Assembly (NCBI GenBank): GCA_028289245.1
Contig: JAQGGT010000004.1
Location: forward strand, 310,001 to 374,000
From: Candidatus Saccharimonadota bacterium
GTDB lineage: Bacteria; Patescibacteriota; Saccharimonadia; Saccharimonadales; UBA4665
Reading direction: 5' to 3'
Length of the DNA stretch: 64,000 nucleotides
Below are positions 1 to 64,000 of the stretch, piece after piece. Made by a program: the position numbers and the translations under genes. Within the stretch, counting starts at the first letter, position 1, and each line of letters opens with the position of its first letter. Under the pieces are notes generated by a model, which was not told where the DNA came from, made no database searches, and was given only the letters and a program-made list of their open reading frames with translations.

Positions 1-1
1 C

Positions 2-322
2 GTGGCACTAAGCGAAGAATCATTGAACACACTGAACGCCGTAATAAATACCGAAGAAGACCAAGCCGCTTTCAATGCCGGATACGAGCTAGGAAAAGAT
101 CCTGCATTCCACGCCCGGCTCGAAGGCCCAGTGACCGCGCAATGGTATGGCGGAGTCGTCGTGGCACTGCAAGAAAAAGACAACCCAAAAACACCATGGC
201 TGAGCGAGCGAGTATTGCCACGCGGAATGGGCGACGTATTCGTCGATAATCCCGCCTTCGTTTTGGGTAGTGTCGTTGCCGCCCTAGAAGGCAAGTTGGC
301 TCCAGCCATATCCGAAGCGTAA
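2..322 (+). CDS. Hypothetical protein, possibly truncated at the window edge
   Basis: The frame opens with GTG at the second base of the window and ends with TAA, giving 106 residues. Because it touches the edge, the true start may lie further left. The protein is soluble and acidic, with an Ala-rich N-terminal helix, an aromatic middle part (QWYGGV) and a Val/Ala-rich last helix. No signal peptide, membrane segment or known motif is visible. I do not recognise the family. It lies 44 nt upstream of the FAD oxidoreductase, which has its own promoter, so the two need not be co-transcribed. Confidence 0.6.
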   Translation: MALSEESLNTLNAVINTEEDQAAFNAGYELGKDPAFHARLEGPVTAQWYGGVVVALQEKDNPKTPWLSERVLPRGMGDVFVDNPAFVLGSVVAALEGKLAPAISEA

Positions 323-354
323 GTAAGTATTAATTATTGCTGCCACCGTTTTGC

Positions 355-360
355 TATGAT
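355..360 (+). promoter_or_regulatory. Extended -10 box (TGC TATGAT) of a leaderless promoter
   Basis: The last T of TATGAT is 7 nt before the A of the ATG at 367, which places the expected transcription start on the start codon itself. TGC directly upstream makes an extended -10. No Shine-Dalgarno sequence is needed or seen. This supports ATG 367 over the in-frame TTG at 337. Confidence 0.6.
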
Positions 361-366
361 GTGGAG

Positions 367-1767
367 ATGAATCCACAGCATGACGCCACCGTACAAAGCT
401 TGCAAACTCAGATCGCCGACTACTACGCACGCAAAGTTCCTTTCCGGGTATACCATGGCTCCACTAACTCCACCCGCGTACTGACGTTTAAGCGTAGCGA
501 AATGGTAGATATCAGCACGTTAAATAACGTGCTCTCGATAGATACTGCAAAACGTACGGTAGTCGTTGAGCCTAATGTGCCCATGGACAAGCTTGTAAAC
601 GCTACACTGAAATATGGGCTGGTACCGCCGGTGGTCCCAGAGTTCCCGGGCATTACTATCGGCGGGGCCATCCAAGGAGCGGCGGCCGAGACCTCATCTC
701 ATACGTATGGTTGCGTGAGTCAGACAGTAAATTGGATAGACTATATTTTGGGAGATGGCTCGTTAGTACGGACGTCGCCGGAAGAGCACGCTGATTTGTT
801 TTATGGCTCAGCCGGGTCATACGGATCACTGGGTCTCATTACCGCCACAGAAGTGAACCTCGTACCGGCAACTAAATACGTGAAAGTGACCCACTACCAA
901 ATCTCGAGCTTCTCCGAGGGCGTCGAGCTTATGAAAAAGTATGCCAACCAAGGCAGTGATTTTGTGGAATGGTACATGTTCAGCAAAACACGTGGTGCGG
1001 TGGTAATTGGCACGATGACGAATGAGGTAGCAGGTCGGCTGTTGCGCTTCAGTCGGCCCCATGATAATTGGTATTTTTTGTATGTTAAATCTATAGCCGC
1101 GAAAGGTAAACCAGTCACCGACAGCATGCCCCTAAAGGACTACCTGTTTCGATTCAATCGCGGCGCTTTCTGGGCGGCTGAAATCGGCTTTAAGGATTAC
1201 GGGCTTCCCTTTAATCGCTTGGTGCGATTTCTCTTCGACCCGCTACTGCGCACCCGGAAGCTCTACCAGGTATTACAGGAAAGCGCAGCCAGCCAGTCGT
1301 ACATTTGCCAAGATATAATGCTGCCCGAGCAAGGCATGGTGCCGTTCCTCGACTACATGGACAAAGAATTCAATATGTACCCGCTCGGTGGCTGTCCTAT
1401 CAAGCCGGAGCCTCGGTCTCCGTTACAGTGCAACGGTATGGATACAGATCTGGTATTTAACCTTGGGGTTTATGGTTTGCGCGTGGAGCCTTATGAGAAA
1501 TTTGTTGCAGCCAACCGTCAGATAGAAGCCAAAACAAACGAACTAGGTGGCAAAAAGTGGTTTTATTCTCATAACTATTATTCTGCTGATGAGTTCTGGA
1601 AGGTGTACGACAAACCGTGGTATGACGCCTTACGGACTAAGTACAAGGCCGTAACGTTACCCGATATTTTTACGCGAACCAGAGTAACCGAGCAGTACAA
1701 GGTCAGTAAGCGCCGCGGAGTCCTCAGAACCGTTTTCGGGATTGCCAAGCTGCGTATAACAGATTGA
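367..1767 (+). CDS. FAD-binding oxidoreductase, DHCR24/Diminuto-like
   Basis: This is a 466-residue flavoprotein of the PCMH/FAD_binding_4 superfamily. The flavin-binding loops are visible at about residues 96-105 (GITIGGAIQG) and 151-160 (GSAGSYGSLG). The arrangement and the C-terminal half (YFLYVKS, DYLFRFNRGAFW, PLGGCPIKP) resemble delta(24)-sterol reductase-like proteins, which are also found in bacteria that make no sterol. The substrate is therefore unknown; an FAD-dependent reduction or oxidation of a lipid or isoprenoid is possible but not shown. There is no signal peptide. Confidence is high for an FAD oxidoreductase and moderate for the DHCR24-like subgroup. Confidence 0.85.
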   Translation: MNPQHDATVQSLQTQIADYYARKVPFRVYHGSTNSTRVLTFKRSEMVDISTLNNVLSIDTAKRTVVVEPNVPMDKLVNATLKYGLVPPVVPEFPGITIGGAIQGAAAETSSHTYGCVSQTVNWIDYILGDGSLVRTSPEEHADLFYGSAGSYGSLGLITATEVNLVPATKYVKVTHYQISSFSEGVELMKKYANQGSDFVEWYMFSKTRGAVVIGTMTNEVAGRLLRFSRPHDNWYFLYVKSIAAKGKPVTDSMPLKDYLFRFNRGAFWAAEIGFKDYGLPFNRLVRFLFDPLLRTRKLYQVLQESAASQSYICQDIMLPEQGMVPFLDYMDKEFNMYPLGGCPIKPEPRSPLQCNGMDTDLVFNLGVYGLRVEPYEKFVAANRQIEAKTNELGGKKWFYSHNYYSADEFWKVYDKPWYDALRTKYKAVTLPDIFTRTRVTEQYKVSKRRGVLRTVFGIAKLRITD

Positions 1768-1804
1768 CCTGCCCTAAAATGTACAGTCGTCACCGAATCA
1801 ATAG

Positions 1805-2068
1805 CTAGTCGTCTTCCGGTCGATCGATCTCAATGTAATCAGCATCATTCATATCATCTAGCGGGTCGGGGTGCTCACGGATAAACCTTGCACTCAACCA
1901 CCAGGCGTCCAAAGTATGCTGCACGGCTAGAACGCTTCCGCTCATCGGATCTGCTGCGGAGTGCAAGTCAGCCAGAAAACTAGCCTGCTCTTCGGGGCAG
2001 AGCTCACCGATCCAGGCCGACTCTTCGCGAGCCGGATTCTGCGCGTCAACACCTGATAAGTTTTCCAT
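1805..2068 (-). CDS. Hypothetical acidic protein
   Basis: An 87-residue, strongly acidic protein without Lys (N-terminus MENLSG, C-terminus IDRPEDD). It contains a helical stretch with an aromatic patch (LDAWWLSARF). A TAACCT hexamer sits 7 nt upstream of the ATG, matching the leaderless spacing seen elsewhere in the window. It converges on the FAD oxidoreductase. No family is recognised; it may be a small cytoplasmic accessory protein. Confidence 0.55.
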   Translation of the reverse strand: MENLSGVDAQNPAREESAWIGELCPEEQASFLADLHSAADPMSGSVLAVQHTLDAWWLSARFIREHPDPLDDMNDADYIEIDRPEDD

Positions 2069-2233
2069 ATAATCAGGTTACAACCATTGCTGGACACGGG
2101 CAAGTATACATACCCGCGTTTGACGTCCGGTCTAATGCTTCGTATGTACGTTGGCGACAGAATGTAGGCCACCTTTTCACGCACTGCAAGCTGCCTTGCA
2201 ATCGAATTAACCAGGCTCCTAGTACGGGCCGAA

Positions 2234-3166
2234 TTAGCGAGCCTTGGACAGCTCGTGCCGGAGTGCCGGTGGCAGGTACGGAGCAGCAGTTTGGGCGTCG
2301 GCGATGACGCTAGGGGCGTGGTTGTCGACGTCTGATCGGGCCACGTAAAAGTCACTGAAGATCATGCGATAGTGCCGCTCGACTTGCGTGCCGTCAAAGT
2401 ACCGGTCAGCCTCAACATCAACATGCCAGACCGGCATGGGTAGGCGGGTGGTGCAGTTGTCGAGTTTAAACATCTCCAAATTGGTAAACATCTGGGTCCG
2501 CAGGTCGTTGGCATGCCAAAGTATTATTTCCATGTCCATGGTTTGGCGTAGCTCGGCTTTGTCTTTGTCTTCAAATTTCTGCTTGGCGTTCCGGGAATAT
2601 TTATAGACGCGTCGCAGCCAGGCTGGTTGCAAAAAGACGTTGCGGAAAATCCAGGCCGGTAGCCGCCGGGAAAAGATCGTTGAACCGATGCGATAAAATC
2701 GCATTCGGCCCGGCGTGAACAGAAAATCGTCGTGATGCGCCAGGCCGACGATACTCACTAGCAGGTCGACGCGTTCGGCGATGTCCGGGTGGCGTTGCAG
2801 CATTCTGGTTACCATGGCAAAGCCAATGCTCATGCCGGCGATGCTCAGCCGTTTGTCGCCATACTGGCTCTTGATAAAGGTCGCCAGATAATCCGCCAGG
2901 TTATCCATGGTTGGCTCTTTGCCGATCTTGTAGAAACTATCCATACCGCCGAAACCGGGCAGATCGGGCATAGTAACGGCACCATATTCATTAAATACGG
3001 CGCTCAAGCCGCGCCAACGCTCAATCGTGGAATGCTGCCCGTAGATGAAGAGTATTTCACGATCATGGTCCTCAGGCGCCGGTAAGCTCAGTACCCGCCC
3101 ATGCAGCCCGTCAATGACGAGCGGTTTGATGTATTGAAGAAATTTTTCTTCTGACTTGTCAGCCAT
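2234..3166 (-). CDS. Alpha/beta-hydrolase fold protein
   Basis: A 310-residue soluble alpha/beta hydrolase. The nucleophile elbow is GMSIG with Ser113, preceded by YGQHS near residue 42 as the likely oxyanion-hole turn. PDLPGFGGMDS around residue 67 is typical of the family after strand beta4. The acid and base are probably in VEADRYF and DNHAPS near the C-terminus. A GGAAC Shine-Dalgarno lies upstream of the ATG. The class includes esterases, lipases and haloalkane-type hydrolases; the substrate cannot be read from sequence. Confidence 0.85.
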   Translation of the reverse strand: MADKSEEKFLQYIKPLVIDGLHGRVLSLPAPEDHDREILFIYGQHSTIERWRGLSAVFNEYGAVTMPDLPGFGGMDSFYKIGKEPTMDNLADYLATFIKSQYGDKRLSIAGMSIGFAMVTRMLQRHPDIAERVDLLVSIVGLAHHDDFLFTPGRMRFYRIGSTIFSRRLPAWIFRNVFLQPAWLRRVYKYSRNAKQKFEDKDKAELRQTMDMEIILWHANDLRTQMFTNLEMFKLDNCTTRLPMPVWHVDVEADRYFDGTQVERHYRMIFSDFYVARSDVDNHAPSVIADAQTAAPYLPPALRHELSKAR

Positions 3167-3217
3167 GGTGTTCCTTTTACTCTAGCCGACTTCAGGTGAT
3201 TCCACAAGCGCTAATGC

Positions 3218-3223
3218 TATACT
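3218..3223 (+). promoter_or_regulatory. Extended -10 box (TGC TATACT), leaderless spacing
   Basis: TATACT with TGC upstream ends exactly 7 nt before the ATG at 3230 of a 26-codon reading frame. The geometry equals that of the alaS and FAD oxidoreductase starts, so an mRNA beginning at that ATG is expected. Confidence 0.5.
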
Positions 3224-3229
3224 TTGTAT

Positions 3230-3310
3230 ATGGAAGTGGATTTTTACATTGATCCTCTTTTCCTCGATCCCCTATGCCCGCCAGATCCGATGATTAGTAT
3301 AGTTCGATAA
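3230..3310 (+). CDS. Putative 26-aa microprotein
   Basis: A 26-codon frame ending TAA at 3308-3310, rich in Asp, Pro and hydrophobics (starts MEVDFYIDP, ends MISIVR), with one Cys. Its main support is the extended -10 box TGCTATACT at precisely the leaderless distance from its ATG. It lies alone between the divergent hydrolase and the 2OG oxygenase. No family is recognised and the peptide could be a chance frame behind a promoter whose transcript does something else. Confidence 0.35.
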   Translation: MEVDFYIDPLFLDPLCPPDPMISIVR

Positions 3311-3359
3311 TCGACACATTTATTAATCCTATGGCGTATCTGCCAGGGTCGGCACGTGT

Positions 3360-3365
3360 CATACT
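3360..3365 (+). promoter_or_regulatory. -10 box (CATACT), leaderless spacing
   Basis: CATACT ends 7 nt before the ATG at 3372, so transcription is expected to begin at the start codon of the 2OG oxygenase gene. There is no Shine-Dalgarno in the six bases between. Confidence 0.5.
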
Positions 3366-3371
3366 AGGACT

Positions 3372-4034
3372 ATGAGCTACGAGGCCCTAGCCGATCCACA
3401 TGACACAGGAGTAAAGATCATCGACGATTTTGCCGATGCCGCCGAAGTTGCCTCTGTGCTACAAGAAACACAAGATCCGGCCAAGGTACAGTGGCTCGAT
3501 GTACACGAAACCTACACCAATAAACGCGGCTTACCAATTGTTCAGAATCACTTTGCCTTTGCACTCAAGCTCAGCCGGGGCGACCAGTCGCCGCTGGAGG
3601 CATTGCCGGCCACGACTGGCTTATATCGACGCACGGAAACATTTGTTAAAAACCTGGCTTCACTATTTCCGCCACTGGCAAGTTGGGAGGCTGATGAACT
3701 GTCGTTTCATTTGTATGACGACCAGAAAGTAGGCCTCAGCAGGCATCGTGATAACAAGCGCTTTATCGGCTTAATAGCCATCGTCGCCATCGACGGCGAG
3801 TGCGATTTGGTGATCACCCGAGACGGCGAAGATATCGCCCTGCCGGTTCGGCCGGGCGCCCTAAGCCTACTCCGGGCGCCGGGACTTATTTCTAGCAACG
3901 AAGAGATTAGGCCTGAGCACAGTGTGCAGAACCTACGGACTGACACGCGATTGTCGATGATGCTTCGAGCCAACGATCGGCCGGCCGAAACTATCCCCGG
4001 TTTTCGATATAACAACTGGCGGGGCGAATCGTAA
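3372..4034 (+). CDS. 2-oxoglutarate/Fe(II)-dependent oxygenase family protein
   Basis: A 220-residue protein with the double-stranded beta-helix dioxygenase signature: His125-x-Asp127 (SRHRDNKR), a distal His183 (PEHSVQN) and Arg193 (TRLSMML), which would bind iron and the 2-oxoglutarate carboxylate. Spacing and order match the AlkB/prolyl-hydroxylase superfamily. The segment FHLYDDQKVGL before the HxD motif is AlkB-like, but the nucleotide-recognition lid of true AlkB is not obvious. The substrate may be protein, nucleic acid or a small molecule. It is transcribed alone. Confidence 0.75.
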   Translation: MSYEALADPHDTGVKIIDDFADAAEVASVLQETQDPAKVQWLDVHETYTNKRGLPIVQNHFAFALKLSRGDQSPLEALPATTGLYRRTETFVKNLASLFPPLASWEADELSFHLYDDQKVGLSRHRDNKRFIGLIAIVAIDGECDLVITRDGEDIALPVRPGALSLLRAPGLISSNEEIRPEHSVQNLRTDTRLSMMLRANDRPAETIPGFRYNNWRGES

Positions 4035-4192
4035 GAGCTGCGAGTGATAAAACATGACAAACAGACAACACTAAAACTCTCGGAGTCGTGGCAGCGCCAT
4101 GACAGACATTCATACAGTACTATGGCCATAGCTTGTAAATCTTTGTTATTTATGGTATTATACTATTTAATTGTAACATAAGGTTAGAGACG

Positions 4193-5002
4193 ATGCCGTC
4201 ATGGATGACAAAATATAACCCTTCGGTGTTCACTAAACGAACGCCCCTGCTTGGGTTATCCGTAACAGAATTAGTGATCATCATCGCGCTGATTAGCGGT
4301 AGTGCAGCCGCCATGTTGAGCGCCCACCAGCAGACTCCCGCAGCCACCTCGACCACGCGAGGTCCTTCGCAGCCGATCACCCTGACCCCGACATCATCGG
4401 CGCCCGCCCAGACCCCTGTCACTTCCTCGCAGCCTGTTACCCCAACCCCTGCTCCCGCTCACAGTTCCACGCCGCCGACAAAGCCAACCACTACCGCCTC
4501 AAGCTGCACCAATACCGAAGCAACTTATGCGCAAACTTACAACAACACACTGAGCGCGGCCTGGATCACCTGGAGCAAAGCGACCTATCTTACTCCTTCG
4601 GAGATGAACTTTAAGTACAACCAGTCAGCCCAATACGATTACGGTTTGTTTTCTCAAGCGATCGAAGCCGCCGGCTGCACCTCGCACCTGTCACTGGCGC
4701 TCAAATCACCGGCCACTGATCCGACCACCGACCCGGTGAACACACCGACCACACCCGCTTGCAATACCAGCCTCCAAGCTAGCTACCAAAACAGCTACCA
4801 GCAGCAGTATCAAAGCTTGCTAGAACAAGAATCGACCGAAGTCCGCAGTGTCCAGGCCCAAATGGCAGCCGCCGGTGCCGGCTTCTCCTCGGCCTATAAT
4901 GCCGTACCGTCCGAAGTGGCCCAGCAGTATAGCAGCAAGTTTGGAGCTATTAAGAGCACCTTGAACTCGGAGCTGATTAGCATTCACTGCCCTACCAGCT
5001 GA
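4193..5002 (+). CDS. Prepilin-like exported protein with Thr/Pro-rich stalk
   Basis: A 269-residue protein whose N-terminus has a type IV prepilin pattern: a basic leader, Gly21 as the cleavage residue, then LSVTELVIIIALISG with Glu at mature position 5 inside the hydrophobic helix. A long Thr/Ser/Pro linker (about residues 45-105) follows. The outer part has two related Cys-bounded, Tyr/Gln-rich segments (about 107-165 and 190-269), suggesting a duplicated domain with disulfides. A TATACT promoter region and an AGG Shine-Dalgarno precede the ATG. It is probably a minor pilin or pilin-like surface protein. Confidence 0.6.
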   Translation: MPSWMTKYNPSVFTKRTPLLGLSVTELVIIIALISGSAAAMLSAHQQTPAATSTTRGPSQPITLTPTSSAPAQTPVTSSQPVTPTPAPAHSSTPPTKPTTTASSCTNTEATYAQTYNNTLSAAWITWSKATYLTPSEMNFKYNQSAQYDYGLFSQAIEAAGCTSHLSLALKSPATDPTTDPVNTPTTPACNTSLQASYQNSYQQQYQSLLEQESTEVRSVQAQMAAAGAGFSSAYNAVPSEVAQQYSSKFGAIKSTLNSELISIHCPTS

Positions 5003-5081
5003 TATAAACGAAAAAGTATAGCAATATTTTGGGCCATCGACACCACCAACCCACTCCACCTATTTTGACGGGGACTATTCT

Positions 5082-5111
5082 TTGGACAAAAATACCACTA
5101 GATAGTATAAT
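5082..5111 (+). promoter_or_regulatory. Sigma70-type promoter of the SGNH esterase gene
   Basis: TTGGAC at 5082-5087 and a perfect TATAAT at 5106-5111 are separated by 18 nt. Transcription would start near 5118, leaving a short leader with a strong GAGGAGG Shine-Dalgarno before the ATG at 5142. Confidence 0.65.
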
Positions 5112-5141
5112 CTAACTACTTACGACAACCTGAGGAGGATT

Positions 5142-6908
5142 ATGCGTACACTACCCATTATTAATCGCGCTACAAGCACGCTTGCTGCGTTAGTACTATT
5201 ATTCTTCAGCGTTGGAACACCCTCCATCTGGGCTGATACCACTACTAGCACCACGGTCACGCTGAGCCCGACCGCCGATGCTTTCGTTAATACATCAGCC
5301 AAGACTACCAACTACGGCAAAGATGCCCAACTGATCACTTCTATGTCACAGTACCATTCTTTTGTCCGCTTCAGTACGAGCTCGATACCAGCCGGTAGCA
5401 CGATTACAGCGGCTACACTATCACTCTACTCTGCGAGCAGCGCCAGTAGTGGCGGCCTACGCATCCACCCAGAAGCCAGCACCTGGAACGAAGCCACTGT
5501 CACCTCGGCTAACCAACCGACCTGGGATACCAGCATCTTGGCCACCTCAACGACGCCGGCAGCCGGCAGCCGCGCCACTGCTACCCTGCCGACGACTGCT
5601 GTGCCAATTGGCAGCACACTGAACTGGGGCATGGATTACAGTGTCTCTGGAACGCAGATTAACCTGGCCAGTAGTAACGCCACCACCGTAGCCAACCGTC
5701 CGCAACTGACAATCACCTATACTACGACTGTCGCCGACCCAACGCCTCCGGTGACCGATCCCACCCCACCCGTCACTGACCCCGTCCCACCAACAGGCGG
5801 CGGCTCTATCACAATGCCTGGTGCAGCTGGTCTTCTGACGCCTGACCCTAATCCTCCAACGCTTACCCTCAGCGCCGCCAACGCCGCGAGCACTATTCCC
5901 AACCCAGTTTCGGTCACCGAAGCTTCACCGTACGTCCTGACTCGCGGCGCGCACACTACCCGATCGGTCGATACCGTCGGTGCTCTATCCGATTCCATTA
6001 CACCGGTCAGTACCAACTCTTTCCAGACCTACAGCGTTGAGCTTGATACCGACGCACCCCAGTTAGAAATTCGCTTCCACGCCGTGGGGACGCGCTACCG
6101 CGTCTGGGTGGATGGCCATCCTATCAATATGAATGCCACTGCCGCTCCTTCGGATGGTGGCCTGTACCGACTCAAGTTGACCTTCCCGAGTGCGCAGATG
6201 CACCAGATCCGCTACGAGTCCGATGCTACACGTTTCAATAGCTTCACCGTTTCGAGCACCGACACCATGGTCGTGCCAACGCCGCCCACCACCCGGGCGA
6301 TCATCGTGGGCGATAGTTTTGCCGAAGGCACTGGCGCCAACGGTCGTTTTAGCACATACGGCCAGACCCTCTGCGAAATGGCCGGTTGGGATGATTGTTG
6401 GGTCGATGGCTCGGGCGGCACCGGTTACCTGAACAATGGTTCGGCCGGCTACGCGAACCGCCAAACGTTCCGCCAGCGCATTGTCCACGATGTCTTAATG
6501 TACAACCCGGACATCATCGTCATCGCCGGAGGTAAAAACGACATGAGCTATCCGGTTGCGCAAGTCCAAGCCGAAGCCCTGGCGCTATTCACCCAGATCC
6601 GCCAGACACTGCCAAATGTGAAGTTGATCGTTACCTCACCTTTCCCATCATCCGGTACCCAAGCCCAAAGCGCCGCCTACCTCAACTTCAATACGGCGCT
6701 CCAAACAGCCGCCGCAGGTCTAGCCAATAACTATTTAGATGTTACCGGCGCCAACGCCTACATTACCGGCACTGGCAACAGTAGCAAACCAAATGGTACC
6801 GGCAATGCCGATATCTACACCGGGCCCGACGGCGTCCACCCGACGCCCGCCGGCCATGATGCCCTCGGCGAAGCACTGTTTAACCGCTACGCCGCCGAGC
6901 AACAGTAA
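5142..6908 (+). CDS. Secreted DNRLRE-domain protein with SGNH/GDSL hydrolase domain
   Basis: A 588-residue exported protein. After a signal peptide (about 1-30) comes a DNRLRE/CBM96-like beta domain (about 35-190; YHSFVRFSTSSIP, NRPQLTITY are typical). Next is a linker of PPVTDP repeats (about 195-215), a beta-rich middle domain (about 235-375), then an SGNH hydrolase. SGNH blocks: GDSFAEG with Ser392, a Gly-rich block II, GGKND block III, and Asp563-x-x-His566 in DGVHP block V. The family de-esterifies carbohydrates or lipids, so surface glycan deacetylation is a reasonable role. It has its own promoter and a very strong ribosome site. Confidence 0.85.
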   Translation: MRTLPIINRATSTLAALVLLFFSVGTPSIWADTTTSTTVTLSPTADAFVNTSAKTTNYGKDAQLITSMSQYHSFVRFSTSSIPAGSTITAATLSLYSASSASSGGLRIHPEASTWNEATVTSANQPTWDTSILATSTTPAAGSRATATLPTTAVPIGSTLNWGMDYSVSGTQINLASSNATTVANRPQLTITYTTTVADPTPPVTDPTPPVTDPVPPTGGGSITMPGAAGLLTPDPNPPTLTLSAANAASTIPNPVSVTEASPYVLTRGAHTTRSVDTVGALSDSITPVSTNSFQTYSVELDTDAPQLEIRFHAVGTRYRVWVDGHPINMNATAAPSDGGLYRLKLTFPSAQMHQIRYESDATRFNSFTVSSTDTMVVPTPPTTRAIIVGDSFAEGTGANGRFSTYGQTLCEMAGWDDCWVDGSGGTGYLNNGSAGYANRQTFRQRIVHDVLMYNPDIIVIAGGKNDMSYPVAQVQAEALALFTQIRQTLPNVKLIVTSPFPSSGTQAQSAAYLNFNTALQTAAAGLANNYLDVTGANAYITGTGNSSKPNGTGNADIYTGPDGVHPTPAGHDALGEALFNRYAAEQQ

Positions 6909-6938
6909 CCTATTCGATAGTCTGCTATGCTATAGGTT

Positions 6939-7238
6939 ATGCCTATCAAAAAAACTCGCTGGTCAAAAGTGTACGAAAGCTCAGAAGAGGAACTGATTGC
7001 AGTCCTGCACAGCCGCGGCGTCCAGACCGAGCGGTTTCACGTTGAAGAGTTAGTCGCACTACCACCGCAAACGGCCCAGGCCGGTCAGACCGTATGGTGC
7101 GCCGAAGGCTCGGCCACAATAACGACTGCTGACGGCAAGCTGTCGCTGCAGCCCGGTGACGCCATCCGGTTTGATACACCAACCAACTACGACGTACAAG
7201 CTGGTATCACCGGCTTTGCCTACTACCTGTCGAGCTAA
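6939..7238 (+). CDS. Small cupin-domain protein
   Basis: A 99-residue single-domain cupin with the closing motif LSLQPGDAIRFDTPTNYDV near residues 70-90. The metal-binding histidines of classical cupins are largely missing, so it may be a binding or regulatory cupin. The ATG lies 8 nt after an extended -10 (TGC TATGCT), consistent with near-leaderless initiation. The next gene starts 4 nt after its stop, so they form an operon. Confidence 0.6.
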   Translation: MPIKKTRWSKVYESSEEELIAVLHSRGVQTERFHVEELVALPPQTAQAGQTVWCAEGSATITTADGKLSLQPGDAIRFDTPTNYDVQAGITGFAYYLSS

Positions 7239-7242
7239 CGCC

Positions 7243-7830
7243 ATGCCGAATGTCCACGCCGTTTTAGGAGTTATCGCCGGCCTGGTCACGGTGGCAGGCT
7301 TCGTACCATACATCCGCAGTATTATACGACACAAAACCAAACCCCACCGCGCTACCTACGGCATCTGGACGGCGGTCGGGCTGGTGACCATTACTGGCTA
7401 CATCGCCGGCGGGGCCAGTACTACAATTTGGGTCGGCCTGGTCTATACCCTACTTACCGCGGCCGTCTTTCTGTTATCACTTACATACGGTGTGGGTGGG
7501 CTCAGCAAGCTTGATATCATTTGTTTAATCGGCGCAGCGCTGGGCATCGTGCTCTGGGTAACCACCAACAACCCGCAAACTGCACTCTATACTGGTATCG
7601 TCATCGAAGCCATCGGTACTATACCCACGTGGCGCAAAGCCTACAGCCATCCCGAAACTGAAGACACCTTGGCCTGGGCCATCGATGGCGTCGGCTCGCT
7701 TATCAATCTGTTTGCGCTGACCAGTTTTAGTCTGCATATTGCACTCTACCCGTTGTGGAGTTTTTTGGGAGGCGCGACGGTTACTGCCCTGTTGTTACGG
7801 CCGCGATTACGACGCTACGTATCGAGTTGA
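7243..7830 (+). CDS. PQ-loop/SWEET-like membrane protein
   Basis: A 195-residue integral membrane protein with about seven hydrophobic helices. Two similar halves are visible: GFVPYIRSIIRHKTKPHRAT near residue 19 and GTIPTWRKAYSHPETEDTLA near residue 125, each a P-x-basic helix like the PQ-loop of SWEET/SemiSWEET and cystinosin-type transporters. ATG 7243 is chosen because it follows the cupin stop by 4 nt; upstream in-frame starts fall inside the cupin gene. The substrate is unknown. Its 3' end overlaps a convergent 39-codon gene by 16 nt. Confidence 0.65.
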   Translation: MPNVHAVLGVIAGLVTVAGFVPYIRSIIRHKTKPHRATYGIWTAVGLVTITGYIAGGASTTIWVGLVYTLLTAAVFLLSLTYGVGGLSKLDIICLIGAALGIVLWVTTNNPQTALYTGIVIEAIGTIPTWRKAYSHPETEDTLAWAIDGVGSLINLFALTSFSLHIALYPLWSFLGGATVTALLLRPRLRRYVSS

Positions 7831-7934
7831 GCTTTGCGGGCTTTGAGTTTCAGCTTGCGAGCCTTCTCGTAGGCGGCGCGCTTGCGGGCGGCTTTGTCGA
7901 TTTTGGCGTGTTTTACCGGGTCACGTTTTTTCAT
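7815..7934 (-). CDS. Small, highly basic 39-aa protein
   Basis: A 39-codon frame starting MKKRDPVKHAKIDK and dominated by Lys, Arg and Ala, probably one long cationic helix suited to RNA or ribosome binding. An excellent Shine-Dalgarno (AGGAG, 8-9 nt before the ATG) lies inside the last codons of the upstream gene, whose stop is 1 nt from this start, so translation is likely coupled. It overlaps the convergent membrane-protein gene by 16 nt. No family is recognised. Confidence 0.65.
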   Translation of the reverse strand: MKKRDPVKHAKIDKAARKRAAYEKARKLKLKARKAQLDT

Positions 7935-7935
7935 G

Positions 7936-8229
7936 TTAGCGGTCTCCTGAAAATCCATTCTTGCGGATCAGCTGCACCGTAGTTGCCAGCGACGAATCGG
8001 TATTATGCTCGGCAAAAATATACAGCGGTTTAAACGGCAAGGCCGGATCATGGCGCGATACCAGCGCTTCGGCGAGTTCCTGGGCTGCCGCGAGCTCGGC
8101 CGCCGCGTCGGCCAATTGCCAGATTTTGGCCTTTAGCGTGTAGGAAACTGCTAAGTTAAAATCACCACCTTTAGTGATGACTTGAAACTTCGAGGAATTG
8201 CCGGTCGGCGTCAGTGCAGTTACGTTCAT
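7936..8229 (-). CDS. Hypothetical 97-aa protein, first gene of a two-gene operon
   Basis: A 97-residue soluble protein: an N-terminal beta part (FQVITKGGDFNLAVSY), an Ala-rich central helix (AAAELAAAQELAEAL) and a C-terminal strand-helix. I use the ATG at 8229 because TATACT ends 8 nt before it, a near-leaderless arrangement; the frame stays open further upstream across the promoter. Its terminal codons contain the Shine-Dalgarno of the basic 39-aa gene. No family is recognised. Confidence 0.55.
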   Translation of the reverse strand: MNVTALTPTGNSSKFQVITKGGDFNLAVSYTLKAKIWQLADAAAELAAAQELAEALVSRHDPALPFKPLYIFAEHNTDSSLATTVQLIRKNGFSGDR

Positions 8230-8311
8230 GGCTACTAGTATAGAGCAATGTAGGCCTTTTCGTCTGTGACTGCACTTGATTTTTATTAATTTTGTATCAT
8301 AATTACACAAA

Positions 8312-10366
8312 ATGAGCGAACCAGCCGAGACAGTACCATTTCCAGCACCGCAGTACCCGGAGACCATGCGCGGCCCTGTCGTGGATGTCTATCACGGCGT
8401 TGAAGTCGCTGATCCATATCGATGGCTTGAGTATGACAGCCCGGAACGGACGGCATGGATGAACGCGCAAGGCGAACTACTCGAGCAGTACGCACCACCA
8501 GAGGCCATGGTCGAGAGCATCCGTGAGGGCATGGAAAATATCTATCCAGACGTATTGGACTCAATTCGCTTTACTTACGGCGACCGCGCCTTCCTACAGC
8601 GCTTTTACAAAGGCCAGAACTACAGCCAACTCATCGAACTGTTACCGGATGGGGGCGAGCGAGTCGTAACCGATCCAAATACTTGGTCGCCCGACGGCAG
8701 CATAGCGCCTGCCGGCCGACAACTCTCGCCGCAAGGCAACTACTTGGCCCAGGCCAGATCACCAAAGGATAATGACGAGCAGGAATGGACGATCATTAAC
8801 GTGACGACTGGTGAGGAACTGCCGGATAGCCTCCCCCAAGCCAAAAACACGGCTACCCACTGGCTAGAAGACGAAAGCGGATTTTTCTACTGCCGCACAC
8901 TCGATAATAATCAACGGGTGGTGTACTTCCACACGCTCGGCAGCCACTCCGACACTGACCAGGCCTACTTCACACCCGAGGCCGACGACAAAACCTATTA
9001 CGGCTCCAGCCTGTCGCATGATAATCGCTGGCTGTATATTTATGGCAACCCGCCCGCCGGCTCAAACACCGTCGACGTTATTGACTTGCAGAGTGGCAGC
9101 AAAACCCCTACGCGACTCGTCGAAGCCGACACCACCGACACCTCGACGTACGTTATTTTCAACCATAACGATGCGCACATTCTCGCGACCGAACAGGGCA
9201 GCCCAAAAGGACGCGTGATACGTCTAGTGGCCGGCCAAGACTGGCAAGACGTGGTACCCGAATCAGATGACGTATTAGAAAACGCCTCGGTGGTGGCAGA
9301 CAGGTTAATTGCCAGGTACAATGACGGCCTACGCTCCTATCTTAAAATATTTGAGATGAATGGCCAGCTGGTTGATACAATCCTCCCGCCCGACGAAGTA
9401 GGGATAACCTCCTTCGGCTATTACAAGTTCGATAACCCCGAGGCCTACGTCACCTTCGAAAGCCCTGTTAGGCCGGCTACGACCTACTCGTACAACGTCT
9501 TGACTGGTGAAACCGCGCTCTTAAAAGCCTCCGAACTGCTGGTCGATACCAGTAATTACCGCGTGGGCGTCGACTACGCTACCAGCAAAGATGGCACTAA
9601 GGTCCCGATCGTCTATTGCGCGCCAAAAGACCTGGTTGCCGACGGTACTGCGCCAACAATACTGTATGGCTACGGCGGCTTCTCCAGTAGTATGCGCCCC
9701 TACTTTAACAGCACTGCATTGCCCTGGCTAGAAAACGGCGGCGTCTATGCCATAGCCTACATCCGCGGCGGCGGCGAATTCGGTAACGAATGGCATGAAG
9801 CCGGCACCAAGCTCGGCAAGCAACGCGTTTTTGATGATTTCATCGCCTGTGCCGAACAACTGATCGATAGCAAAATCACCAGCCCCGACTCATTGGTCAT
9901 CATGGGCGGTAGTAATGGCGGACTACTAGTAGGCGCTAGCTTACTGCAACGCCCCGAGCTATTCCGCGTCGCCATGCCATCATCTGGCTTGCTTGATATG
10001 CTGCGTTACGACAAAGATGAGCACGCCGAGGCCGGCGTCTACTGGCAAGCCGAATACGGCACCACCGACAATGAAGCCGAGTTTCTAAACCTGCTCAGCT
10101 ATTCGCCAGTACATAACACCGCACCGGCCAAATATCCAGTAGTCTACGCTTCCGTTGGCGAACACGATGACCGCGTACTGCCGAGCCATACCTACAAATT
10201 TATCGCCGGTCTGCAAGCTGCCCAACTAGCCCTCAACCCGATTCTGATCGATATCGATACCAGCTCCGGCCACGGTTTATCCGGTGCCGCCCGCAATCAG
10301 CAGGAAACGGCCAAGGAATACGCCTTTTTATTCCAAACCTTGGGCGTCCCCTATTCCGCGATTTAG
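8312..10366 (+). CDS. Prolyl oligopeptidase family serine peptidase (S9A)
   Basis: A 684-residue peptidase, close to the usual S9A length. The N-terminus (DPYRWLE) and beta-propeller region match prolyl oligopeptidase. The catalytic domain shows Ser534 in GGSNGG, Asp620 in HDDRVLPSHT and His654 in SSGHGLSG, so the triad is complete. Other hallmarks are YGYGGF and YIRGGGEFG. There is no signal peptide, so it probably trims imported proline-containing peptides in the cytoplasm. A -10-like CATAAT lies 9 nt before the ATG. It is a single gene. Confidence 0.95.
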   Translation: MSEPAETVPFPAPQYPETMRGPVVDVYHGVEVADPYRWLEYDSPERTAWMNAQGELLEQYAPPEAMVESIREGMENIYPDVLDSIRFTYGDRAFLQRFYKGQNYSQLIELLPDGGERVVTDPNTWSPDGSIAPAGRQLSPQGNYLAQARSPKDNDEQEWTIINVTTGEELPDSLPQAKNTATHWLEDESGFFYCRTLDNNQRVVYFHTLGSHSDTDQAYFTPEADDKTYYGSSLSHDNRWLYIYGNPPAGSNTVDVIDLQSGSKTPTRLVEADTTDTSTYVIFNHNDAHILATEQGSPKGRVIRLVAGQDWQDVVPESDDVLENASVVADRLIARYNDGLRSYLKIFEMNGQLVDTILPPDEVGITSFGYYKFDNPEAYVTFESPVRPATTYSYNVLTGETALLKASELLVDTSNYRVGVDYATSKDGTKVPIVYCAPKDLVADGTAPTILYGYGGFSSSMRPYFNSTALPWLENGGVYAIAYIRGGGEFGNEWHEAGTKLGKQRVFDDFIACAEQLIDSKITSPDSLVIMGGSNGGLLVGASLLQRPELFRVAMPSSGLLDMLRYDKDEHAEAGVYWQAEYGTTDNEAEFLNLLSYSPVHNTAPAKYPVVYASVGEHDDRVLPSHTYKFIAGLQAAQLALNPILIDIDTSSGHGLSGAARNQQETAKEYAFLFQTLGVPYSAI

Positions 10367-10471
10367 CAGTTCTTACGTATAGCCGCGCTTTCACAGCGCA
10401 TACAAAACAATTCTGAAATATATTCTTGCAATATATGCTAATTTAATGTATTTTGATGAAAAGGAAACCGT

Positions 10472-11824
10472 ATGTCCGAACTAACCGTCCCTAGAGAGCT
10501 GGACGAGCTCTTCCCCGTTACCCAAGAACTCGAATTTAGCGGTGGCAGTTTTGAGCAACTAGTCGATACCGTTGGCGAAACTGCCCCCGAAGTCCGCGAC
10601 CGCAAGCCAAATCTTATGGCAAGCGCCGGACAACTTATCCGAGACTATACCGTCACCAGCGACTTCTTCGCCGCCGATGACAATGCCATTGGCCTGCTGC
10701 TAGCGGCCGGATTACACGACACCGCCAGCCGTATCGGCGATAAGTCACCCGCCAAGCAAGCTTCCGACGAACTAATCGCCACTAGCTTTGCCCGGACGCT
10801 GTTTGGCCGCTACTCACCGACTCATCCCTTAGAAGACGTCAAAGCAATGGCTGGCTTACCTCCAGCCGAACGCCTGGCACTGCATCTGCGCTACACTAAT
10901 CAGGCATTAAGTGATCGTTTGCAAACCTGGTTCCAAACTAACGATGAGCTACGCAGCATACAGCAAGCAATGGGCATTGAGGACCAGGCCCATGATTATA
11001 AAATATTGGTGCTAAGCATCGGCCAACCAATCCATACCACCGGCATCGGTGAGGCCGAGGGTGCCGACACCAACATGAAAGATTACGTCGCCGAACTCCA
11101 TGCCAAAGGCGAGGCCTTTATGCGCGAGCAGCTCGCCGACCCAGCTGCTGTCATCCCCTATGGCTATGTCTCAACCATTCTTGGGCAGCGCTACGTCTGC
11201 ATTATGGAGCCCACAGCCCGCGTGCTGTTGGAGCCAGAAACCATCGGCTACAAAGACGACGGTCAAAATTTGGACTACATTCGGTCGTTAATGAAACACG
11301 AGTTCGCCCATAGCCAAGACGATATATCGCTTACCGATTACGCTCAGGATGAAGAAAGCAGCTTCATCGGCCTGCTGCTCGAGGAGTACCGCGCCGAAGT
11401 CTTTTCCGGCTTCGGCTTTCAGGAGTTCTACTCGGATATTTATCGTATGGTTTCCTACGCCGAAGATTACTCACCACTCAATCTCGCCGAGGCGCTGCGC
11501 TCGGTCAAGTATGGTCAAGGCATTAGCACCAAGGTTTCCTTTTACGCCACGCTGATTAGCCAGTTTGGTTTAAACAATAGTGCAAAACTGGCAGGCTTAC
11601 TGCCCAAAAATTACATTGTCCAATCCCCAAAGTCCTCCAGAGAGCTCTATGCAGCCCTGGATGATGGCATAATGATGAATACCCTCGTCGAAGATATGTC
11701 CGTGGAAGACATCGAGGCATATCTGGCCGCCAAGCCGCAAATCAAGCCCCAATTCAGACAAGAGGTCCGCGATTGGCTTAATCGCCTCCGGCTAGCCGCT
11801 CATACCGAACAGCCCCACTCGTAA
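10472..11824 (+). CDS. Orphan HEXXH (zincin-like) protein
   Basis: A 450-residue soluble protein I do not recognise as a whole. It contains HEFAH (His276-Glu277-x-x-His280), the zinc-binding active-site helix of metallopeptidases, followed about 25-29 residues later by LLEEYRAE (Glu305/Glu309). That is where gluzincins place the third zinc ligand in an ExxxD/E helix. The N-terminal half is helical with an LHDTASRIGDK segment. There is no signal peptide. An AAGGAAA Shine-Dalgarno precedes the ATG. A cytoplasmic metallopeptidase is an inference from the motif alone. Confidence 0.6.
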   Translation: MSELTVPRELDELFPVTQELEFSGGSFEQLVDTVGETAPEVRDRKPNLMASAGQLIRDYTVTSDFFAADDNAIGLLLAAGLHDTASRIGDKSPAKQASDELIATSFARTLFGRYSPTHPLEDVKAMAGLPPAERLALHLRYTNQALSDRLQTWFQTNDELRSIQQAMGIEDQAHDYKILVLSIGQPIHTTGIGEAEGADTNMKDYVAELHAKGEAFMREQLADPAAVIPYGYVSTILGQRYVCIMEPTARVLLEPETIGYKDDGQNLDYIRSLMKHEFAHSQDDISLTDYAQDEESSFIGLLLEEYRAEVFSGFGFQEFYSDIYRMVSYAEDYSPLNLAEALRSVKYGQGISTKVSFYATLISQFGLNNSAKLAGLLPKNYIVQSPKSSRELYAALDDGIMMNTLVEDMSVEDIEAYLAAKPQIKPQFRQEVRDWLNRLRLAAHTEQPHS

Positions 11825-11828
11825 GGGC

Positions 11829-12314
11829 CTACTCGCCCTGGGCGGCACGCGCCAGCCCGGCGATATCAATCTTAACCATTGTAAGCATGGCGCCGACGAC
11901 GCGTTTACTAACTTCCGGATCGTCATTGATCATCAAAGTTTCCATTTCGGTTGGGATAATCTGCCACGACAGGCCGAATTTGTCGGTCAGCCAACCGCAC
12001 TGCACCGGCGCACCGCCATCAGCGATTAAGGCCTCCCAGTAGTAGTCGACTTCGCTTTGGCCTTCGCACAGTACATACAGCGACACCTGCGAGTTGAACG
12101 GAAACTCCGGGCCACCATTGAGAAAGATGTATTTCTGGCCCATGATCGTCAGCTCAATCACAAAGGCACTACCAGGTTCGGTGCCCGGTATACCCTCGGG
12201 GGCACGCGTCACGTTATCAATATGCGATTCCTCGAAGAGTTTCGTGTAAAATTCAGCAGCTTCCTCGGCCTTATCGTTGAACCATAAATGGGTGGCAAAT
12301 TTCTGTACTGGCAT
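11829..12314 (-). CDS. PhnB-like VOC-superfamily protein
   Basis: A 161-residue protein of the PhnB / 3-demethylubiquinone-9 3-methyltransferase-like part of the vicinal-oxygen-chelate fold. Typical segments are THLWFNDKAEEAAEFYTKLF, the FLNGG turn, SLYVLCE and GLSWQIIP. The ATG at 12314 has a strong GAGGAGG Shine-Dalgarno; an upstream extension lacks support. These proteins rarely have proven activity. It ends 5 nt from the convergent HEXXH gene. Confidence 0.85.
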   Translation of the reverse strand: MPVQKFATHLWFNDKAEEAAEFYTKLFEESHIDNVTRAPEGIPGTEPGSAFVIELTIMGQKYIFLNGGPEFPFNSQVSLYVLCEGQSEVDYYWEALIADGGAPVQCGWLTDKFGLSWQIIPTEMETLMINDDPEVSKRVVGAMLTMVKIDIAGLARAAQGE

Positions 12315-12366
12315 GCGGACCTCCTCGGCTCGGTATGGCCTTAGTATAGTCTTATTTAGTCGGTGC

Positions 12367-12405
12367 AAAAAACCACAGCACAGGCCTACATACACAGGCC
12401 TGTGT
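12367..12405 (-). terminator. Rho-independent terminator of the 12.4 kb gene
   Basis: Read on the minus strand, the stop of the 181-aa gene is followed by a perfect 9-bp stem (CACAGGCCT / AGGCCTGTG, 8-nt loop) and then GCTGTGGTTTTTTG, an intrinsic terminator with a six-T run. Confidence 0.7.
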
Positions 12406-12416
12406 TAGAAGGGGCT

Positions 12417-12962
12417 TTAGCCAATGTCAGGATCAGTTTTTTCCTGCCCCCAGCGGTTGCGCGTAATAACCGGGATCTTATCAGTGCCGCTCGCTATCTC
12501 CCCGAGTTTACGTAGCTTATCGACTGATTCATCCGCGGAAAACTCTTCAACCGTAGCATCCGCCTGCGGCCGGATCTGTAAGTTTGAGAAATGACTAATC
12601 CCCAAGCCCCGTGCGGTATCGCCGAGCACCAGCTTACCATCGGGCGTTACGGCCAGTACGTCTCCAATGTATGGGCGTGGTGGACCGGCAACTTCATACG
12701 GCGACACATACTCCCACTGTCCAGTTACCGTATTAAGCTGATAAATGGTACTTGTTATACGGGATTCGGCATAGAGGGCATCGCTCGAACTGGCAATATG
12801 CTGATTCAGCTCGGCAATCGCCTCGGGCGTTTCGGAGAAGCGTTGAGCGGCGTCTGAAAAACGCTCATAGTCGGCCAGGATATCTCCGTAGCGTTCTAAT
12901 AAGGTGGCGGGGTCTGTCGGCGCTTCAGCAGTGTCGTGGAATGTTTCATTGGTGTTGGTCAT
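12417..12962 (-). CDS. Hypothetical 181-aa protein
   Basis: A soluble acidic protein. The N-terminal third is helical (DILADYERFSDAAQRF, AIAELNQHIASS). The middle has a beta-rich segment (ITSTIYQLNTVTGQWEYVSP) and the end is charged. GGGAGG lies upstream of the ATG and a TATAAT further up, so it is a leadered single gene with its own terminator. No family is recognised. Confidence 0.6.
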   Translation of the reverse strand: MTNTNETFHDTAEAPTDPATLLERYGDILADYERFSDAAQRFSETPEAIAELNQHIASSSDALYAESRITSTIYQLNTVTGQWEYVSPYEVAGPPRPYIGDVLAVTPDGKLVLGDTARGLGISHFSNLQIRPQADATVEEFSADESVDKLRKLGEIASGTDKIPVITRNRWGQEKTDPDIG

Positions 12963-13080
12963 AGGTTACCCTCCCTTAGTTACGTGAAGCAATTATATTG
13001 CGCTCATGCTCGCTGAATGACTAGCAAAATTCTTACAGACGTTCAGCCTCAAAAGTGCGAATGCGTTATACTAGAGTTCT

Positions 13081-13176
13081 ATGCTGCCCGCTATCTTCGC
13101 CTTACTCATAATCGCCGTATTGGCGATACCGGCAGCCATCTTGTGGATTATTCACGACGCCAAGAAAAAACGCTGA
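13081..13176 (+). CDS. 31-aa single-pass membrane microprotein
   Basis: Thirty-one residues: a hydrophobic segment (LPAIFALLIIAVLAIPAAIL) followed by WIIHDAKKKR, a basic tail predicted to stay in the cytoplasm. TATACT ends 9 nt before the ATG, a near-leaderless promoter. It lies 5 nt from the convergent nadR stop. The pattern is typical of small membrane proteins, but no homologue is recognised. Confidence 0.5.
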   Translation: MLPAIFALLIIAVLAIPAAILWIIHDAKKKR

Positions 13177-13181
13177 TCCGG

Positions 13182-14219
13182 TCATAAACCGTGGCGGTCG
13201 TAGGCAATGCGCTGGGCTTTTTGGCGAGCCACTTTGCGCACCGCTTGTGTGGCCTGACGCAAGCGCTTGGCCGGGTCATTAGTTTCGAGTACGATGTATG
13301 GCAGCTCGTACTGTTCGCAAATGTCGAGCCAGTAATCATCACTGCCCTCCCGGACGTCGCCGCCGTAGCGCAGCGGATCCGGTTCAAACGGGATGTTACT
13401 TTTAGTAACGATGTAGAGGTCTGATTTGAGGGCGGCAGCGTCGGTAATGAGGCCGGCCGGGCACGCACCGAGTTGCTTTTGCCAGTGCGGAAATTGCCAG
13501 TAGCCCACCGTCGAGTACAAGTCGGTATCCTGAATCACATACGGCTTAGCCGGCAAATTATCGACCTGGTGTTGTAAGGCGGCCTGACCTTTCCAAATCG
13601 CCGTCATGGAGCGTGGCGTGATTTCGTTGACCGTGGTTTCGAGGTATGGCCGGGCGTACTCGAACAGCCAGTGGCCGCCAAGTTCGCGCGCTAGCTGGCG
13701 CGAGAGCGTCGTTTTGCCGGTCGACTCGGCGCCAAAAACGGTTACCGTCGTGCGCAGTTGTGGCTGAAACTCTGGCAGTATGTCGTCAAAGTTGCTGAGC
13801 GGATCATTGCGCACGGGCGTCGCCTTGGCGTGATTGAGGTCGCGGCCGACATCATAGGGAAAGAACTGGGCGCCGCTGACTTCCGCCAGATGCTGGCCAT
13901 ACATTTCGCTGGCCACTACGATGTCGCTCGGCGTAATACCGAAGCCGAGCATGAGCTCGCGCCACATGTCCCAAAAACCCGGCGCTGCCGGGTCTTGCTC
14001 GAGTGTTTTGTGAAGGTGCTCAATGGTAACGTCGGCCAAGCCGTGGTGCGCCACCGCCGCCCGGAGCGCGGCCACCCTTTCGGTGGCCAAGGGCTCGTGG
14101 GGTTGGGTGCAGACGATAACACTGACGCCATCGTCGGCCAACAGTTGGGCGAATTGGATTAGTTGTAAATGTCCGGTGGTGGGCGGCATAGCCGTCATGA
14201 GTATGTATGCCCTAGCCAT
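13182..14219 (-). CDS. nadR: NadR-type NMN adenylyltransferase / nicotinamide riboside kinase
   Basis: A 345-residue bifunctional enzyme. The N-terminal nucleotidyltransferase domain carries MPPTTGHLQL (TTGH at 14-17, the adenylyl-transfer motif). The C-terminal kinase domain has the P-loop GAESTGKT (163-170) and the LFEYARPYLE and VIQDTDLYST segments usual in NadR ribosylnicotinamide kinase. It would convert nicotinamide riboside to NMN and NMN to NAD. No repressor HTH domain is present. The ATG overlaps the end of pnuC by 8 nt, so uptake and activation are coupled. Confidence 0.9.
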   Translation of the reverse strand: MARAYILMTAMPPTTGHLQLIQFAQLLADDGVSVIVCTQPHEPLATERVAALRAAVAHHGLADVTIEHLHKTLEQDPAAPGFWDMWRELMLGFGITPSDIVVASEMYGQHLAEVSGAQFFPYDVGRDLNHAKATPVRNDPLSNFDDILPEFQPQLRTTVTVFGAESTGKTTLSRQLARELGGHWLFEYARPYLETTVNEITPRSMTAIWKGQAALQHQVDNLPAKPYVIQDTDLYSTVGYWQFPHWQKQLGACPAGLITDAAALKSDLYIVTKSNIPFEPDPLRYGGDVREGSDDYWLDICEQYELPYIVLETNDPAKRLRQATQAVRKVARQKAQRIAYDRHGL

Positions 14220-14922
14220 TATTGCGACTCCTGTTCCACTCAATGTAGCCATATACCGTGTTGGCCAGGAAGAAGACGTACTGGAAGGCGACCAGCGGTA
14301 AGCCGGTGGTGGCGTAGGTGTAAATCGCAAAGACGTTCACCACGGCCCAAATAATCCAGTTTTCGAGCTTCTTGTTGTCGAGTAAGAACTGCGCCAGGAT
14401 GGTACCGGCCAGGATGACCGAGTCGGTCCAGGCCATGGCGCCGCCGGAGTGCTGGCTGAGCAAGGCCGCGCCGGCGTAACCGAGCCCGGCGATCAGGGCG
14501 TAGACCGGAATCATTTTCAGGCTGACGCGCGTCACCGGCCGAGTATTGCTATCTTTGCGCCAGCGGAGCCAGCCGTAGATGAGTGTCGGTACGAGGTAGG
14601 CGTTCAGCACGGCGCTGGAGAGCAAGCCGCTCTGCAAGAACAAGACGGCATAGGCCGCCGAGGACACGGCGCCGATCGGGTAGTTGATGCGCTTCTCTTT
14701 CACACACAGCCAGGTCGAAGAATAGGACGTAAAGACGGCGAATACCTCCAGCCAGTTGAGCGCCGCAGCCGATAACCAGCCGAAGCCGATGCCGACAAGA
14801 TAAGAAATTCCTGTCAGCAGAACGCCGATAATAATGCTCTCATTGAGGGCGCTGACGCGTCCGATGAGTGGTTTCCGTACCGTGACCGGTGCGGGAGTTT
14901 GAGTGAGAGTGATGGTGGACAT
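14212..14922 (-). CDS. pnuC: PnuC-family nicotinamide riboside transporter
   Basis: A 236-residue membrane protein with about seven helices and PnuC landmarks: NWLEVFAVFTSYSSTWLCVKE, RINYPIGAVSS, LIYGWLRWRK and WIIWAVVNVFAIY. PnuC carriers facilitate entry of nicotinamide riboside, which the downstream NadR kinase traps by phosphorylation. The ATG has an AGAAGG Shine-Dalgarno, and a hairpin leader separates it from a TACACT -10 box. First gene of the pnuC-nadR operon. Confidence 0.92.
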   Translation of the reverse strand: MSTITLTQTPAPVTVRKPLIGRVSALNESIIIGVLLTGISYLVGIGFGWLSAAALNWLEVFAVFTSYSSTWLCVKEKRINYPIGAVSSAAYAVLFLQSGLLSSAVLNAYLVPTLIYGWLRWRKDSNTRPVTRVSLKMIPVYALIAGLGYAGAALLSQHSGGAMAWTDSVILAGTILAQFLLDNKKLENWIIWAVVNVFAIYTYATTGLPLVAFQYVFFLANTVYGYIEWNRSRNNG

Positions 14923-14941
14923 TTGTTACCTTCTTTCGTAT

Positions 14942-14991
14942 GCAGGCGAGCCGATATGCCAACGCTCGTTATCTGCAGGTTAGTTAGTGTA
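14942..14991 (-). promoter_or_regulatory. pnuC promoter and hairpin leader, candidate NAD-related riboswitch
   Basis: On the minus strand a TACACT -10 (14991-14986) predicts a start near 14979. The transcript would then open with a two-part stem, GCAG/CTGC (14942-14945 with 14973-14976) and CGAGC/GCTCG (14947-14951 with 14964-14968), directly upstream of the AGAAGG ribosome site. NAD+-binding riboswitches precede pnuC in other bacteria. I could not match this leader to a known consensus, so the assignment is only a candidate. Confidence 0.4.
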
Positions 14992-14999
14992 CATTTAAC

Positions 15000-15220
15000 A
15001 CTATATGCCTTTCCAGATAGCTTTGCAAGTACTTTTTAAGCCCTTGACGTTGCGCCTGATGGTAGGAGATAACACATCAGAACGATCTCATGGGCAAGTT
15101 TGGCAAGCTTAAAGAGAATAGGACCCTGAGGACCTGGGGTGCCCTTCAAGCACTCGGTCAATGCAAACACCAGCATAACTACCCCGGTCGGAACCGCTAG
15201 TACTGCGTCGCCGACAATAT
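15000..15220. other. Intergenic region without recognisable gene
   Basis: The 357-nt gap between pnuC and the next gene holds the pnuC leader on its left and a sigma70 promoter on its right. The stretch between contains only a 36-codon frame from an ATG near 15089 without Shine-Dalgarno or promoter, and no tRNA-like fold. I see nothing else in it. Confidence 0.4.
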
Positions 15221-15221
15221 T

Positions 15222-15250
15222 TTGACAACTGCAGTGCTTAAGCTTATAGT
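15222..15250 (+). promoter_or_regulatory. Consensus sigma70 promoter of the prepilin-like pair
   Basis: A perfect TTGACA at 15222-15227, a 17-nt spacer and TATAGT at 15245-15250. Transcription would start near 15257, giving a short leader that contains AAAGG before the ATG at 15280. It is one of the strongest-looking promoters in the window. Confidence 0.75.
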
Positions 15251-15279
15251 CGTTGCTATATCACGTAAAGGCCTTTTTT

Positions 15280-15609
15280 ATGACAAAAATGACTTCCAGC
15301 GTCCGAACTAGCCAACGCGGCTTTGGTGCCATTGAGCTACTAATCATATTCGTAATAGTGGTGGCTGTCGCTGCCGTAGGCTTTGGCTTACACAACCGCA
15401 GCAACACGTCTAAGACCGCGACTCCTAGCGCGGCCACTTCAACTAGTTCAAGTAACGACGGCAGTGCTGCAAACGCCGCCGCTGCTAGCCTCACTAGTGG
15501 TGCTAGTAGCGAAGCAGCAAGCGTAACAGCCGGCGACGATAGTTCTCAAGCAACCTCAGCCGACGATTCAGCAAATGTAGGGAGTAGCATCAATGAAAAT
15601 TCTTTCTAA
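15280..15609 (+). CDS. Prepilin-like protein with Ser/Ala-rich tail
   Basis: A 109-residue protein with a clear type IV prepilin start: a basic leader ending QRG, then FGAIELLIIFVIVVAVAAVG with Glu at mature position 5. The rest is a low-complexity Ser/Ala/Asp tail, unlike a folded pilin head. ATG 15280 is chosen for its AAAGG Shine-Dalgarno. The next gene starts inside its last codons (17-nt overlap), so the two are translationally linked. A minor pilin or anchored surface peptide is likely. Confidence 0.6.
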   Translation: MTKMTSSVRTSQRGFGAIELLIIFVIVVAVAAVGFGLHNRSNTSKTATPSAATSTSSSNDGSAANAAAASLTSGASSEAASVTAGDDSSQATSADDSANVGSSINENSF

Positions 15610-16348
15610 ACGCCAAGGTTTCTCGCTCCTAGGTAGCCTGGCAACCATTATCGCCGTAATGGCTCTGCCTTCTGCGACCTATGCTGCTGCCACTACCTCG
15701 AGTTCGAGTGCAGCCTGCACTAAATTAGCCAGTCTGGCAGCCACTAGCACCAGTACAATCGATAACCACATTGCCACTATGCACGCTGACTTTGCCAATC
15801 GCCTGACAACCATAGACGCAAAAGAAGCTAACGTCGATAAAGCTGTAGCTGCCGACCGAGCCAAAGCCAGCAGTGCCTTTCAAGCCAAAATTACCAACAT
15901 GGAGGCCCAAACCGGATTAACTGTTGCCCAGCACGCCGCTATCGAGAGTTACCAAACCAAAATGGTGGCCGCCAATACAGTGCGTATTAGCGCCGTCGAC
16001 GCCGCCCGAGCGACCTATCGCACCGCCCTGAAAGCAGCCGTTGATAGTCGCCAAAGCCAGCTCAACGGCAGCGTAGACGCATACCGCTCAGCCGTCGCCG
16101 ACGCCTTTACTACTGCTGCCTCGAACTGTGGCGACGGCAACGCTCGCACCACCCTCAAGGGGAGTATTAAAGCCGCTCACCAGACTTTAGACAGCGCCCG
16201 TCAAGCCGACAAAATTAAGGCCAGTATTCAGCAACTAGCCGCCACGCGTGACGCCAGCATCAAAGCCGCCGATAGTGACTTCGCCGCCAGCGCCAAAACC
16301 TATACCGCTACCCTCGTAGCTGTTCTCAAAGCCTCTCCCAACCAGTAG
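15593..16348 (+). CDS. Exported Ala-rich helical protein, prepilin-like N-terminus
   Basis: A 251-residue protein whose N-terminus reads KRQG then FSLLGSLATIIAVMALP. It looks like a prepilin leader except that Gly replaces the +5 Glu; TYA-A further on could instead be a signal peptidase I site. The mature part is almost entirely Ala/Lys/Asp-rich helix (about 60-245) with one Cys near each end of the helical core, so a long coiled coil or helical bundle closed by a disulfide is plausible. It is coupled to the preceding prepilin-like gene. A small hairpin covers its stop. Confidence 0.6.
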   Translation: MKILSKRQGFSLLGSLATIIAVMALPSATYAAATTSSSSAACTKLASLAATSTSTIDNHIATMHADFANRLTTIDAKEANVDKAVAADRAKASSAFQAKITNMEAQTGLTVAQHAAIESYQTKMVAANTVRISAVDAARATYRTALKAAVDSRQSQLNGSVDAYRSAVADAFTTAASNCGDGNARTTLKGSIKAAHQTLDSARQADKIKASIQQLAATRDASIKAADSDFAASAKTYTATLVAVLKASPNQ

Positions 16349-16423
16349 GCTGACCTACTGGCAGCTATCTTTTGCATAGTACTTTGTCTGGGGTTACACT
16401 ACAGCCATGGAACTGTTACTATC

Positions 16424-17107
16424 ATGCCGAACAACTTAGAATCCCACGGAATAGTCTACAATCATGCCGGCAAAGGCCACGACCGGCTTTTCCTCGATGA
16501 TACAAACGGCTTGTACGCCGTATTTGATGGCGCCGGTGGCGACGAACTGAGCCAGGCGGTTATGGACCAGCTGCCGGCGAGCATTGCCGCCCGGTCGGCT
16601 ATCCGACCGCAATCGCAGGCCGAATTTTTGGCCACGGTTGTGGCCGACATGGATGGACTGCATGAACGTTTTCTGCGTAAGGCTACTGCGGCCATGGCCT
16701 GCGTGACCGAACAGGCCGAGGCATTCAGCGTTCACTACTTTAACGGCGGCGATTCCAGCCTGTACTTTTATAACAAAAGTACCGGTAGCTTCCGGCGTAT
16801 CGCCCACACTCCCACCGAGTTTATTCAACAAAACGGCCGACAGTATACCAACACGGCTGAGTTTTTGGGCGCCGGCCGGTCAGTGACACAAGTGCTACAG
16901 TCGGTCGGCAAACTGCTGTTGCCCAAGGATATCGAGTGGTCAATAATCGGGATGTCCGACGGCGTCCAAGACGATGACGGTCAAGGCATTGCTACCAGCG
17001 AGCTGGCCGCAATCGTCCGCAACACCAAAGCTGCCGACGTACCGAACCAGATCCTGGCCAGCTACCCCAAGTACGACGACGCCTCGGTGTTTATCGTCCA
17101 GCACTAA
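16424..17107 (+). CDS. PP2C-family (PPM) protein phosphatase
   Basis: A 227-residue phosphatase with the metal-binding PPM motifs: NGLYAVFDGAGG (Asp and Gly near 37-41), NGGDSSLYFY (the GDSxxY block), IGMSDGVQDD and YDDASVFIV at the C-terminus. It would remove phosphate from Ser/Thr residues using Mn or Mg. The spacing is shorter than in eukaryotic PP2C and suits the compact bacterial type. A 10-codon frame starting at 16407 sits at leaderless distance from TACACT and overlaps the start, possibly influencing translation. No kinase partner is in view. Confidence 0.8.
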   Translation: MPNNLESHGIVYNHAGKGHDRLFLDDTNGLYAVFDGAGGDELSQAVMDQLPASIAARSAIRPQSQAEFLATVVADMDGLHERFLRKATAAMACVTEQAEAFSVHYFNGGDSSLYFYNKSTGSFRRIAHTPTEFIQQNGRQYTNTAEFLGAGRSVTQVLQSVGKLLLPKDIEWSIIGMSDGVQDDDGQGIATSELAAIVRNTKAADVPNQILASYPKYDDASVFIVQH

Positions 17108-17191
17108 GCGGCAGGCTCTGTGGGTAGGCACGGGTTAATAATGATTATTTTGCCGGCTAGCTTGCGGCTGTAATTTCAGCCTTCAATCTGT

Positions 17192-17197
17192 TAGAAT
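17192..17197 (+). promoter_or_regulatory. -10 box (TAGAAT) of leaderless alaS
   Basis: TAGAAT ends 7 nt before the ATG at 17204. The intervening bases (gggcgg) leave no room for an untranslated leader when transcription begins at the usual distance, so alaS mRNA should be leaderless. Confidence 0.65.
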
Positions 17198-17203
17198 GGG
17201 CGG

Positions 17204-19084
17204 ATGGACGCACAATCAATCCGGCACGCCTACCTCGAGTTTTTTAAATCTCGTGGCCACGCGGTCATCCCGCGCGCCCTGCTGGTGCCACAAAACGATC
17301 CCACTACATTATTTACCGGCTCGGGCATGCAGCCGCTGATTCCCTATCTGCTCGGCGAACCTCATCAAGACGGCAGCCGGTTGGTCGATTCGCAGACCTG
17401 CCTGCGGGCCCAGGATATCGAGGAGATCGGCGACAACCGCCACACTACCTTCTTTGAAATGCTCGGCAACTGGTCGCTCGGCGACTACTTCAAGCAGGAG
17501 CAGCTGCACTGGTTCTGGGAATTCGTTACCGATGTCGTCAAGCTCGACCCCCATCGTATTTTTGTGACCTGTTTTATTGGCGATGAAGCCGCTGGCATCC
17601 CTAAGGATACCGAGAGTGCCGAAATTTGGTCTCAGATCTTCAGCGAGGCTGGTATTGATGCCACGCAGGTCGACATCGGCTCTGAGGAACAAGGCTACGA
17701 AGTTGGCGAGCAAGCTGGCCGGATCTTCTTTTACAGCGATAAAAACTGGTGGTGCCGGGCCGGCAAAGCCTCACAGATGCCCGTCGGTGAGCCAGGCGGT
17801 CCGGACACCGAGATGTTCTACCTCTACCCCGAAATCGAGCACGATCCGAAGTGGGGCGCGCACTGCCACCCCAACTGCGACTGCGGCCGCTACATTGAGC
17901 TCGGCAACTCGGTGTTTATGGAATACCTCAAGTCTGAATCCGGCTTCGAAAAATTACCGAAGCGCAACGTCGACTACGGCGGCGGCCTGGAGCGCATCGC
18001 CGCTGCTGCCATTGACAGCCCCGACGTATTTAAGATCAGCCTGCTATGGCCAATCATCGAAAAATTGGAAAGCCTCAGCGGCAAAAGCTACGCCGACCAA
18101 ACCACCAGTATGCGAGTCATCGCCGACCATTTACGTGGTGCCACTTTCCTGGCCATCGACGGCATAAAGCCCAGCAACAAGGAGCAAGGTTACGTCATGC
18201 GCCGGCTGATTCGCCGGGCGGTTCGCTTCGCCTTTGAACTCGGCATCGAGCAAAATTTTTTGGAACAAGTTGTACCGATCATCGCCGGCTTGTATATTGA
18301 CGACTACCCCGAAGTCGCCCAAAACCGCGACGCCGTTATTGACGTCCTTGTCAAAGAAGAAAAAGCCTTTCGCCAAACCTTGCGCAAAGGCCTTCGCGAG
18401 CTCGAAAAGCTCGAAGGCACCATTGGGGGCGAGTCGCTATTTACCCTTTACGATACCTACGGCTTCCCCGTAGAGTTGAGCGTCGAAGAGGTCCGTCAGC
18501 GCAATATGCAGCTCAGCGACAGCTGGCAGCAAGAGTTCGATGCTAAAATGGCCGAGCAGCGCCAGCGCTCACAGACCGCTTCCAAGGGGACCTTCAAGGG
18601 CGGCCTGGGCGGCCAAACGCTGCAGCACAAAAAGTACCACACCGCTACGCACCTGATGTACCAAGCCCTGCGCACGGTACTCGGCGATCACGTCGTACAG
18701 CGTGGTTCAAACATTACCGAGGAGCGTCTACGCTTCGATTTTAGCCACCCCGAAAAGGTCACGCCAGAGCAGCTCCAGCAGGTCGAAGCCATCGTCAACG
18801 AGCAAATCAACAAAGATCTCAAAGTCAGCTTTGCGGAATACCCCACCAATGTTGCTATCGAAGAAAAGGGTGCCCTGGGCCAGTTTGGCGACCGTTACGG
18901 TGACACCGTCAAAGTTTATAAGATGATCGCCGACGGCGAAGACAAGCCCTTTAGTTTTGAGATTTGCGGCGGCCCGCATGTCGACCACACCCTTCAGCTT
19001 ACCGAAGGCGGCAAGCACTTCAAGATTATTAAAGAAGAAAGCTCCAGCGCCGGCATTCGCCGCATCAAAGCCGTGTTGCAGTAG
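17204..19084 (+). CDS. alaS: Alanyl-tRNA synthetase, compact form without C-Ala domain
   Basis: A 626-residue class II synthetase. Motif 1 and 2 regions are present (LVPQNDPTTLFTGSGMQPL, TTFFEMLGNWSLGDYF), as are the tRNA-recognition helices (VDYGGGLERI, YVMRRLIRRAVRFAF). The editing domain has HTATH near residue 485 and CGGPHV near 588, the zinc site for hydrolysing mischarged Ser/Gly-tRNA. The protein ends after the editing domain and lacks the C-terminal C-Ala domain of the usual roughly 875-residue enzyme, a feature common in reduced genomes. It charges tRNA-Ala. Confidence 0.96.
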   Translation: MDAQSIRHAYLEFFKSRGHAVIPRALLVPQNDPTTLFTGSGMQPLIPYLLGEPHQDGSRLVDSQTCLRAQDIEEIGDNRHTTFFEMLGNWSLGDYFKQEQLHWFWEFVTDVVKLDPHRIFVTCFIGDEAAGIPKDTESAEIWSQIFSEAGIDATQVDIGSEEQGYEVGEQAGRIFFYSDKNWWCRAGKASQMPVGEPGGPDTEMFYLYPEIEHDPKWGAHCHPNCDCGRYIELGNSVFMEYLKSESGFEKLPKRNVDYGGGLERIAAAAIDSPDVFKISLLWPIIEKLESLSGKSYADQTTSMRVIADHLRGATFLAIDGIKPSNKEQGYVMRRLIRRAVRFAFELGIEQNFLEQVVPIIAGLYIDDYPEVAQNRDAVIDVLVKEEKAFRQTLRKGLRELEKLEGTIGGESLFTLYDTYGFPVELSVEEVRQRNMQLSDSWQQEFDAKMAEQRQRSQTASKGTFKGGLGGQTLQHKKYHTATHLMYQALRTVLGDHVVQRGSNITEERLRFDFSHPEKVTPEQLQQVEAIVNEQINKDLKVSFAEYPTNVAIEEKGALGQFGDRYGDTVKVYKMIADGEDKPFSFEICGGPHVDHTLQLTEGGKHFKIIKEESSSAGIRRIKAVLQ

Positions 19085-19088
19085 CCGA

Positions 19089-20348
19089 CTACTGGGCGCG
19101 GGCTGCAGCCAGGCGACGCGCAGTCGCCGCCCCAAATGCCGCCGTCAGCAAAGCCACTACCCCACCGAGTATCATTGGCGAGCGGGCGCCAAGAACATCA
19201 GCTAGCTGGCCCAGAATGGGGCCGCCGATGGCCGTTGGCCCAATCAGCAGCACCGTTTGCAGTGATAGTACCCGGCCACGCATCGCTGGATCGGTTTCGA
19301 GTTGTACTTGTGTGGTCGTCGCGGTCATATAAATAATACTGGCCGTACCAAGCAAAAAGACCGCTGGGATGGCCAGGCCGACAGTAGGAACAATCGACAG
19401 CAGTAGCATGGTTACACCGAGCGCCGCTGCCCCATAAATACTGTGGCGCAGCTTGACGTAGCCCCGCTGCGCTACTAGCAAGGCTGTAGCGACCGCCCCG
19501 AGACTGAAGATAGCGTAAATGACAGTGTACGTTCCATCGGTGCCGTGCAGTGCCCGCGTCACAAAGATCGGCAGCGTGACATTAAAGTTATATGAGATCA
19601 AGCCAATCGCCGCCAGCATGCCAAAACTGATCCGTAGTACTGGCTCTGACAACACGTAGCGCAAGCCGGCCCGGACCTCCCCTTTGGCGCGCGGTTTGGG
19701 CGGTAACCGATGTAGCTCGCTGACCCGCATCCGTTGCAAGGCATACAGTACCGCCAGGTACGAGCTCGCATCCAGCACAAAGCACCAGCCAAAGCCGACG
19801 GTCACCGCCAAGAGTCCCGCTAAGGCTGGCCCAAAAATACGTGACGTGTTAACGATCGTGCCGTAGAGCACCACGGCGTTTGAGGTATCTTCTGGTGGCA
19901 CCATCTCACTAACAAACGACCGCCGCAGCGGGTTATCAAACGCCAAGAAAATGCCGCCGGCTGCGGCCAGGGCATACAGCCCGAGCAAGGGCGGATGTGG
20001 CATAAAGGCCAGGACGGCTAGGCAAATTGACTGAGCCATTTCCAGCGATTGCGTTACGAGCAGCAGCTGTCGTTTATCAACCCGGTCGGCAATCGCGCCG
20101 CCCCAAGCCGATAAAAATAAAATCGGTCCAAACTGACAGGCCGCCAGCACGCCAACCGCTAGGCCACTGCCCCCGAGCTTGAGGACTAGTAGAGTCAGCG
20201 CGACATTGGTAAGCCAGTTGCCGGTATTGGAAATAAGCTGGCCAAAGAAATACAGCCGGAAGTTACGGGTACGCAACGACTGAAATGTCTTGCGGAAGGC
20301 TCGGCCGAGCCGTGTGGTTTCCAGACCATCAAGCGAATCTGGGCTCAC
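19089..20348 (-). CDS. MFS transporter, MFS_3/EntS-like
   Basis: A 419-residue major-facilitator protein with about 12 membrane helices. It has the RNFRLYFFGQLISNTGNWL start typical of the MFS_3 (EntS-like) group, the loop 2-3 motif GAIADRVDKRQLLL and the equivalent ILGQLADVLGARS in the C-terminal half. These transporters export small molecules such as siderophores or drugs. The ATG overlaps the upstream hydrolase gene by 4 nt, so they are one operon. It ends 5 nt from the convergent alaS stop. Confidence 0.85.
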   Translation of the reverse strand: MSPDSLDGLETTRLGRAFRKTFQSLRTRNFRLYFFGQLISNTGNWLTNVALTLLVLKLGGSGLAVGVLAACQFGPILFLSAWGGAIADRVDKRQLLLVTQSLEMAQSICLAVLAFMPHPPLLGLYALAAAGGIFLAFDNPLRRSFVSEMVPPEDTSNAVVLYGTIVNTSRIFGPALAGLLAVTVGFGWCFVLDASSYLAVLYALQRMRVSELHRLPPKPRAKGEVRAGLRYVLSEPVLRISFGMLAAIGLISYNFNVTLPIFVTRALHGTDGTYTVIYAIFSLGAVATALLVAQRGYVKLRHSIYGAAALGVTMLLLSIVPTVGLAIPAVFLLGTASIIYMTATTTQVQLETDPAMRGRVLSLQTVLLIGPTAIGGPILGQLADVLGARSPMILGGVVALLTAAFGAATARRLAAARAQ

Positions 20349-20938
20349 CGAGATTCCAGCAGTTGTGGCAAATCAGCTACTGAAATCACTCGGGCTTGGC
20401 GCGGAAAAACGCGCTGGATGAGCATGTCGTGCACGGCCTGATCACTGTCGGCACTGCCGTCCTCTAACACAAACACCTGGTAGTCGCGATCGGCTGCTTC
20501 GCGGACGGTCGATAGTACAACGCCACTGGTGCTCACACCGGCTAAAATTAGGGTATCGATCTGGCGGTCATGGAGTTGTCTATCGAGGTCAGTGGTCGTA
20601 AACGGTCCGACCCGCGTTTTACGGACGACAATGTCGCCTGGTTCCGGTGCCACCTCGGCGTGAATGGCCGTTTGCGGCGACTCGTGATGCATTTTGCCAT
20701 TCGTGGCGAGTTCTTTGAAACGGCTATTGTGCTCGGGAATAGTCTCGTGGTCGGTGTCGGTAAAGGCCACGCGTACATAGCCGATCTGAACGCCCCGGCC
20801 GCGCAGTAGCTTGATGGTATCGGCCATGCGAGCCAGCAGCTCGTTGGCACCGGGCAGATTACTGAGAATGCCTGGCTGATAATCCATTACCAGTAAAATA
20901 GCGTGTTTTGGGTCGATAGCGGCTTTGATTTCAGGCAT
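20345..20938 (-). CDS. Isochorismatase-family protein lacking the catalytic cysteine
   Basis: A 197-residue protein of the isochorismatase-like hydrolase fold. Asp19 (LVMDYQPG) and Lys107 (VVRKTRVG) of the usual Asp-Lys-Cys triad are present. The cysteine position falls in AGVSTSGVVLST, which has Gly/Val, as in PhzD/EntB-type isochorismatases that work without a cysteine. The cis-peptide turn is retained. Substrate unknown: a vinyl-ether or amide hydrolase is possible. An AGGAG Shine-Dalgarno precedes the ATG. It is co-transcribed with the overlapping MFS exporter. Confidence 0.75.
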   Translation of the reverse strand: MPEIKAAIDPKHAILLVMDYQPGILSNLPGANELLARMADTIKLLRGRGVQIGYVRVAFTDTDHETIPEHNSRFKELATNGKMHHESPQTAIHAEVAPEPGDIVVRKTRVGPFTTTDLDRQLHDRQIDTLILAGVSTSGVVLSTVREAADRDYQVFVLEDGSADSDQAVHDMLIQRVFPRQARVISVADLPQLLESR

Positions 20939-21177
20939 AGATACTCCTTGGTTTTAGTTATTAACTTTACGTACCGCGGAGCTTAGGCAGTGGCGGCTGT
21001 GACGATGTTGGCGCGACAATCGTAGGGGGAACCGTTACGCTCAGCATTGCCGGTACTATTGCTCCGGTTACAGTTCATAAAATTAGAAGGCGATTTTATG
21101 GACGCCAACTCTTTACGTATCATAGCTCTATTATAGCGCTAAATGGATGTTCATTGATAAAACTTAGTGCGGTGCAA
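20939..21177. other. Intergenic region, nothing recognised
   Basis: About 240 nt between the hydrolase gene start and the hairpin that ends the 21.2 kb gene. I find no supported reading frame, no cloverleaf and no known RNA motif. A TTATAG-like hexamer near 21130 could be a promoter element but has no matching gene. Confidence 0.3.
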
Positions 21178-21213
21178 GGGACGAGTTTCTCCAGAAGGAG
21201 AAATGTTCGTCCC
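21178..21213 (-). terminator. Strong hairpin downstream of the 21.2 kb gene
   Basis: GGGACGA (21178-21184) pairs with TCGTCCC (21207-21213) and an inner TTTCTCC pairs with GGAGAAA, leaving a 4-nt loop. It lies 18 nt past the stop of the minus-strand gene. No T-run follows, so it may act as an mRNA 3' end stabiliser or factor-dependent terminator rather than a classical one. Confidence 0.5.
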
Positions 21214-21231
21214 TCGCGGCCGCATGGTGTG

Positions 21232-21879
21232 CTAGTTCTGCCGACGAGCTCTGCCGGTGCGCTCGATGGATCCGAGATCCCAGACGACGACGCGGTCGTT
21301 CATGTCCCAGCGGGACTTGACCACCTCGTCGCCGAGACTGGTGCCATCGGGGATGTCGTAGGCATCGCGGATGAACAGCGCATTGGGCTGGTCCATGAGC
21401 GCGACGACGGCCTCGAAGTCCTCGAACCGCGGATAGCGGTGCGCCGACTTGTCTGGGCCGAGGTAGTGATAGACCGTGTTCGGCAGCAGGGTGAGGCCTG
21501 CCGTGTGGCGGTCGAGCGAGACCAGGTAGGTCCACAGGTAGTCGAGGCGACGATCGTCGATCCGGTACAGCCTTCGCGAGGCAATGATGGATGGGTGAGA
21601 CGGCACCAACTTGCCCTGCTCCACGAGTTCGTGGATGGCGTTGCCCATGCGCCCCTCCAGCAGTGCGAGAAGCTGAGCGGCGTGCTCCTCAGAAGGAGCG
21701 TAGACGAAGCTGCCGATGGGGTCATCGGCATCGTCGGAGCTGGCCCACTTCACCAGCGCCGTCACGACGCCGTCGGCGGCGGGCATGAAGCAGTACTCCT
21801 TCCCGATCGGGACCATGTAGCCGTGTCCACAGACGGGGGTCTCTTCATCAGATGTGACCAGCGATGTCATCGCAGTCAT
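21232..21879 (-). CDS. Hypothetical 215-aa protein of atypical codon usage
   Basis: A soluble protein with an N-terminal Cys/His segment (PVCGHGYMVP), an alpha-helical centre (HAAQLLALLEGRMGNAIHELV) and a beta-rich C-terminal half (SRRLYRIDDRRLDYLWTYLV, NTVYHYLG). Codons are strongly biased to G/C endings (GAC, GAG, CTG, GTC), more than in adjacent genes, a trait shared with the genes at 34.8 and 50.4 kb. A second in-frame ATG lies three codons in. Its 5' leader is about 60 nt and its 3' end carries a strong hairpin. Family unknown. Confidence 0.6.
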   Translation of the reverse strand: MTAMTSLVTSDEETPVCGHGYMVPIGKEYCFMPAADGVVTALVKWASSDDADDPIGSFVYAPSEEHAAQLLALLEGRMGNAIHELVEQGKLVPSHPSIIASRRLYRIDDRRLDYLWTYLVSLDRHTAGLTLLPNTVYHYLGPDKSAHRYPRFEDFEAVVALMDQPNALFIRDAYDIPDGTSLGDEVVKSRWDMNDRVVVWDLGSIERTGRARRQN

Positions 21880-22006
21880 CTCCCTGTTGTTAAAGCGCCG
21901 GAGCGCGTGCTACACCATGCAGCATAAAGTCTACTGTAGTACTTATTTGTAATAATTTCAACTGTATTTTATTTTGATATATTGCTGGCATAATCTTTGA
22001 CAAACC

Positions 22007-22034
22007 GAAAAGAGCGCCTGAGAGCGCTCTTTTA
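22007..22034 (-). terminator. Rho-independent terminator of the GH71-like gene
   Basis: AAAAGAGCGC and GCGCTCTTTT pair around a short CTGA-containing loop. Read on the minus strand the stem is followed by the TTTT of its own 3' arm. It lies about 20 nt after the stop of the minus-strand gene and could stop transcription from both sides. Confidence 0.7.
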
Positions 22035-22052
22035 GTAACTCAACCAGTGCGA

Positions 22053-24959
22053 TTATTTTATGACGATCGACTTGATGAGCACATTGTTAGATTCGTCTGA
22101 CTCACCGATGCGGTTAATATCGTCGACGAAGGCTATGACGGACTTAGTACCTTTGGAAGCTGGCTTCCAAAATGGCGCTCTGGTCGGACCATTGTTCGCC
22201 GTAACCGCAACAGAGGAACCAGGTGCCAACGCCGACGTGACGGTGTCGCTCCAGGTGACCTGCTTGCCGTCGACTAAGAAGCTGACACCGATAATAGTGC
22301 CGGCCGGCGTTGGGCCGCTACCGATGTTTTTGACGGTAGCATGGAAGTAGATCCTACTGTAATTAGCTGGTGAAGCCGGGGTCCAGCTCAGATCAGTGAC
22401 CACCAGGTCCGGGGCCGTCACCACGGCGAAGCTCTGGCTAAAGGTGTTGTTGGTCTCGTCGGACTCGTCAGGAATACGGTTGACGTCATCGACGAAGGCC
22501 GTAACGGTGCGAGTGCCGGCGGCATCGGCGATCCAGGTGGCGCTCTTCGAAGGACTACTATTGGCCGTAAGTGTGACCGAAGCGCCCGGAGCGAGAGCCG
22601 TGGTGTCAGTGTCGCTCCAAGTAGCCACTTTACCGTCAACCTTAAAGCCAACACCGATGAGGGTGCCATCTGGCGTCGCCGCGGTGCCGTTGTTAGTAAC
22701 TACGGCGGTAAAGGTGACCGCTTCGCCGACTTTTGGCTTAGCGGGGGATTGGGTGACGCTGGTGACCACAAGGTCTGGGCGGCCGAGGACAGTGAGGTTC
22801 GTACTGAAGGTGTTATTGGTCTCGTTCGACTCGTTCTTGATGCGGTTAACGTCGTCCACGACTGCTTTGAGCGTCTTAACACCAACGGTGTCAGCATTCC
22901 AGGTCGCGCTTTGGGTGGGGCCGCTGTTAGCGGTCAAAGTGACCGAGGCGCCCGCGGCCAGGGCTGTCTTGGTGGTATCGCTCCAGTTAACGACTTTGCC
23001 GTCGATGGAGAAGGCCACGCCGATGATAGTACCGGCCGGCGTAGCGGCCGTGCCATTGTTCTTGACGACGGCACTAAAGGTAACCGTGTCGCCGACCTTC
23101 GGGCTAGCCGGCGTAGTGGCCGTGCTCGTAATCACTAGGTCAGGTGCCGGTGTAACGACTGGCGCGGGTTGCTGGGTAGGTGGAGCGGTTACCGGCGGCG
23201 TTGTAACTGGCGGGGGCGTCGTGATGGTCGCCGGTACGGCGGCGGCGGGGTTGTCGGAGTTGTACGGGTAGCTGTAGCCGACGTTCCCGCTGTTATCGGT
23301 GACGCGGGCAACGTAGAAACCATAGTCGGTGGTGTCAGCACGATCATCTTGCTTTGGACCACTGGTGTACTGGGCCATTTTACTCACCGTAGTACCGGAG
23401 TATAGCGTCTTAAAGGCGGTGCCGATGAGCTGGGTGTTGCGCAGGACATCATTGAAGCGAACCGAGGTTCCGGTGGGCGCCGAAACGGTGACGACAGTGT
23501 TGGCGCCACTACCGCTGGCTTCGAGGTCGACGTGGCCGAGCTGGTGGGCAGCCGGGATGCTCTGGTAAATGACAAACGGTGTAGTGCTGGCAGTCGCTAC
23601 TGGGTAGCAGAGTACGGGGGCACTTGTGACAGTGGTGCCATTGCTGAGCGTAGCTTTAGCATAGAGCCACTTACCCTTGGCGGTTGACCCGGCGCAACTG
23701 ATGGGGGCCATGGCGGCGTCCTGGCCAAGACCGGCGATGGTCTTGGTGGTTGGCGAGCCGACGGCCGCACCGGTCTGATCGTAAATCTGTACCGATACAT
23801 TTACCGGACTCGTGCTGCCGTTTAAGACTAGGCCTTCGACGATAGCCGTGCGGTCGTTGTAGAGGGCTTGCGGAGAAGAAATGTAGAGCTGTGGCGTGGT
23901 GTATGGGAGCGCGCCACCATGGAATTTAGCTGCATACCACTTACTTAGATCGCTCCGGGTCGTGTTCCATTCGGAACTTTGGCCAACGTTGTGGTGCTCT
24001 TGGTAGTCATCGAGCGTACTGACACTCATCCAAGGCAAGTTAGCGCCAAGTTGTTGTTCCCATTCCTGACGATATTGTTCGGTACCGCGCTCGTCGGTCG
24101 GGTTAGCTCTAAAAGGCGAAACTAGTTTACCGGTGCTGTCATAGTTGGCTTTGGCGAACAGGTTTGGCCAAATGCCCCCAATGTACGGCTTGCCACCGTC
24201 GTTCCAGATGGTCTTAACGGCGGGGAAGATTGACGTATTAACACCGGACCAACCCCAACCCATATCGGTGAACGAGAAGTAGGGTTGGTAGTAATTGGCA
24301 TTGGTGCCCCCTTGGCTCTGGGGAGCATTGACGACCCAATAGGTGTCACAGCCTTGAGAATTTAAGAAATTCTTAACCGTTTGAAAGCCGCCCGCGCTCA
24401 TACCGTTACCGCTATATACGAAGATAACTGGTTTGCCGCCAACTTTGCCAGCCGAGACGTGCTGCGGTGCAAGCGTACAGTAATCCATAATGTTACTTTC
24501 GAGGATGGGAATCCGAGCAGCATCTCCTGTCGGCGCGGTGCCGAGATCGATAGTTGGTGCCACCAGCAGTTTGGTTTTATCGGCTGCATTCAGGTAGCCC
24601 GTAATAGCGCTCCGAATACGGCCGCTCCCCGAAACAAAGACATCGAGGTTGATACCGTCAAAACCGGCATTTATCGCATCTGCGACCGAAGCGGCTGCCC
24701 GAGAATCACCACCGTTGTCAGGGGTATTCATAAAGAAGTACGGATAGTTGGCGCCAAAAGATGATGTGCCGGAAACTTGCGTGGGGCTTGGAATCGGTAT
24801 ACTGTGCACCCAAACTAATTTCTGGTTAGTTATGACGTCGGCGTGGCCATGCACCAGCACATACGCACCGTAGCCGGCAAAACCGACGACAAAAACAACC
24901 GCGAACAGCCGCTGCCACATCGAAGTCTTGTTTTTTATACTTCTTAGGAACTTTTTCAT
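22053..24959 (-). CDS. Secreted GH71-like glycan hydrolase with three CARDB domains
   Basis: A 968-residue exported protein. An N-terminal membrane/signal segment (about 15-38) precedes a TIM-barrel-like domain (about 45-350) with ADAINAGFDGINLDVF, KPVIFVYSGNG and WPNLFAKANYD, resembling family 71 alpha-1,3-glucanases. A beta region (350-560) and a PPPVTTPPVTAPP linker follow. Three CARDB adhesion repeats of about 120 residues run from about 607 to the end, each with PDLVV/I, VKNNGTAATPAGT and VDDVNRI-ESNETNN motifs. Likely role: attack on or binding to alpha-glucan outside the cell. The GH71 label is by resemblance; catalytic acids were not assigned. Confidence 0.7.
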   Translation of the reverse strand: MKKFLRSIKNKTSMWQRLFAVVFVVGFAGYGAYVLVHGHADVITNQKLVWVHSIPIPSPTQVSGTSSFGANYPYFFMNTPDNGGDSRAAASVADAINAGFDGINLDVFVSGSGRIRSAITGYLNAADKTKLLVAPTIDLGTAPTGDAARIPILESNIMDYCTLAPQHVSAGKVGGKPVIFVYSGNGMSAGGFQTVKNFLNSQGCDTYWVVNAPQSQGGTNANYYQPYFSFTDMGWGWSGVNTSIFPAVKTIWNDGGKPYIGGIWPNLFAKANYDSTGKLVSPFRANPTDERGTEQYRQEWEQQLGANLPWMSVSTLDDYQEHHNVGQSSEWNTTRSDLSKWYAAKFHGGALPYTTPQLYISSPQALYNDRTAIVEGLVLNGSTSPVNVSVQIYDQTGAAVGSPTTKTIAGLGQDAAMAPISCAGSTAKGKWLYAKATLSNGTTVTSAPVLCYPVATASTTPFVIYQSIPAAHQLGHVDLEASGSGANTVVTVSAPTGTSVRFNDVLRNTQLIGTAFKTLYSGTTVSKMAQYTSGPKQDDRADTTDYGFYVARVTDNSGNVGYSYPYNSDNPAAAVPATITTPPPVTTPPVTAPPTQQPAPVVTPAPDLVITSTATTPASPKVGDTVTFSAVVKNNGTAATPAGTIIGVAFSIDGKVVNWSDTTKTALAAGASVTLTANSGPTQSATWNADTVGVKTLKAVVDDVNRIKNESNETNNTFSTNLTVLGRPDLVVTSVTQSPAKPKVGEAVTFTAVVTNNGTAATPDGTLIGVGFKVDGKVATWSDTDTTALAPGASVTLTANSSPSKSATWIADAAGTRTVTAFVDDVNRIPDESDETNNTFSQSFAVVTAPDLVVTDLSWTPASPANYSRIYFHATVKNIGSGPTPAGTIIGVSFLVDGKQVTWSDTVTSALAPGSSVAVTANNGPTRAPFWKPASKGTKSVIAFVDDINRIGESDESNNVLIKSIVIK

Positions 24960-25164
24960 TTTTTTCCAACTCCGCTACAGCGTTTATTGTTAATCTTACT
25001 TCAAAGTATATGAACGCTTATGCTTAATGTCAATAACTCCAACAATATATAAGACACCGTCAGAACGGTACCTGTTAGTACTCGTGGTTGTGATTCCGGG
25101 AGCTGCCCTGTATAACTGGAGTGATGAAGAGGGTAACAACCACTGGTTTTTTAGTGTGCAGCGT

Positions 25165-26331
25165 ATGAAAATCGCCATCGCCGGCACCGGCTACGTCGGG
25201 CTGTCTAACGCGGTGCTGCTGGCTCAGCACAACACGGTGGTGGCGCTCGACATCATGCCAGACAAAGTAGCCATGATCAATCAGCGGCAGTCGCCGATCG
25301 CCGATGATACAATCGAAGAATATTTGGCCACCAAAAAACTTGATTTAATCGCCACCACCAACGCCGACGTGGCCTATCAAGACGTCGATTTTGTGATCGT
25401 GGCCACACCCACCAACTACGACCCCGAGACCCAGCACTTCGATACTTCCACCGTTCAAGCGGTGATAGCCGACGTTCGAGCTCAAAATCCACGGGCTACA
25501 ATTATTATCAAATCAACCGTCCCCGTCGGCTTTACCGAAGAAATGCGCAAAACATTCAAAACACGGAAAATTATTTTTTCGCCTGAGTTCCTGCGCGAAG
25601 GTAAGGCTCTGCACGACAACCTCTACCCTTCCCGCATTATTGTCGGCAGTGACAGCAAACCTGCCCACCGCTTTGCTGAGCTATTGCAGCAAGCTGCCAT
25701 CAAACGCGACATCGACGTGCTGTTTGTAGACTCGACCGAAGCCGAGGCCATTAAACTATTCGCGAACACCTACCTCGCCATGCGCGTAGCCTATTTTAAC
25801 GAACTCGACACTTACGCTGAAATCCATGGCCTCAGTACCAAACAAATTGTGCATGGAGTCTCATTAGACCCACGCATCGGCGACTACTACAATAACCCGT
25901 CATTCGGCTATGGTGGCTATTGCTTACCCAAAGATACCAAGCAGCTCCAAGCCAATTTCCATGACATTCCTCATAATGTAATTTCGGCCATCGTCGAAGC
26001 CAACACGACGCGCATGAAGCACATTGCCGACATGATCCAGATGCTCAAGCCGAAAGTCGTCGGGATCTACCGCCTAACGATGAAGATGGATTCCGATAAT
26101 TTCCGCCAGTCGTCCATCCAAGGGGTCATTAGCTTTCTACGCGAATACGGTGTGAAAGTAGTAATTTACGAACCAGCCCTGACTGTCGCCAACTTCGAGG
26201 GTATGGCCGTTTATAAAAGTTTGGACGAGTTCAAGGAGCAGGCCGACGTGGTGGTAGCCAACCGTATTACCGAAGAAATTACTGACATCACCCACAAAAT
26301 TTACAGCCGCGATTTATTTAGTCGTGATTAA
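25165..26331 (+). CDS. UDP-glucose/GDP-mannose dehydrogenase family enzyme (short form)
   Basis: A 388-residue nucleotide-sugar dehydrogenase. The NAD-binding [14 protein letters not shown] opens the protein, [11 protein letters not shown] and [14 protein letters not shown] follow, and the catalytic Cys253 sits in [14 protein letters not shown]. Length and sequence style match short UDP-glucose 6-dehydrogenases of the HasB/Ugd kind, which make UDP-glucuronate for capsule or exopolysaccharide. ATG 25165 is chosen because the Rossmann strand starts there. The GT2 synthase at 32 kb could use the product, which is an inference. Confidence 0.9.
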
Positions 26332-26389
26332 CCGGGAGCCAAGCACTAGGTATGCATCATTCGAGGAAGAAACAATCTGCTGAGTGGAC

Positions 26390-27925
26390 TTAATCAACAA
26401 TGCCTTCGTGCTTGGCGCGGGCGAAGTCGATGTTCCAGACGTAGTCATTTTTAAGTTTTTGGTGAGCAGTATCGAAGATTCCGGTTTGGGCCTCATACAC
26501 TTTAATTTCCGGTTTAAACGCCGCCGTGCTGATGGCCGACTTAAAGTCGAGGTTCATAGTTTTTAGTTCGGCAATCAGGTGCTCCAGTAAATCGTGCTGG
26601 TCCTCGGCGCCGAGTGACTTACCGGCGTGCAATTCGATGGCAATCATCAAATGCTTATGAGCCTTAGCGTCTTCGTAGCTAATTAGTCGGAAGGCGCTGA
26701 TCAGGCTAGTTAACTGCTTTGTGGCGTTGAGGATTTGTTTAACCTCTTCTGGACCCACGACTGCCCCATTGTAGTCGACCGATAAATCACTGCGGCCGTA
26801 GTGGAATAAGACGCCAAAATCAAGCTCGGCTAGCTCGAGCAAGTCAGTGCGCCCGTGCGCTTTAAGTTTCTTTTTAAGTTTGTAAAAATCTTCGGCGTGG
26901 CCAAGATCGTGAATGTTATAGCGGATGCGCGGGCTCAGATTCTCCAACCGACAAATCGTCACCAGCAACTCGCCCTTCTCGTTGGTTTCAAATAAATAAT
27001 CGTAGGGATTGTACTGGAAGACCATGGGGATGATACCGCGGTTTTCAATCATTAAATCCTGTCGCAACTCGACGTCTTCGGCCAGTGCACGGCGCAGAGC
27101 GATGGTAAACGGATTCTCGTGGGCAATATTTATTTCCAAGTCGGAAGCACCATAGGAACCAATAACTTCTTGGTAATATTCCAGCAGTTGGCTGCGCATT
27201 GATTCACTGATGCCCTCGCCGCCGTAAATGGCGGTAATCCGATATTTGGACCAATCGATTTCCGGGCTGTCGGTGACCAACTTGAGAAACGGTGGGTAGC
27301 CAGTAATGACGTAATCAAAATCCGGGCCCAATTCTTTAAGCGTATCAATGACCTTAATAATATCTGGGCCGGTGGACTTAACACGGGCCACGCCGAGTAG
27401 CGACAACGTTGTGTTGAGTCCGGTGGCCCAGGCACCCATTGAAAAGGTGTTGATCATAATCGGCTGACGGTCCTGGATATACTGCTTAAAGGCTACTTGC
27501 ATAATGCGCTGGGTAAAGCGCCGCTCTTTGCGGCCACGCACCCAGCTGGTCGGGGTACCGCTGCTGCCAGAGGACTCGTCAAACATTACGCCGGTAGCTG
27601 GTAGCCGGCCGTTCCAAAGTTTATCAAGCAACGGATACTGTTTGATATAGCTGGCTTTATCCATTTCTGGGACATCACCGAGGGTGGTTTTGCGCAACCC
27701 TACGTGCGGCCCTCGGTGGGCATGCTGCTCGAGGTGTTGACGGTAAGCCGGCACGCGTTTGGCGGCGCGACGGTACAATCGAACGGCCCGAACCTTACCA
27801 AGCCCCACCCGAAAGTTACCTACCTGCGGCGACAAGAAAAACTTGTGCACCGACGGCCCAACATCTATCGTCCAAATTATTCTATCGAGCAGCGCAACGA
27901 TAGCAATATACAGTTTTTCGAACAT
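26390..27925 (-). CDS. Adenylate-forming enzyme, phenylacetate-CoA ligase/CapK-like
   Basis: A 511-residue ANL-superfamily protein. The phosphate-binding loop is SSGSSGTP (118-125); YGASD at 258-262 and the adenosine-contacting RYNIHDLG (Asp340) follow. The C-terminal lid lies at about 385-510. This set matches phenylacetate-CoA ligase, coenzyme F390 synthetase and CapK-like proteins. It should activate a carboxylate with ATP, for transfer to CoA, an amine or a hydroxyl; the acceptor is unknown. It starts directly after the stop of the nitroreductase gene, so the pair is one transcript. Confidence 0.8.
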   Translation of the reverse strand: MFEKLYIAIVALLDRIIWTIDVGPSVHKFFLSPQVGNFRVGLGKVRAVRLYRRAAKRVPAYRQHLEQHAHRGPHVGLRKTTLGDVPEMDKASYIKQYPLLDKLWNGRLPATGVMFDESSGSSGTPTSWVRGRKERRFTQRIMQVAFKQYIQDRQPIMINTFSMGAWATGLNTTLSLLGVARVKSTGPDIIKVIDTLKELGPDFDYVITGYPPFLKLVTDSPEIDWSKYRITAIYGGEGISESMRSQLLEYYQEVIGSYGASDLEINIAHENPFTIALRRALAEDVELRQDLMIENRGIIPMVFQYNPYDYLFETNEKGELLVTICRLENLSPRIRYNIHDLGHAEDFYKLKKKLKAHGRTDLLELAELDFGVLFHYGRSDLSVDYNGAVVGPEEVKQILNATKQLTSLISAFRLISYEDAKAHKHLMIAIELHAGKSLGAEDQHDLLEHLIAELKTMNLDFKSAISTAAFKPEIKVYEAQTGIFDTAHQKLKNDYVWNIDFARAKHEGIVD

Positions 27926-28954
27926 CTAAGACTCCTCCATTAGTAAGTGTTGGGTGTAGTCTAGGCGCAAGCTCGGTACAGGCGGCGCCGATGTACCAGC
28001 CCGAAAAATGAACACCAGGTAGTTTTCGGCCAACGATTCATCATGCACGCCGGCCAACTCCAGAAAGTCGCGGTGGGCAGCTTGGTTGCTCATAATTGTC
28101 CCGAAGGGGTGTAAATAATAACCCTGTGCCGAGATTTGTGTCCACATATCCATAATCGTCAGCCCGACGTCAAATGACTGGCGTTCCGTCCGGAATGGCG
28201 CCAGCATATAAAAGACGTCACTCGAATCAGTCATGGTCCGCAAGTAGTACTGCTTGAGCAGCCAAGAGATGCCGGGGGCCCGCAGAATCTTGGGATGCGC
28301 CACGATCCACTTCATACTGCGGCCGTTGAGTTCCATGCAGTCATACGATAGACCATCACGCTTGGCTTGCTTTTCGGCCTGGCTGTAGCGCAGCCAGTGG
28401 TCGAGCTCCAAACGCACCGGCTCATCAAACATATCATCGAACACCGCCCGCTGATTGAGCCAAACAGCCTGCTTGGCTTGCGGCGCGCTAAGACGCGTCA
28501 GCTTCATGTGGACTTTGGCGGCTAATTCGACCACGGCCGCCGCCACCTCATCTGTTACTCCCTGGTGGTATTTTTTGCGCGAGGTCTGCCGAAACTGCAG
28601 TGCTTTGTGCAATGCTTCGTCGGCAGTGCCTACATCCCACTGCAACGTAGCCATGGCGAAACGTACCGGTCCCTCACCGCGAAGCTCAGTTACTTTCGGT
28701 AAACTCAGCTCGTAGTCCAGGCTATGCCCGAGTGCTTCGGCGCATAGGGCCAGGTGGCGCATAAACACGCCCATCGATACAAAGCTAAAAATATATGAAA
28801 TCTCGGATAATTGCAGCCCACGACTCCGCTCAAAGTAGACCTCGAACCGGCCTTCGGCCAGCGGCTTGAGCCGGATCGGCTGGCCATTGTGCGGCGACGG
28901 ATAGCGGTTAACTAGCTCGAGATAGGTGTGGAGTGTTTGTTGTTGATTGCTCAT
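27926..28954 (-). CDS. Acg-like nitroreductase-family flavoprotein
   Basis: A 342-residue protein with the FMN-binding nitroreductase signature NRYPSPHNGQPIRL near residue 16 and RQTSRKKY near residue 127, plus ERSRGL and HLALCAEALGHSL. These resemble Acg/putative NAD(P)H nitroreductases. Such proteins reduce nitro compounds or quinones, or oxidise peptide azolines. It is the first gene of a two-gene operon with the adenylate-forming enzyme, with no gap between them. That pairing hints at one pathway, for example activation and redox tailoring of a carboxylate. Confidence 0.7.
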   Translation of the reverse strand: MSNQQQTLHTYLELVNRYPSPHNGQPIRLKPLAEGRFEVYFERSRGLQLSEISYIFSFVSMGVFMRHLALCAEALGHSLDYELSLPKVTELRGEGPVRFAMATLQWDVGTADEALHKALQFRQTSRKKYHQGVTDEVAAAVVELAAKVHMKLTRLSAPQAKQAVWLNQRAVFDDMFDEPVRLELDHWLRYSQAEKQAKRDGLSYDCMELNGRSMKWIVAHPKILRAPGISWLLKQYYLRTMTDSSDVFYMLAPFRTERQSFDVGLTIMDMWTQISAQGYYLHPFGTIMSNQAAHRDFLELAGVHDESLAENYLVFIFRAGTSAPPVPSLRLDYTQHLLMEES

Positions 28955-29018
28955 AGCAGAGGATATGAGGCATTATAGATAGTTTCCCTGCTATCCACAA
29001 CAATGTGCTCTGTGTGGG

Positions 29019-30533
29019 CTACAATTTGACGCTGACGGTAGCACTGGAAACAATGCTCTTACCATCGCTGACGGTCACTTTATAGCTATGCGTCGAGCCA
29101 GGTGTATTGCCAGCGTCCGTATAGCTGAGTGACGGGCGCGACCAGAAAGTCGAGTTGGCGGCCACCGTATACAGCGGCGAAGACGAGCCATCTTTGTAGA
29201 TTTTGTAGGTCAGACTGATATTGTCGTTGTCGAGGCTGGTTCCCCAGCTGATCTCGGCTACCCCAGCTGCGGTTGTAGTAGCAGCCACACCGGTTGGAGC
29301 CGAAGGAACAAAATCTGAGGTAGCGCCGAACCGGGTGATGCCCTCCTGAGCCTTACCGTTGACGGTCGTAAACTCGCCGACCACCCACATGTATTTAGCG
29401 CCGTCGCTGCCAGTGGCGACTACCATATCGCGTGGGCCGAGGCCTTCGCCAAGACCTTCGTTAGTTTGGGGGAACCAAGATAGTAGGTGGGGGTCATTGA
29501 CGCCTTCGGCAAGCAAGTGGTGACGGGCGCCGTCAGGATATTCACCCATTGAGGAGCAGTCATGGGCGTGGGAACCGCTATACAGTACCGAGTTGTAGAC
29601 TACCACCGCCTGCGTAGCACCGAGGCAGGTATCACGCCAGCGCTGAGTATAACTCGACCAATCAATAGCAATCCGGCCATCAAACACGCCACTGCCGGTG
29701 CCTTCGTTACCGGTATAGAAGCCGGTGCTGTCGACAGCAAAATCCTTCACCACCGAGTGTACCGGCACGAAGTAGTTGGGATAGGTCACCACGTTGGCGC
29801 CGCTACCGGTCGCATCGACTACAGCCAGCGCGTGTGAATCGGCGCCGTTGACAGTGTCAAAGTCGCCACCAAGCAGTACCACCGAATTATCAGGCTTCAG
29901 GCCGAGTGCACGTAAGTTTTTACTAAGTACTGGAGCCCAAGGCAAGAGCGCACCAGGCGTCGCCGTACCAACCGCACTGTTAGCGGCTGCGTAATGACGA
30001 GATACCCCATTAACTAGATTAATATCGCCACCATAATACACAGCTGTACTAGTCGATTGAATTGCCCGCACGGTTGCGTTTGGACTCGGGTGCCAATTGG
30101 TGTTAAGCGAACAGCCAGCAATAGTGATGGCCGCAAGGTTGTGGCGGGTTACGCCGTTGACGGCGCTAAAATAGCCACCAACGTAGAGCGTTTTTTGATC
30201 AGGCGAGACGTTAAGTGTCCGCACCGTAGCCGAGGTACCAGTGAACGATAATGCACACGCAGTGGGTGCACCGGTAGCAGCGTTAAAGACGGCAAAGTTA
30301 TTGCGCGTAGTAAGCGTCGAGCCGCCTGGCGGCTTAATGCCCGTGAATGTGCCGCCCACGAATACCAGTCCGCCCGCTTGAGCGACCGACCATGCAATGC
30401 CATTGGTTTGATAGGTTGATAAATTGTTGGCCGTAAAGGCTACCGGCGCCTGGAGGGCACTAGCCGGCGTGACCGGCAGCGCCGCCACTGCCATGAGAAT
30501 TACCAATATTAACACTCGCTTGATGTACTTCAT
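29019..30533 (-). CDS. Secreted beta-propeller-like protein with C-terminal FnIII domain
   Basis: A 504-residue exported protein with a clear signal peptide (about 1-26, ending ASA). At least four blades share a pattern of GG-F-x-x-VNG type: VFVGGTFTGI, LYVGGYFSAVNG, VLLGGDFDTVNG and WVVGEFTTVNG. They are spread over residues 50-400, as in delta-60/Rax2-type propellers. A fibronectin type III domain occupies about 410-504. Such proteins usually bind or display rather than catalyse. The gene has TATACT and GGAG upstream and is flanked by glycan-active genes. Confidence 0.7.
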   Translation of the reverse strand: MKYIKRVLILVILMAVAALPVTPASALQAPVAFTANNLSTYQTNGIAWSVAQAGGLVFVGGTFTGIKPPGGSTLTTRNNFAVFNAATGAPTACALSFTGTSATVRTLNVSPDQKTLYVGGYFSAVNGVTRHNLAAITIAGCSLNTNWHPSPNATVRAIQSTSTAVYYGGDINLVNGVSRHYAAANSAVGTATPGALLPWAPVLSKNLRALGLKPDNSVVLLGGDFDTVNGADSHALAVVDATGSGANVVTYPNYFVPVHSVVKDFAVDSTGFYTGNEGTGSGVFDGRIAIDWSSYTQRWRDTCLGATQAVVVYNSVLYSGSHAHDCSSMGEYPDGARHHLLAEGVNDPHLLSWFPQTNEGLGEGLGPRDMVVATGSDGAKYMWVVGEFTTVNGKAQEGITRFGATSDFVPSAPTGVAATTTAAGVAEISWGTSLDNDNISLTYKIYKDGSSSPLYTVAANSTFWSRPSLSYTDAGNTPGSTHSYKVTVSDGKSIVSSATVSVKL

Positions 30534-30611
30534 AGACGCTCCAATTATTATCTTTAACGTCAGTATACACTTTTGTCAAGGGTTAAACACAAGCGTCTTT
30601 AGGGACAGCTA

Positions 30612-31796
30612 TTACCAGCCAGCGTTTTGGGCGAGTTGGACAATGAACGGCCAGTTGGCCATCCCCGCCGCCGGTCCCGCATTGCAGGTACCGTCCGACT
30701 CCCAAGGTACCTTGACCCACAGTAGGGCGTCATTGAGAGAATCACCGGTAGTGGCGGTCGGCACACTGCCGAGCGCTGCCGAGTAGTTATTGCACCAATC
30801 AGTGGGCGATAGGCCGCTCTTTCCATTGCGCGAAGTATCAATGACGAAGTGTTTGTTGCTCACCAATTTGGAAATGGTATTGCCGTAGGTTTGGTTGCTC
30901 GCGGTCGATACGTAATTGGAAACATTGAGGCTAAAACCGTCGGCAGCGGCCACATTGGCCGCTTTCAAACGGCTAGCCATAATTGCCGTCGACTGCCATT
31001 CCGGATTACCAGCATCGAGATAGACCGAAGTCTTCGCGTTCGCTTTAAGGATAGTAACTGCTTGCGACAACATCGAATAACGAGCCGCTTGGTCCCCGGC
31101 AGACAGGCAGTCTAGGCTTGCCAAGGCGTCGGGCTCAAGCACCACGACCGTCGTATTACCACCAATACCGGCGGCAACTTTCTGAACCCACTGAATGTAG
31201 GCCGCGCTGCTGGTGGCGCCACCAGCCGAGTAACTCCCGCAATCACGTTCCGGGATGTCATATAAGACAAGCACCGGTACGGCATTGGCACCGGCCGCAG
31301 CGCTCACATAGTTGCGGGCAGTGGCGGTAGCATCTGTTTCCCAGCCGCCCATCCATTGGGCAATCGGCGTCGTACCGACGCGTTTAATAAGACTGGCTCC
31401 TGCGACAGCCGGGTTGGCAGCCACATAGCGTAGCGCGTCGTTGGTTGGATCAGTGTAGAAAGGTAATTTTGTCCAGGACGGTAGTAAGGCGGCCGAGACA
31501 ACGCCGGTGGGGCTAGTCGGTATCGGGTTCGATACCTTGGTTGGCGCAGTCGTTGTCGACAATTTGGTGGCAGCCGCCTGTTGGTCACGCTGTTGCTGAG
31601 CAATTGTCGTAGCAATAGCCCGTCGATGGCGTGCCTGTAATGGCCCACTGGCTGTGCCGGTTACAAAACTCGTCAGTACGACGATGGCGGCGCAAGCGGC
31701 CAAGTACTGCAGACGCCGCGTGCGCAATTGGTGGGCGTTTGTAACCAAACCCCTCGTTACTGTATACCGTATGGACTTCGATGTAACGAGTCTCAT
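30612..31796 (-). CDS. GH6 family glycoside hydrolase (cellulase-type), membrane-anchored or secreted
   Basis: A 394-residue protein with an N-terminal hydrophobic anchor (about 27-47), a Thr/Gln-rich linker and a GH6 catalytic domain. Diagnostic blocks: LYDIPERDCGSYSAGG (the RDC Asp is the catalytic acid in GH6), VVVLEPDALA, VYLDAGNPEW, FVIDTSRNGKSG and WVKVPWESDGTC (PWESDG where PGESDG is usual). GH6 enzymes cut beta-1,4-glucan with inversion. ATG 31796 is chosen for its GAGGG ribosome site. Scavenging of external cellulose-like glycan, or trimming of the cell's own polymer, are both possible. Confidence 0.88.
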   Translation of the reverse strand: MRLVTSKSIRYTVTRGLVTNAHQLRTRRLQYLAACAAIVVLTSFVTGTASGPLQARHRRAIATTIAQQQRDQQAAATKLSTTTAPTKVSNPIPTSPTGVVSAALLPSWTKLPFYTDPTNDALRYVAANPAVAGASLIKRVGTTPIAQWMGGWETDATATARNYVSAAAGANAVPVLVLYDIPERDCGSYSAGGATSSAAYIQWVQKVAAGIGGNTTVVVLEPDALASLDCLSAGDQAARYSMLSQAVTILKANAKTSVYLDAGNPEWQSTAIMASRLKAANVAAADGFSLNVSNYVSTASNQTYGNTISKLVSNKHFVIDTSRNGKSGLSPTDWCNNYSAALGSVPTATTGDSLNDALLWVKVPWESDGTCNAGPAAGMANWPFIVQLAQNAGW

Positions 31797-31986
31797 GCTT
31801 CCCTCATTGCTTCCAGTATAGCCATATATATGTTGCTGCGCAATGTTATTGATTTTTGTACAAATTAAAATCACGCCTAAACTGCTCCGTTCACTCTATG
31901 AATGGTAAGCATAAACACAATTGTAGAATATAGTTGACTTATCCGACACTAATATGTATGATATACAAGAAATTTGGTGAGAGTTA

Positions 31987-33132
31987 ATGAGTATACATAG
32001 TAATTATTTCAAACATGCCCCTGCTCCTGAGCGCAAGAATTCTGTATCGCGCAACAGGAAAGTAAAAGTTGCTGTTCTAATCCCGGCCCATAACGAGGCT
32101 GGTTCGATCGCTGCTACTATTGAAGCTCAGCTGGCCCAAAAGCGCGTTGCTGATCAGATTATCGTCATTAGCGATAACAGCACCGACAACACCTATGAAA
32201 TTGCCAAAAGCTACCCCGCTGTCACCGCCCTCAAGACTGAAGGCAATCTCCACAAAAAATCCGGTGCCCTCAACTGGGCCTGGACCAACTACGCCCAAGA
32301 CGCCGACTTAGTTGTCTGCCTCGATGCTGACACCGTCCTGCCTGATAACGCGGTCCGCGATTGGATTGCCGAATTCCGTAAGGACAAAAACCTCGGTGGC
32401 TCATCCTCGAAGTTTACAATGCTTGGTACGCCGATGATTGTTCGCTTGCAACGGGCCGAGTTTGCCAAGTGGACCACCACCGGCCTACGCCGCGGTTGGG
32501 CCAGCGTGCTGGCAGGTACCGGTTGCATGATCCGCAACACCGCGCTCAAAGAACTCGCTGCTCGCGACGACCGCGAAGGTCCCTGGAGCTACAACTCAGT
32601 CGTCGAAGATTTCGAGCTCACCTACCGCCTCCGCGAAATGGGTTACCTGTGCCAGATCTCGCCAACCGTTCGGGCCTACACCGATGCCATGAAGTCTGTT
32701 AAGACCCTCTGGGCGCAGCGCATGAAGTGGCAAGTTGGCACCGTCGAAGACCTCACCATCCTCGGCCTCAACCGCCTGACCGCCATCGACTGGTGGCAGC
32801 AAATTCTTGGCCTGTTCGCCGCTGCCGTCCGCATTATGTGGGTTGTCCTACTGATCATCGCGGCTACGCCGTACGGTAGCATCAGCCACAACATTCTATG
32901 GATTCTGCTGCCCTTCTTGTTCATCATCAGTGACACCGCCCAAGCCTTCTTGATACCACACCGCGATCGCAAGGACATCTTGCTCGCCGCCTCGCTAGTC
33001 CCCCAGGAGATTTTCGCCTGGATGCGAGCCGGATGGTTCCTGACGGCCTGGTATGAGGTTATGGTAAGTAAAGTAACACGCCGCAAGAAAGACCGTTGGT
33101 CTATGCAATATGCGGCAGAAGGGGTTAACTAA
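31987..33132 (+). CDS. Processive-type family 2 glycosyltransferase
   Basis: A 381-residue GT2. The cytoplasmic catalytic domain shows VLIPAHNE, the UDP/metal-binding Asp113-Ala-Asp115 (LDADT), GTGCMIR, the catalytic VVEDFEL (Glu207-Asp208) and QRMKW (244-248), a Lys variant of the QxxRW signature of processive synthases. About three to four membrane helices follow (260-360). It resembles PgaC, hyaluronan and cellulose synthases, so it probably polymerises and exports a beta-linked polysaccharide. The 52-aa membrane gene 3 nt downstream may be a partner subunit. Confidence 0.85.
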   Translation: MSIHSNYFKHAPAPERKNSVSRNRKVKVAVLIPAHNEAGSIAATIEAQLAQKRVADQIIVISDNSTDNTYEIAKSYPAVTALKTEGNLHKKSGALNWAWTNYAQDADLVVCLDADTVLPDNAVRDWIAEFRKDKNLGGSSSKFTMLGTPMIVRLQRAEFAKWTTTGLRRGWASVLAGTGCMIRNTALKELAARDDREGPWSYNSVVEDFELTYRLREMGYLCQISPTVRAYTDAMKSVKTLWAQRMKWQVGTVEDLTILGLNRLTAIDWWQQILGLFAAAVRIMWVVLLIIAATPYGSISHNILWILLPFLFIISDTAQAFLIPHRDRKDILLAASLVPQEIFAWMRAGWFLTAWYEVMVSKVTRRKKDRWSMQYAAEGVN

Positions 33133-33135
33133 CGT

Positions 33136-33294
33136 ATGTACGGACAAAAAACTACCGCCACGACTTTGTCGACCGGTATCGCCGCAGCATCTTGGGTCAT
33201 GTGGAGCGTTACTATCGCTCTCGCCACCGCTGCAGCCTTCCTGCTCGTTCGCGTCTTCATCACGATGCGCAAAAACGCTAGCCAGCGCCCGTAA
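33136..33294 (+). CDS. 52-aa single-pass membrane protein linked to the GT2
   Basis: Fifty-two codons beginning 3 nt after the GT2 stop, with AAGGGG upstream as ribosome site. The peptide has a Thr-rich N-terminus, one hydrophobic helix (about 14-42, WVMWSVTIALATAAAFLLV) and a basic tail ending RKNASQRP. Small membrane subunits accompany some processive synthases (PgaD beside PgaC), so a partner role is plausible but inferred from position only. A terminator follows, closing a two-gene operon. Confidence 0.65.
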   Translation: MYGQKTTATTLSTGIAAASWVMWSVTIALATAAAFLLVRVFITMRKNASQRP

Positions 33295-33332
33295 TCGGCC
33301 AGGCTCCGGCAACTCGTTTGCCGTGATATAAG

Positions 33333-33360
33333 CAGCCCACTCGTTGGGCTGTTTTTATTT
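33333..33360 (+). terminator. Rho-independent terminator after the GT2 operon
   Basis: CAGCCCA and TGGGCTG form a perfect 7-bp stem with a 5-nt loop, followed by TTTTTATTT. It lies 39 nt after the 52-aa gene. Confidence 0.85.
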
Positions 33361-33405
33361 GCCATGTTGTGGCATAGTAAGGTTATAACTTAGCGAGGTA
33401 TTATT

Positions 33406-34176
33406 ATGGCCCGATCTCTAGAGACTTTTACCGACGTTTTGTCTTTTCAACAGGCAATAACCCGCAGCACGCTGGACGAGCAACCCAAAATGTTCCTCGG
33501 CGAGCTCGAGGGCGGCGCCCTGCGCTTTGCCGAAGCGGCCTTCCGGGGGATGAACACCAGCAGCTTGTACGTCCAGCAGCAATACCGTGAGCCTGGTGGC
33601 CGAGGCCCCCACTTTGATGTCTACGACGGGCTGCTCGACCCTGACTGGCCGTACGCCGCCGTGTATAACCTTGCGGGCCGTGCCGCTATCTCGGCCACCA
33701 CGCTCGACTCGGCCATGCATCGAAATTACCGTGCCACCTACCCAGAGCGCACCCAAGATGCCGAGGCAGCCCGCCGCGTCATCGGCGCCATGGCCTTTGC
33801 CGCTCCTGGTGCCCGCATCTTTAATGGCATTCTCCAGCCCGGCACCGGATTTATCCTGCCCCAGCGCCGCGACATTCTACCGATAGTTCACCAAATTGTC
33901 CCACTTGAGCCAGAAGCCCCGGGCGCTATCCTCAAATTTGTGGCTCCCTTCCGGGACGGTGAATGCAAGCAGACCCTCCGCGATGCCGGCTACACCACCC
34001 TCGATGAGTTCGCTACTAACACCTTTGCAGGCGTTCAGGGCCAAGCCGATACCCCTCAGCCGTCAAGCTTTGATTCCACTCGGAAGGCACGCGATCTAGG
34101 CTTACTTGATGGGCGCGGACGTTCACGAATCGCTCGTCCCGTGCCGCCTGCCCGCAGCGGCGGCCTCCTCAATTAG
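33406..34176 (+). CDS. Hypothetical 256-aa protein with HxD-like motif
   Basis: A soluble protein not recognised by family. A Gly-rich loop leads into GPHFDVYDG near residue 66, an H-x-D pair followed by an AAVYNLAGRAAIS strand. Further on GTGFILPQR and DILPIVHQIVPLEP give a strand with a His near residue 161. The order HxD, strand, His is what a cupin/2OG-type iron site would show, but this is only suggestive. The C-terminal 40 residues are basic and Pro-rich. GAGG lies before the ATG; it overlaps the convergent next gene by 4 nt. Confidence 0.6.
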   Translation: MARSLETFTDVLSFQQAITRSTLDEQPKMFLGELEGGALRFAEAAFRGMNTSSLYVQQQYREPGGRGPHFDVYDGLLDPDWPYAAVYNLAGRAAISATTLDSAMHRNYRATYPERTQDAEAARRVIGAMAFAAPGARIFNGILQPGTGFILPQRRDILPIVHQIVPLEPEAPGAILKFVAPFRDGECKQTLRDAGYTTLDEFATNTFAGVQGQADTPQPSSFDSTRKARDLGLLDGRGRSRIARPVPPARSGGLLN

Positions 34177-34550
34177 TCAAACGCTAGATTTCTAGACAGC
34201 GTATGCGCCCAGCCGTTTAGCTTCTTTAGTTCGTTATTGGCGATTAGCTGTTCCTGTTCGCTACTCTCTTGCCGCTTACGTAAGCTATCGAGAATGCTAT
34301 AGATATGGCTAATACTGCGCTCAAGCTTGGCAAAACGCCCCTCTTGCTCATCAAATCGGGCATTAATTGCAAAGCTTTGCACGTCAGTCCGGTCATTTAC
34401 TGCATCGATATGAGTATTCGTGGTCTTTAGGTCTGCCTTAACTGTGGCAAGATCCACTGTAACCGTTGCAAGATCTGATTTTATATCGTCGATGCTGCCG
34501 GTGATGGTATCGAGACGGGTGAGGATAATGGTCATTTCGTCGTGGCTCAT
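34173..34550 (-). CDS. Coiled-coil protein
   Basis: A 125-residue protein made of heptad-like repeats (LDTITGSIDDIKSDLATV, DLATVKADLKTTNTHIDAV) over most of its length, then a basic C-terminal part (LRKRQESSEQEQ). No membrane segment is present. ATG 34550 begins MSHDEMTI; an upstream in-frame ATG adds 13 hydrophobic residues and runs into the promoter region, so it is less likely. It probably acts as an oligomeric scaffold; function unknown. Confidence 0.55.
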   Translation of the reverse strand: MSHDEMTIILTRLDTITGSIDDIKSDLATVTVDLATVKADLKTTNTHIDAVNDRTDVQSFAINARFDEQEGRFAKLERSISHIYSILDSLRKRQESSEQEQLIANNELKKLNGWAHTLSRNLAFD

Positions 34551-34654
34551 AGTATCGACTATTATGATAAGTGCTGGCGCGTTTTGCAAAAGAAAAGCCT
34601 CAAAGATTAACTTATTTAATACTTGCCGCTACAGCCTATCCAGAAGTGTTAAAA

Positions 34655-34683
34655 TTGACTTTTAAGCATAAAAAGAGTATAAT
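34655..34683 (+). promoter_or_regulatory. Strong sigma70 promoter of the alpha-CTD-like gene
   Basis: TTGACT at 34655-34660, a 17-nt spacer and a perfect TATAAT at 34678-34683. The predicted start near 34690 gives a leader of about 75 nt that contains a 6-bp hairpin (TGAGTC/GACTCA, 34728-34743) and a GAAAGGG ribosome site before ATG 34765. Confidence 0.75.
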
Positions 34684-34764
34684 AGTACGGTTGTATCCAT
34701 ATACAATGGACGTTGAAAATTTGGAGATGAGTCGCAGGACTCACCCTACAGAAAGGGACTTCCG

Positions 34765-35622
34765 ATGGCTAACACCGGAGTACCTAGCTCAGCCTCGATC
34801 GACGCACTCGCCAAGTGGCTCAATCTGCTCGAAAAGTCCGGCATGACGCCAGAACTGATGAACCGCGTCAGCAACCGCCCCATACTGCGCCAGGAGATCG
34901 TCGCCCTCATCAGGGATGACATGCTCCCGCAGTGGCAGCCGGTGTACGGCAGGCCCCTGCTCAACACGTTCAATGAACGGCTGCAGGTCGCCTTAAGCGA
35001 AGCGGGGCTCTCACTCCCCCATGGCTCCACGTTCGATGCAACGCAGTTGTTCGATGAGGCAGCCAACGAGGTGTCGCCGTTCATGGATCGCTACGAGCTC
35101 GCCCTGAAGCTGTTCGACGGCATTGCCAATCTGTACTTCGGGCTAAGCATTCAAGTGCCCGCCACGGTCGAACGGATCGCGTCCTTCACACAGCGCGCCC
35201 CGCGCACCGTTAGCAAGCGCCTCAAGCGCGAGCTGGAGACGGCCGCGAATCGCCTGTGCAGCTGGTCGCTCAGCGGCAACTACACCGGAAGCCGCTCGAC
35301 CCAGCTCAACGGCTTGAAAGCCGCAGGACTGGTTCCAGAAGACTGGGCGATCAGCCAGCTGCTCAAGGAAGAGCGCGAGTACTTCAAGCAGTACATCGCC
35401 GCTGGCAAAGCCGACGATAAAGGATTCGACTCCATCGACCTCAGTGTGCCGGCCCAGCGGCTACTCAGCGCAGCGCTCAACACCCTGACCATTGGTCAGT
35501 TGCGCCGACTCACCGCCGATCAGTTCGTCACGATCAGAGCGACTAGCCCGGTCATCGCCGAAGAAATCATCGAGAAGATGACAACCTACGGCCTGACGTT
35601 CGCACCCGTCTCCACCGACTAG
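34765..35622 (+). CDS. Protein with RNA polymerase alpha-CTD-like C-terminus
   Basis: A 285-residue soluble protein. The last 55 residues (LNTLTIGQLRRLTADQF, IAEEIIEKMTTYGL) read like the helix-hairpin-helix of the RNA polymerase alpha C-terminal domain (LNTIGDLLxLTxxELLxI). A central basic helix pair (RAPRTVSKRLKRELETAANRL) could also bind nucleic acid. Codons are more GC-ending than the neighbours. It has one of the strongest promoters in the window and a structured 3' region with a hammerhead ribozyme. I infer a DNA- or polymerase-binding protein; the family is not recognised. Confidence 0.6.
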   Translation: MANTGVPSSASIDALAKWLNLLEKSGMTPELMNRVSNRPILRQEIVALIRDDMLPQWQPVYGRPLLNTFNERLQVALSEAGLSLPHGSTFDATQLFDEAANEVSPFMDRYELALKLFDGIANLYFGLSIQVPATVERIASFTQRAPRTVSKRLKRELETAANRLCSWSLSGNYTGSRSTQLNGLKAAGLVPEDWAISQLLKEEREYFKQYIAAGKADDKGFDSIDLSVPAQRLLSAALNTLTIGQLRRLTADQFVTIRATSPVIAEEIIEKMTTYGLTFAPVSTD

Positions 35623-35667
35623 CTCGCTAGTCGCACGTCGGCAGTCTCAGCCTTAATGAGATAAAAT

Positions 35668-35748
35668 CTCGGCTCACGCCGAGTGCGAGAGGTTCTTTGG
35701 AATCGTTTCCGTCGCTCACGCGGCTACAAACCTCCAAGAACTTCTCGC
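35668..35748 (+). ncRNA. Structured RNA segment upstream of the ribozyme
   Basis: Two adjacent hairpins. The first is CTCGGC-TCAC-GCCGAG (35668-35683). The second is long: 35685-35701 pairs with 35733-35748 through about 16 bp (GCGAGA with TCTCGC, then GGTTCTT with AAGAACT, one bulged T). It ends one base before the hammerhead. A TAAAAT hexamer at 35662-35667 could start a separate transcript, otherwise this is the 3' UTR of the preceding gene. No known RNA family is recognised. Confidence 0.5.
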
Positions 35749-35749
35749 A

Positions 35750-35805
35750 GCACCTCTACGAATATAAGTCGTACTGATGAGTCTTACTATCAAGACGAAA
35801 GGTGC
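35750..35805 (+). ncRNA. Type III hammerhead ribozyme
   Basis: All conserved elements are present in order. Stem III is GCACC (35750-35754) paired with GGTGC (35801-35805). U16.1 and cleavage-site C17 are at 35755-35756. Stem I is TACGA (35757-35761) paired with TCGTA (35769-35773), loop 7 nt. The core CTGATGA is at 35774-35780. Stem II is GTCTT (35781-35785) paired with AAGAC (35792-35796), loop 6 nt, with the conserved G10.1-C11.1 pair. GAAA is at 35797-35800. Self-cleavage is expected between 35756 and 35757, leaving a cyclic phosphate upstream and a 5'-OH downstream. The open stem is III, hence type III. Confidence 0.93.
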
Positions 35806-35810
35806 CAAGA

Positions 35811-35838
35811 AAAAACCCGCCATAGCTGGCGGGTTTTT
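35811..35838 (+). terminator. Strong Rho-independent terminator just after the hammerhead
   Basis: AAAAACCCGCCA (35811-35822) and TGGCGGGTTTTT (35827-35838) form a perfect 12-bp stem with a TAGC loop; the five Ts of the 3' arm serve as the U-tract. Only 5 nt separate it from ribozyme stem III, so cleavage would remove the terminator hairpin from the finished RNA. Confidence 0.9.
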
Positions 35839-35851
35839 AGTGAGACGTGGG

Positions 35852-35946
35852 GAGCATTCACGCTAGGTGATCGAGGAGACTGAACCAGTCGAGACGAGCG
35901 AAGCGAAGTCGAGCGGTGTCTCCTCGAGTGCCTAGCGTGAATGCTC
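35852..35946. repeat. Large imperfect palindrome with REP-like loop
   Basis: Arms of 29 nt (35852-35880 and 35918-35946) match at 26 positions, with an outer perfect 16-bp block GAGCATTCACGCTAGG. The 37-nt loop contains GTCGAGACGAGCGAAGCGAA followed by a second GTCGAG, similar in style to REP elements. It lies between convergent genes, 9 nt from the deacetylase stop, and may act as a bidirectional terminator or a mobile palindrome. Confidence 0.6.
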
Positions 35947-35954
35947 AGTAAATA

Positions 35955-38219
35955 TTACTGCGAGATCTGAGCAGAGGTAGTAACCAGACCTTGGGCCAAC
36001 GTCTGGACGCTGACGCCCGAAGCCTTAAGGTACGCCATCTCAGTAGCGAAATCAGTAGGCGTTGTGTTGTAGCCAGGATCAGTCGTGTCGTCGACGTTGA
36101 TGTCGTGGTACATCAGGATCAGCCAGGTGTTGCTGGCCTTAGCTTGATCGATGTAGCTCTTGACTTGGGCCACGGTGGTGCTGGAGTTGATGTCCTGAAC
36201 CAGCAGGTTGTACTTGTCGAAGTTGTCTTTGTCGTTGTAGCCGATCTCGACGCCGCGCTGGGAGCCATAGTTGCTCTGAATCTGGCTAGTAACAGCGGCG
36301 TTTACTTCTCCGTAAGGAGCGGCGAAATCAGTGATGGTCGAACCGATTAAGTTTTGCAGGGCCGTCTTAGAATCGGCGAGTTCCGAGGCCACCTGGGCGG
36401 CGGTGAGCTGGGTCAGGTGGGGGTGATCGACGGTGTGTGAGCCGATCTCCATACCTTGGGCATAGAGGTCCTTAACATTCTGGCTGGTCATGTAGCAGAT
36501 AGAGCTGACATCGGGGTCGCAAAGGTTGAGGTAGCCGCTAATGACGTAGAAGGTAGCCTTGAAGCCGTCTTGATTCAGGACCGGCAGGGCGTTGTTGTAC
36601 TGGCTGGCGATGCTGTCGTCGAAGGTGATGCTGACCAGCGGCGCGTTGAAGCCGGCAGCCACATACGGTTCGAGGTCAAAGTCATCGACCGTCAGAGTGC
36701 CGACGGCGGCCAGTGTCTGGTAGGCTACGGCCGAGACGGCCCCGGTGGGCATGGTGAAGGTGGCGTAGAAGCGGGTCCAGCTGCCGTTTGAGACGGCCGG
36801 GTTGCCGAGCCAAATGTACTGGGTAGTGCCGTCGTTCATGGTTACAGCTACCAAGACTTCGGTGCTAACAGTCGACTGGTAGTAATCGCTAAACTTGTAC
36901 TCTTTGCCGGCGGTGATGGCTTGCGGGCTGTAGGTCCAGTTGGCGCCACCGTCAGTGTACGCGGTGGTGTTTATGGTGCCGCTACGCGAGCCAGTGTGGC
37001 CGGTGGTGGCGTAGGTAAAGGTGGTGGTGTTGTTACCGTACTGGCCCTTGTACCAGCCGTTCGGCGTGGTGGTATCGGTGGTGCTAGCCGTTTCTAAGGA
37101 AGGGTTTGGTACGACGTTTGCAGCGGTGGGTGTTACCGGAGTTACCGGAGTAACTGGCGTGGTCGTGGTGCTCGTGCCAACGAGTGAAGCATCGTCGATG
37201 CTCAACGTGCCAACAGCAGCGATGACGTGGTAGACCGTGACCTGCTTGGCGTTAGCTGGAGCCGTCAGCGTAGCCGTGAACTTAGTCCAGGCAGTTGCGG
37301 CAGCCGGCGTGCCGAGGTCGACGTAGGTGAAGTTGCCGCTGCCGTCATTGTATTCGGCTACGACGTCGCTCTTGACGGTTGATTGGTAGTAATCACTAAA
37401 GGTGTATTGGGCGCCGGCTGTGACAGCTACGGGCGTGAAGGCCCACTTAGAGTCGCCGGAGGTGTATTTGGTGATCTTGACGGTGCCGCTGCGCGAGCCG
37501 GTGTGGCCGGTGGTGGCGTAGGTAAAGGTATGGGTGTTGGTGCCCCAGGTGTCCTGGCTCCAGCCGGTTGGCAGGCTGCCGCTAGCAGTTTCGAAGCCAC
37601 CATTGGTGATCAATTCATTGCCTGGAGTGGGCGTTACCGGTGTAACTGGGGTGACGGGAGTAGTGGTCGTATCGGCAGTAGCCAAAGAAACGTCGTCGAT
37701 GTCTAGGGTGCCAACGCCGGCAATGTAGTGGTAGATGGTGACTTTTTTGGCGGTGGCGGGTGCCGTAAAGTTGACGCTGAATTGTGTCCAGCCGGTGGCA
37801 GCAGCTGCCGTGCCGAGATCTTGGTAGGTCAAGGTACCACTGCCGTTGTCGAACTCTGCCGTCACCGTAGTGGCGATACCAGATTTATAAAAATCACTGT
37901 AGGTGTAGGCAGTACTACCGGTAATCGCGACCGGCGTAAAGGCCCACTTGGAGTCGCCGGAGGTGTACTTCGTGATTTTGGTTTCTAGACTCTTCGAGCC
38001 GGTGTGGCCGGTGGTGGCGTAGGTAAAGGTATGGGTGTTGGTGCCCCAGGTGTCCTGGCTCCAGCCGGTTGGCGCCGTACCGGAAGCGGTTTCGGCCGAC
38101 GGGTTGGCAACCAAGTTCGTGCCGAGCGCGGCGGCGTGCTGAGCAAAGAGCGGCAGGACGCTGGCGCTGAGTAATATCGCGGTGCTAAAGACTGACGCGA
38201 GGGTTTTGGTGAGCTTCAA
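35955..38219 (-). CDS. Secreted NodB-type polysaccharide deacetylase with three carbohydrate-binding modules
   Basis: A 754-residue exported protein. The start is TTG (KLTKTLASVFS signal peptide) with AAGGA upstream. Three CBM4/9-like beta-sandwich repeats of about 150 residues (near 33-185, 200-350, 365-520) are joined by TPVTPVTPVTP linkers. The first two share near-identical segments such as GWSQDTWGTNTHTFTYATT. The NodB domain follows: SITFDDS, SHTVDHPH metal site, PYGEVN and LMYHDIN. It would deacetylate an N-acetylated glycan, its own exopolymer or a partner's wall. It is transcribed divergently from GH16. Confidence 0.9.
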   Translation of the reverse strand: MKLTKTLASVFSTAILLSASVLPLFAQHAAALGTNLVANPSAETASGTAPTGWSQDTWGTNTHTFTYATTGHTGSKSLETKITKYTSGDSKWAFTPVAITGSTAYTYSDFYKSGIATTVTAEFDNGSGTLTYQDLGTAAAATGWTQFSVNFTAPATAKKVTIYHYIAGVGTLDIDDVSLATADTTTTPVTPVTPVTPTPGNELITNGGFETASGSLPTGWSQDTWGTNTHTFTYATTGHTGSRSGTVKITKYTSGDSKWAFTPVAVTAGAQYTFSDYYQSTVKSDVVAEYNDGSGNFTYVDLGTPAAATAWTKFTATLTAPANAKQVTVYHVIAAVGTLSIDDASLVGTSTTTTPVTPVTPVTPTAANVVPNPSLETASTTDTTTPNGWYKGQYGNNTTTFTYATTGHTGSRSGTINTTAYTDGGANWTYSPQAITAGKEYKFSDYYQSTVSTEVLVAVTMNDGTTQYIWLGNPAVSNGSWTRFYATFTMPTGAVSAVAYQTLAAVGTLTVDDFDLEPYVAAGFNAPLVSITFDDSIASQYNNALPVLNQDGFKATFYVISGYLNLCDPDVSSICYMTSQNVKDLYAQGMEIGSHTVDHPHLTQLTAAQVASELADSKTALQNLIGSTITDFAAPYGEVNAAVTSQIQSNYGSQRGVEIGYNDKDNFDKYNLLVQDINSSTTVAQVKSYIDQAKASNTWLILMYHDINVDDTTDPGYNTTPTDFATEMAYLKASGVSVQTLAQGLVTTSAQISQ

Positions 38220-38367
38220 GGGTGATCCTTACTAAACTGATTTCGTTTAATTGATTAGTTTATGAATTCCACCCGATAACTATCTATTGCTCTTAATATA
38301 CACCTTGTTGCATATTTGTCAATTATATTTGACCGAAAATGCTTAATGATGCTATAATATAAATAAT

Positions 38368-39459
38368 ATGATTGGTCAACTTCCCTCAGAGAGGGCCCTG
38401 CCACTGGGACAGGCATTGCCGAAATTCAAGCCGCTCAAGGACTGGTTCGCCAGCGTCTTGGCATCCCCACAACTCGACAGCGTACTTATAGCGATCATTT
38501 CCCTGCTGGTCCTAGTGCTTTTTAGCACCGTTCCGGGCAGCGCCCCCGCCCAAATTACTACCGCCAAGCCAGACAAGTCGCTAAACTGGCTCATCAAGCA
38601 AACCGTCCCGGCGCCCAGCAAGTCCAAAAAAGCCGCGCCGGCAGTCATGCCAAGTTGCGCCCAGCCGGTCGGCATATTTTCGAACTGCGCCGATGTCAGC
38701 ATTGATTTTGCACATCAGGCCGACGGCGCCATGACCGATCCACGCATCGTAGCCTATGTCGGCGCGCCAGAAGCCAACAAAGAAGCTCAGTTCTACACTG
38801 CCAACCCAAGCAACCTCCGCATCGAAAACGGTAGCCTGGTGCTGCAAGCCCAAGACACTTCGCACGGCAGCTACAAATACACCTCAGCCCGCGTCAGCAC
38901 CATCAACCGGTTGAATGTTCAGTACGGTAAGCTGGTAATCCGGGCTAAGCTGCCGACTAGCGGTGGCACCTGGCCCGCTCTGTGGATGCTACCCTCTACT
39001 GGGAAGTACAAAAACGCCGCCGCCCTGGCCGATCCAACCCATGATGTTAATGACGGCGAGATCGACATTGCCGAAGCCGTCGGCACCCAGCCCGGGGTCA
39101 TTTACGGTATCGCTCACTGCTTGGCCTATCCACCTGACGGCCGCAAAGGCTACTACGGTACCGTTAACGTTACCGACAGCGCCAGCACCTTCCACGATTA
39201 CGGCATTGAGTGGACGCCCACCAGCATCACCTTTACTATCGACGGGCAGGCGTACTACACCCAAACCAAACAGCCCGGTGCCGACTACCGCTCGTGGCCC
39301 TATGACCAGCCCTACTACCTGACAATGAACTTGGCCCTCGGCGGCACCTGGGCCGGTACCGACACCGCCGACTACCCCGGCGATGGTGTTGATGCCAAAG
39401 CCCTGCCCGCCACCATGGCCATCCAGTCGATCAACTACTACAAATATCTCGGCAAATAA
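38368..39459 (+). CDS. GH16 family glycoside hydrolase, membrane-anchored
   Basis: A 363-residue protein with an N-terminal hydrophobic helix (about 37-58), a basic linker and a GH16 beta-jellyroll. The catalytic signature is EIDIAE (Glu231, Asp233, Glu236); TWPALWMLPS before it and YYLTMNLALGGTW near the end are also typical. GH16 enzymes cleave beta-1,3 or mixed beta-1,3/1,4 glucans and galactans. A TATAAT with TGC ends 10 nt before the ATG, a very short leader. It follows the deacetylase divergently in the glycan cluster. Confidence 0.92.
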   Translation: MIGQLPSERALPLGQALPKFKPLKDWFASVLASPQLDSVLIAIISLLVLVLFSTVPGSAPAQITTAKPDKSLNWLIKQTVPAPSKSKKAAPAVMPSCAQPVGIFSNCADVSIDFAHQADGAMTDPRIVAYVGAPEANKEAQFYTANPSNLRIENGSLVLQAQDTSHGSYKYTSARVSTINRLNVQYGKLVIRAKLPTSGGTWPALWMLPSTGKYKNAAALADPTHDVNDGEIDIAEAVGTQPGVIYGIAHCLAYPPDGRKGYYGTVNVTDSASTFHDYGIEWTPTSITFTIDGQAYYTQTKQPGADYRSWPYDQPYYLTMNLALGGTWAGTDTADYPGDGVDAKALPATMAIQSINYYKYLGK

Positions 39460-39461
39460 AA

Positions 39462-40034
39462 CTACTGCCGGCCAACCATGGCCAATAGTTTTTGCTGGGG
39501 AGTGGCGTCATCGGCCACCGGTAGGGCCGGCGGGAAAACACCAACCGAACGATAAAACTCGATCACTGGCGTGAATTCATCGATCAAAGCTTGGACAAAT
39601 TCTGGGTCCATCCTGGTATCAATACCAATTAGTTTGGCGATGTCGTACGAACGGAAAGCCCGGAAGCTGGTGATATGCTGCAGGTACTCGCCAGCCGGAA
39701 AATCCCCGTATGACAAGTGGGTCGTCTTATCGAGTTCATTAAAACTGCTCACCGCCTCGTTTGCCCGATGGTTATACTCTTTATATGACTCGAGCACGGT
39801 GTCGTTAGTAAGCAGCGCCTCGTACTGGTCGCCGACTTCGTCTTTGGTTTTGCCAGCCAGCACGTCCGGCACCCAGGCGTCATCATAAGTGTGATACTGT
39901 ACCGCTTGTCTAAGGGTACTGGGCTTCATGGAGGTACCCGGTGGCATGTCTAGTTCCCATTGGTCGTCCTTGATCTGCGAGATTGAGGCCTCCAAGGCCC
40001 GATTGGCTGCTACAAATAATTCTTGAATTGTCAT
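39462..40034 (-). CDS. DinB/mycothiol-transferase-like four-helix protein
   Basis: A 190-residue helical protein resembling DinB-superfamily/TIGR03086 proteins: an N-terminal FVAANRALEASISQIKDDQW helix, YHTYDDAWVPDVLAG where the family places its first metal-binding His, and YLQHITSFRAFRSYDIAKLIG with another His. The superfamily includes thiol-dependent S-transferases and isomerases; this copy may be non-catalytic. A GGAGG Shine-Dalgarno precedes the ATG. It ends 2 nt from GH16 on the opposite strand. Confidence 0.6.
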   Translation of the reverse strand: MTIQELFVAANRALEASISQIKDDQWELDMPPGTSMKPSTLRQAVQYHTYDDAWVPDVLAGKTKDEVGDQYEALLTNDTVLESYKEYNHRANEAVSSFNELDKTTHLSYGDFPAGEYLQHITSFRAFRSYDIAKLIGIDTRMDPEFVQALIDEFTPVIEFYRSVGVFPPALPVADDATPQQKLLAMVGRQ

Positions 40035-40146
40035 GCTGATACCTCCGTTATAGCTCTATTTTACGCCCATATACCAAAAATATCTCGCTACTGCTTGCAC
40101 TGTACTGACCGTCGTATACAATGATAAATAATTAAGGAGCCTTGCC

Positions 40147-40644
40147 ATGCCCGTTACCGAAAAACACGTTTTTACCACTAGCCCCGAGTCATATTTTGAA
40201 GTCGACCACATGCCCGTCGCCACCCAAGAAGCATTTACCAGCGTGGTACGCAAAACCATCGAGACCTACGACGACGTCCAATACGTCAGCTTCGGTGGTG
40301 GCGCTGGCTGGCAAAACCTCGACGAACGGCTCACCAAGAAACTCGAACCAAGCCTGCCCCAGTGCAAACTGGCTGGGGCCTGCGCCATGCAGACCGAGGT
40401 GATTGTCGACGCCCGTGGGTATAAAGGCTTACTCCACCTAAGCTGTCCGCTGCAGGAGTTCGCCGAACGCGCTGATGCCAGCGAGTACGCAGCGAGCTGC
40501 GAAAAAAACCACCAGGACAGTAGCGCTGCCTTTGGCGATCACCTCCGTGGTACGGCCATGGCCCTGGAAGACCAAACTGCTGAACTTCAGGCCGCCGAAC
40601 GGCAAGCCGCTGACGCCCGAGCCGCCATCCGCGATCTCATCTAA
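40147..40644 (+). CDS. Hypothetical 165-aa protein upstream of the RM operon
   Basis: A soluble protein with a mixed N-terminal domain (YVSFGGGAGWQNLDERL, then a region with three Cys between residues 78 and 100) and a C-terminal Ala/Gln/Glu-rich coiled coil (about 125-165). AAGGAG lies before the ATG and TATACAAT further up. It ends 54 nt before hsdR, which has its own -10, so a link to restriction is not established. No family is recognised. Confidence 0.55.
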   Translation: MPVTEKHVFTTSPESYFEVDHMPVATQEAFTSVVRKTIETYDDVQYVSFGGGAGWQNLDERLTKKLEPSLPQCKLAGACAMQTEVIVDARGYKGLLHLSCPLQEFAERADASEYAASCEKNHQDSSAAFGDHLRGTAMALEDQTAELQAAERQAADARAAIRDLI

Positions 40645-40698
40645 CCGCGTGAAAGGCAGTGCTTAAAAGCTCGGAATTCAGTACAATAATAAGCGGTC

Positions 40699-43600
40699 AT
40701 GGCATTTAACGAAGACACGCGGGTGAAAATTCCGGCAATTTTGCATCTACAGCGGTTAGGCTATAGTTACCTATCACTGAAAGCGCACGACATCGATCCG
40801 GCAACGGATATATTTACCGATGTGTTCATGGATAGTCTATCTAAAATAAACCCCCAGGCCACCGCCAGCGACTTACAAAAACTGCTGGCTGACATATCGC
40901 TGGAGCTCGACAATGACGACCTAGGCCGCGCTTTTTATAAGCGGCTCATCTCCCAGGACGGCCTCAAGCTTATCGATTTTGAAAACTTTGATAAAAACAC
41001 CTTCAACGTAGTCACTGAACTAACCTGCCGCAACGGCGAAGATGAATTTCGCCCTGATATTACGATTTTGGTCAACGGCCTGCCGCTGGCTTTTATCGAA
41101 GTCAAAAAACCCAATAACCATGAAGGTATTATTGCCGAGCGCAACCGCATCAACACGCGGTTCAAAAATGACCGCTTCAAAAAGTTTATAAACATCACCC
41201 AGCTACTAATTTTCTCCAACAACATGGAGTATGACAACTCCGGCGTCAACCCATTACCCGGCGCTTTCTATGCCACCACCGCCAAAGGTAGCGATGTGCA
41301 GTTCAACAATTTCCGCGAAGAAATCACTTTTGATCTCGGCACCCTTTTATTGCCGCCAAACACCAAAGACGAAGACCTTGTCCTGGCCGACAATAACCAG
41401 CAAGTCATCAAACACAATCCGGAGTTCATTACTAACAAAAACCCCAATTCACCGACCAACCGCCTTCTGACCTCACTACTTAGCCGTGAGCGACTGCAAC
41501 TACTGCTGCGTTTTGCTATTGCCTACGTTGACGACCCGGAGGGCATCCAGAAACATGTCATGCGCTACCCGCAGCTATTTGCCACCATGGCCCTAGAAAA
41601 CAAGCTTAACGCCGGCATCAATCGTGGCATTATTTGGCACACTCAAGGCAGTGGCAAAACCGCCCTGGCCTACTACAATGTGCGCTATCTTACCAACTAT
41701 TATCAGCAACAGGGCATCATCCCGAAGTTCTACTTTATTGTCGACCGGCTCGACCTACTTACCCAGGCTAGCAGCGAATTCACCAACCGCGGTCTGATTG
41801 TCCGCACTGTCGATTCTCGCGATGAATTCAGTGAGGAATTCAAGCAGCCTAAAGCCATTCACGGTCTCACCGGCCAGCCCGAAATAACTGTCGTCAACAT
41901 CCAGAAATTCAAAAACGATACCCGTGTCCTCGCCAGCGGCGACTACGACCTTTCGGTCCAGCGTATCTACTTCTTAGACGAAGCCCACCGTAGTTACGAT
42001 CCCACCGGTAGCTTCCTCGCCAATCTCTACGAATCCGATCGGTCGTCGGTCAAGATTGCCCTGACCGGTACGCCGCTCATCGTCAGCAACAAAAAGAATG
42101 CCGATGGTAAAGAAGACGCCAAGACGACTCGCAGTATCTTCGGTGATTACATTCACAAGTACTACTACAATGCCTCGATTGCCGATGGGTACACGCTGCG
42201 ATTGATTCGGGAAGGCATCGAGTCGTATTACCAACTCAAGCTGGAGGCTATTCTCAAAGAAATTGCTGTACTGCATAAGTCGTTCGACCAAGAAGCGATC
42301 TACGCGCACCGGAACTTCGTGGAACCCATGCTCGAATACATCATCGACGATTTTCGCAACAGCCGCATTCGGTTTGGCGACAAAACCATCGGCGCCATGG
42401 TGGTATGCGCTAGCTCAGACCAAGCCCGCATGATGCAGACCGTATTTGCGGAACGCTACTCCAGCCGCGCCGAAACTCCGCAACCGCTGACCTCGGCGCT
42501 CATTCTACACGATGAAGGCTCCAAAAAAGACCGCGATGCCAACGTAAAACTCTTTAAGGCCGGCAAGATCGACGTGCTGTTTGTCTTTAATATGCTCCTG
42601 ACCGGCTTCGACTCACATCGCCTCAAAAAACTCTACCTCGGCCGGGTGGTCAAGGCCCACAACCTGCTGCAAACCCTCACCCGCGTCAACCGTCCGTACA
42701 AGGAGTTTCGTTACGGCTACGTCGTAGACTTTGCCGATATCAGTAAGGAGTTCGACGCCACTAACCAAGCTTACTTTGAAGAACTCAACCGTGAGTACGG
42801 TGACGAGCTGAATGGCGAAAACGAAAAAGATATTTTTAACTCGTTGTTCATGTCGCCAGCCGAGATTGAAACCGACATTGCCGAGATACAAGAGAAACTA
42901 TTTAGCTACGACATCGAGAACGCCGAGATATTCTCACAGCAGATCAACCAAATCGATGACCGCACACAAATGTCAGAGCTCAAAAGCCTGCTCGAAAAAG
43001 CTCGTAACCTCTACAATATTATTAAGCTGCTCGGCCACTACGACTTGCTAGAGAAAATCGATTTCAAGAAGCTCAGCTTGCTCTACAACGAAGCCAGCCG
43101 CCGCCTAGATTTGCTTAACCTAAAACAATCTATGGAAGCCGGCACCGAAAGCCGCCACCTGCTCAACGCCGCCCTGGAAGACGTGCTGTTTAGCTTCAAA
43201 AAGACCTCCGAGACAGAACTACGCCTCGCCGACGAGATTAAAGACATCGTCCGTAAAACCCGTGGCGGCCTAGGCGGCAACTTCGACCCAGCTGACCCAG
43301 TCTTCGTCTCGCTCTACGACGAATTCAAACGGCTGTTTGAGAAGTGCAACATGGCCGAGCAAAGCCAGGACGAATTACGAAGTAATATGCAGCAGTTCGA
43401 GCAACTCTACAAAAAAATTCGGGAGCTAAACCGCCAAAACGAAAATCTCAGCGGCAAATATAAGGGCGACAAGAAGTACGCCCGGGCCCACAAACGTATG
43501 AAGGAGCGCCATCTCATTTCCGACAGTGACACGGTGATTTATCAAATCCTACTACACACCAAAGACAAAATAGACGGTGCCATCCAGAACAGTCAGAGTA

Positions 43601-43758
43601 TTGTCGAAAACAGCGGCTACTTCTCGGAATTGATCTTGCAAAAGACCATCAATAGTTTTGACGAAGCCCATCTCGCCGTCAGCTATGAAGCGGCCCAGGT
43701 TATCCAGCAGCAGCTCACGAAAGAGTACATCGACGAATATAATGGAGTGACCGTATGA
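40699..43758 (+). CDS. hsdR: Type I restriction enzyme, R (translocase/nuclease) subunit
   Basis: A 1019-residue HsdR. The N-terminal nuclease domain has Asp120...Glu134-x-Lys136 (RPDITIL, FIEVKKPN). The motor has Walker A TQGSGKT (315-321), the DEAH box (427-430) followed by RSYD, and helicase motif VI-like TLTRVNRPY. The C-terminal third is a helical coiled-coil domain for complex assembly. It cleaves DNA after ATP-driven translocation from unmethylated sites. TACAAT/AATAAT lies 9-12 nt before ATG 40699. It overlaps hsdM by 4 nt (ATGA). Confidence 0.96.
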   Translation: MAFNEDTRVKIPAILHLQRLGYSYLSLKAHDIDPATDIFTDVFMDSLSKINPQATASDLQKLLADISLELDNDDLGRAFYKRLISQDGLKLIDFENFDKNTFNVVTELTCRNGEDEFRPDITILVNGLPLAFIEVKKPNNHEGIIAERNRINTRFKNDRFKKFINITQLLIFSNNMEYDNSGVNPLPGAFYATTAKGSDVQFNNFREEITFDLGTLLLPPNTKDEDLVLADNNQQVIKHNPEFITNKNPNSPTNRLLTSLLSRERLQLLLRFAIAYVDDPEGIQKHVMRYPQLFATMALENKLNAGINRGIIWHTQGSGKTALAYYNVRYLTNYYQQQGIIPKFYFIVDRLDLLTQASSEFTNRGLIVRTVDSRDEFSEEFKQPKAIHGLTGQPEITVVNIQKFKNDTRVLASGDYDLSVQRIYFLDEAHRSYDPTGSFLANLYESDRSSVKIALTGTPLIVSNKKNADGKEDAKTTRSIFGDYIHKYYYNASIADGYTLRLIREGIESYYQLKLEAILKEIAVLHKSFDQEAIYAHRNFVEPMLEYIIDDFRNSRIRFGDKTIGAMVVCASSDQARMMQTVFAERYSSRAETPQPLTSALILHDEGSKKDRDANVKLFKAGKIDVLFVFNMLLTGFDSHRLKKLYLGRVVKAHNLLQTLTRVNRPYKEFRYGYVVDFADISKEFDATNQAYFEELNREYGDELNGENEKDIFNSLFMSPAEIETDIAEIQEKLFSYDIENAEIFSQQINQIDDRTQMSELKSLLEKARNLYNIIKLLGHYDLLEKIDFKKLSLLYNEASRRLDLLNLKQSMEAGTESRHLLNAALEDVLFSFKKTSETELRLADEIKDIVRKTRGGLGGNFDPADPVFVSLYDEFKRLFEKCNMAEQSQDELRSNMQQFEQLYKKIRELNRQNENLSGKYKGDKKYARAHKRMKERHLISDSDTVIYQILLHTKDKIDGAIQNSQSIVENSGYFSELILQKTINSFDEAHLAVSYEAAQVIQQQLTKEYIDEYNGVTV

Positions 43759-45365
43759 ACCAAGACTATGCCAACCAGACTAAACTCCTGATCGATAACC
43801 TCAAAGGCATTTGTGCCCGCTACGGGCTCGGCAACGACGGTAACGAATTTAAGATTATTACGCAGAGCTTTCTTTACAAATACCTCAACGACAAATTTGG
43901 CCACGAAGCCAAGCGGCTCGATCCAAAGTTAGCGGCCAGCGAAAACTGGGAGAAAGACATCGCAGGCTACTCTGAAAATGACTACAACTTGTTGCTGGCA
44001 CGCATGTCGCCGGGCAGCGCCCGCTTGCGGCCCGAGCATTTCATCTCTTACCTCTTCAACCACCAGACTATGGCAGATTTTGCCTCATTATTTGACGATA
44101 CACTGCGCGACATTGCCACTCGCAACAATGCTGTTTTCTCGGCGCACGACGATTCGGGCGCCAGTATCCTGCTGTTCGACACCGAGCTCAGCAAATACAT
44201 CTCGAGTTCCTCAGAGCGCAGCAGTTTTTGCCGGGCAATTATTAATCAGCTGTCCAATGTCAGTTTTGAGCATATTTTCTCAGAAGGATTCGACTTCTTT
44301 TCGACCATTTTTGAATACATGATCAAGGACTACAACAAAGACAGCGGCCAATATGCTGAGTATTACACCCCGCACGCCGTTGCCAAAATCATGGCCCAAG
44401 TCTTAGTCGACGATGGCGTTTCAAATGTCACTTGTTATGACCCCTCGGCCGGATCGGGGACGTTACTTATGAACCTAGCGCATGCTATCGGGCCGGATAA
44501 ATGCAGCATCTATTCGCAAGATATCTCTCAAAAATCATCTGGACTGCTACGCCTGAATCTCATCCTTAACGATCTGGCCCACTCTATTAACCATGTCATT
44601 CAGGGCGATACGATTCTCAAACCAGCTCACATAAACGACAAGTTCGACTACATCGTCTCCAACCCGCCCTTCAAGCTAGACTTTAGCGATTATCAGCCAG
44701 AACTATCAGCTTCCAAAAATACCGAACGGTTTTTTGCCGGTATCCCCAAGATCCCCAAGGCCAAAAAGGACAGTATGGCAATCTACCTACTGTTTATTCA
44801 GCACATCATGTACTCCCTATCCGAGAACGGTAAAGCCGCCGTCGTCGTCCCCACCGGCTTTCTAACCGCCCAAAACGGCATCGAACTAAAGATTCGCGAA
44901 AAGCTGGTGAACGAGCACATGCTGCGCGGCGTCATTAGTATGCCAAGCAACATTTTTGCCACCACCAACACCAATGTCTCAATTCTGTTCATCGACAAAG
45001 CCAACACCAAAGGCGACATCATGTTAGTGGACGCCTCTAACTTAGGCTCCACAACCAAAGAAGGCAAGAACAAGAAAACGGTCTTATCAACCGCCGAAGA
45101 AAATACCATTATTGAAGTCTTTAAGCAGCACAGCGCCATCGATGATTTCTCGGCCGTGGTATCGTACGAAAAAATTGCCAGCAAAAATTTCTCGCTTAGT
45201 GCCGGCCAGTACTTCGAAATTAAGATTTTGCACACGGTTATCACGCCCGAAGCCTTCACGCAAAAAATGGACGGCTACATCACTGAATTATCTGAGTACT
45301 TCGACCGCAGTGCCCAATTAGAAACAGAGCTCCGGCAGCGGCTCAAAGAGATCCGCTATGACTAG
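43755..45365 (+). CDS. hsdM: Type I restriction-modification system, M (methyltransferase) subunit
   Basis: A 536-residue N6-adenine methyltransferase. The helical N-terminal domain is followed by the AdoMet-binding DPSAGSGTLL (from Asp229) and the catalytic NPPF (303-306). QYAEYYTPHAVAKIM is the typical HsdM segment before motif I. With HsdS it methylates the recognition site. It overlaps hsdR by 4 nt and hsdS by 8 nt, indicating translational coupling. Confidence 0.96.
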   Translation: MNQDYANQTKLLIDNLKGICARYGLGNDGNEFKIITQSFLYKYLNDKFGHEAKRLDPKLAASENWEKDIAGYSENDYNLLLARMSPGSARLRPEHFISYLFNHQTMADFASLFDDTLRDIATRNNAVFSAHDDSGASILLFDTELSKYISSSSERSSFCRAIINQLSNVSFEHIFSEGFDFFSTIFEYMIKDYNKDSGQYAEYYTPHAVAKIMAQVLVDDGVSNVTCYDPSAGSGTLLMNLAHAIGPDKCSIYSQDISQKSSGLLRLNLILNDLAHSINHVIQGDTILKPAHINDKFDYIVSNPPFKLDFSDYQPELSASKNTERFFAGIPKIPKAKKDSMAIYLLFIQHIMYSLSENGKAAVVVPTGFLTAQNGIELKIREKLVNEHMLRGVISMPSNIFATTNTNVSILFIDKANTKGDIMLVDASNLGSTTKEGKNKKTVLSTAEENTIIEVFKQHSAIDDFSAVVSYEKIASKNFSLSAGQYFEIKILHTVITPEAFTQKMDGYITELSEYFDRSAQLETELRQRLKEIRYD

Positions 45366-46656
45366 GCGAATAGTGGTCGGCAGTATAGCCACCCTCAACC
45401 AGCGCTCTATCAACCAAGCCGACAAGCAGCAGCGCATTGCATATTTAGACACCGGCAACTTGACCCGAAATATTATTGACGAAGTCAAGTTGATTGCGCC
45501 CGGCGAGCCCCTGCCCAGCCGGGCCCAACGTAAAGTCCAAGACAATACCATCATCTACTCGACCGTCCGGCCAAACTTAGAGCACCACGGCTTTATTGAT
45601 ACTGCACGCAAACATTTGATTGTTTCTACCGGTTTTACAACCATAGACGTCACCGACAAAGACGTCGACGCCAAATTCCTCTACTACGCCCTCACCCAAA
45701 AACCAATCACCTATTTCTTACACCGGATCGCCTCCGGCAGTGTCTCCTCCTACCCCTCAATTTCCCCGGACGATCTGGCGGACATTGCCCTCGAAATACC
45801 CAGCGACCGTACCGAACAGAAAAAAATCGCTACCATTCTGTCGCTGATTGATAAAAAGATTGAGACCAATAGCCTTATAAACAAGCGCTTGAGTCTCATG
45901 GCAGACAGCCTATTTGAATACTGGTTTTTACAATTTGATTTTCCTGACCAAAACGGCAAACCGTATCGATCATCGGGCGGTGCCATGGTCTACAATCCGG
46001 TCCTAAAAATGCACATACCAGCAGACTGGTCGGCGGCACTGTTGGCCGACTTTATTGCCCACGACAAATCAGGCGACTGGGGCTACGCCGAGGCCACGAG
46101 CGAGCACGATCAACGAGTAGTTTGCATTCGAGGTGCCGACATCAACAGCCTCAATGGACTGGCGCAATCACAGCCGCCGCAGCGCTACATAGCCGCCAAA
46201 AATAGCCATAAACTGCTTGAGCCCAATGACGTTATTATCGAGATATCCGGCGGTAGCCCCTCGCAGTCGACCGGCCGGATAGCGTACGTCACCGAGCATT
46301 CATTGGGGCGGTTTTCTGATCCGCTCGTTACGTCTAACTTCTGCAAGGCGCTGACACTCAAAAATCCAACTGCCGTCTACTACCTCAGCCACTTGTGGCA
46401 AATGCTCTATCGGCGAGGTGTCTTCTTTAACTACGAAGGCAAGACCAGCGGCATCAAGAACTTATTGTTCGACTCATTTGCTGGCTCCTATCTGACGGTA
46501 CGTCCCAAGGCGGCCGTGCTCCGCAGTTACTACGAAATCAACGATGTGTATGAACAGCAAAAGCAAGCCCTCCTGGCCGAAAGTGCCAAACTTGGCGAAC
46601 TCCGAGACTGGCTACTACCGATGCTGGTAAACGGCCAGCTGACAATCGCCCGTTAA
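45358..46656 (+). CDS. hsdS: Type I restriction-modification system, S (specificity) subunit
   Basis: A 432-residue HsdS with two target-recognition domains (about 1-150 and 215-375). They are separated by a conserved helical spacer (DRTEQKKIATILSLIDKKIE and LFEYWFLQFDFP) and followed by a matching C-terminal helix (EQQKQALLAESAKLGELRDWLLPMLVNGQL). This arrangement sets a bipartite target. Both domains look intact, so the system is probably active. The recognition sequence cannot be read from protein sequence. No second hsdS or inverted repeat for phase variation is present nearby. Confidence 0.92.
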   Translation: MTRRIVVGSIATLNQRSINQADKQQRIAYLDTGNLTRNIIDEVKLIAPGEPLPSRAQRKVQDNTIIYSTVRPNLEHHGFIDTARKHLIVSTGFTTIDVTDKDVDAKFLYYALTQKPITYFLHRIASGSVSSYPSISPDDLADIALEIPSDRTEQKKIATILSLIDKKIETNSLINKRLSLMADSLFEYWFLQFDFPDQNGKPYRSSGGAMVYNPVLKMHIPADWSAALLADFIAHDKSGDWGYAEATSEHDQRVVCIRGADINSLNGLAQSQPPQRYIAAKNSHKLLEPNDVIIEISGGSPSQSTGRIAYVTEHSLGRFSDPLVTSNFCKALTLKNPTAVYYLSHLWQMLYRRGVFFNYEGKTSGIKNLLFDSFAGSYLTVRPKAAVLRSYYEINDVYEQQKQALLAESAKLGELRDWLLPMLVNGQLTIAR

Positions 46657-46726
46657 CTCCCGGTTCTAGTACATTTTAGCCACCAGCGCAATAAGAATTA
46701 CCGAACACAAACGCCCTCAGCATTGC

Positions 46727-46732
46727 TACAAT
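46727..46732 (+). promoter_or_regulatory. Extended -10 (TGC TACAAT), leaderless spacing
   Basis: TACAAT with TGC upstream ends exactly 7 nt before ATG 46739 of the dehydrogenase gene, predicting a leaderless mRNA. Confidence 0.6.
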
Positions 46733-46738
46733 AGTCCA

Positions 46739-47776
46739 ATGAAAACCGGCATATTCTACGGCCCCGGCGACATTCGTGTCGAAACGCGGCCCGATCCAAC
46801 CATCCAAGAACCAACCGACGTCGTCGTCAAAGTCACCTACTCGTGTATTTGTGGCTCAGATCTCTGGGCCTGGCGGGCTATTAATAAACGTGAGACGGGC
46901 GGACCGGTCGGCCATGAATTTATGGGCATCGTTGAAGCCGTTGGCGACACGGTGACCAAATTCAAGGTAGGCGACCTAGTAATTGCCCCTTTCTCCATCT
47001 CTGATGGTACTTGTCCAGAGTGTCGTAACGGCATGACTTCGGCCTGCCGCCACGGTTCAAACTGGGGCCGGGATGATAACGACGGCGGCCAGGCCAGCAT
47101 GGTGCGCGTGCCAATGGCCGAAGGTACCTTGACGGCCGTGCCCGATCACGACAAACTCAACGAGCAGGTAATGCGGGCACTACTGCCGCTGAGCGATGTG
47201 CTCTGCACTGGCCACCACGTGGCGGTCAGCGCCGAAGTCGGTCCGGGCAAAACCGTAGCTGTAATCGGTGATGGGGCCGTCGGCTTGTGCGCCGTAGCCG
47301 CCAGCAAACGGCTGGGCGCTACTAAAATTATTCTGATAAGTACCCACCCGGACCGTGCCGAGATCGGCCAGCAGTTCGGGGCCACCGATATCGTCGATGC
47401 CCGCGGCGACGACGCAGTTAAGCAAATCAAAGCCCTCACCGACGATGCCGGGGTTGACGCAATGTTAGAGTGCGTCGGTACCGACGAATCGTGGGAGACA
47501 AGCTTTGCCATGACCCGGGCCGGTGGCATTATCGGCTTTGTAGGCGCGCCGCATGCCAAAGACCCGTCCTTAATGCGCATGTTTCGGGCCAACATCGGTA
47601 TCCGTGGCGGCGTCGCGCCAGCCGGAGCTTACATTCCCGAGCTCTTGCCAGACGTACTAAGCGGTAAACTCGACGTGTCGCCTATCTTTACGCTCACCAT
47701 CCCCCTCGACGATCTCGCCGAAGGCTACCAAGCCATGGACGAGCGCCGCGCTATTAAAACGCTCATCAAACTGTAA
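46739..47776 (+). CDS. Zinc-dependent medium-chain alcohol dehydrogenase
   Basis: A 345-residue MDR-family dehydrogenase. The catalytic zinc region is CICGSDLW and GPVGHEFMG. The structural-zinc loop reads DGTCPECRNGMTSAC, with three of four usual cysteines; the first is Asp. The Rossmann fold shows VIGDGAVGLCAV (about 175-186). The sequence style is like glutathione-independent formaldehyde or threonine dehydrogenase-like proteins. It oxidises an alcohol or reduces an aldehyde with NAD(P). It is transcribed alone, 5 nt from the convergent DUF998 gene. Confidence 0.9.
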   Translation: MKTGIFYGPGDIRVETRPDPTIQEPTDVVVKVTYSCICGSDLWAWRAINKRETGGPVGHEFMGIVEAVGDTVTKFKVGDLVIAPFSISDGTCPECRNGMTSACRHGSNWGRDDNDGGQASMVRVPMAEGTLTAVPDHDKLNEQVMRALLPLSDVLCTGHHVAVSAEVGPGKTVAVIGDGAVGLCAVAASKRLGATKIILISTHPDRAEIGQQFGATDIVDARGDDAVKQIKALTDDAGVDAMLECVGTDESWETSFAMTRAGGIIGFVGAPHAKDPSLMRMFRANIGIRGGVAPAGAYIPELLPDVLSGKLDVSPIFTLTIPLDDLAEGYQAMDERRAIKTLIKL

Positions 47777-47780
47777 CGTT

Positions 47781-48413
47781 TTATCTCTTACGCTGAAGTA
47801 GGGCCCAGAGACCAAAGATGGTCATCCAGATACTCTGCGGGTAGCTGACAAAGCGTTCCATGCCGCCAATACCCAGCCAGAGGTAGACGTGGGTAGTAAA
47901 CAGCGCCAGGGCCACTAGTCCGACCACGCCAGACAGCAGGCCATAAGCTCGCAGCCAGCGCGGCAGCATTGGGGCCCGCACATTAATCAGTATCATGCCG
48001 AGATTACCAAGCGTAAACGGCAATGCCGCACCGAGCACGTGCAACCCGCTCACGGTATTTTCCGGAAATAATCCCACCATAATCGTGCCGACACCAGCCA
48101 CGACCAGCGCGCCAAAGCCAACTAGGGCCAGGCGGCCAGCGGCATATCTATGGTGCAGGAGTACGGCGCCACCAATCATCGTCAGCCCCAGCATTATAAA
48201 TGAGGCGTTCATTAAGCTGTGGTCCGGCGAGCACACCACGCGCTTGCCGTACGGACCGCAGACGGTGTTGGCCAGGTCACTAATGGTGTTATAGCGCCAA
48301 CTATAGCTAAGGCCCACCGGCCAAGCGGTAGCGGCAATCAGCTGCACCAGGTAGTACTGGCAGCTCAGTAGCCACAGCGTCGCTCCAGCCAGATATTTTT
48401 TGTCAGTGCTCAT
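47781..48413 (-). CDS. DUF998-family membrane protein
   Basis: A 210-residue protein with six to seven hydrophobic helices. The signature near the N-terminus (YNTISDLANTVCG) and the FPENT/LHVLGAALPF segments match the DUF998 family of uncharacterised membrane proteins. It contains a Cys pair in the first outer loop (VCGPYGKRVVCSPDHS). A TAGGCT hexamer ends 7 nt before its ATG, the leaderless spacing. Confidence 0.75.
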   Translation of the reverse strand: MSTDKKYLAGATLWLLSCQYYLVQLIAATAWPVGLSYSWRYNTISDLANTVCGPYGKRVVCSPDHSLMNASFIMLGLTMIGGAVLLHHRYAAGRLALVGFGALVVAGVGTIMVGLFPENTVSGLHVLGAALPFTLGNLGMILINVRAPMLPRWLRAYGLLSGVVGLVALALFTTHVYLWLGIGGMERFVSYPQSIWMTIFGLWALLQRKR

Positions 48414-48419
48414 GCTATA

Positions 48420-48425
48420 AGCCTA
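48420..48425 (-). promoter_or_regulatory. -10 box (TGC TAGGCT), leaderless spacing
   Basis: On the minus strand TGC-TAGGCT ends exactly 7 nt before the A of the DUF998 start codon at 48413, again predicting a leaderless transcript. Confidence 0.45.
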
Positions 48426-48504
48426 GCACGGAACAATTTTTTGGCATGAAAAAACCGTGATGGCGAGCTGCTCTTGACTAAATTAAGAAATGAAAGTATT
48501 ATTT

Positions 48505-48520
48505 AGTTAATATACTTAAC
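48505..48520 (+). promoter_or_regulatory. MarR promoter overlapped by inverted repeat
   Basis: GTTAA-TATAC-TTAAC (48506-48520) is a perfect inverted repeat whose centre contains the TATACT -10 (48511-48516) of the marR gene. A repressor bound here would block its own transcription. A related palindrome lies before the 49.1 kb gene. Confidence 0.55.
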
Positions 48521-48545
48521 CATTTAATAATTAGAGGTAGTGCCT

Positions 48546-48977
48546 ATGACACAGCGGACGTACCAAAGCGGATTACTGTTTACCCAAGCCCACAAGGCGG
48601 TGCGGGTGCATATTTATCGCATTCTGGAGCAATACGGTTTAAACCCTTCCTACTGGGCATTGTTGAGCGCAGCCGTCAATTCTGAAGAAGGTATACGGTT
48701 AGCCAGCGTCGCCCGACTTATGGACGTTAAAGCGCCGTTAATCACCGTCTTGGCCGATGATCTACTAGAGATGGGACTGATAAATCGCGTGCCGCACCAC
48801 ACTGATAAGCGCGCCAAACTTTTAGTAGCTACGGCCAAAGGTAAAAAACTATCTACCGAAATAGAATCATTACTCAGTAATGAGATCAGCTTGCTAATGG
48901 ACGGTGTCACCCCAGCAGACGCGCAAGCTTTCCAACGGACGCTAGAAGCAATTATTAGCAACGCCCGCGACGAATAA
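48546..48977 (+). CDS. MarR-family transcriptional regulator
   Basis: A 143-residue winged-helix regulator. The N-terminal dimerisation helix precedes the HTH (LASVARLMDVKAPLITVLADDLLEMGLINR, about 52-80) and the wing HTDKRAKLLVATAKG. MarR proteins are dimeric repressors released by small ligands, oxidants or metals. ATG 48546 has AGAGG 8 nt upstream; the GTG at 48540 is too close to it. The shared palindromes suggest it controls itself and the exported-protein genes that follow. Confidence 0.9.
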   Translation: MTQRTYQSGLLFTQAHKAVRVHIYRILEQYGLNPSYWALLSAAVNSEEGIRLASVARLMDVKAPLITVLADDLLEMGLINRVPHHTDKRAKLLVATAKGKKLSTEIESLLSNEISLLMDGVTPADAQAFQRTLEAIISNARDE

Positions 48978-49014
48978 ATAGGCAACTGTAAGATTTCTTG
49001 CTGACTTTAATTTT

Positions 49015-49066
49015 GTTAAGTTATGTAATGAAGTTACTTAACTAAATTATTCCTGGATTCCAGGAA
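49015..49066 (+). promoter_or_regulatory. Second MarR-type palindrome and leader hairpin
   Basis: GTTAAG (49015-49020) and CTTAAC (49037-49042) form an inverted repeat over the probable promoter of the 49.1 kb gene, with half-sites like those in the marR promoter. TTCCTGG-ATT-CCAGGAA (49050-49066) is a perfect hairpin just upstream of the AAAGGA ribosome site and may also tune translation. Confidence 0.5.
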
Positions 49067-49078
49067 AGGAGCCATCCC

Positions 49079-49777
49079 ATGCAAGAACAACCTAACGCAG
49101 CGAAAAAGAGCCTGGTCACCATCAGTGTGGCAATGCTGATTGTCGGCGGTTTAATCGGTTTTGGTATTACCAAGGCAGCCGATAACAGCGACAACAACTC
49201 CACAAAATCTAGTATGACTAGTGCTGTGCCAACCTCAGCAACCAAGGCAGCTGACCTCCGTTCAACGCTGGTCATGCTGGGCGTTGAGCACATGACCTAC
49301 ACTGACCAGGCGGTCGATGCCGCCCTGGATGGCTCACCAAACGCTGCCGCCACGAGCGCGGCCCTCTACGCCAACGGCACCGACCTCGGGGCAGCAGTTG
49401 GTAGTATTTACGGCAAAGATGCTGAGACTACCTTTAACACCGTCTGGAAACTTCACCTCGACGACTTCGTGAAGTATGCCGTCGCCGGTAAACAAGGTGA
49501 CGCCGCCGCACAAGCCGCCGCCCTGGCCGACATCGACGCTAACTACACCAAACCACTGGCGCAGTACCTCGCCAAGGCCAACCCAAACTTGCCTGAAGGC
49601 ACATTGGAAGGCCTACTCCGCGAGCACGTCAACATGACAGCCAAGATGATTGACCTCCACATTTCTGGTGATTACAGTGGCGAAGCAGCCGAGCTCAAGA
49701 TGGCTAACGCCCACATGGAAGCTATCTTCAGCGCCCTTGCCAGTGGCATCGTTAAGCAGTATCCCGCTAAGTTCTAG
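49079..49777 (+). CDS. Exported helical protein with His/Glu pairs, possible metal binder
   Basis: A 232-residue protein with an N-terminal signal anchor (about 11-33) and a Ser/Thr linker. The helical domain appears duplicated: LGVEHMTYTDQAVDAALDG (about 67-85) and LLREHVNMTAKMIDLHISG (about 182-200). Each opens with Glu-His and is followed by another His-bearing helix (KLHLDDF, NAHMEAI). Four helices each placing His/Glu inward would make a metal site. It is followed by a cupredoxin-like gene and preceded by marR. The family is not firmly recognised. Confidence 0.6.
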   Translation: MQEQPNAAKKSLVTISVAMLIVGGLIGFGITKAADNSDNNSTKSSMTSAVPTSATKAADLRSTLVMLGVEHMTYTDQAVDAALDGSPNAAATSAALYANGTDLGAAVGSIYGKDAETTFNTVWKLHLDDFVKYAVAGKQGDAAAQAAALADIDANYTKPLAQYLAKANPNLPEGTLEGLLREHVNMTAKMIDLHISGDYSGEAAELKMANAHMEAIFSALASGIVKQYPAKF

Positions 49778-49804
49778 CTAAGACCATACGACAGTGTTAA
49801 CCCG

Positions 49805-49830
49805 GGGAGGCGGCGCTAGAACCGCCTCCC
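49805..49830 (+). terminator. GC-rich hairpin between the two exported-protein genes
   Basis: GGGAGGCGG and CCGCCTCCC form a perfect 9-bp stem with an 8-nt loop. Only TCACTTATT follows, a poor U-tract, so it may be an attenuator or mRNA stabiliser inside an operon rather than a full terminator. The AAAAGGA ribosome site of the next gene starts 8-9 nt later. Confidence 0.5.
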
Positions 49831-49852
49831 TCACTTATTAAAAGGACATACT

Positions 49853-50257
49853 ATGAACAAGAAACTCAGCTTCCTCGTCGTGGCAGTCGTGATCGGCATC
49901 GGGCTCGGCTCCGCCGGCACGGCCCTGCTGATTGGTCGCACCGCCGGGAACAGCGCGGCCTGCGATAAACCGGTCGCCAGCGCCCAGTCACACCAAATGA
50001 TGATCATGGACGACAAAGTCGCACCCGCCAATATAACCGGCAAACTGTGCGATAGTCTAACCATTACGAATATGGACGATGTCTCGCGCGAGATCGCCTT
50101 TGGCCCGCACGAAAATCACGTGGCCTATGACGGCATCGCTGCCAAGCGCGTCGGGCCCAATGAGTCCCTGACGGTCACCCTCAACCAAGCCGGTAGCTTC
50201 CACTGGCACGATCACGATCACGACGAAGTCGAAGGCTTTTTTACTGTCACCAAGTAG
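49853..50257 (+). CDS. Exported cupredoxin-like protein without the type 1 copper cysteine
   Basis: A 134-residue protein with an N-terminal anchor (about 4-26) and a small beta domain. The C-terminal loop, where cupredoxins carry Cys-x-x-His-x-x-Met, reads FHWHDHDHDEVEGFFTV: five His/Asp-rich positions but no Cys or Met. An upstream His (FGPHENHVAYDG) and a Met/His patch (SHQMMIMDD) add ligands. It could bind Cu(II), Zn or Ni in a type 2-like site or serve as a metal chaperone. Probably co-regulated with the preceding gene by MarR. Confidence 0.7.
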   Translation: MNKKLSFLVVAVVIGIGLGSAGTALLIGRTAGNSAACDKPVASAQSHQMMIMDDKVAPANITGKLCDSLTITNMDDVSREIAFGPHENHVAYDGIAAKRVGPNESLTVTLNQAGSFHWHDHDHDEVEGFFTVTK

Positions 50258-50369
50258 TTTTAAATTAGTCAAGTTATCTCATTGTAGAAATAGCAAACTA
50301 ATGGTACAAATACACTGTGCAGTACGCACCTTAACAGAGTAACAACAACTCCGACCGAAAGGCAGTGGC

Positions 50370-51116
50370 ATGGCCGCTACAACCGGATTACACGGAAGTG
50401 AGATTGGCAAGAACATGTTTCGCGCCGCGGCGGCGGAATTCACCGGCACCTTTCTGTTGGTGCTCTTCGGTACGGGGACGGCCATCGCAGCTGGTGCGCA
50501 GAAGACCATCGCCGGGAGCCCTGCCGATTCACTGGCAGTCGCTTTTGCGTTTGGTTTGACGCTCACCGGCGTGGTCTACGCCTTCGGGCACACCAGCGGT
50601 TGCCACGTCAACCCGGCTGTCACGCTCGGCCTGGTGATCACCGGCAAGTTCCCGGCCAAGTACGCCCCGAGCTACTGGATCAGCCAGATGGGCGGTGCCC
50701 TCTGCGCCAGCTTGCTGGTGTGGGAACTGTACGGCAAGAAGGCCCGCACCAACGGTCTGCTCGGCGCCACTCAACCGGCAAGGGGCTTCTCGGACGCGCA
50801 GATCTTGATCGCCGAAGCCGTCATTACCTTCGCCTTGGTGTTGGTGATTTTGGCGGTAGCGACTGACGACCGAGTTCGTTCGGTGGATCCCGGCATTGCC
50901 ATTGGCCTGGTACTCGTCGCCTGCATCCTGTTCGCCGGCCCGATCAGCGGCGGCGCTGCCAACACGGCCCGGGCTTTTGGCCCGATGATCGTGGCAGGTA
51001 GCTACGACGCCTGGTGGGCCTACTTGGTTGGCACGCTCGGAGGCGGTGTGCTCGGTGCGATCGCCTACGTGACGTTCTTCGGTAAAGCCGAAGACCCGAG
51101 CGAGGCAGACGCCTAG
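50370..51116 (+). CDS. Aquaporin / major intrinsic protein with NTA second box
   Basis: A 248-residue MIP channel with six helices and two half-helices. The first pore motif is canonical NPA (81-83, HVNPAVTLG); the second is Asn198-Thr-Ala200 followed by Arg201, where NPAR is usual. By hand alignment, the filter position that is His in AqpZ is Ile here, so the pore may not be a pure water channel. It starts after GAAAGG. Codon usage is more GC-ending than adjacent genes. It conducts water or small neutral solutes across the membrane. Confidence 0.9.
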   Translation: MAATTGLHGSEIGKNMFRAAAAEFTGTFLLVLFGTGTAIAAGAQKTIAGSPADSLAVAFAFGLTLTGVVYAFGHTSGCHVNPAVTLGLVITGKFPAKYAPSYWISQMGGALCASLLVWELYGKKARTNGLLGATQPARGFSDAQILIAEAVITFALVLVILAVATDDRVRSVDPGIAIGLVLVACILFAGPISGGAANTARAFGPMIVAGSYDAWWAYLVGTLGGGVLGAIAYVTFFGKAEDPSEADA

Positions 51117-51133
51117 CTATCACAGACGTGGTC

Positions 51134-51170
51134 GCGGGGTACCGGATGATTGCCTATCCAGGTACCCCGC
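51134..51170 (+). terminator. Terminator-like hairpin after the aquaporin gene
   Basis: GCGGGGTACC (51134-51143) and GGTACCCCGC (51161-51170) form a perfect 10-bp stem with a 17-nt loop. The T-rich tract starts about 20 nt later, so termination may be indirect. Confidence 0.55.
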
Positions 51171-51243
51171 TCCGCGCTGTTGTTACTCTGTTTTTTTCTT
51201 TTTATTGTAAAAAGTCATAAATCATTATAAAATACTGCAACCT

Positions 51244-52266
51244 ATGGAGTTTGACCATGATTTTAGCCGCCGCGATCTGTTACGCGGTGCCGTTGGCCTG
51301 GCTGGCCTCGCGCTGCTGAGTAGTTGTGGCGGGGGCCCGGAGGCCACGCCTGCACCGACGCCAGATCCTATTATGGAACTACTCGCTATCAGCCGGTTAG
51401 ACCCGCTAGTGTTTCCGGACGTCGCCTGGATCAATCGCCAATCCAAAAATCACGAGCCGCAGCCCCACCCATTAATTGATGCACACCAGCTACGCGAAGA
51501 CGGCATGCCGGCGCTGGCCTTTAAGGCTACCCAGGGCCATGAGGGCGAGCGGCACGTCGACGGCGATCTAGCTCAGAATCGCCGCAATTGCGCCGAAGCC
51601 GGCATTTTAGGTATTGCCTATCATTACCTCATGCCCGGCAACGCCAAGAAACAAGCCGATGCCTTTATCGGCGCCCTGATCGACACCGATCCGGACAAGC
51701 CTGGCAAGGTAAAGGCCAAACACACCAAGGCCGTATTGGTGGTCGACGTCGAAAAAACCGGCCAAGACGCGCCACATGGTCCAAGCATCGAGGACGTCCA
51801 TACTTTCTACGACCGCGTCAGCCAGAAGACCGCTCGCCGGCTTGGTATTTACACCTCGGTCGGCTATTGGGGTGGCTACCAGAACGGACGGCTGCTCAAG
51901 GGCGAACTCGGCAACCCCGCCAGCCCGAAAGGCTCGTTCTTATGGTGGGCGTACTACCTGCGCAGTAACGGCACCACTGCCAGCGGCACCGCGGGCGAGC
52001 TGTTTAAAAAGGTCTCGGCGTACAGCCATCAGAAAACTACCGATGACCCATGGCCAGCCAACCGAATTGGCGATTGGGATTATTACACCATACGTCAGTT
52101 TACCGATAACGCTAAATATCGGGACTACCAGGGCGCGCATGATAGCGATGACAAGCACACCCTCGATTTTAACGTTAGTTGGCTCGACCAGTCGCAACTG
52201 GCCAGCTATGGTAACTATCGGCCCGACGAACTAGCCAAAGTAAAGCCGCTCAGTACAAAAATTTAA
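51244..52266 (+). CDS. Tat-exported lipoprotein with GH25 muramidase domain
   Basis: A 340-residue protein. The N-terminus SRRDLLRGAVGLAGLALLSSC combines a twin-arginine signal with a lipobox ending at Cys. A short Pro-rich spacer leads to a GH25 lysozyme fold: LAFKATQG, AYHYLMPG and VLVVDVEKTG, where the Asp-x-Glu acids lie, then YTSVGYW and the C-terminal strand with FNVSWLDQ. GH25 enzymes hydrolyse peptidoglycan glycan strands. A membrane-held muramidase could remodel its own wall or attack a neighbour's. An AATACT hexamer ends 8 nt before the ATG. Confidence 0.82.
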   Translation: MEFDHDFSRRDLLRGAVGLAGLALLSSCGGGPEATPAPTPDPIMELLAISRLDPLVFPDVAWINRQSKNHEPQPHPLIDAHQLREDGMPALAFKATQGHEGERHVDGDLAQNRRNCAEAGILGIAYHYLMPGNAKKQADAFIGALIDTDPDKPGKVKAKHTKAVLVVDVEKTGQDAPHGPSIEDVHTFYDRVSQKTARRLGIYTSVGYWGGYQNGRLLKGELGNPASPKGSFLWWAYYLRSNGTTASGTAGELFKKVSAYSHQKTTDDPWPANRIGDWDYYTIRQFTDNAKYRDYQGAHDSDDKHTLDFNVSWLDQSQLASYGNYRPDELAKVKPLSTKI

Positions 52267-52312
52267 TACAATATTATTATCAGCTAGTCACTTTAGTGCT
52301 AAACTAATAGTA

Positions 52313-52954
52313 ATGAACACCTCTAGAACCGAGCTCTATATGATCCGCCATGCTCAGACGCCGCTCAATTTAACTCCAGACGTCGTTAACGGCCGTAGCA
52401 ATCACATGGGCCTTACCGAAGAAGGCGTCGAGCAAGCCCACCGGCTGGGCCGCGGACTCCTAAAGGCAAACTTGTTTCCTACCAAGGTTTTTTCCTCGCC
52501 AGCCAAGCGCTGCCTGCTCACCGCCACCATCTCGCTCCAGGAAATGGGCCTCGACACCCAGCCGCTCGTCCAGCACGCCATCCAAGAGCTTAGTCATGGA
52601 CCATGGGAAGGTCAGCCGCGTGATGAAGCTTACCCGCCCGCCGTTCTAGCCGATATGAAAGCTCAGGGTAAGGACTTCAAACTGCCTGGCGGTGAATCGA
52701 TGAACGATGTCGGCCAGCGCATGCATGGCTGGGTGACCGAAACGTTTGCCGACACACCACCGGCCGACAGCCCGGCCCGTTACTTTGTCTACACGCATAA
52801 CGGCTCCATCAAATACCTGGCCTCTCTACTGTATGGCTGGTCGCACCAGCAAAGCTATGACTTTAACGTCGATAACACCGCTCTCAGTCTGCTCACCATC
52901 GAAAATGGTGAGATGGATTTTGCCTATCTCAACCGCGACGTCGAAGACCTATGA
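52313..52954 (+). CDS. Histidine phosphatase (phosphoglycerate mutase-like) family protein
   Basis: A 213-residue protein with the RHG-type motif MIRHAQTPLN at residues 10-19, the phospho-acceptor His being in RHAQT. VFSSPAKRCLLTA, an acid in IQELSHGPWEGQ and the second catalytic His in YTHNGSIKYLA complete the active site. It would dephosphorylate a small phosphometabolite. The -10 TAAACT (52300-52305) ends 8 nt before the ATG. It overlaps the convergent 587-aa gene by 6 nt. Confidence 0.88.
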   Translation: MNTSRTELYMIRHAQTPLNLTPDVVNGRSNHMGLTEEGVEQAHRLGRGLLKANLFPTKVFSSPAKRCLLTATISLQEMGLDTQPLVQHAIQELSHGPWEGQPRDEAYPPAVLADMKAQGKDFKLPGGESMNDVGQRMHGWVTETFADTPPADSPARYFVYTHNGSIKYLASLLYGWSHQQSYDFNVDNTALSLLTIENGEMDFAYLNRDVEDL

Positions 52955-54712
52955 ACGGTTTCGGTCTAACAGACCGGACAATATGTCGTTGATTTGGGCC
53001 ACCGACTGCGGATCGCGCAGGATATTCCGGTCTTGGTCCTGGCCGAGTAACGGACGGGTCGGGTCCAGCAAAAAGGAAAATAACGGCTTCATTGGGCTGC
53101 GCTGCATCGACGACGGCCGGCCACTGATTTGTAACTCCAACAGATGGTCACGCCGCACGACCTGTGCACTAATATCGGCGTCGCCGGTAGTAGCCCCGAT
53201 ACGCAAATCCTTGAAGGTACCGGTCGCGGCTGTGCCGAGCAGTTCCAAATTTGTTACATAACTCAAAAGTAGCTGATCGCCGGGGCGGGTCTCGCCCAAA
53301 TATTCATCGAGTCGCTGGCTCACGTGCAGCAACTCCAGGAGAGCTGCCGGGCGGCTATCGCGGTTGGCAATACGCGCTAGCACCGTCTGCAGGCTCGGAG
53401 AATCCGGGTACGGATTATTTTCTTGGCTCGGATAACGGAAGAAGCGTTTCAGGGCTCGAGGAGCTTCGCGGGTACGATCGGAATCATGATAGTTATTATG
53501 GCCACTCATAATTTCATCACGGCTCGAGAAGAGGTGGCCATATTTTTGGCCTAACGTTACAGCCAAGGTAAGCTCCGCCGAATCGTTGACTATCTGTGGC
53601 CCGCGGTAGCCCACGGCTTTGCGGACTGCTTCCTGGCTGTGCTTGCCATCTAAAGGATCCAACAGTAGATCATACAGCCCCAGCACTAATTGCTGTTTGG
53701 CTTCCGGAAGCAGGCTAAAGGCCTCGTCCATCACCACCTGGCCTTGATCAGGTAGCAGATTCGCCACCACTACCTCCACGCCGCCGCCAGTCCGGGCTAC
53801 CAACTGCCGCGCATTGCCATTCTGAGTGAGCGCTAGCTGTAGGCGGCGGCCACTGGCATCAATTAGTGGATAGCTCAGCCAGTGATGTACATAGTCTTGG
53901 GGTACGCTTTCGCGGCCTGGACGGTATACATATGCTGGAATAGGTAGCAGTCCTTGCTTATTCATGGATTTATGCAGCTCCCAACTCGCTTTGCGAACTA
54001 GTGCTGCTTCGTAGGCGACCAGCAGCTGCTCGCTGCGGCGCTGGGCTTGGCCATCAATAAAGGCTTGGATGTACTGCTGATTTTCGGCAGTGTACGGGGT
54101 CGCCGGGTTTTGCCTTAGCAGCGCCCGCAAAGACTCAATAATGCGGTAGCGCGGCGTTTCGTCATCACTGGCCGTGACATAGATCGAGTCATCATGTATT
54201 TCGCTGCCGAGTTGCACGTAGCTACACAAACCATCGGCGCGGAGGGCAAATGTTGCCAAGGGCAATAGCGTGTCGGCGCCGATCTTAGCGGCCAACATGG
54301 GGAGCCGTTCAGCCGGCGCTGCTGGAATCTCTCGGGTAGCTGGTGCCGATACTGCTTTGGCGCCCAACCATCGCCGTTTCGTGGCTGGAGCCGGCGCCAT
54401 AATAGATTCAGCTTTTGAGACTGGTGTGGCGATCACGACTAAATCAACGGGCCGACCATCAACATAAAACTGGCTGCTCTTTGCGACATCAACTTCGAGG
54501 ACGTCAAAACTCGATCGATACTCGACGTTGTCTACTACGTAATAGTCTGCCGTTACGGATAGGCGATCAGCATATTTTTCGTGGTCTTTAAATTTCTTGT
54601 GTACTAGGTGACTCAGGTCGGCGGCGGCAATGCTACAGTCCGAGAATTCCATGCCGAGCGCCCCGCCGAGCAGCGAGGGAACTTGTTCTGAATCAGTTTC
54701 GGGGCTAGCCAC
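52949..54712 (-). CDS. Large hypothetical cytoplasmic protein
   Basis: A 587-residue protein with no signal or membrane segment and no recognised domain. The N-terminal 110 residues look like a small beta-alpha domain (VTADYYVVDNVEYRSSFDV, DLVVIATPVS). A basic, Pro/Ala-rich linker follows (about 115-140), then a long mixed region with a helical segment (GQAQRRSEQLLVAYEAALVRKASWELHKSM). GTG 54712 with GGAG upstream is preferred; a TTG seven codons earlier is possible. It is probably a lineage-specific structural or regulatory protein. Confidence 0.6.
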   Translation of the reverse strand: MASPETDSEQVPSLLGGALGMEFSDCSIAAADLSHLVHKKFKDHEKYADRLSVTADYYVVDNVEYRSSFDVLEVDVAKSSQFYVDGRPVDLVVIATPVSKAESIMAPAPATKRRWLGAKAVSAPATREIPAAPAERLPMLAAKIGADTLLPLATFALRADGLCSYVQLGSEIHDDSIYVTASDDETPRYRIIESLRALLRQNPATPYTAENQQYIQAFIDGQAQRRSEQLLVAYEAALVRKASWELHKSMNKQGLLPIPAYVYRPGRESVPQDYVHHWLSYPLIDASGRRLQLALTQNGNARQLVARTGGGVEVVVANLLPDQGQVVMDEAFSLLPEAKQQLVLGLYDLLLDPLDGKHSQEAVRKAVGYRGPQIVNDSAELTLAVTLGQKYGHLFSSRDEIMSGHNNYHDSDRTREAPRALKRFFRYPSQENNPYPDSPSLQTVLARIANRDSRPAALLELLHVSQRLDEYLGETRPGDQLLLSYVTNLELLGTAATGTFKDLRIGATTGDADISAQVVRRDHLLELQISGRPSSMQRSPMKPLFSFLLDPTRPLLGQDQDRNILRDPQSVAQINDILSGLLDRNRS

Positions 54713-54832
54713 GGACGAACACTCCAAGATCAATAATTTACAAATTTTACCATATTAGTTATCTAAATACAATAGAACGGTCATTCAGTTCCATCTGTTA
54801 CAATTGGGGCATACTCCGTAAAAAGGATCCCT

Positions 54833-56518
54833 ATGGAAGAAAAAGCCGCCATTCACCACGCCAGAGGCTTCAGCGCTCAGCAAAAGAAAATCGCCCTCCT
54901 GATTGTAGCCTTCGCGTTTGTGATGGATCTGCTCGATAGCACGATTGTTAACGTGGCCATTCCCTCCATCCAGGCCAACTTGGGCGCTAGCTACAGCACT
55001 ATCCAGTGGCTAGTGGCTGGTTACTCGCTGACCTTCGCACTATTGCTGATCACCGGGGGTCGCATGGGCGATGTTTTTGGCTATAAAAAAATCTTTATGA
55101 TTGGGGTGACCGGTTTTACCATTGCCTCGTTGCTCACCGGCATTGCACCCACGCCAACCTTTTTAGTAATCGCCCGGCTGATCCAAGGCGCCATGGCGGC
55201 GCTGATGGTACCGCAAGTGATGTCGCTAATGCAAGTCATTTATGAGCCGCAAGAGCGGGCCGGAGTCATGGGACTGTTCGGCATGCTCGGTGGGCTGGCG
55301 GCATCACTGGGGCCGATTATTGGCGGCCTGCTCATTAAAGCTAATATTTTTAATCTCGATTGGCGACCAATTTTCTTGATCAACTTACCGGTCGGTATTT
55401 TTGCGCTGGTTGCCGGTGCTAAATATCTCCCAGACGGCAAGTCCGAGCACCCGCTCCATATTGACCTGGTAGGTACGGGCATAATCATCGTGGCACTCAG
55501 TTTGTTGGTCTTCCCGCTGATTGAAGGTCGCGATCTCGACTGGCCGCTATGGTCAATCTTGCTACTCGTTTTGTCGATACCGGCGCTCGGCTTTTTTGGT
55601 TGGTATGAACGACGTAAAGATTCTATCGATCACTCGGCACTCATCGTACCGGCACTGTTTAAGGTCAGGACCTTTATAAGCGGCCTCGGCCTCAACATCA
55701 TCGTCGAATCGATTCTGATTGGCTATTTTCTAACCAGTACCTTGGTGATGCAGATCGGCCTTGGGTATAGCCCAATCAAAGCCGCGCTCACCGCCATTCC
55801 GGTGGCCATCGGTATGACGCTCGGCTTTGCCGTCTTAGGTCAAAAATTGATTGCTACCCTCGGCCGACGGGTACTGATTGTAGCAGCCACAATTTTTGCT
55901 GTTGGCCTGCTGATTACCACCTCCATTTTCACGCACTATACATTGCACGCCGCGCCGTGGCAGTTTATTCCGAGCTTCCTCATTACCGGCATTGGCCTGT
56001 CACTGCTGATGATCCCGATTTTCTCCGCGGCGCTGCAAGATGTCGACCCAACGCACGCCGGTTCGGCTTCCGGCATTTTAAATGCCGTACAACAAGTTGG
56101 CGCTGCCATCGGCATTGCCATTATAGGCGTGATTTTCTTTGGCCAGCTCAACACCGGTTCGCTGCAGAGCTTTAGCGACGCCGAGCCCGGGCTGCGCAGC
56201 AGCTTGAGCGCCCAGCACATCCCCGCTGGCGTACAGGATGAAATCGTGGCCAGCACCCGTACTTGCTTCCACGACCGTAGCACCGAAAAAGATTCGAGTG
56301 TCGTGCCCGCCAGCTGCAAGCAAGCCCAATCCGGCCCCGGCAGTCAAGCCGTCAGCCAAGCCATTAGCCGCAGCGCCCGCGAAGCCAACGCCCATAACTT
56401 TGCCAGTGCCTTCCGAGCCAGTATCATCTACATCATTTTGCTGCTCTTTGTTATCTCGGCGCTTAGCTTCACCTTACCCAAAAAGTTCCGCATGATTGAG
56501 GAAGGCGCAGTTGCCTAG
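54833..56518 (+). CDS. DHA2-type MFS multidrug exporter (14 TM)
   Basis: A 561-residue transporter of the EmrB/QacA (DHA2) family. It has VMDLLDSTIVNVAIPSI in TM1 (motif D1), GGRMGDVFGYKKIF in loop 2-3, LIQGAMAALMVPQVM in TM4 and LGPIIGGLL in TM5 (motif C of drug/H+ antiporters). A roughly 100-residue outer loop with two Cys separates the last helices (about 430-530), longer than usual. It should expel drugs or metabolites by proton exchange. AAAAGGA precedes the ATG. The HIT gene starts at the base after its stop. Confidence 0.9.
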   Translation: MEEKAAIHHARGFSAQQKKIALLIVAFAFVMDLLDSTIVNVAIPSIQANLGASYSTIQWLVAGYSLTFALLLITGGRMGDVFGYKKIFMIGVTGFTIASLLTGIAPTPTFLVIARLIQGAMAALMVPQVMSLMQVIYEPQERAGVMGLFGMLGGLAASLGPIIGGLLIKANIFNLDWRPIFLINLPVGIFALVAGAKYLPDGKSEHPLHIDLVGTGIIIVALSLLVFPLIEGRDLDWPLWSILLLVLSIPALGFFGWYERRKDSIDHSALIVPALFKVRTFISGLGLNIIVESILIGYFLTSTLVMQIGLGYSPIKAALTAIPVAIGMTLGFAVLGQKLIATLGRRVLIVAATIFAVGLLITTSIFTHYTLHAAPWQFIPSFLITGIGLSLLMIPIFSAALQDVDPTHAGSASGILNAVQQVGAAIGIAIIGVIFFGQLNTGSLQSFSDAEPGLRSSLSAQHIPAGVQDEIVASTRTCFHDRSTEKDSSVVPASCKQAQSGPGSQAVSQAISRSAREANAHNFASAFRASIIYIILLLFVISALSFTLPKKFRMIEEGAVA

Positions 56519-56971
56519 GTGAGCGACACTATTTTCGATAAAATTGTCAGTGGCGAAATACCCAGCTACCGCGTGTGGGAAGATGACAACTATCTAGCCT
56601 TCCTAACACCTTTTCCTAATACACCCGGCCTAACGGTAGTCATTCCCAAAACCAATCCCGGCGACTACCTGTTCGACATCGATGATTCGGTCTACGTGGG
56701 CTTATTAGCGGCCGTCAAAACTGTCGCTAAGCTGCTGGAGACAGCGCTCGGCGTCCAACGCGTGGCCTTGGTATTCGAGGGTACCGGCGTGGCCTACGTA
56801 CATGCTAAACTCTACCCGCTACACGGTGAGCTGGCCGGTCAAACCGACGTGTGGAGCGATCACACCGAGTTTGTCGAAAACTACCGCGGCTACATCACCA
56901 CCATCGAAGGCCCGAAGATGGATGACGCCGAGCTATTAGCTATTCAAGCTAAGATTCGCGAGGCAGCATGA
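56519..56971 (+). CDS. HIT-family protein with degenerate histidine triad
   Basis: A 150-residue HIT-superfamily protein: IFDKIVSGEIPSYRVWEDD and AFLTPFPNTPGLTVVIPK are typical. The H-x-H-x-H triad reads Tyr-Val-His-Ala-Lys (AYVHAKLYPLHG), so only the central, nucleophilic His is kept. Hydrolysis of nucleoside phosphoramidates or dinucleotides may persist with altered specificity. GTG start directly abuts the exporter stop, and its end overlaps the next ATG (ATGA), so three genes are coupled. Confidence 0.85.
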   Translation: MSDTIFDKIVSGEIPSYRVWEDDNYLAFLTPFPNTPGLTVVIPKTNPGDYLFDIDDSVYVGLLAAVKTVAKLLETALGVQRVALVFEGTGVAYVHAKLYPLHGELAGQTDVWSDHTEFVENYRGYITTIEGPKMDDAELLAIQAKIREAA

Positions 56972-57477
56972 ATCTACTACTGCTCGGCGGCAACAGCCTG
57001 CGCAACCAGGCCTGGATTCATCAAGTGAGCGACAGCCTAGCCGGCGATTTTGCAACCCGCACCGTTATTGACTACCGTCACTGGCAGACTGGCGAGCCAA
57101 ACCTCGACTTCGCCCACGAATTATCACAAATTGCCACTGCTGCCACTACCCTCGGCGAGTACGCCGTCTTCGCCAAATCGGCCGGCAGCATCTTAGCGCT
57201 CGAAGCCATCCAGCAAGGCATTTTACGGCCTAATCGAGCAGTTTTTACCGGTCTGGCACTGCCAATGGTCGGCGAGCACCCTGCAGCGCTCGAAGCCCTG
57301 CGCACCGCCACAATCCCAATCACTATTTTGCAAAACGATAGCGACCCTGTCGCCTCATACGCCGAAGTTGCGGCAGCCTTACGCGACAACAACATCACTA
57401 GCGTTGAGCTAGTATCGTTGCCCGGCGATAGCCATGACTACGACGATCTAGGCGTTATCCGCAGCGCCCTCATCTAG
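56968..57477 (+). CDS. Small alpha/beta-hydrolase-like protein
   Basis: A 169-residue protein with a compact hydrolase fold: LLLLGGNSLRNQAW at the start, the nucleophile turn AKSAGS near residue 69-74, an acid in NDSDPVASY near residue 114 and His in LPGDSHDYDD near residue 153. This is a complete Ser-Asp-His set in a minimal fold. Substrate unknown. It is coupled to the HIT gene and overlaps the convergent receiver gene by 30 nt. Confidence 0.7.
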   Translation: MNLLLLGGNSLRNQAWIHQVSDSLAGDFATRTVIDYRHWQTGEPNLDFAHELSQIATAATTLGEYAVFAKSAGSILALEAIQQGILRPNRAVFTGLALPMVGEHPAALEALRTATIPITILQNDSDPVASYAEVAAALRDNNITSVELVSLPGDSHDYDDLGVIRSALI

Positions 57478-58041
57478 GGGCTGCGAGGTTGGTGGTAAGA
57501 GGTCTTGAACGGGCAAAGTATGCGTGATCGGGGCTACTGGCTCAGGGGGCGGCGATGCCAGAGGCATTTGCTCTACGACCGTCGTCATTGGGGAAGGCGT
57601 TGGTGCTGGAGCGGCTGCAGCCGGCAGTTCGAGCGAAGTATCCTCTTCTTGGTCGGCCGGTTTGAGAATGGCGTCTACCAGCACATCGAGCTGGTCATTG
57701 GATAAATTAGCCTTTACGGCGTAGCCTTCGATGCCTTGTTCACGCAAACCGGGAGGTGCATCAGCTTCGTTGAGATTCGAGATAATCATCACCTTGATGT
57801 GCTTACCCCAGTCGCTCTTACGCATCGTTTGCAGGATCTGGTCGCCGGCAATTTTAGGCACCATCAGGTCGAGTAGCACCAGATCTGGCAGCTCTTTCTC
57901 GATTAACGCCAGTGCCTCGACGCCGTCGTAGGCCACAAAGCATTGGTAGCCGAGAATTTCCATCCGCGTCCGATAGATATCGGCGAGCGCAACATTATCA
58001 TCAACGATAACGATCTTAGCTGATTTGCCGAACGGTTCCAT
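57448..58041 (-). CDS. Receiver-only response regulator with Pro/Ala tail
   Basis: A 197-residue protein. The CheY-like domain has the acid pair IVDDN (14-15), phospho-acceptor Asp58 (LVLLDLMVP) and Lys in YAVKANLS. There is no DNA-binding or enzymatic output domain. Residues 135-197 are a Pro/Ala-rich, acidic tail. It probably works as a phosphorelay or protein-protein switch. The ATG lies 8 nt after TACAAT, a near-leaderless start. No kinase is adjacent. Confidence 0.88.
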   Translation of the reverse strand: MEPFGKSAKIVIVDDNVALADIYRTRMEILGYQCFVAYDGVEALALIEKELPDLVLLDLMVPKIAGDQILQTMRKSDWGKHIKVMIISNLNEADAPPGLREQGIEGYAVKANLSNDQLDVLVDAILKPADQEEDTSLELPAAAAPAPTPSPMTTVVEQMPLASPPPEPVAPITHTLPVQDLLPPTSQPLDEGAADNA

Positions 58042-58078
58042 GCTATCGATTGTAGCGCACCGCTACGAAATTAACTAT

Positions 58079-58369
58079 CTATTGGGCGGCCGGGTCGGCG
58101 AGGTCGGCGGTTGCTTCGATGTGGCCCATAGCCCGTAGCTGGGAAAGTACTGCTAACCCGGCAAAAGCGCTAGCTTCGGTGTAGTAGGCCGTGCCATGCT
58201 CGGGTGAATGGCTGGATATTTCATGACCCTTTACTAGGGCAATGGCGGCGAGCGTTTCGAGCTCTTCGGTGTCGAGCTCAAGTATGGCTTGGGCTTTTTC
58301 GCGACGTTCGTCAACTAGAGGGCGAGGTTTTGGCTGCGGCGCAACTGGTTGCTTATTTCTACCTAACAT
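58079..58369 (-). CDS. Hypothetical 96-aa protein
   Basis: A soluble protein with a basic, Pro-rich N-terminus (RNKQPVAPQPKPRP) and two helices (RREKAQAILELDTEELETLAAIAL and AFAGLAVLSQLRAMGH). The second ATG (58369) is used because AGGAG is 9 nt before it; the first ATG overlaps that ribosome site. The promoter is a textbook sigma70 one. No family is recognised. Confidence 0.65.
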   Translation of the reverse strand: MLGRNKQPVAPQPKPRPLVDERREKAQAILELDTEELETLAAIALVKGHEISSHSPEHGTAYYTEASAFAGLAVLSQLRAMGHIEATADLADPAAQ

Positions 58370-58406
58370 GTGCTGCATCTCCTATTTTTTATTATTTTAC
58401 AATAGG

Positions 58407-58435
58407 ATTATATCACACTTGGGTTAATTTGTCAA
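58407..58435 (-). promoter_or_regulatory. Perfect consensus sigma70 promoter
   Basis: On the minus strand TTGACA (58435-58430), a 17-nt spacer with TG at its end, and TATAAT (58412-58407). It drives the 96-aa gene through a leader of about 30 nt with AGGAG. It starts just past the stop codon of the G5-domain gene, so that gene and this one are separate units. Confidence 0.85.
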
Positions 58436-58440
58436 TTGTA

Positions 58441-59274
58441 TTAGGTTGCGTCTGGGGTTGACGGATCGGCAGGCGGATCGGTGCCTGGGTCAGCCGGAGG
58501 CGGGTCGACGGGAGCAACGTAGGTGCCAATGGTGGAGGTTTGATCTACCGGCTGGGTAATTACCGTCGTTACGCTCGCGCCGCTGCGGCCAGTGGGGTAG
58601 CAAACCTTTTTCTGGCCAGCATGGCCTTGGTTTATGATAGTCACCACACCGCTAGTAACCGCTGGGTCTTCTACGGGCGTCGCGACAGTATAGGCGATGC
58701 TGATGATGTCACAATCAGGGGTAGTTGGCGTGGCATTCGTGGCCGCCGAAGTTGGTGTTGGCTCGGTGGGAGTAGTGTTGACTTTAGCCGACGCGGTCGC
58801 GCCTGCAGCAGTGGTGGGGCTCAGTGACTTACTGGTATCTTTGCTAGTGTCAGTGGTGCTGACTTTGGTCTGTTTGGCGGTGGCGCGGGCCTGCAACTGG
58901 CCACTACCGTTGTGGACGCCAAAGACGAGTACTAAGCCAACAACAACGACAATACTAGCGAAGGCTGCCATCATGGCCAGCTTGAGGCTGCGGGTGGATG
59001 GTAACTCCTCAGGGGCGGCGTATGTAAGCGAGACAACCCGCGACGGCTCCTGGATATAGCGCTTGTCGCCAAGCTCATATTCTGGTCCCTCGACACGGTA
59101 CAGGCCGCCAATTTTGAGGCCGCGAATCAGGCGCAGGTTCCGACTCACCGTCAGCATGCTGTCCTCGTCGTTCTCAAATAAAAATTGCACGTAACGCTGG
59201 CCCGGCTTGTATTGACGCTTCACGAGCGTTCCCACAAAACTAAAGTCAGATTCCGCAGCTCCCACGGTTGGCAT
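58441..59274 (-). CDS. Single-pass membrane protein with extracellular G5 domain
   Basis: A 277-residue protein. A cytoplasmic beta-rich domain comes first (about 10-85; VGTLVKRQYKPGQRYVQFLF, OB-like in pattern), then one membrane helix (about 100-122), a Ser/Thr/Pro-rich stalk (about 125-185), and a G5 domain (about 187-250). The G5 features are YTVATPVEDPAVTSGVVTII, QGHAGQKKV and a final IGTYV. G5 domains bind N-acetylglucosamine-containing polymers or zinc and occur in wall-active proteins. A Pro/Asp-rich tail ends the chain. It may couple surface glycan to an inner partner. Confidence 0.75.
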   Translation of the reverse strand: MPTVGAAESDFSFVGTLVKRQYKPGQRYVQFLFENDEDSMLTVSRNLRLIRGLKIGGLYRVEGPEYELGDKRYIQEPSRVVSLTYAAPEELPSTRSLKLAMMAAFASIVVVVGLVLVFGVHNGSGQLQARATAKQTKVSTTDTSKDTSKSLSPTTAAGATASAKVNTTPTEPTPTSAATNATPTTPDCDIISIAYTVATPVEDPAVTSGVVTIINQGHAGQKKVCYPTGRSGASVTTVITQPVDQTSTIGTYVAPVDPPPADPGTDPPADPSTPDAT

Positions 59275-59354
59275 AGCCCCTCACTCCCACAGATTATGCT
59301 TACGTTAATCATACCGCGGCCACCAAATAATTGCCAGCAGTTTCTCAGCAGGCG

Positions 59355-59360
59355 TATACT
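59355..59360 (+). promoter_or_regulatory. -10 box (TATACT), leaderless spacing
   Basis: TATACT ends exactly 7 nt before ATG 59367 of the VOC-protein gene, predicting a leaderless mRNA. Confidence 0.6.
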
Positions 59361-59366
59361 ACTGAT

Positions 59367-59750
59367 ATGATTAAAGATAGCCATGCCTTTAGCGGTTTTT
59401 CGGTCAACGATATCGCCGCTGCCAAAATGTTTTATGCCGATACGCTCGGCCTCACCGTCGAAGAAGCGATGATGGGCAACCTCACCCTGCACCTCGGTGG
59501 CGAAACCATCGCCCTGGTCTACCCCAAGCCGGATCACCAGCCAGCTACATTTACGATTCTCAACTTCCCGGTCGACAATATCGACGAAGCGGTAGCTGAG
59601 CTTCGGCAAAAAGGCATCGAGCTGGAGCACTACGACGGTCTCACCGACGAAGCCGGTATTGCTCGCGGTTTATCGGTCCAACGCGGCCCAGACATTGCTT
59701 GGTTCAAGGACCCGGCCGGCAATATTTTGTCGGTCTTGCAGCTCAGCTAA
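59367..59750 (+). CDS. Glyoxalase/VOC-superfamily protein
   Basis: A 127-residue protein with two beta-alpha-beta-beta-beta units: [20 protein letters not shown] and [21 protein letters not shown], ending [14 protein letters not shown], all classical glyoxalase/bleomycin-resistance features. Metal ligands are not clearly conserved. Substrate unknown. It ends 9 nt from convergent msrB. Confidence 0.85.
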
Positions 59751-59759
59751 CTGCGCTAC

Positions 59760-60167
59760 TTACTTTTTGGCCTCGAAGTCGAGCGCCGCCGAGTTAAGGC
59801 AGTAGCGCTGACCGCCACGATCGATCGGTCCATCATCAAATACGTGGCCCAGATGTGAGCCGCAGTTCTTGCAGCTCACCGCTACTCGGTGCATGCCAAA
59901 GCTGTCATCATCAGTGAGAATGATGTTTTCGGTAGTAACCGGGTCAGTGAAGCTCGGCCAGCCTGAACCGGATTCAAATTTAGTGTCACTGGCAAACAGC
60001 TCTTGGCCACAGGCAGCGCAATGATAGGTGCCATCGGCGTAATTATTAACATATTTGCCGGTAAATGGCTGCTCGGTACCCTTTTCACGCATCAGATAGT
60101 ACTGCTCGGGCGTCAGCTTCTGTTTCCAATACTCATCAGTTTGTTGCATCATGTCTTGCGTCATCAT
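59760..60167 (-). CDS. msrB: Peptide-methionine (R)-S-oxide reductase
   Basis: A 135-residue MsrB. The zinc cysteines are two CxxC pairs, Cys50/Cys53 (HCAAC) and Cys99/Cys102 (CKNC). The catalytic Cys123 is in RYCLNSAAL, and SGSGWPSF forms the substrate pocket. It reduces methionine-R-sulfoxide in oxidised proteins. No fused MsrA is present and none is adjacent. GGAGG sits just before two ATG codons, so the first residue is uncertain by one or two positions. Confidence 0.95.
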   Translation of the reverse strand: MMTQDMMQQTDEYWKQKLTPEQYYLMREKGTEQPFTGKYVNNYADGTYHCAACGQELFASDTKFESGSGWPSFTDPVTTENIILTDDDSFGMHRVAVSCKNCGSHLGHVFDDGPIDRGGQRYCLNSAALDFEAKK

Positions 60168-60311
60168 TTCCTCCGCGTCTTATACACTATAGTATGAACG
60201 TGCTTTCGGCCAAACGTCAATTAAACATCCGACAAAATTGAAAAAGTTAATAATTATTTAATCTTTACCTGCAATACTATGCATAGGTAATAATTAAAGA
60301 ATCCTTAAAAT

Positions 60312-61055
60312 ATGAGAATACTCCTTATAGAAGACGATCACGGCATCAGTCTGGCCCTCCGACAGGCGCTATCCACGGTGTATGTCATGGATATCGTGGA
60401 TAACGGAGCCGACGGTATTAGCAGCGCTGCGCGCGGTGGCTACGATATTATTTTGCTGGATCTTAACTTGCCCGATATGCACGGCCTCGAGGTCTGCACG
60501 CAGATGCGGGCCAAGGGGGTCACCGCGCCGATTCTCATCCTTACGGCCGACACGGCTGTCATTCGTAAAATTGGCTTGCTCGATGCCGGTGCCGACGATT
60601 ACCTCACTAAGCCATTTAGCTTGGGCGAGCTCAAGGCCCGTATCCGGGTGCTGGACCGCCGCCAGAGCCAAAATCGCGACAACACGCCCCGGAAATTATA
60701 TCTAGATGATCTTGAGCTCGACAGCGTCACCCATTTTGTAGCTCGGGCCGGAAAATTAATTAAGCTGCGCCGCAAGGAATTCGCGATGCTAGAGTGCCTG
60801 CTGCAAAACAGTGGCGCTGTCGTTACGCGCGAAATCCTGGCCGCGCACGCCTGGCCAGAGAATGAAGACCCCTGGACAAATACCATTGATGTCCACATCA
60901 AATACCTGCGCGACAAAATTGACCGCCCATTTGGCAGACCGCTCATAAAGACGGTCCATGGACTTGGCTACAAGATCGAGGCACCACGATCGGTAGTAAA
61001 TAAAACGAAAGGGGGGGATGTATATGAGCGATCTGTTACAAGCAGTTCTCAGTGA
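60312..61055 (+). CDS. OmpR-family response regulator
   Basis: A 247-residue regulator. The receiver domain (1-115) has the acid pair EDD (7-9), phospho-acceptor Asp50 (LLDLNLPD) and Lys in LTKPFSLGEL. The winged-helix DNA-binding domain (about 125-225) has LRRKEFAMLECLLQNSGAVVTRE, NTIDVHIKYLRDKID and TVHGLGYKIE. The last 20 residues are basic and Ser-rich. The kinase gene lies 156 nt downstream, with a 38-codon gene between that overlaps this 3' end by 32 nt. Confidence 0.93.
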   Translation: MRILLIEDDHGISLALRQALSTVYVMDIVDNGADGISSAARGGYDIILLDLNLPDMHGLEVCTQMRAKGVTAPILILTADTAVIRKIGLLDAGADDYLTKPFSLGELKARIRVLDRRQSQNRDNTPRKLYLDDLELDSVTHFVARAGKLIKLRRKEFAMLECLLQNSGAVVTREILAAHAWPENEDPWTNTIDVHIKYLRDKIDRPFGRPLIKTVHGLGYKIEAPRSVVNKTKGGDVYERSVTSSSQ

Positions 61056-61140
61056 CCAGTCAGTTCGGTCAGCTGAGGCGCTACCGCTCGCAGCTGCAAA
61101 GACTGCGAGTGAATTTAATCCTTGGGTAACCTTGGAGTAG
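61024..61140 (+). CDS. 38-aa peptide encoded between response regulator and kinase
   Basis: Thirty-eight codons starting inside the regulator gene, ending TAG at 61138-61140. The ribosome site is unusually strong (AAAGGGGGGGA, about 6 nt upstream). The peptide has an amphipathic N-terminal half (MSDLLQAVLSDQSVRSAEAL), an Ala/Lys stretch and a distinctive C-terminus, EFNPWVTLE. A terminator follows at once. Peptide genes beside a multi-TM kinase often encode the signal sensed by it; no processing site or exporter is seen nearby, so this is a hypothesis. Confidence 0.6.
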   Translation: MSDLLQAVLSDQSVRSAEALPLAAAKTASEFNPWVTLE

Positions 61141-61147
61141 CCAGGGG

Positions 61148-61178
61148 CGGGTCGCAAATGCGGCCCGTCTTTTTTTAT
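61148..61178 (+). terminator. Rho-independent terminator after the peptide gene
   Basis: CGGGTCGC and GCGGCCCG form an 8-bp stem (one G-T pair) with an AAAT loop, followed by TCTTTTTTT. It separates the regulator-peptide unit from the kinase gene, which has its own TATAAT (61195-61200). Confidence 0.88.
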
Positions 61179-61211
61179 AACAGCGATAACAGCGTATAAT
61201 TACCAAATACC

Positions 61212-62594
61212 ATGAAATCCTCACTTTACCGTCTGTTTGTAATCTTTATCAAACCACGCAGCCAGGATATTGAAGTCCAACGGCAGGAGTATGTCCTAAA
61301 CGTGCTGCTCAGCGCCTTGGTGGTGCTGGCCGGGCTCGCAACGCTCTTGAGTGGAATTTACTTCTTTTCGCCAACTGTCGACCAAAGTAATGGCAGCTTC
61401 TTATTTACGGCCATATTCTTCATCGTTATCGGGGTGTTACTCCTCCTGTCGCGGCTGGGGCATTCCACTGTCTCGGGCATGGGCTTTATTTGCCTACTTG
61501 GTGTCGCGGCCCTGCAACTCACCTTTGCCTGGAGTTTTGATCTGCAACAAGCCTTGCTCACCTACGTCATGGTGATTATCGCCGCCAGCATTGTGCTGCG
61601 GGCCCGGCTAGCACTGATACTCGGTGTCTGTATTAGCATCATATTATTGGTAGTCGGCCGCCTTCAGACCAACGGCAGCCTCCAGCCGGATATCAGCTGG
61701 AAAAAGTCCGGCCTGGACTTTGGGGATGCGCTCGGCTACGCCATTACGCTATTGATTATCGCTTTTGTATCATGGCTATCCAACCGCGAGATCGACCGCT
61801 CACTATCCCGGGCCCGCAACAGCGAGGCCGCCCTCCTTAAAGAGCGCGACAACCTCGAGATAAAGGTGGCCGAGCGTACTCGCGAACTCGAAGAGACCCA
61901 GCTGGTTCGCCTGACCGAGCTGCGCCGTTTTGCCGAATTCGGCCGCCTAAGCGCCAATCTGCTACACGAGGTTGCCAACCCCCTGACGGCAGCATCGCTT
62001 AACCTGGAGCAGCTCAGCGAGGCCGAACACTCTAACTACGTGCACCAAGCCCAGCGCAGCCTACAGCAGCTAGAGCGCTATGTTGATGCCGCCCGCCGCC
62101 GGCTCCGTGGCCAGAGCGCCCTGGCTACTTTCTCTATCCGCCAAGAAGTCGAGCAGACCATGCGGGTTGTTGAGCCGTATGCTCGCGAGACGGGCGTGCG
62201 GGTAGAGGTGGCCATCGAGGGACAACCCAAACTGTATGGTGATGCCGTCAAGTTCTCACAGATCATCGCTAACTTGCTCGTCAACGCCATCGAGGCCTAT
62301 CAAGGCATCAAACGTCCGGCGTCCGAGCCGCACATCGCCCTTACTATCAGTGGCAACCGGAAATCAATTACTTGTCGGGTGCAGGACTGGGGTAAAGGCA
62401 TCCCCAAGGACGCCATCAGCCGGATCTTCGAACCTTTCTACACCACCAAAGTCGAAACCAACAAAAGTATGGGTATTGGCCTGTCGATGGTTAAGCAGTT
62501 TGTAGAAGAAGATTTTGACGGCACTATCACCGCCGAAAGCGACGGCCACAGCACCAGCTTTGAGTGCATCCTTAAGAGCCAGGCCAGGTCGTAG
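61212..62594 (+). CDS. Six-TM sensor histidine kinase
   Basis: A 460-residue kinase. Six membrane helices fill residues 28-190, with short loops and no large sensory domain. A coiled coil (190-235) leads to the phospho-acceptor His252 in LLHEVANPLTAA. The ATP-binding domain has NLLVNAIEAY (N box), DWGKGIP, FEPFYTTK and GIGLSMVKQF. The architecture, a polytopic sensor with NtrB-like catalytic part, recalls kinases that sense membrane or peptide signals. TATAAT lies 12 nt before the ATG. The partner is almost certainly the 60.3 kb regulator. Confidence 0.92.
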   Translation: MKSSLYRLFVIFIKPRSQDIEVQRQEYVLNVLLSALVVLAGLATLLSGIYFFSPTVDQSNGSFLFTAIFFIVIGVLLLLSRLGHSTVSGMGFICLLGVAALQLTFAWSFDLQQALLTYVMVIIAASIVLRARLALILGVCISIILLVVGRLQTNGSLQPDISWKKSGLDFGDALGYAITLLIIAFVSWLSNREIDRSLSRARNSEAALLKERDNLEIKVAERTRELEETQLVRLTELRRFAEFGRLSANLLHEVANPLTAASLNLEQLSEAEHSNYVHQAQRSLQQLERYVDAARRRLRGQSALATFSIRQEVEQTMRVVEPYARETGVRVEVAIEGQPKLYGDAVKFSQIIANLLVNAIEAYQGIKRPASEPHIALTISGNRKSITCRVQDWGKGIPKDAISRIFEPFYTTKVETNKSMGIGLSMVKQFVEEDFDGTITAESDGHSTSFECILKSQARS

Positions 62595-62596
62595 CC

Positions 62597-64000
62597 GTGC
62601 GCCGGGGTGGGGCATCGGCAGCGATTCGCAGCGGTGTTACCTACCTCCGAGGCCAGCAGGCCAATGATGGTTCCTTTCTCGGCCAAGCCAGCACTGCGCC
62701 CGATGACTTTCGGGACAGCCAGCTTCACTACACGGCTTTTTTTACCAGCCTAATCGCCAGCGTACTGCATACGGTGCCTGGCACCGTGCGCCTGCGCAAT
62801 AAAGCTGTCACCTTTCTGTTGTTGCAAAAAACACCAGAGTGGACCTGGAACTATTGGCTACCTGGCAGCATCGATGACCAAACTCGCCCCTATCCGGACG
62901 ATCTCGATGACACCGCCTGTGCGCTCAGTGCTATTAGCCTTACCAAACCGGCGCTGATTGATGGCCGGGTTTTGGGTTTTGTAGCTAAGCAGCTCATCAG
63001 TCAAGAAACCAAACCGAGTGGCCCCTACACCACCTGGCTCGTCCGCGAGCCGGCCGAACCAATCTGGAAAGACGTCGATGCAGCAGTAAATGCCAACATC
63101 GGTTATTTTCTATCCCTACACGACGTTACGCTCAAAGGATTGGAAGGCTATCTTGAGGATTGCCTGCGGCGCAGCGATCTACGTTCACCCTATTATTACG
63201 GCCAGGCTCCGACGCTGTACTTTTTGGCCCGGTGGTACCGCGGGCCGCAGCTCCCCCGCTTACAACAACTCATCACACAACAGCTGGCGGCCAAAACTAC
63301 TCCGCTCCAGCTAGCCCTGCTCGTACTAGCCGGTTGCCACGCGGGAGTACCGCGGGCCGCCCTGCAGGCCGCACACCAGTTATTGCTGGACAGCCAAACC
63401 GATGGTCATTGGCCGGCCAGTGCCTTTTATAACGAGCCGCCACGTCAGGGCCAAAACTGGTATGCCGGTTCGACTGCCCTAACCACTGCTTTTGCCGTCG
63501 CCGCGCTCGGGCTTTACGCCGAGTTTGGTCGTGCGGTTGCGCCGGTCGCCCACACCGCCGCCAGCAACAGCACTCCTAAGCCAGCTAGCGACTTAGCACA
63601 ACTCTACGCCGACTACGTCGCGCGCCTGACTGCGGGTGACCGCGAAGGCAGTATTACCGCTATCGCCAGCAGTTTTGCCACGGCCTGCCAGCGCCCGGTC
63701 AGCCAAGCCACGGTAGACCATTGCAACCGGGCCAGCCTCAATGGCTGGGTGGCCTACACTATTTACGACGACATCATGGACGACGCCAAAGATCGCCACC
63801 TACTAGGCGTCGCCAACTTCGCTCAACGCCAGCTGATAGGCGAATTTCGGGCTGCCGTACCCGGCAATACCGCCTTCGCCGCCGAGGTCCAAGCTGCCCT
63901 CGACACCATGGATAGCGTCAACACCTGGGAAGCGCAACACGCCCGAGCTGACGTGAGTAATGGCCTGCTCCAGCTGCCGCCCCTGCCGGACTACCATGAC
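62597..64000 (+). CDS. Terpene cyclase / prenyl-synthase-like protein, cut by the window edge
   Basis: An open frame of 468 codons from GTG 62597, 2 nt after the kinase stop, to the last base with no stop. The first 310 residues look like an alpha/alpha-toroid terpene cyclase: a QW-like YLRGQQANDGSF, then DLDD (102-105, in DDLDDTACAL), the DXDD acid of class II cyclases, and later DSQTDGHWP. After a linker, a second domain has DDIMD (391-395) followed by DAKDR, the first Asp-rich motif of prenyl synthases and class I terpene synthases. A two-domain terpenoid enzyme is inferred; activity and product are unknown. Confidence 0.75.
   Translation, partial: MRRGGASAAIRSGVTYLRGQQANDGSFLGQASTAPDDFRDSQLHYTAFFTSLIASVLHTVPGTVRLRNKAVTFLLLQKTPEWTWNYWLPGSIDDQTRPYPDDLDDTACALSAISLTKPALIDGRVLGFVAKQLISQETKPSGPYTTWLVREPAEPIWKDVDAAVNANIGYFLSLHDVTLKGLEGYLEDCLRRSDLRSPYYYGQAPTLYFLARWYRGPQLPRLQQLITQQLAAKTTPLQLALLVLAGCHAGVPRAALQAAHQLLLDSQTDGHWPASAFYNEPPRQGQNWYAGSTALTTAFAVAALGLYAEFGRAVAPVAHTAASNSTPKPASDLAQLYADYVARLTAGDREGSITAIASSFATACQRPVSQATVDHCNRASLNGWVAYTIYDDIMDDAKDRHLLGVANFAQRQLIGEFRAAVPGNTAFAAEVQAALDTMDSVNTWEAQHARADVSNGLLQLPPLPDYHD

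Follow-up and report, generated by a model that had tools for sequence, protein, structure and literature searches.

The window analysed here, a stretch of DNA 64,000 nucleotides long, contains at 35750–35805 a hammerhead with every core base and three stems. We conclude that this segment is a real, active-looking type III hammerhead with a predicted cleavage site, and a new member of a known ribozyme class. We further infer that it is cleaved in the cell, and that it probably generates and protects the 3′ terminus of a single-gene mRNA. The evidence computed here comprises the ribozyme and its covariation, its place after open reading frames (ORFs), the stem that abuts it, and a complementarity between 5′ and 3′ regions that is kept by compensating changes. 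The features of the locus, in window coordinates, are as follows.

34655–34683, + strand: predicted sigma-70-type promoter of the upstream gene, TTGACT-17-TATAAT (consensus scan, 11/12).
34765–35622, + strand: 285-aa orphan ORF (ORF list; no Pfam family).
35684–35749, + strand: long stem-loop adjoining stem III, with 5′ arm TGCGAGAGGTTCTT.., 3′ arm ..AAGAACTTCTCGCA and inner hairpin GTCGC/GCGGC (inverted repeat 35684–97/35736–49; MFE fold).
35750–35755, + strand: 5′ strand of stem III, GCACCU, with U16.1 at 35755 (sequence; covariation across 34 copies).
35756, + strand: C17, with the predicted cut 3′ of this base, 35756/35757 (alignment to the hammerhead core).
35757–35773, + strand: stem-loop I, UACGA/UCGUA (35757–61/35769–73), with the 7-nt loop AUAUAAG (sequence and alignment; 5/5 pairs covary).
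35774–35780, + strand: catalytic core CUGAUGA (sequence; descriptor hits in relatives).
35781–35796, + strand: stem-loop II, GUCUU/AAGAC (35781–85/35792–96), with the 6-nt loop ACUAUC (sequence, alignment and covariation).
35797–35799, + strand: core GAA, that is, G12, A13 and A14 (sequence; descriptor hits in relatives).
35800–35805, + strand: 3′ strand of stem III, AGGUGC, with A15.1 at 35800, so that GAAA occupies 35797–800 (sequence; covariation).
35811–35838, + strand: intrinsic terminator stem-loop AAAAACCCGCCA-TAGC-TGGCGGGTTTTT, symmetric and usable from both strands (inverted repeat I3; fold).
35852–35946, − strand: long inverted repeat (95 nt) just past the stop of a convergent polysaccharide-deacetylase gene (inverted repeat I1; minus-strand 3′ UTR sequence).

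The invariant core of a type III hammerhead consists of C3UGANGA9, G12A13A14, the pair U16.1-A15.1 and H17, and all of these are present at 35755–35800. In both the MFE fold and the alignment to the model, stem III is open and stems I and II are closed by loops, which is the type III permutation. Moreover, the unconstrained MFE fold of the 56 nt is exactly the hammerhead secondary structure. The initial annotation had proposed a complete type III hammerhead at 35750–35805, and the elements that it named, including CTGATGA, GAAA, the U16.1-A15.1 pair, C17 and the loops of 7 and 6 nt, were all found in place. Its description of three perfect 5-bp stems is accurate for stems I and II, but stem III comprises 6 bp. 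Its placement of the genome in the Patescibacteria is supported, the genome belonging to the Saccharibacteria order. In nearly all of the aligned copies, loop I begins with AU, which may hint at a tertiary contact between loop I and loop II.

A strict descriptor gave a single match in the window, and 200 order-1 Markov resamples (12.8 Mb) gave none. In Rfam, by comparison, a scan of the whole window at gathering thresholds gave no entry, and the RF00008 model scored the window copy at 24.6 bits (E = 0.005 in a 401-base stretch), whereas the gathering score is 48.5 bits. This threshold is a database criterion and not a structural one, and because no relative in 60 genomes attains it either, it seems to be set too high for the present lineage. 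In view of this poor fit of the Rfam model, we made our own alignment of 34 copies and a leave-one-out covariance model, which was built from the 33 other copies and excluded the window copy. The training of our first model had included the window copy among its 34 sequences; therefore, the leave-one-out score of 57.7 bits (E = 1.1e-13; next match in the window, E = 2.4) is the unbiased one. As judged from sequence, the leave-one-out model settles that the window hammerhead is real. The covariance-model check proposed in the initial annotation thus gave a divided answer, below the Rfam gathering score and strongly positive with the lineage model, and the statement that a random origin has a very small chance agrees with both the descriptor counts and the leave-one-out E-value.

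Conservation of the core bases at homologous loci had been set beforehand as a point on which the assignment could fall, and the core proved to be conserved, with CUGANGA exact in 98 of 106 hits and GAAA in 104 of 106. A search for covariation among relatives had also been called for. In the 34-copy alignment, 97% of the cells pair, double changes occur in 14 of the 18 pairs, and the covariation score is 0.725, compared with 0.04–0.13 for slid alignments. Because the stems covary with double changes, the hammerhead stems are under selection as RNA.

The window hammerhead lies in the 3′ untranslated region of the 285-aa ORF, 127 nt past the stop. The long stem-loop begins approximately 60 nt past the same stop, and in the MFE fold of this region the stem-loop, the hammerhead and the terminator stand back to back. 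Two further elements that had been pointed out previously are present, namely a predicted promoter ahead of the upstream gene and the terminator, which follows the hammerhead after 5 nt. The description of the upstream gene as alpha-CTD-like received no support and was rejected; a Pfam search at E up to 10 returned only a sub-threshold match to HTH_38 (E = 0.23), and no homologue occurred in the other 91 family genomes searched. The convergent polysaccharide-deacetylase gene has the same hairpin-then-terminator layout (35852–35955, minus strand) and shares the terminator, without a hammerhead. The surrounding region, 31987–39459, contains carbohydrate-related genes, namely a glycosyltransferase of family 2, the polysaccharide deacetylase with a carbohydrate-binding domain, and a glycosyl hydrolase of family 16.

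The position after an ORF is a general one. At 87% of Saccharibacteria loci, the end of an ORF on the same strand, 90 aa or longer, lies 20–250 nt upstream of the hammerhead, compared with 29% that have a convergent ORF in the mirror position downstream, the ORF calls being mechanical. The gap between stop and hammerhead is typically 80–130 nt in our survey of the units. In the genome to which the window belongs, this gap carries a strong stem-loop, the 3′ arm of which adjoins stem III in most copies. An abutting stem, defined as a 3′ arm in which 9 or more of the final 14 nt are paired, is found at 72% of Saccharibacteria loci and at 26–35% in shuffles and control positions. This measure was adopted after the first result; the earlier one, which counted pairs at least 30 nt back, gave weak discrimination in Saccharibacteria and none in the two other sets. 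A terminator directly 3′ of the hammerhead occurs at only 7% of Saccharibacteria loci, and therefore the window layout is a minority form. At another locus (L023), two convergent hammerheads flank one terminator-like stem-loop.

On this arrangement we base the following mechanism. Transcription would start near 34690 and end at the terminator at 35811–35838, and the hammerhead would fold before or at termination and cut 3′ of C35756. The trimmed mRNA would consist of the ORF and the stem-loop at 35684–35749, ending in a paired stem with a short GCACCUC tail and a 2′,3′-cyclic phosphate, and the fragment containing the ribozyme and the terminator would be discarded. Hammerhead cuts in general leave a 2′,3′-cyclic phosphate, an end that gives no direct entry to enzymes requiring a 3′ hydroxyl. 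Cleavage in the cell would be accompanied by protection of the end and by a longer life of the mRNA or control of its translation.

A second relationship concerns the 5′ side of the transcripts. At many loci, the strand just 5′ of the hammerhead is complementary to a leader located approximately 450–1500 nt upstream, before the ORF. A leader complement of the locus's own arm with a score of at least 11 was found at 28 of 95 Saccharibacteria loci, compared with 2 of 285 for foreign arms (p = 1e-16) and 2 of 90 on the downstream side; for the loci from genome records, the corresponding numbers are 15 of 98 and 2 of 294 (p = 3e-8). The foreign arms were taken from other loci and searched with equal freedom, and therefore the signal is not an effect of selecting the best match. 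The pairing is not universal, because approximately 70% of Saccharibacteria loci fall under the threshold. For the window gene, no leader complement was better than shuffles (23% of shuffles do as well), and the same was true of its convergent neighbour. In viral contigs, the pairing was unspecific, with equally many direct and downstream repeats, and we make no claim for them. Five viral contigs (L236, L264, L312, L332 and L333) carry a short recurring palindrome (GTGTCTTTAAAGACAC-like) 5′ of their hammerheads, which occurs more than once within the same contig, and the adjacent element differs from the bacterial one.

The leaders vary between taxa, and their complementarity to the arm is retained. 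The clearest example is the gene C4:185651–186538 of genome G000, which has its sole homologue among the family genomes searched in another genus, with a protein identity of 36%. Both orthologues have a hammerhead approximately 100 nt past the stop and have retained the leader and the arm, with compensating changes between them (TGACAAGTAAACAGAGA with TCTCTCTGTTTACTTGTCA; TTAATAAGTAGACTC with GAGTCTACTTATTAA). In addition, a −10 box is located 32–70 nt upstream of 61% of the leaders and in 5% of control windows, and the 38 nt 5′ of the leader fold at −8.6 kcal/mol, compared with −4.5 kcal/mol for shuffles, which places a stable hairpin between the −10 box and the leader. That the leaders contain a further known ribozyme or riboswitch was rejected, because an Rfam scan of seven loci at gathering thresholds returned tRNAs only. 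One unit, G000:C7:58561, was located solely through its leader; it lacks a hammerhead and has kept a 12-nt complement between leader and arm at its 3′ end. The corresponding locus (L359, G000:C7:56000–59500; approximately 2035–2575, minus strand) shows the promoter, the hairpin, the leader and the complementary 3′ arm, with no hammerhead after them. Many of the 3′ elements of G000, for example those of L025 and L027, are stem-loops in which the inner hairpin, CACGG-N4-CCGTG, is conserved and TGTTTTCTTCC comes next, and the leaders of this genome contain a second complementary segment, GGAAAACACACG; the inner hairpin and the second segment could represent a binding site for a protein, or else another long-range helix.

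The strand of the 3′ arm can enter either the local stem or the long-range helix with the leader, and the two compete for it. This feature invites comparison with the hok and AapA type I toxin mRNAs, which resemble the present units in being single-gene mRNAs in which the 5′ end pairs with the 3′ end; they differ in that a terminator, not a ribozyme, generates their 3′ end, which exonucleases then trim, and in that their genes are toxins. The best rival to our reading is a translational on-off control of this kind, in which the leader and the 3′ arm would pair and shut the mRNA, the hammerhead would set the exact 3′ end, and later trimming or refolding would open the message. The complementarity with its compensating changes, the two mutually exclusive partners of the 3′ arm (its local 5′ arm and the leader), and the position of the leader between promoter and ORF are all in keeping with such a switch. 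However, the leaders pair upstream of the ribosome-binding site, many units, including that of the window, have no detectable leader, and the proteins are diverse and belong to almost no known family. We therefore consider this control unlikely, although it deserves more weight than the other alternatives.

In our preferred reading, in which the hammerhead makes and protects an mRNA 3′ end, the members of the family would share the order promoter, 5′ hairpin, leader, one orphan ORF, stem-loop and hammerhead, and would be spread over the Patescibacteria. In many of them the leader would pair with the strand beside the cut, so that the trimmed mRNA could form a loop with both ends clamped; in the window copy no such partner is detectable. 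The arrangement most likely serves to supply accessory, strain-specific proteins with an mRNA that is long-lived or under conformational control. The broader proposal is that hammerheads serve the Patescibacteria as a routine device for making mRNA 3′ ends, that scores of unrelated accessory genes share this one transcript design, and that the 3′ end left by self-cleavage binds the 5′ leader, so closing the mRNA and protecting its ends; for this proposal we regard the balance as even.

The genome containing the window (1.22 Mb) has 29 hammerheads at E ≤ 0.01 under the first model, many of which outscore the window copy, and nearly all of them lie 3′ of different small orphan genes. No hammerheads were found in 5 genomes of the same genus; 25 of 93 genomes in the family carry them, as do 45 of 380 in a phylum-wide sample of Patescibacteria. 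The occurrence in the phylum is patchy, and the carriers often have multiple copies. An exact-pattern scan, which covered one stem II variant only, yielded at least 115 loci with one genome per species; among the loci listed, 84 are in named Patescibacteria groups according to the record titles, 12 are in other named phyla and 19 are in unnamed bins. In a distant Patescibacteria genome (L088, G187:C16, 5611–8841), five same-strand hammerheads stand in series approximately 570–1020 nt apart, separated by different ORFs, and the sequence 3′ of two of them is nearly identical. A common protein family behind the hammerheads was rejected, as 46 proteins, namely the ORFs of the units together with the window ORF, gave two Pfam matches of one protein each and four single PHROG matches. 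Because these proteins match almost no family, and because the window ORF has neither a Pfam family nor a homologue, we consider that the units carry accessory orphan genes.

These observations bear on a second alternative, namely that the units are mobile gene cassettes or a retro-element resembling retrozymes, of which the hammerhead would be a replication part and the orphan genes the cargo. According to the accessible text on retrozymes (PMC4918200), these are likewise repeated units with hammerheads, between a few hundred and roughly a thousand nucleotides in length; the units described here differ in having no link to a reverse transcriptase, a promoter of their own and protein-coding orphan cargo. 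The patchy occurrence, with none in the same-genus genomes, the unrelated ORFs with similar flanks and the orphan nature of the cargo would suit mobility. However, three genomes with 7–8 hammerheads (G019, G043 and G047) have no reverse transcriptase, the complementary arms do not enclose the promoter and the ribozyme as transposon ends would, and orthologous units have remained with their gene at 36% protein identity. Neither a linked reverse transcriptase nor RNA ligation machinery was found, the reverse transcriptase being untied to copy number and RtcB being absent from the 39 genomes searched. Because reverse transcriptase does not track the hammerhead copies, retro-mobility is unlikely and was rejected. 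A cassette-like spread of the units is possible, but as an account of the hammerheads the mobile-element explanation is rather improbable.

A third alternative, to which we give slightly less credit, is that the hairpin, hammerhead and terminator, approximately 35674–35840, form an independent small RNA with its own promoter, apart from the upstream mRNA. The block has a compact fold (−66.8 kcal/mol), and a weak promoter-like site, TCGGCA-18-TAAAAT, occurs at 35638–35667. However, this site matches at only 9 of 12 positions, and chance alone would give approximately two sites of this quality in the stretch that was scanned; furthermore, the 127-nt spacing between stop and hammerhead agrees with that of the mRNA units, and other members of the family start at promoters 5′ of the ORF. 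Least probable is a natural “Tornado”, in which an RNA made by two ribozymes, or by one ribozyme and a processed 5′ end, would be ligated into a circular mRNA: single ORFs flanked by hammerheads approximately 570–1070 nt apart at several places and the complementary ends would agree with it, but several units have promoters between the flanking hammerhead and the leader, so that the 5′ end would be a triphosphate, and RtcB is absent from the 39 genomes searched, including the genome of the window (9 of 14 control genomes were positive), so that circularisation by RtcB is unlikely and an RtcB-sealed circular mRNA was rejected.

The likeness of the window ribozyme to the type III hammerheads of RF00008, which are known from satellite RNAs, viroids and retrozymes, extends to the core, the open stem III, C17, the loops on stems I and II and the covarying stems. 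It differs from them in scoring below the Rfam cut-off, in its short stems, and in being encoded by a DNA genome, behind a protein gene and next to a terminator, instead of by a circular RNA replicon. Hammerheads in bacteria have already been reported, some of them clustered in the vicinity of small non-conserved proteins with no known function (Perreault et al., 2011, PMC3088659; PMC6155905), and the clusters described here are alike in this respect. The accessible text of these two sources emphasises phage and prophage settings, and the abutting stem-loop, the complementary 5′ leader and the expansion in Patescibacteria are not described in it. Our literature search, which covered sources other than preprints and subscription journals, found no paper linking hammerheads with Patescibacteria or Saccharibacteria. 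The transcript design around the ribozyme appears to be a new variant of hammerhead use.

The role of prokaryotic hammerheads was called an open question in the accessible text of a 2017 review (PMC6155905). With 29 hammerheads in one small genome, in one largely consistent position, this role becomes a testable claim on mRNA ends. Their stems covary and, at many loci, compensating changes have preserved a long-range partner; such a design could help to show what bacterial hammerheads do. As a speculation on the reason for this arrangement, organisms with a very small genome may depend on mRNAs that are long-lived or under tight control to make their accessory proteins.
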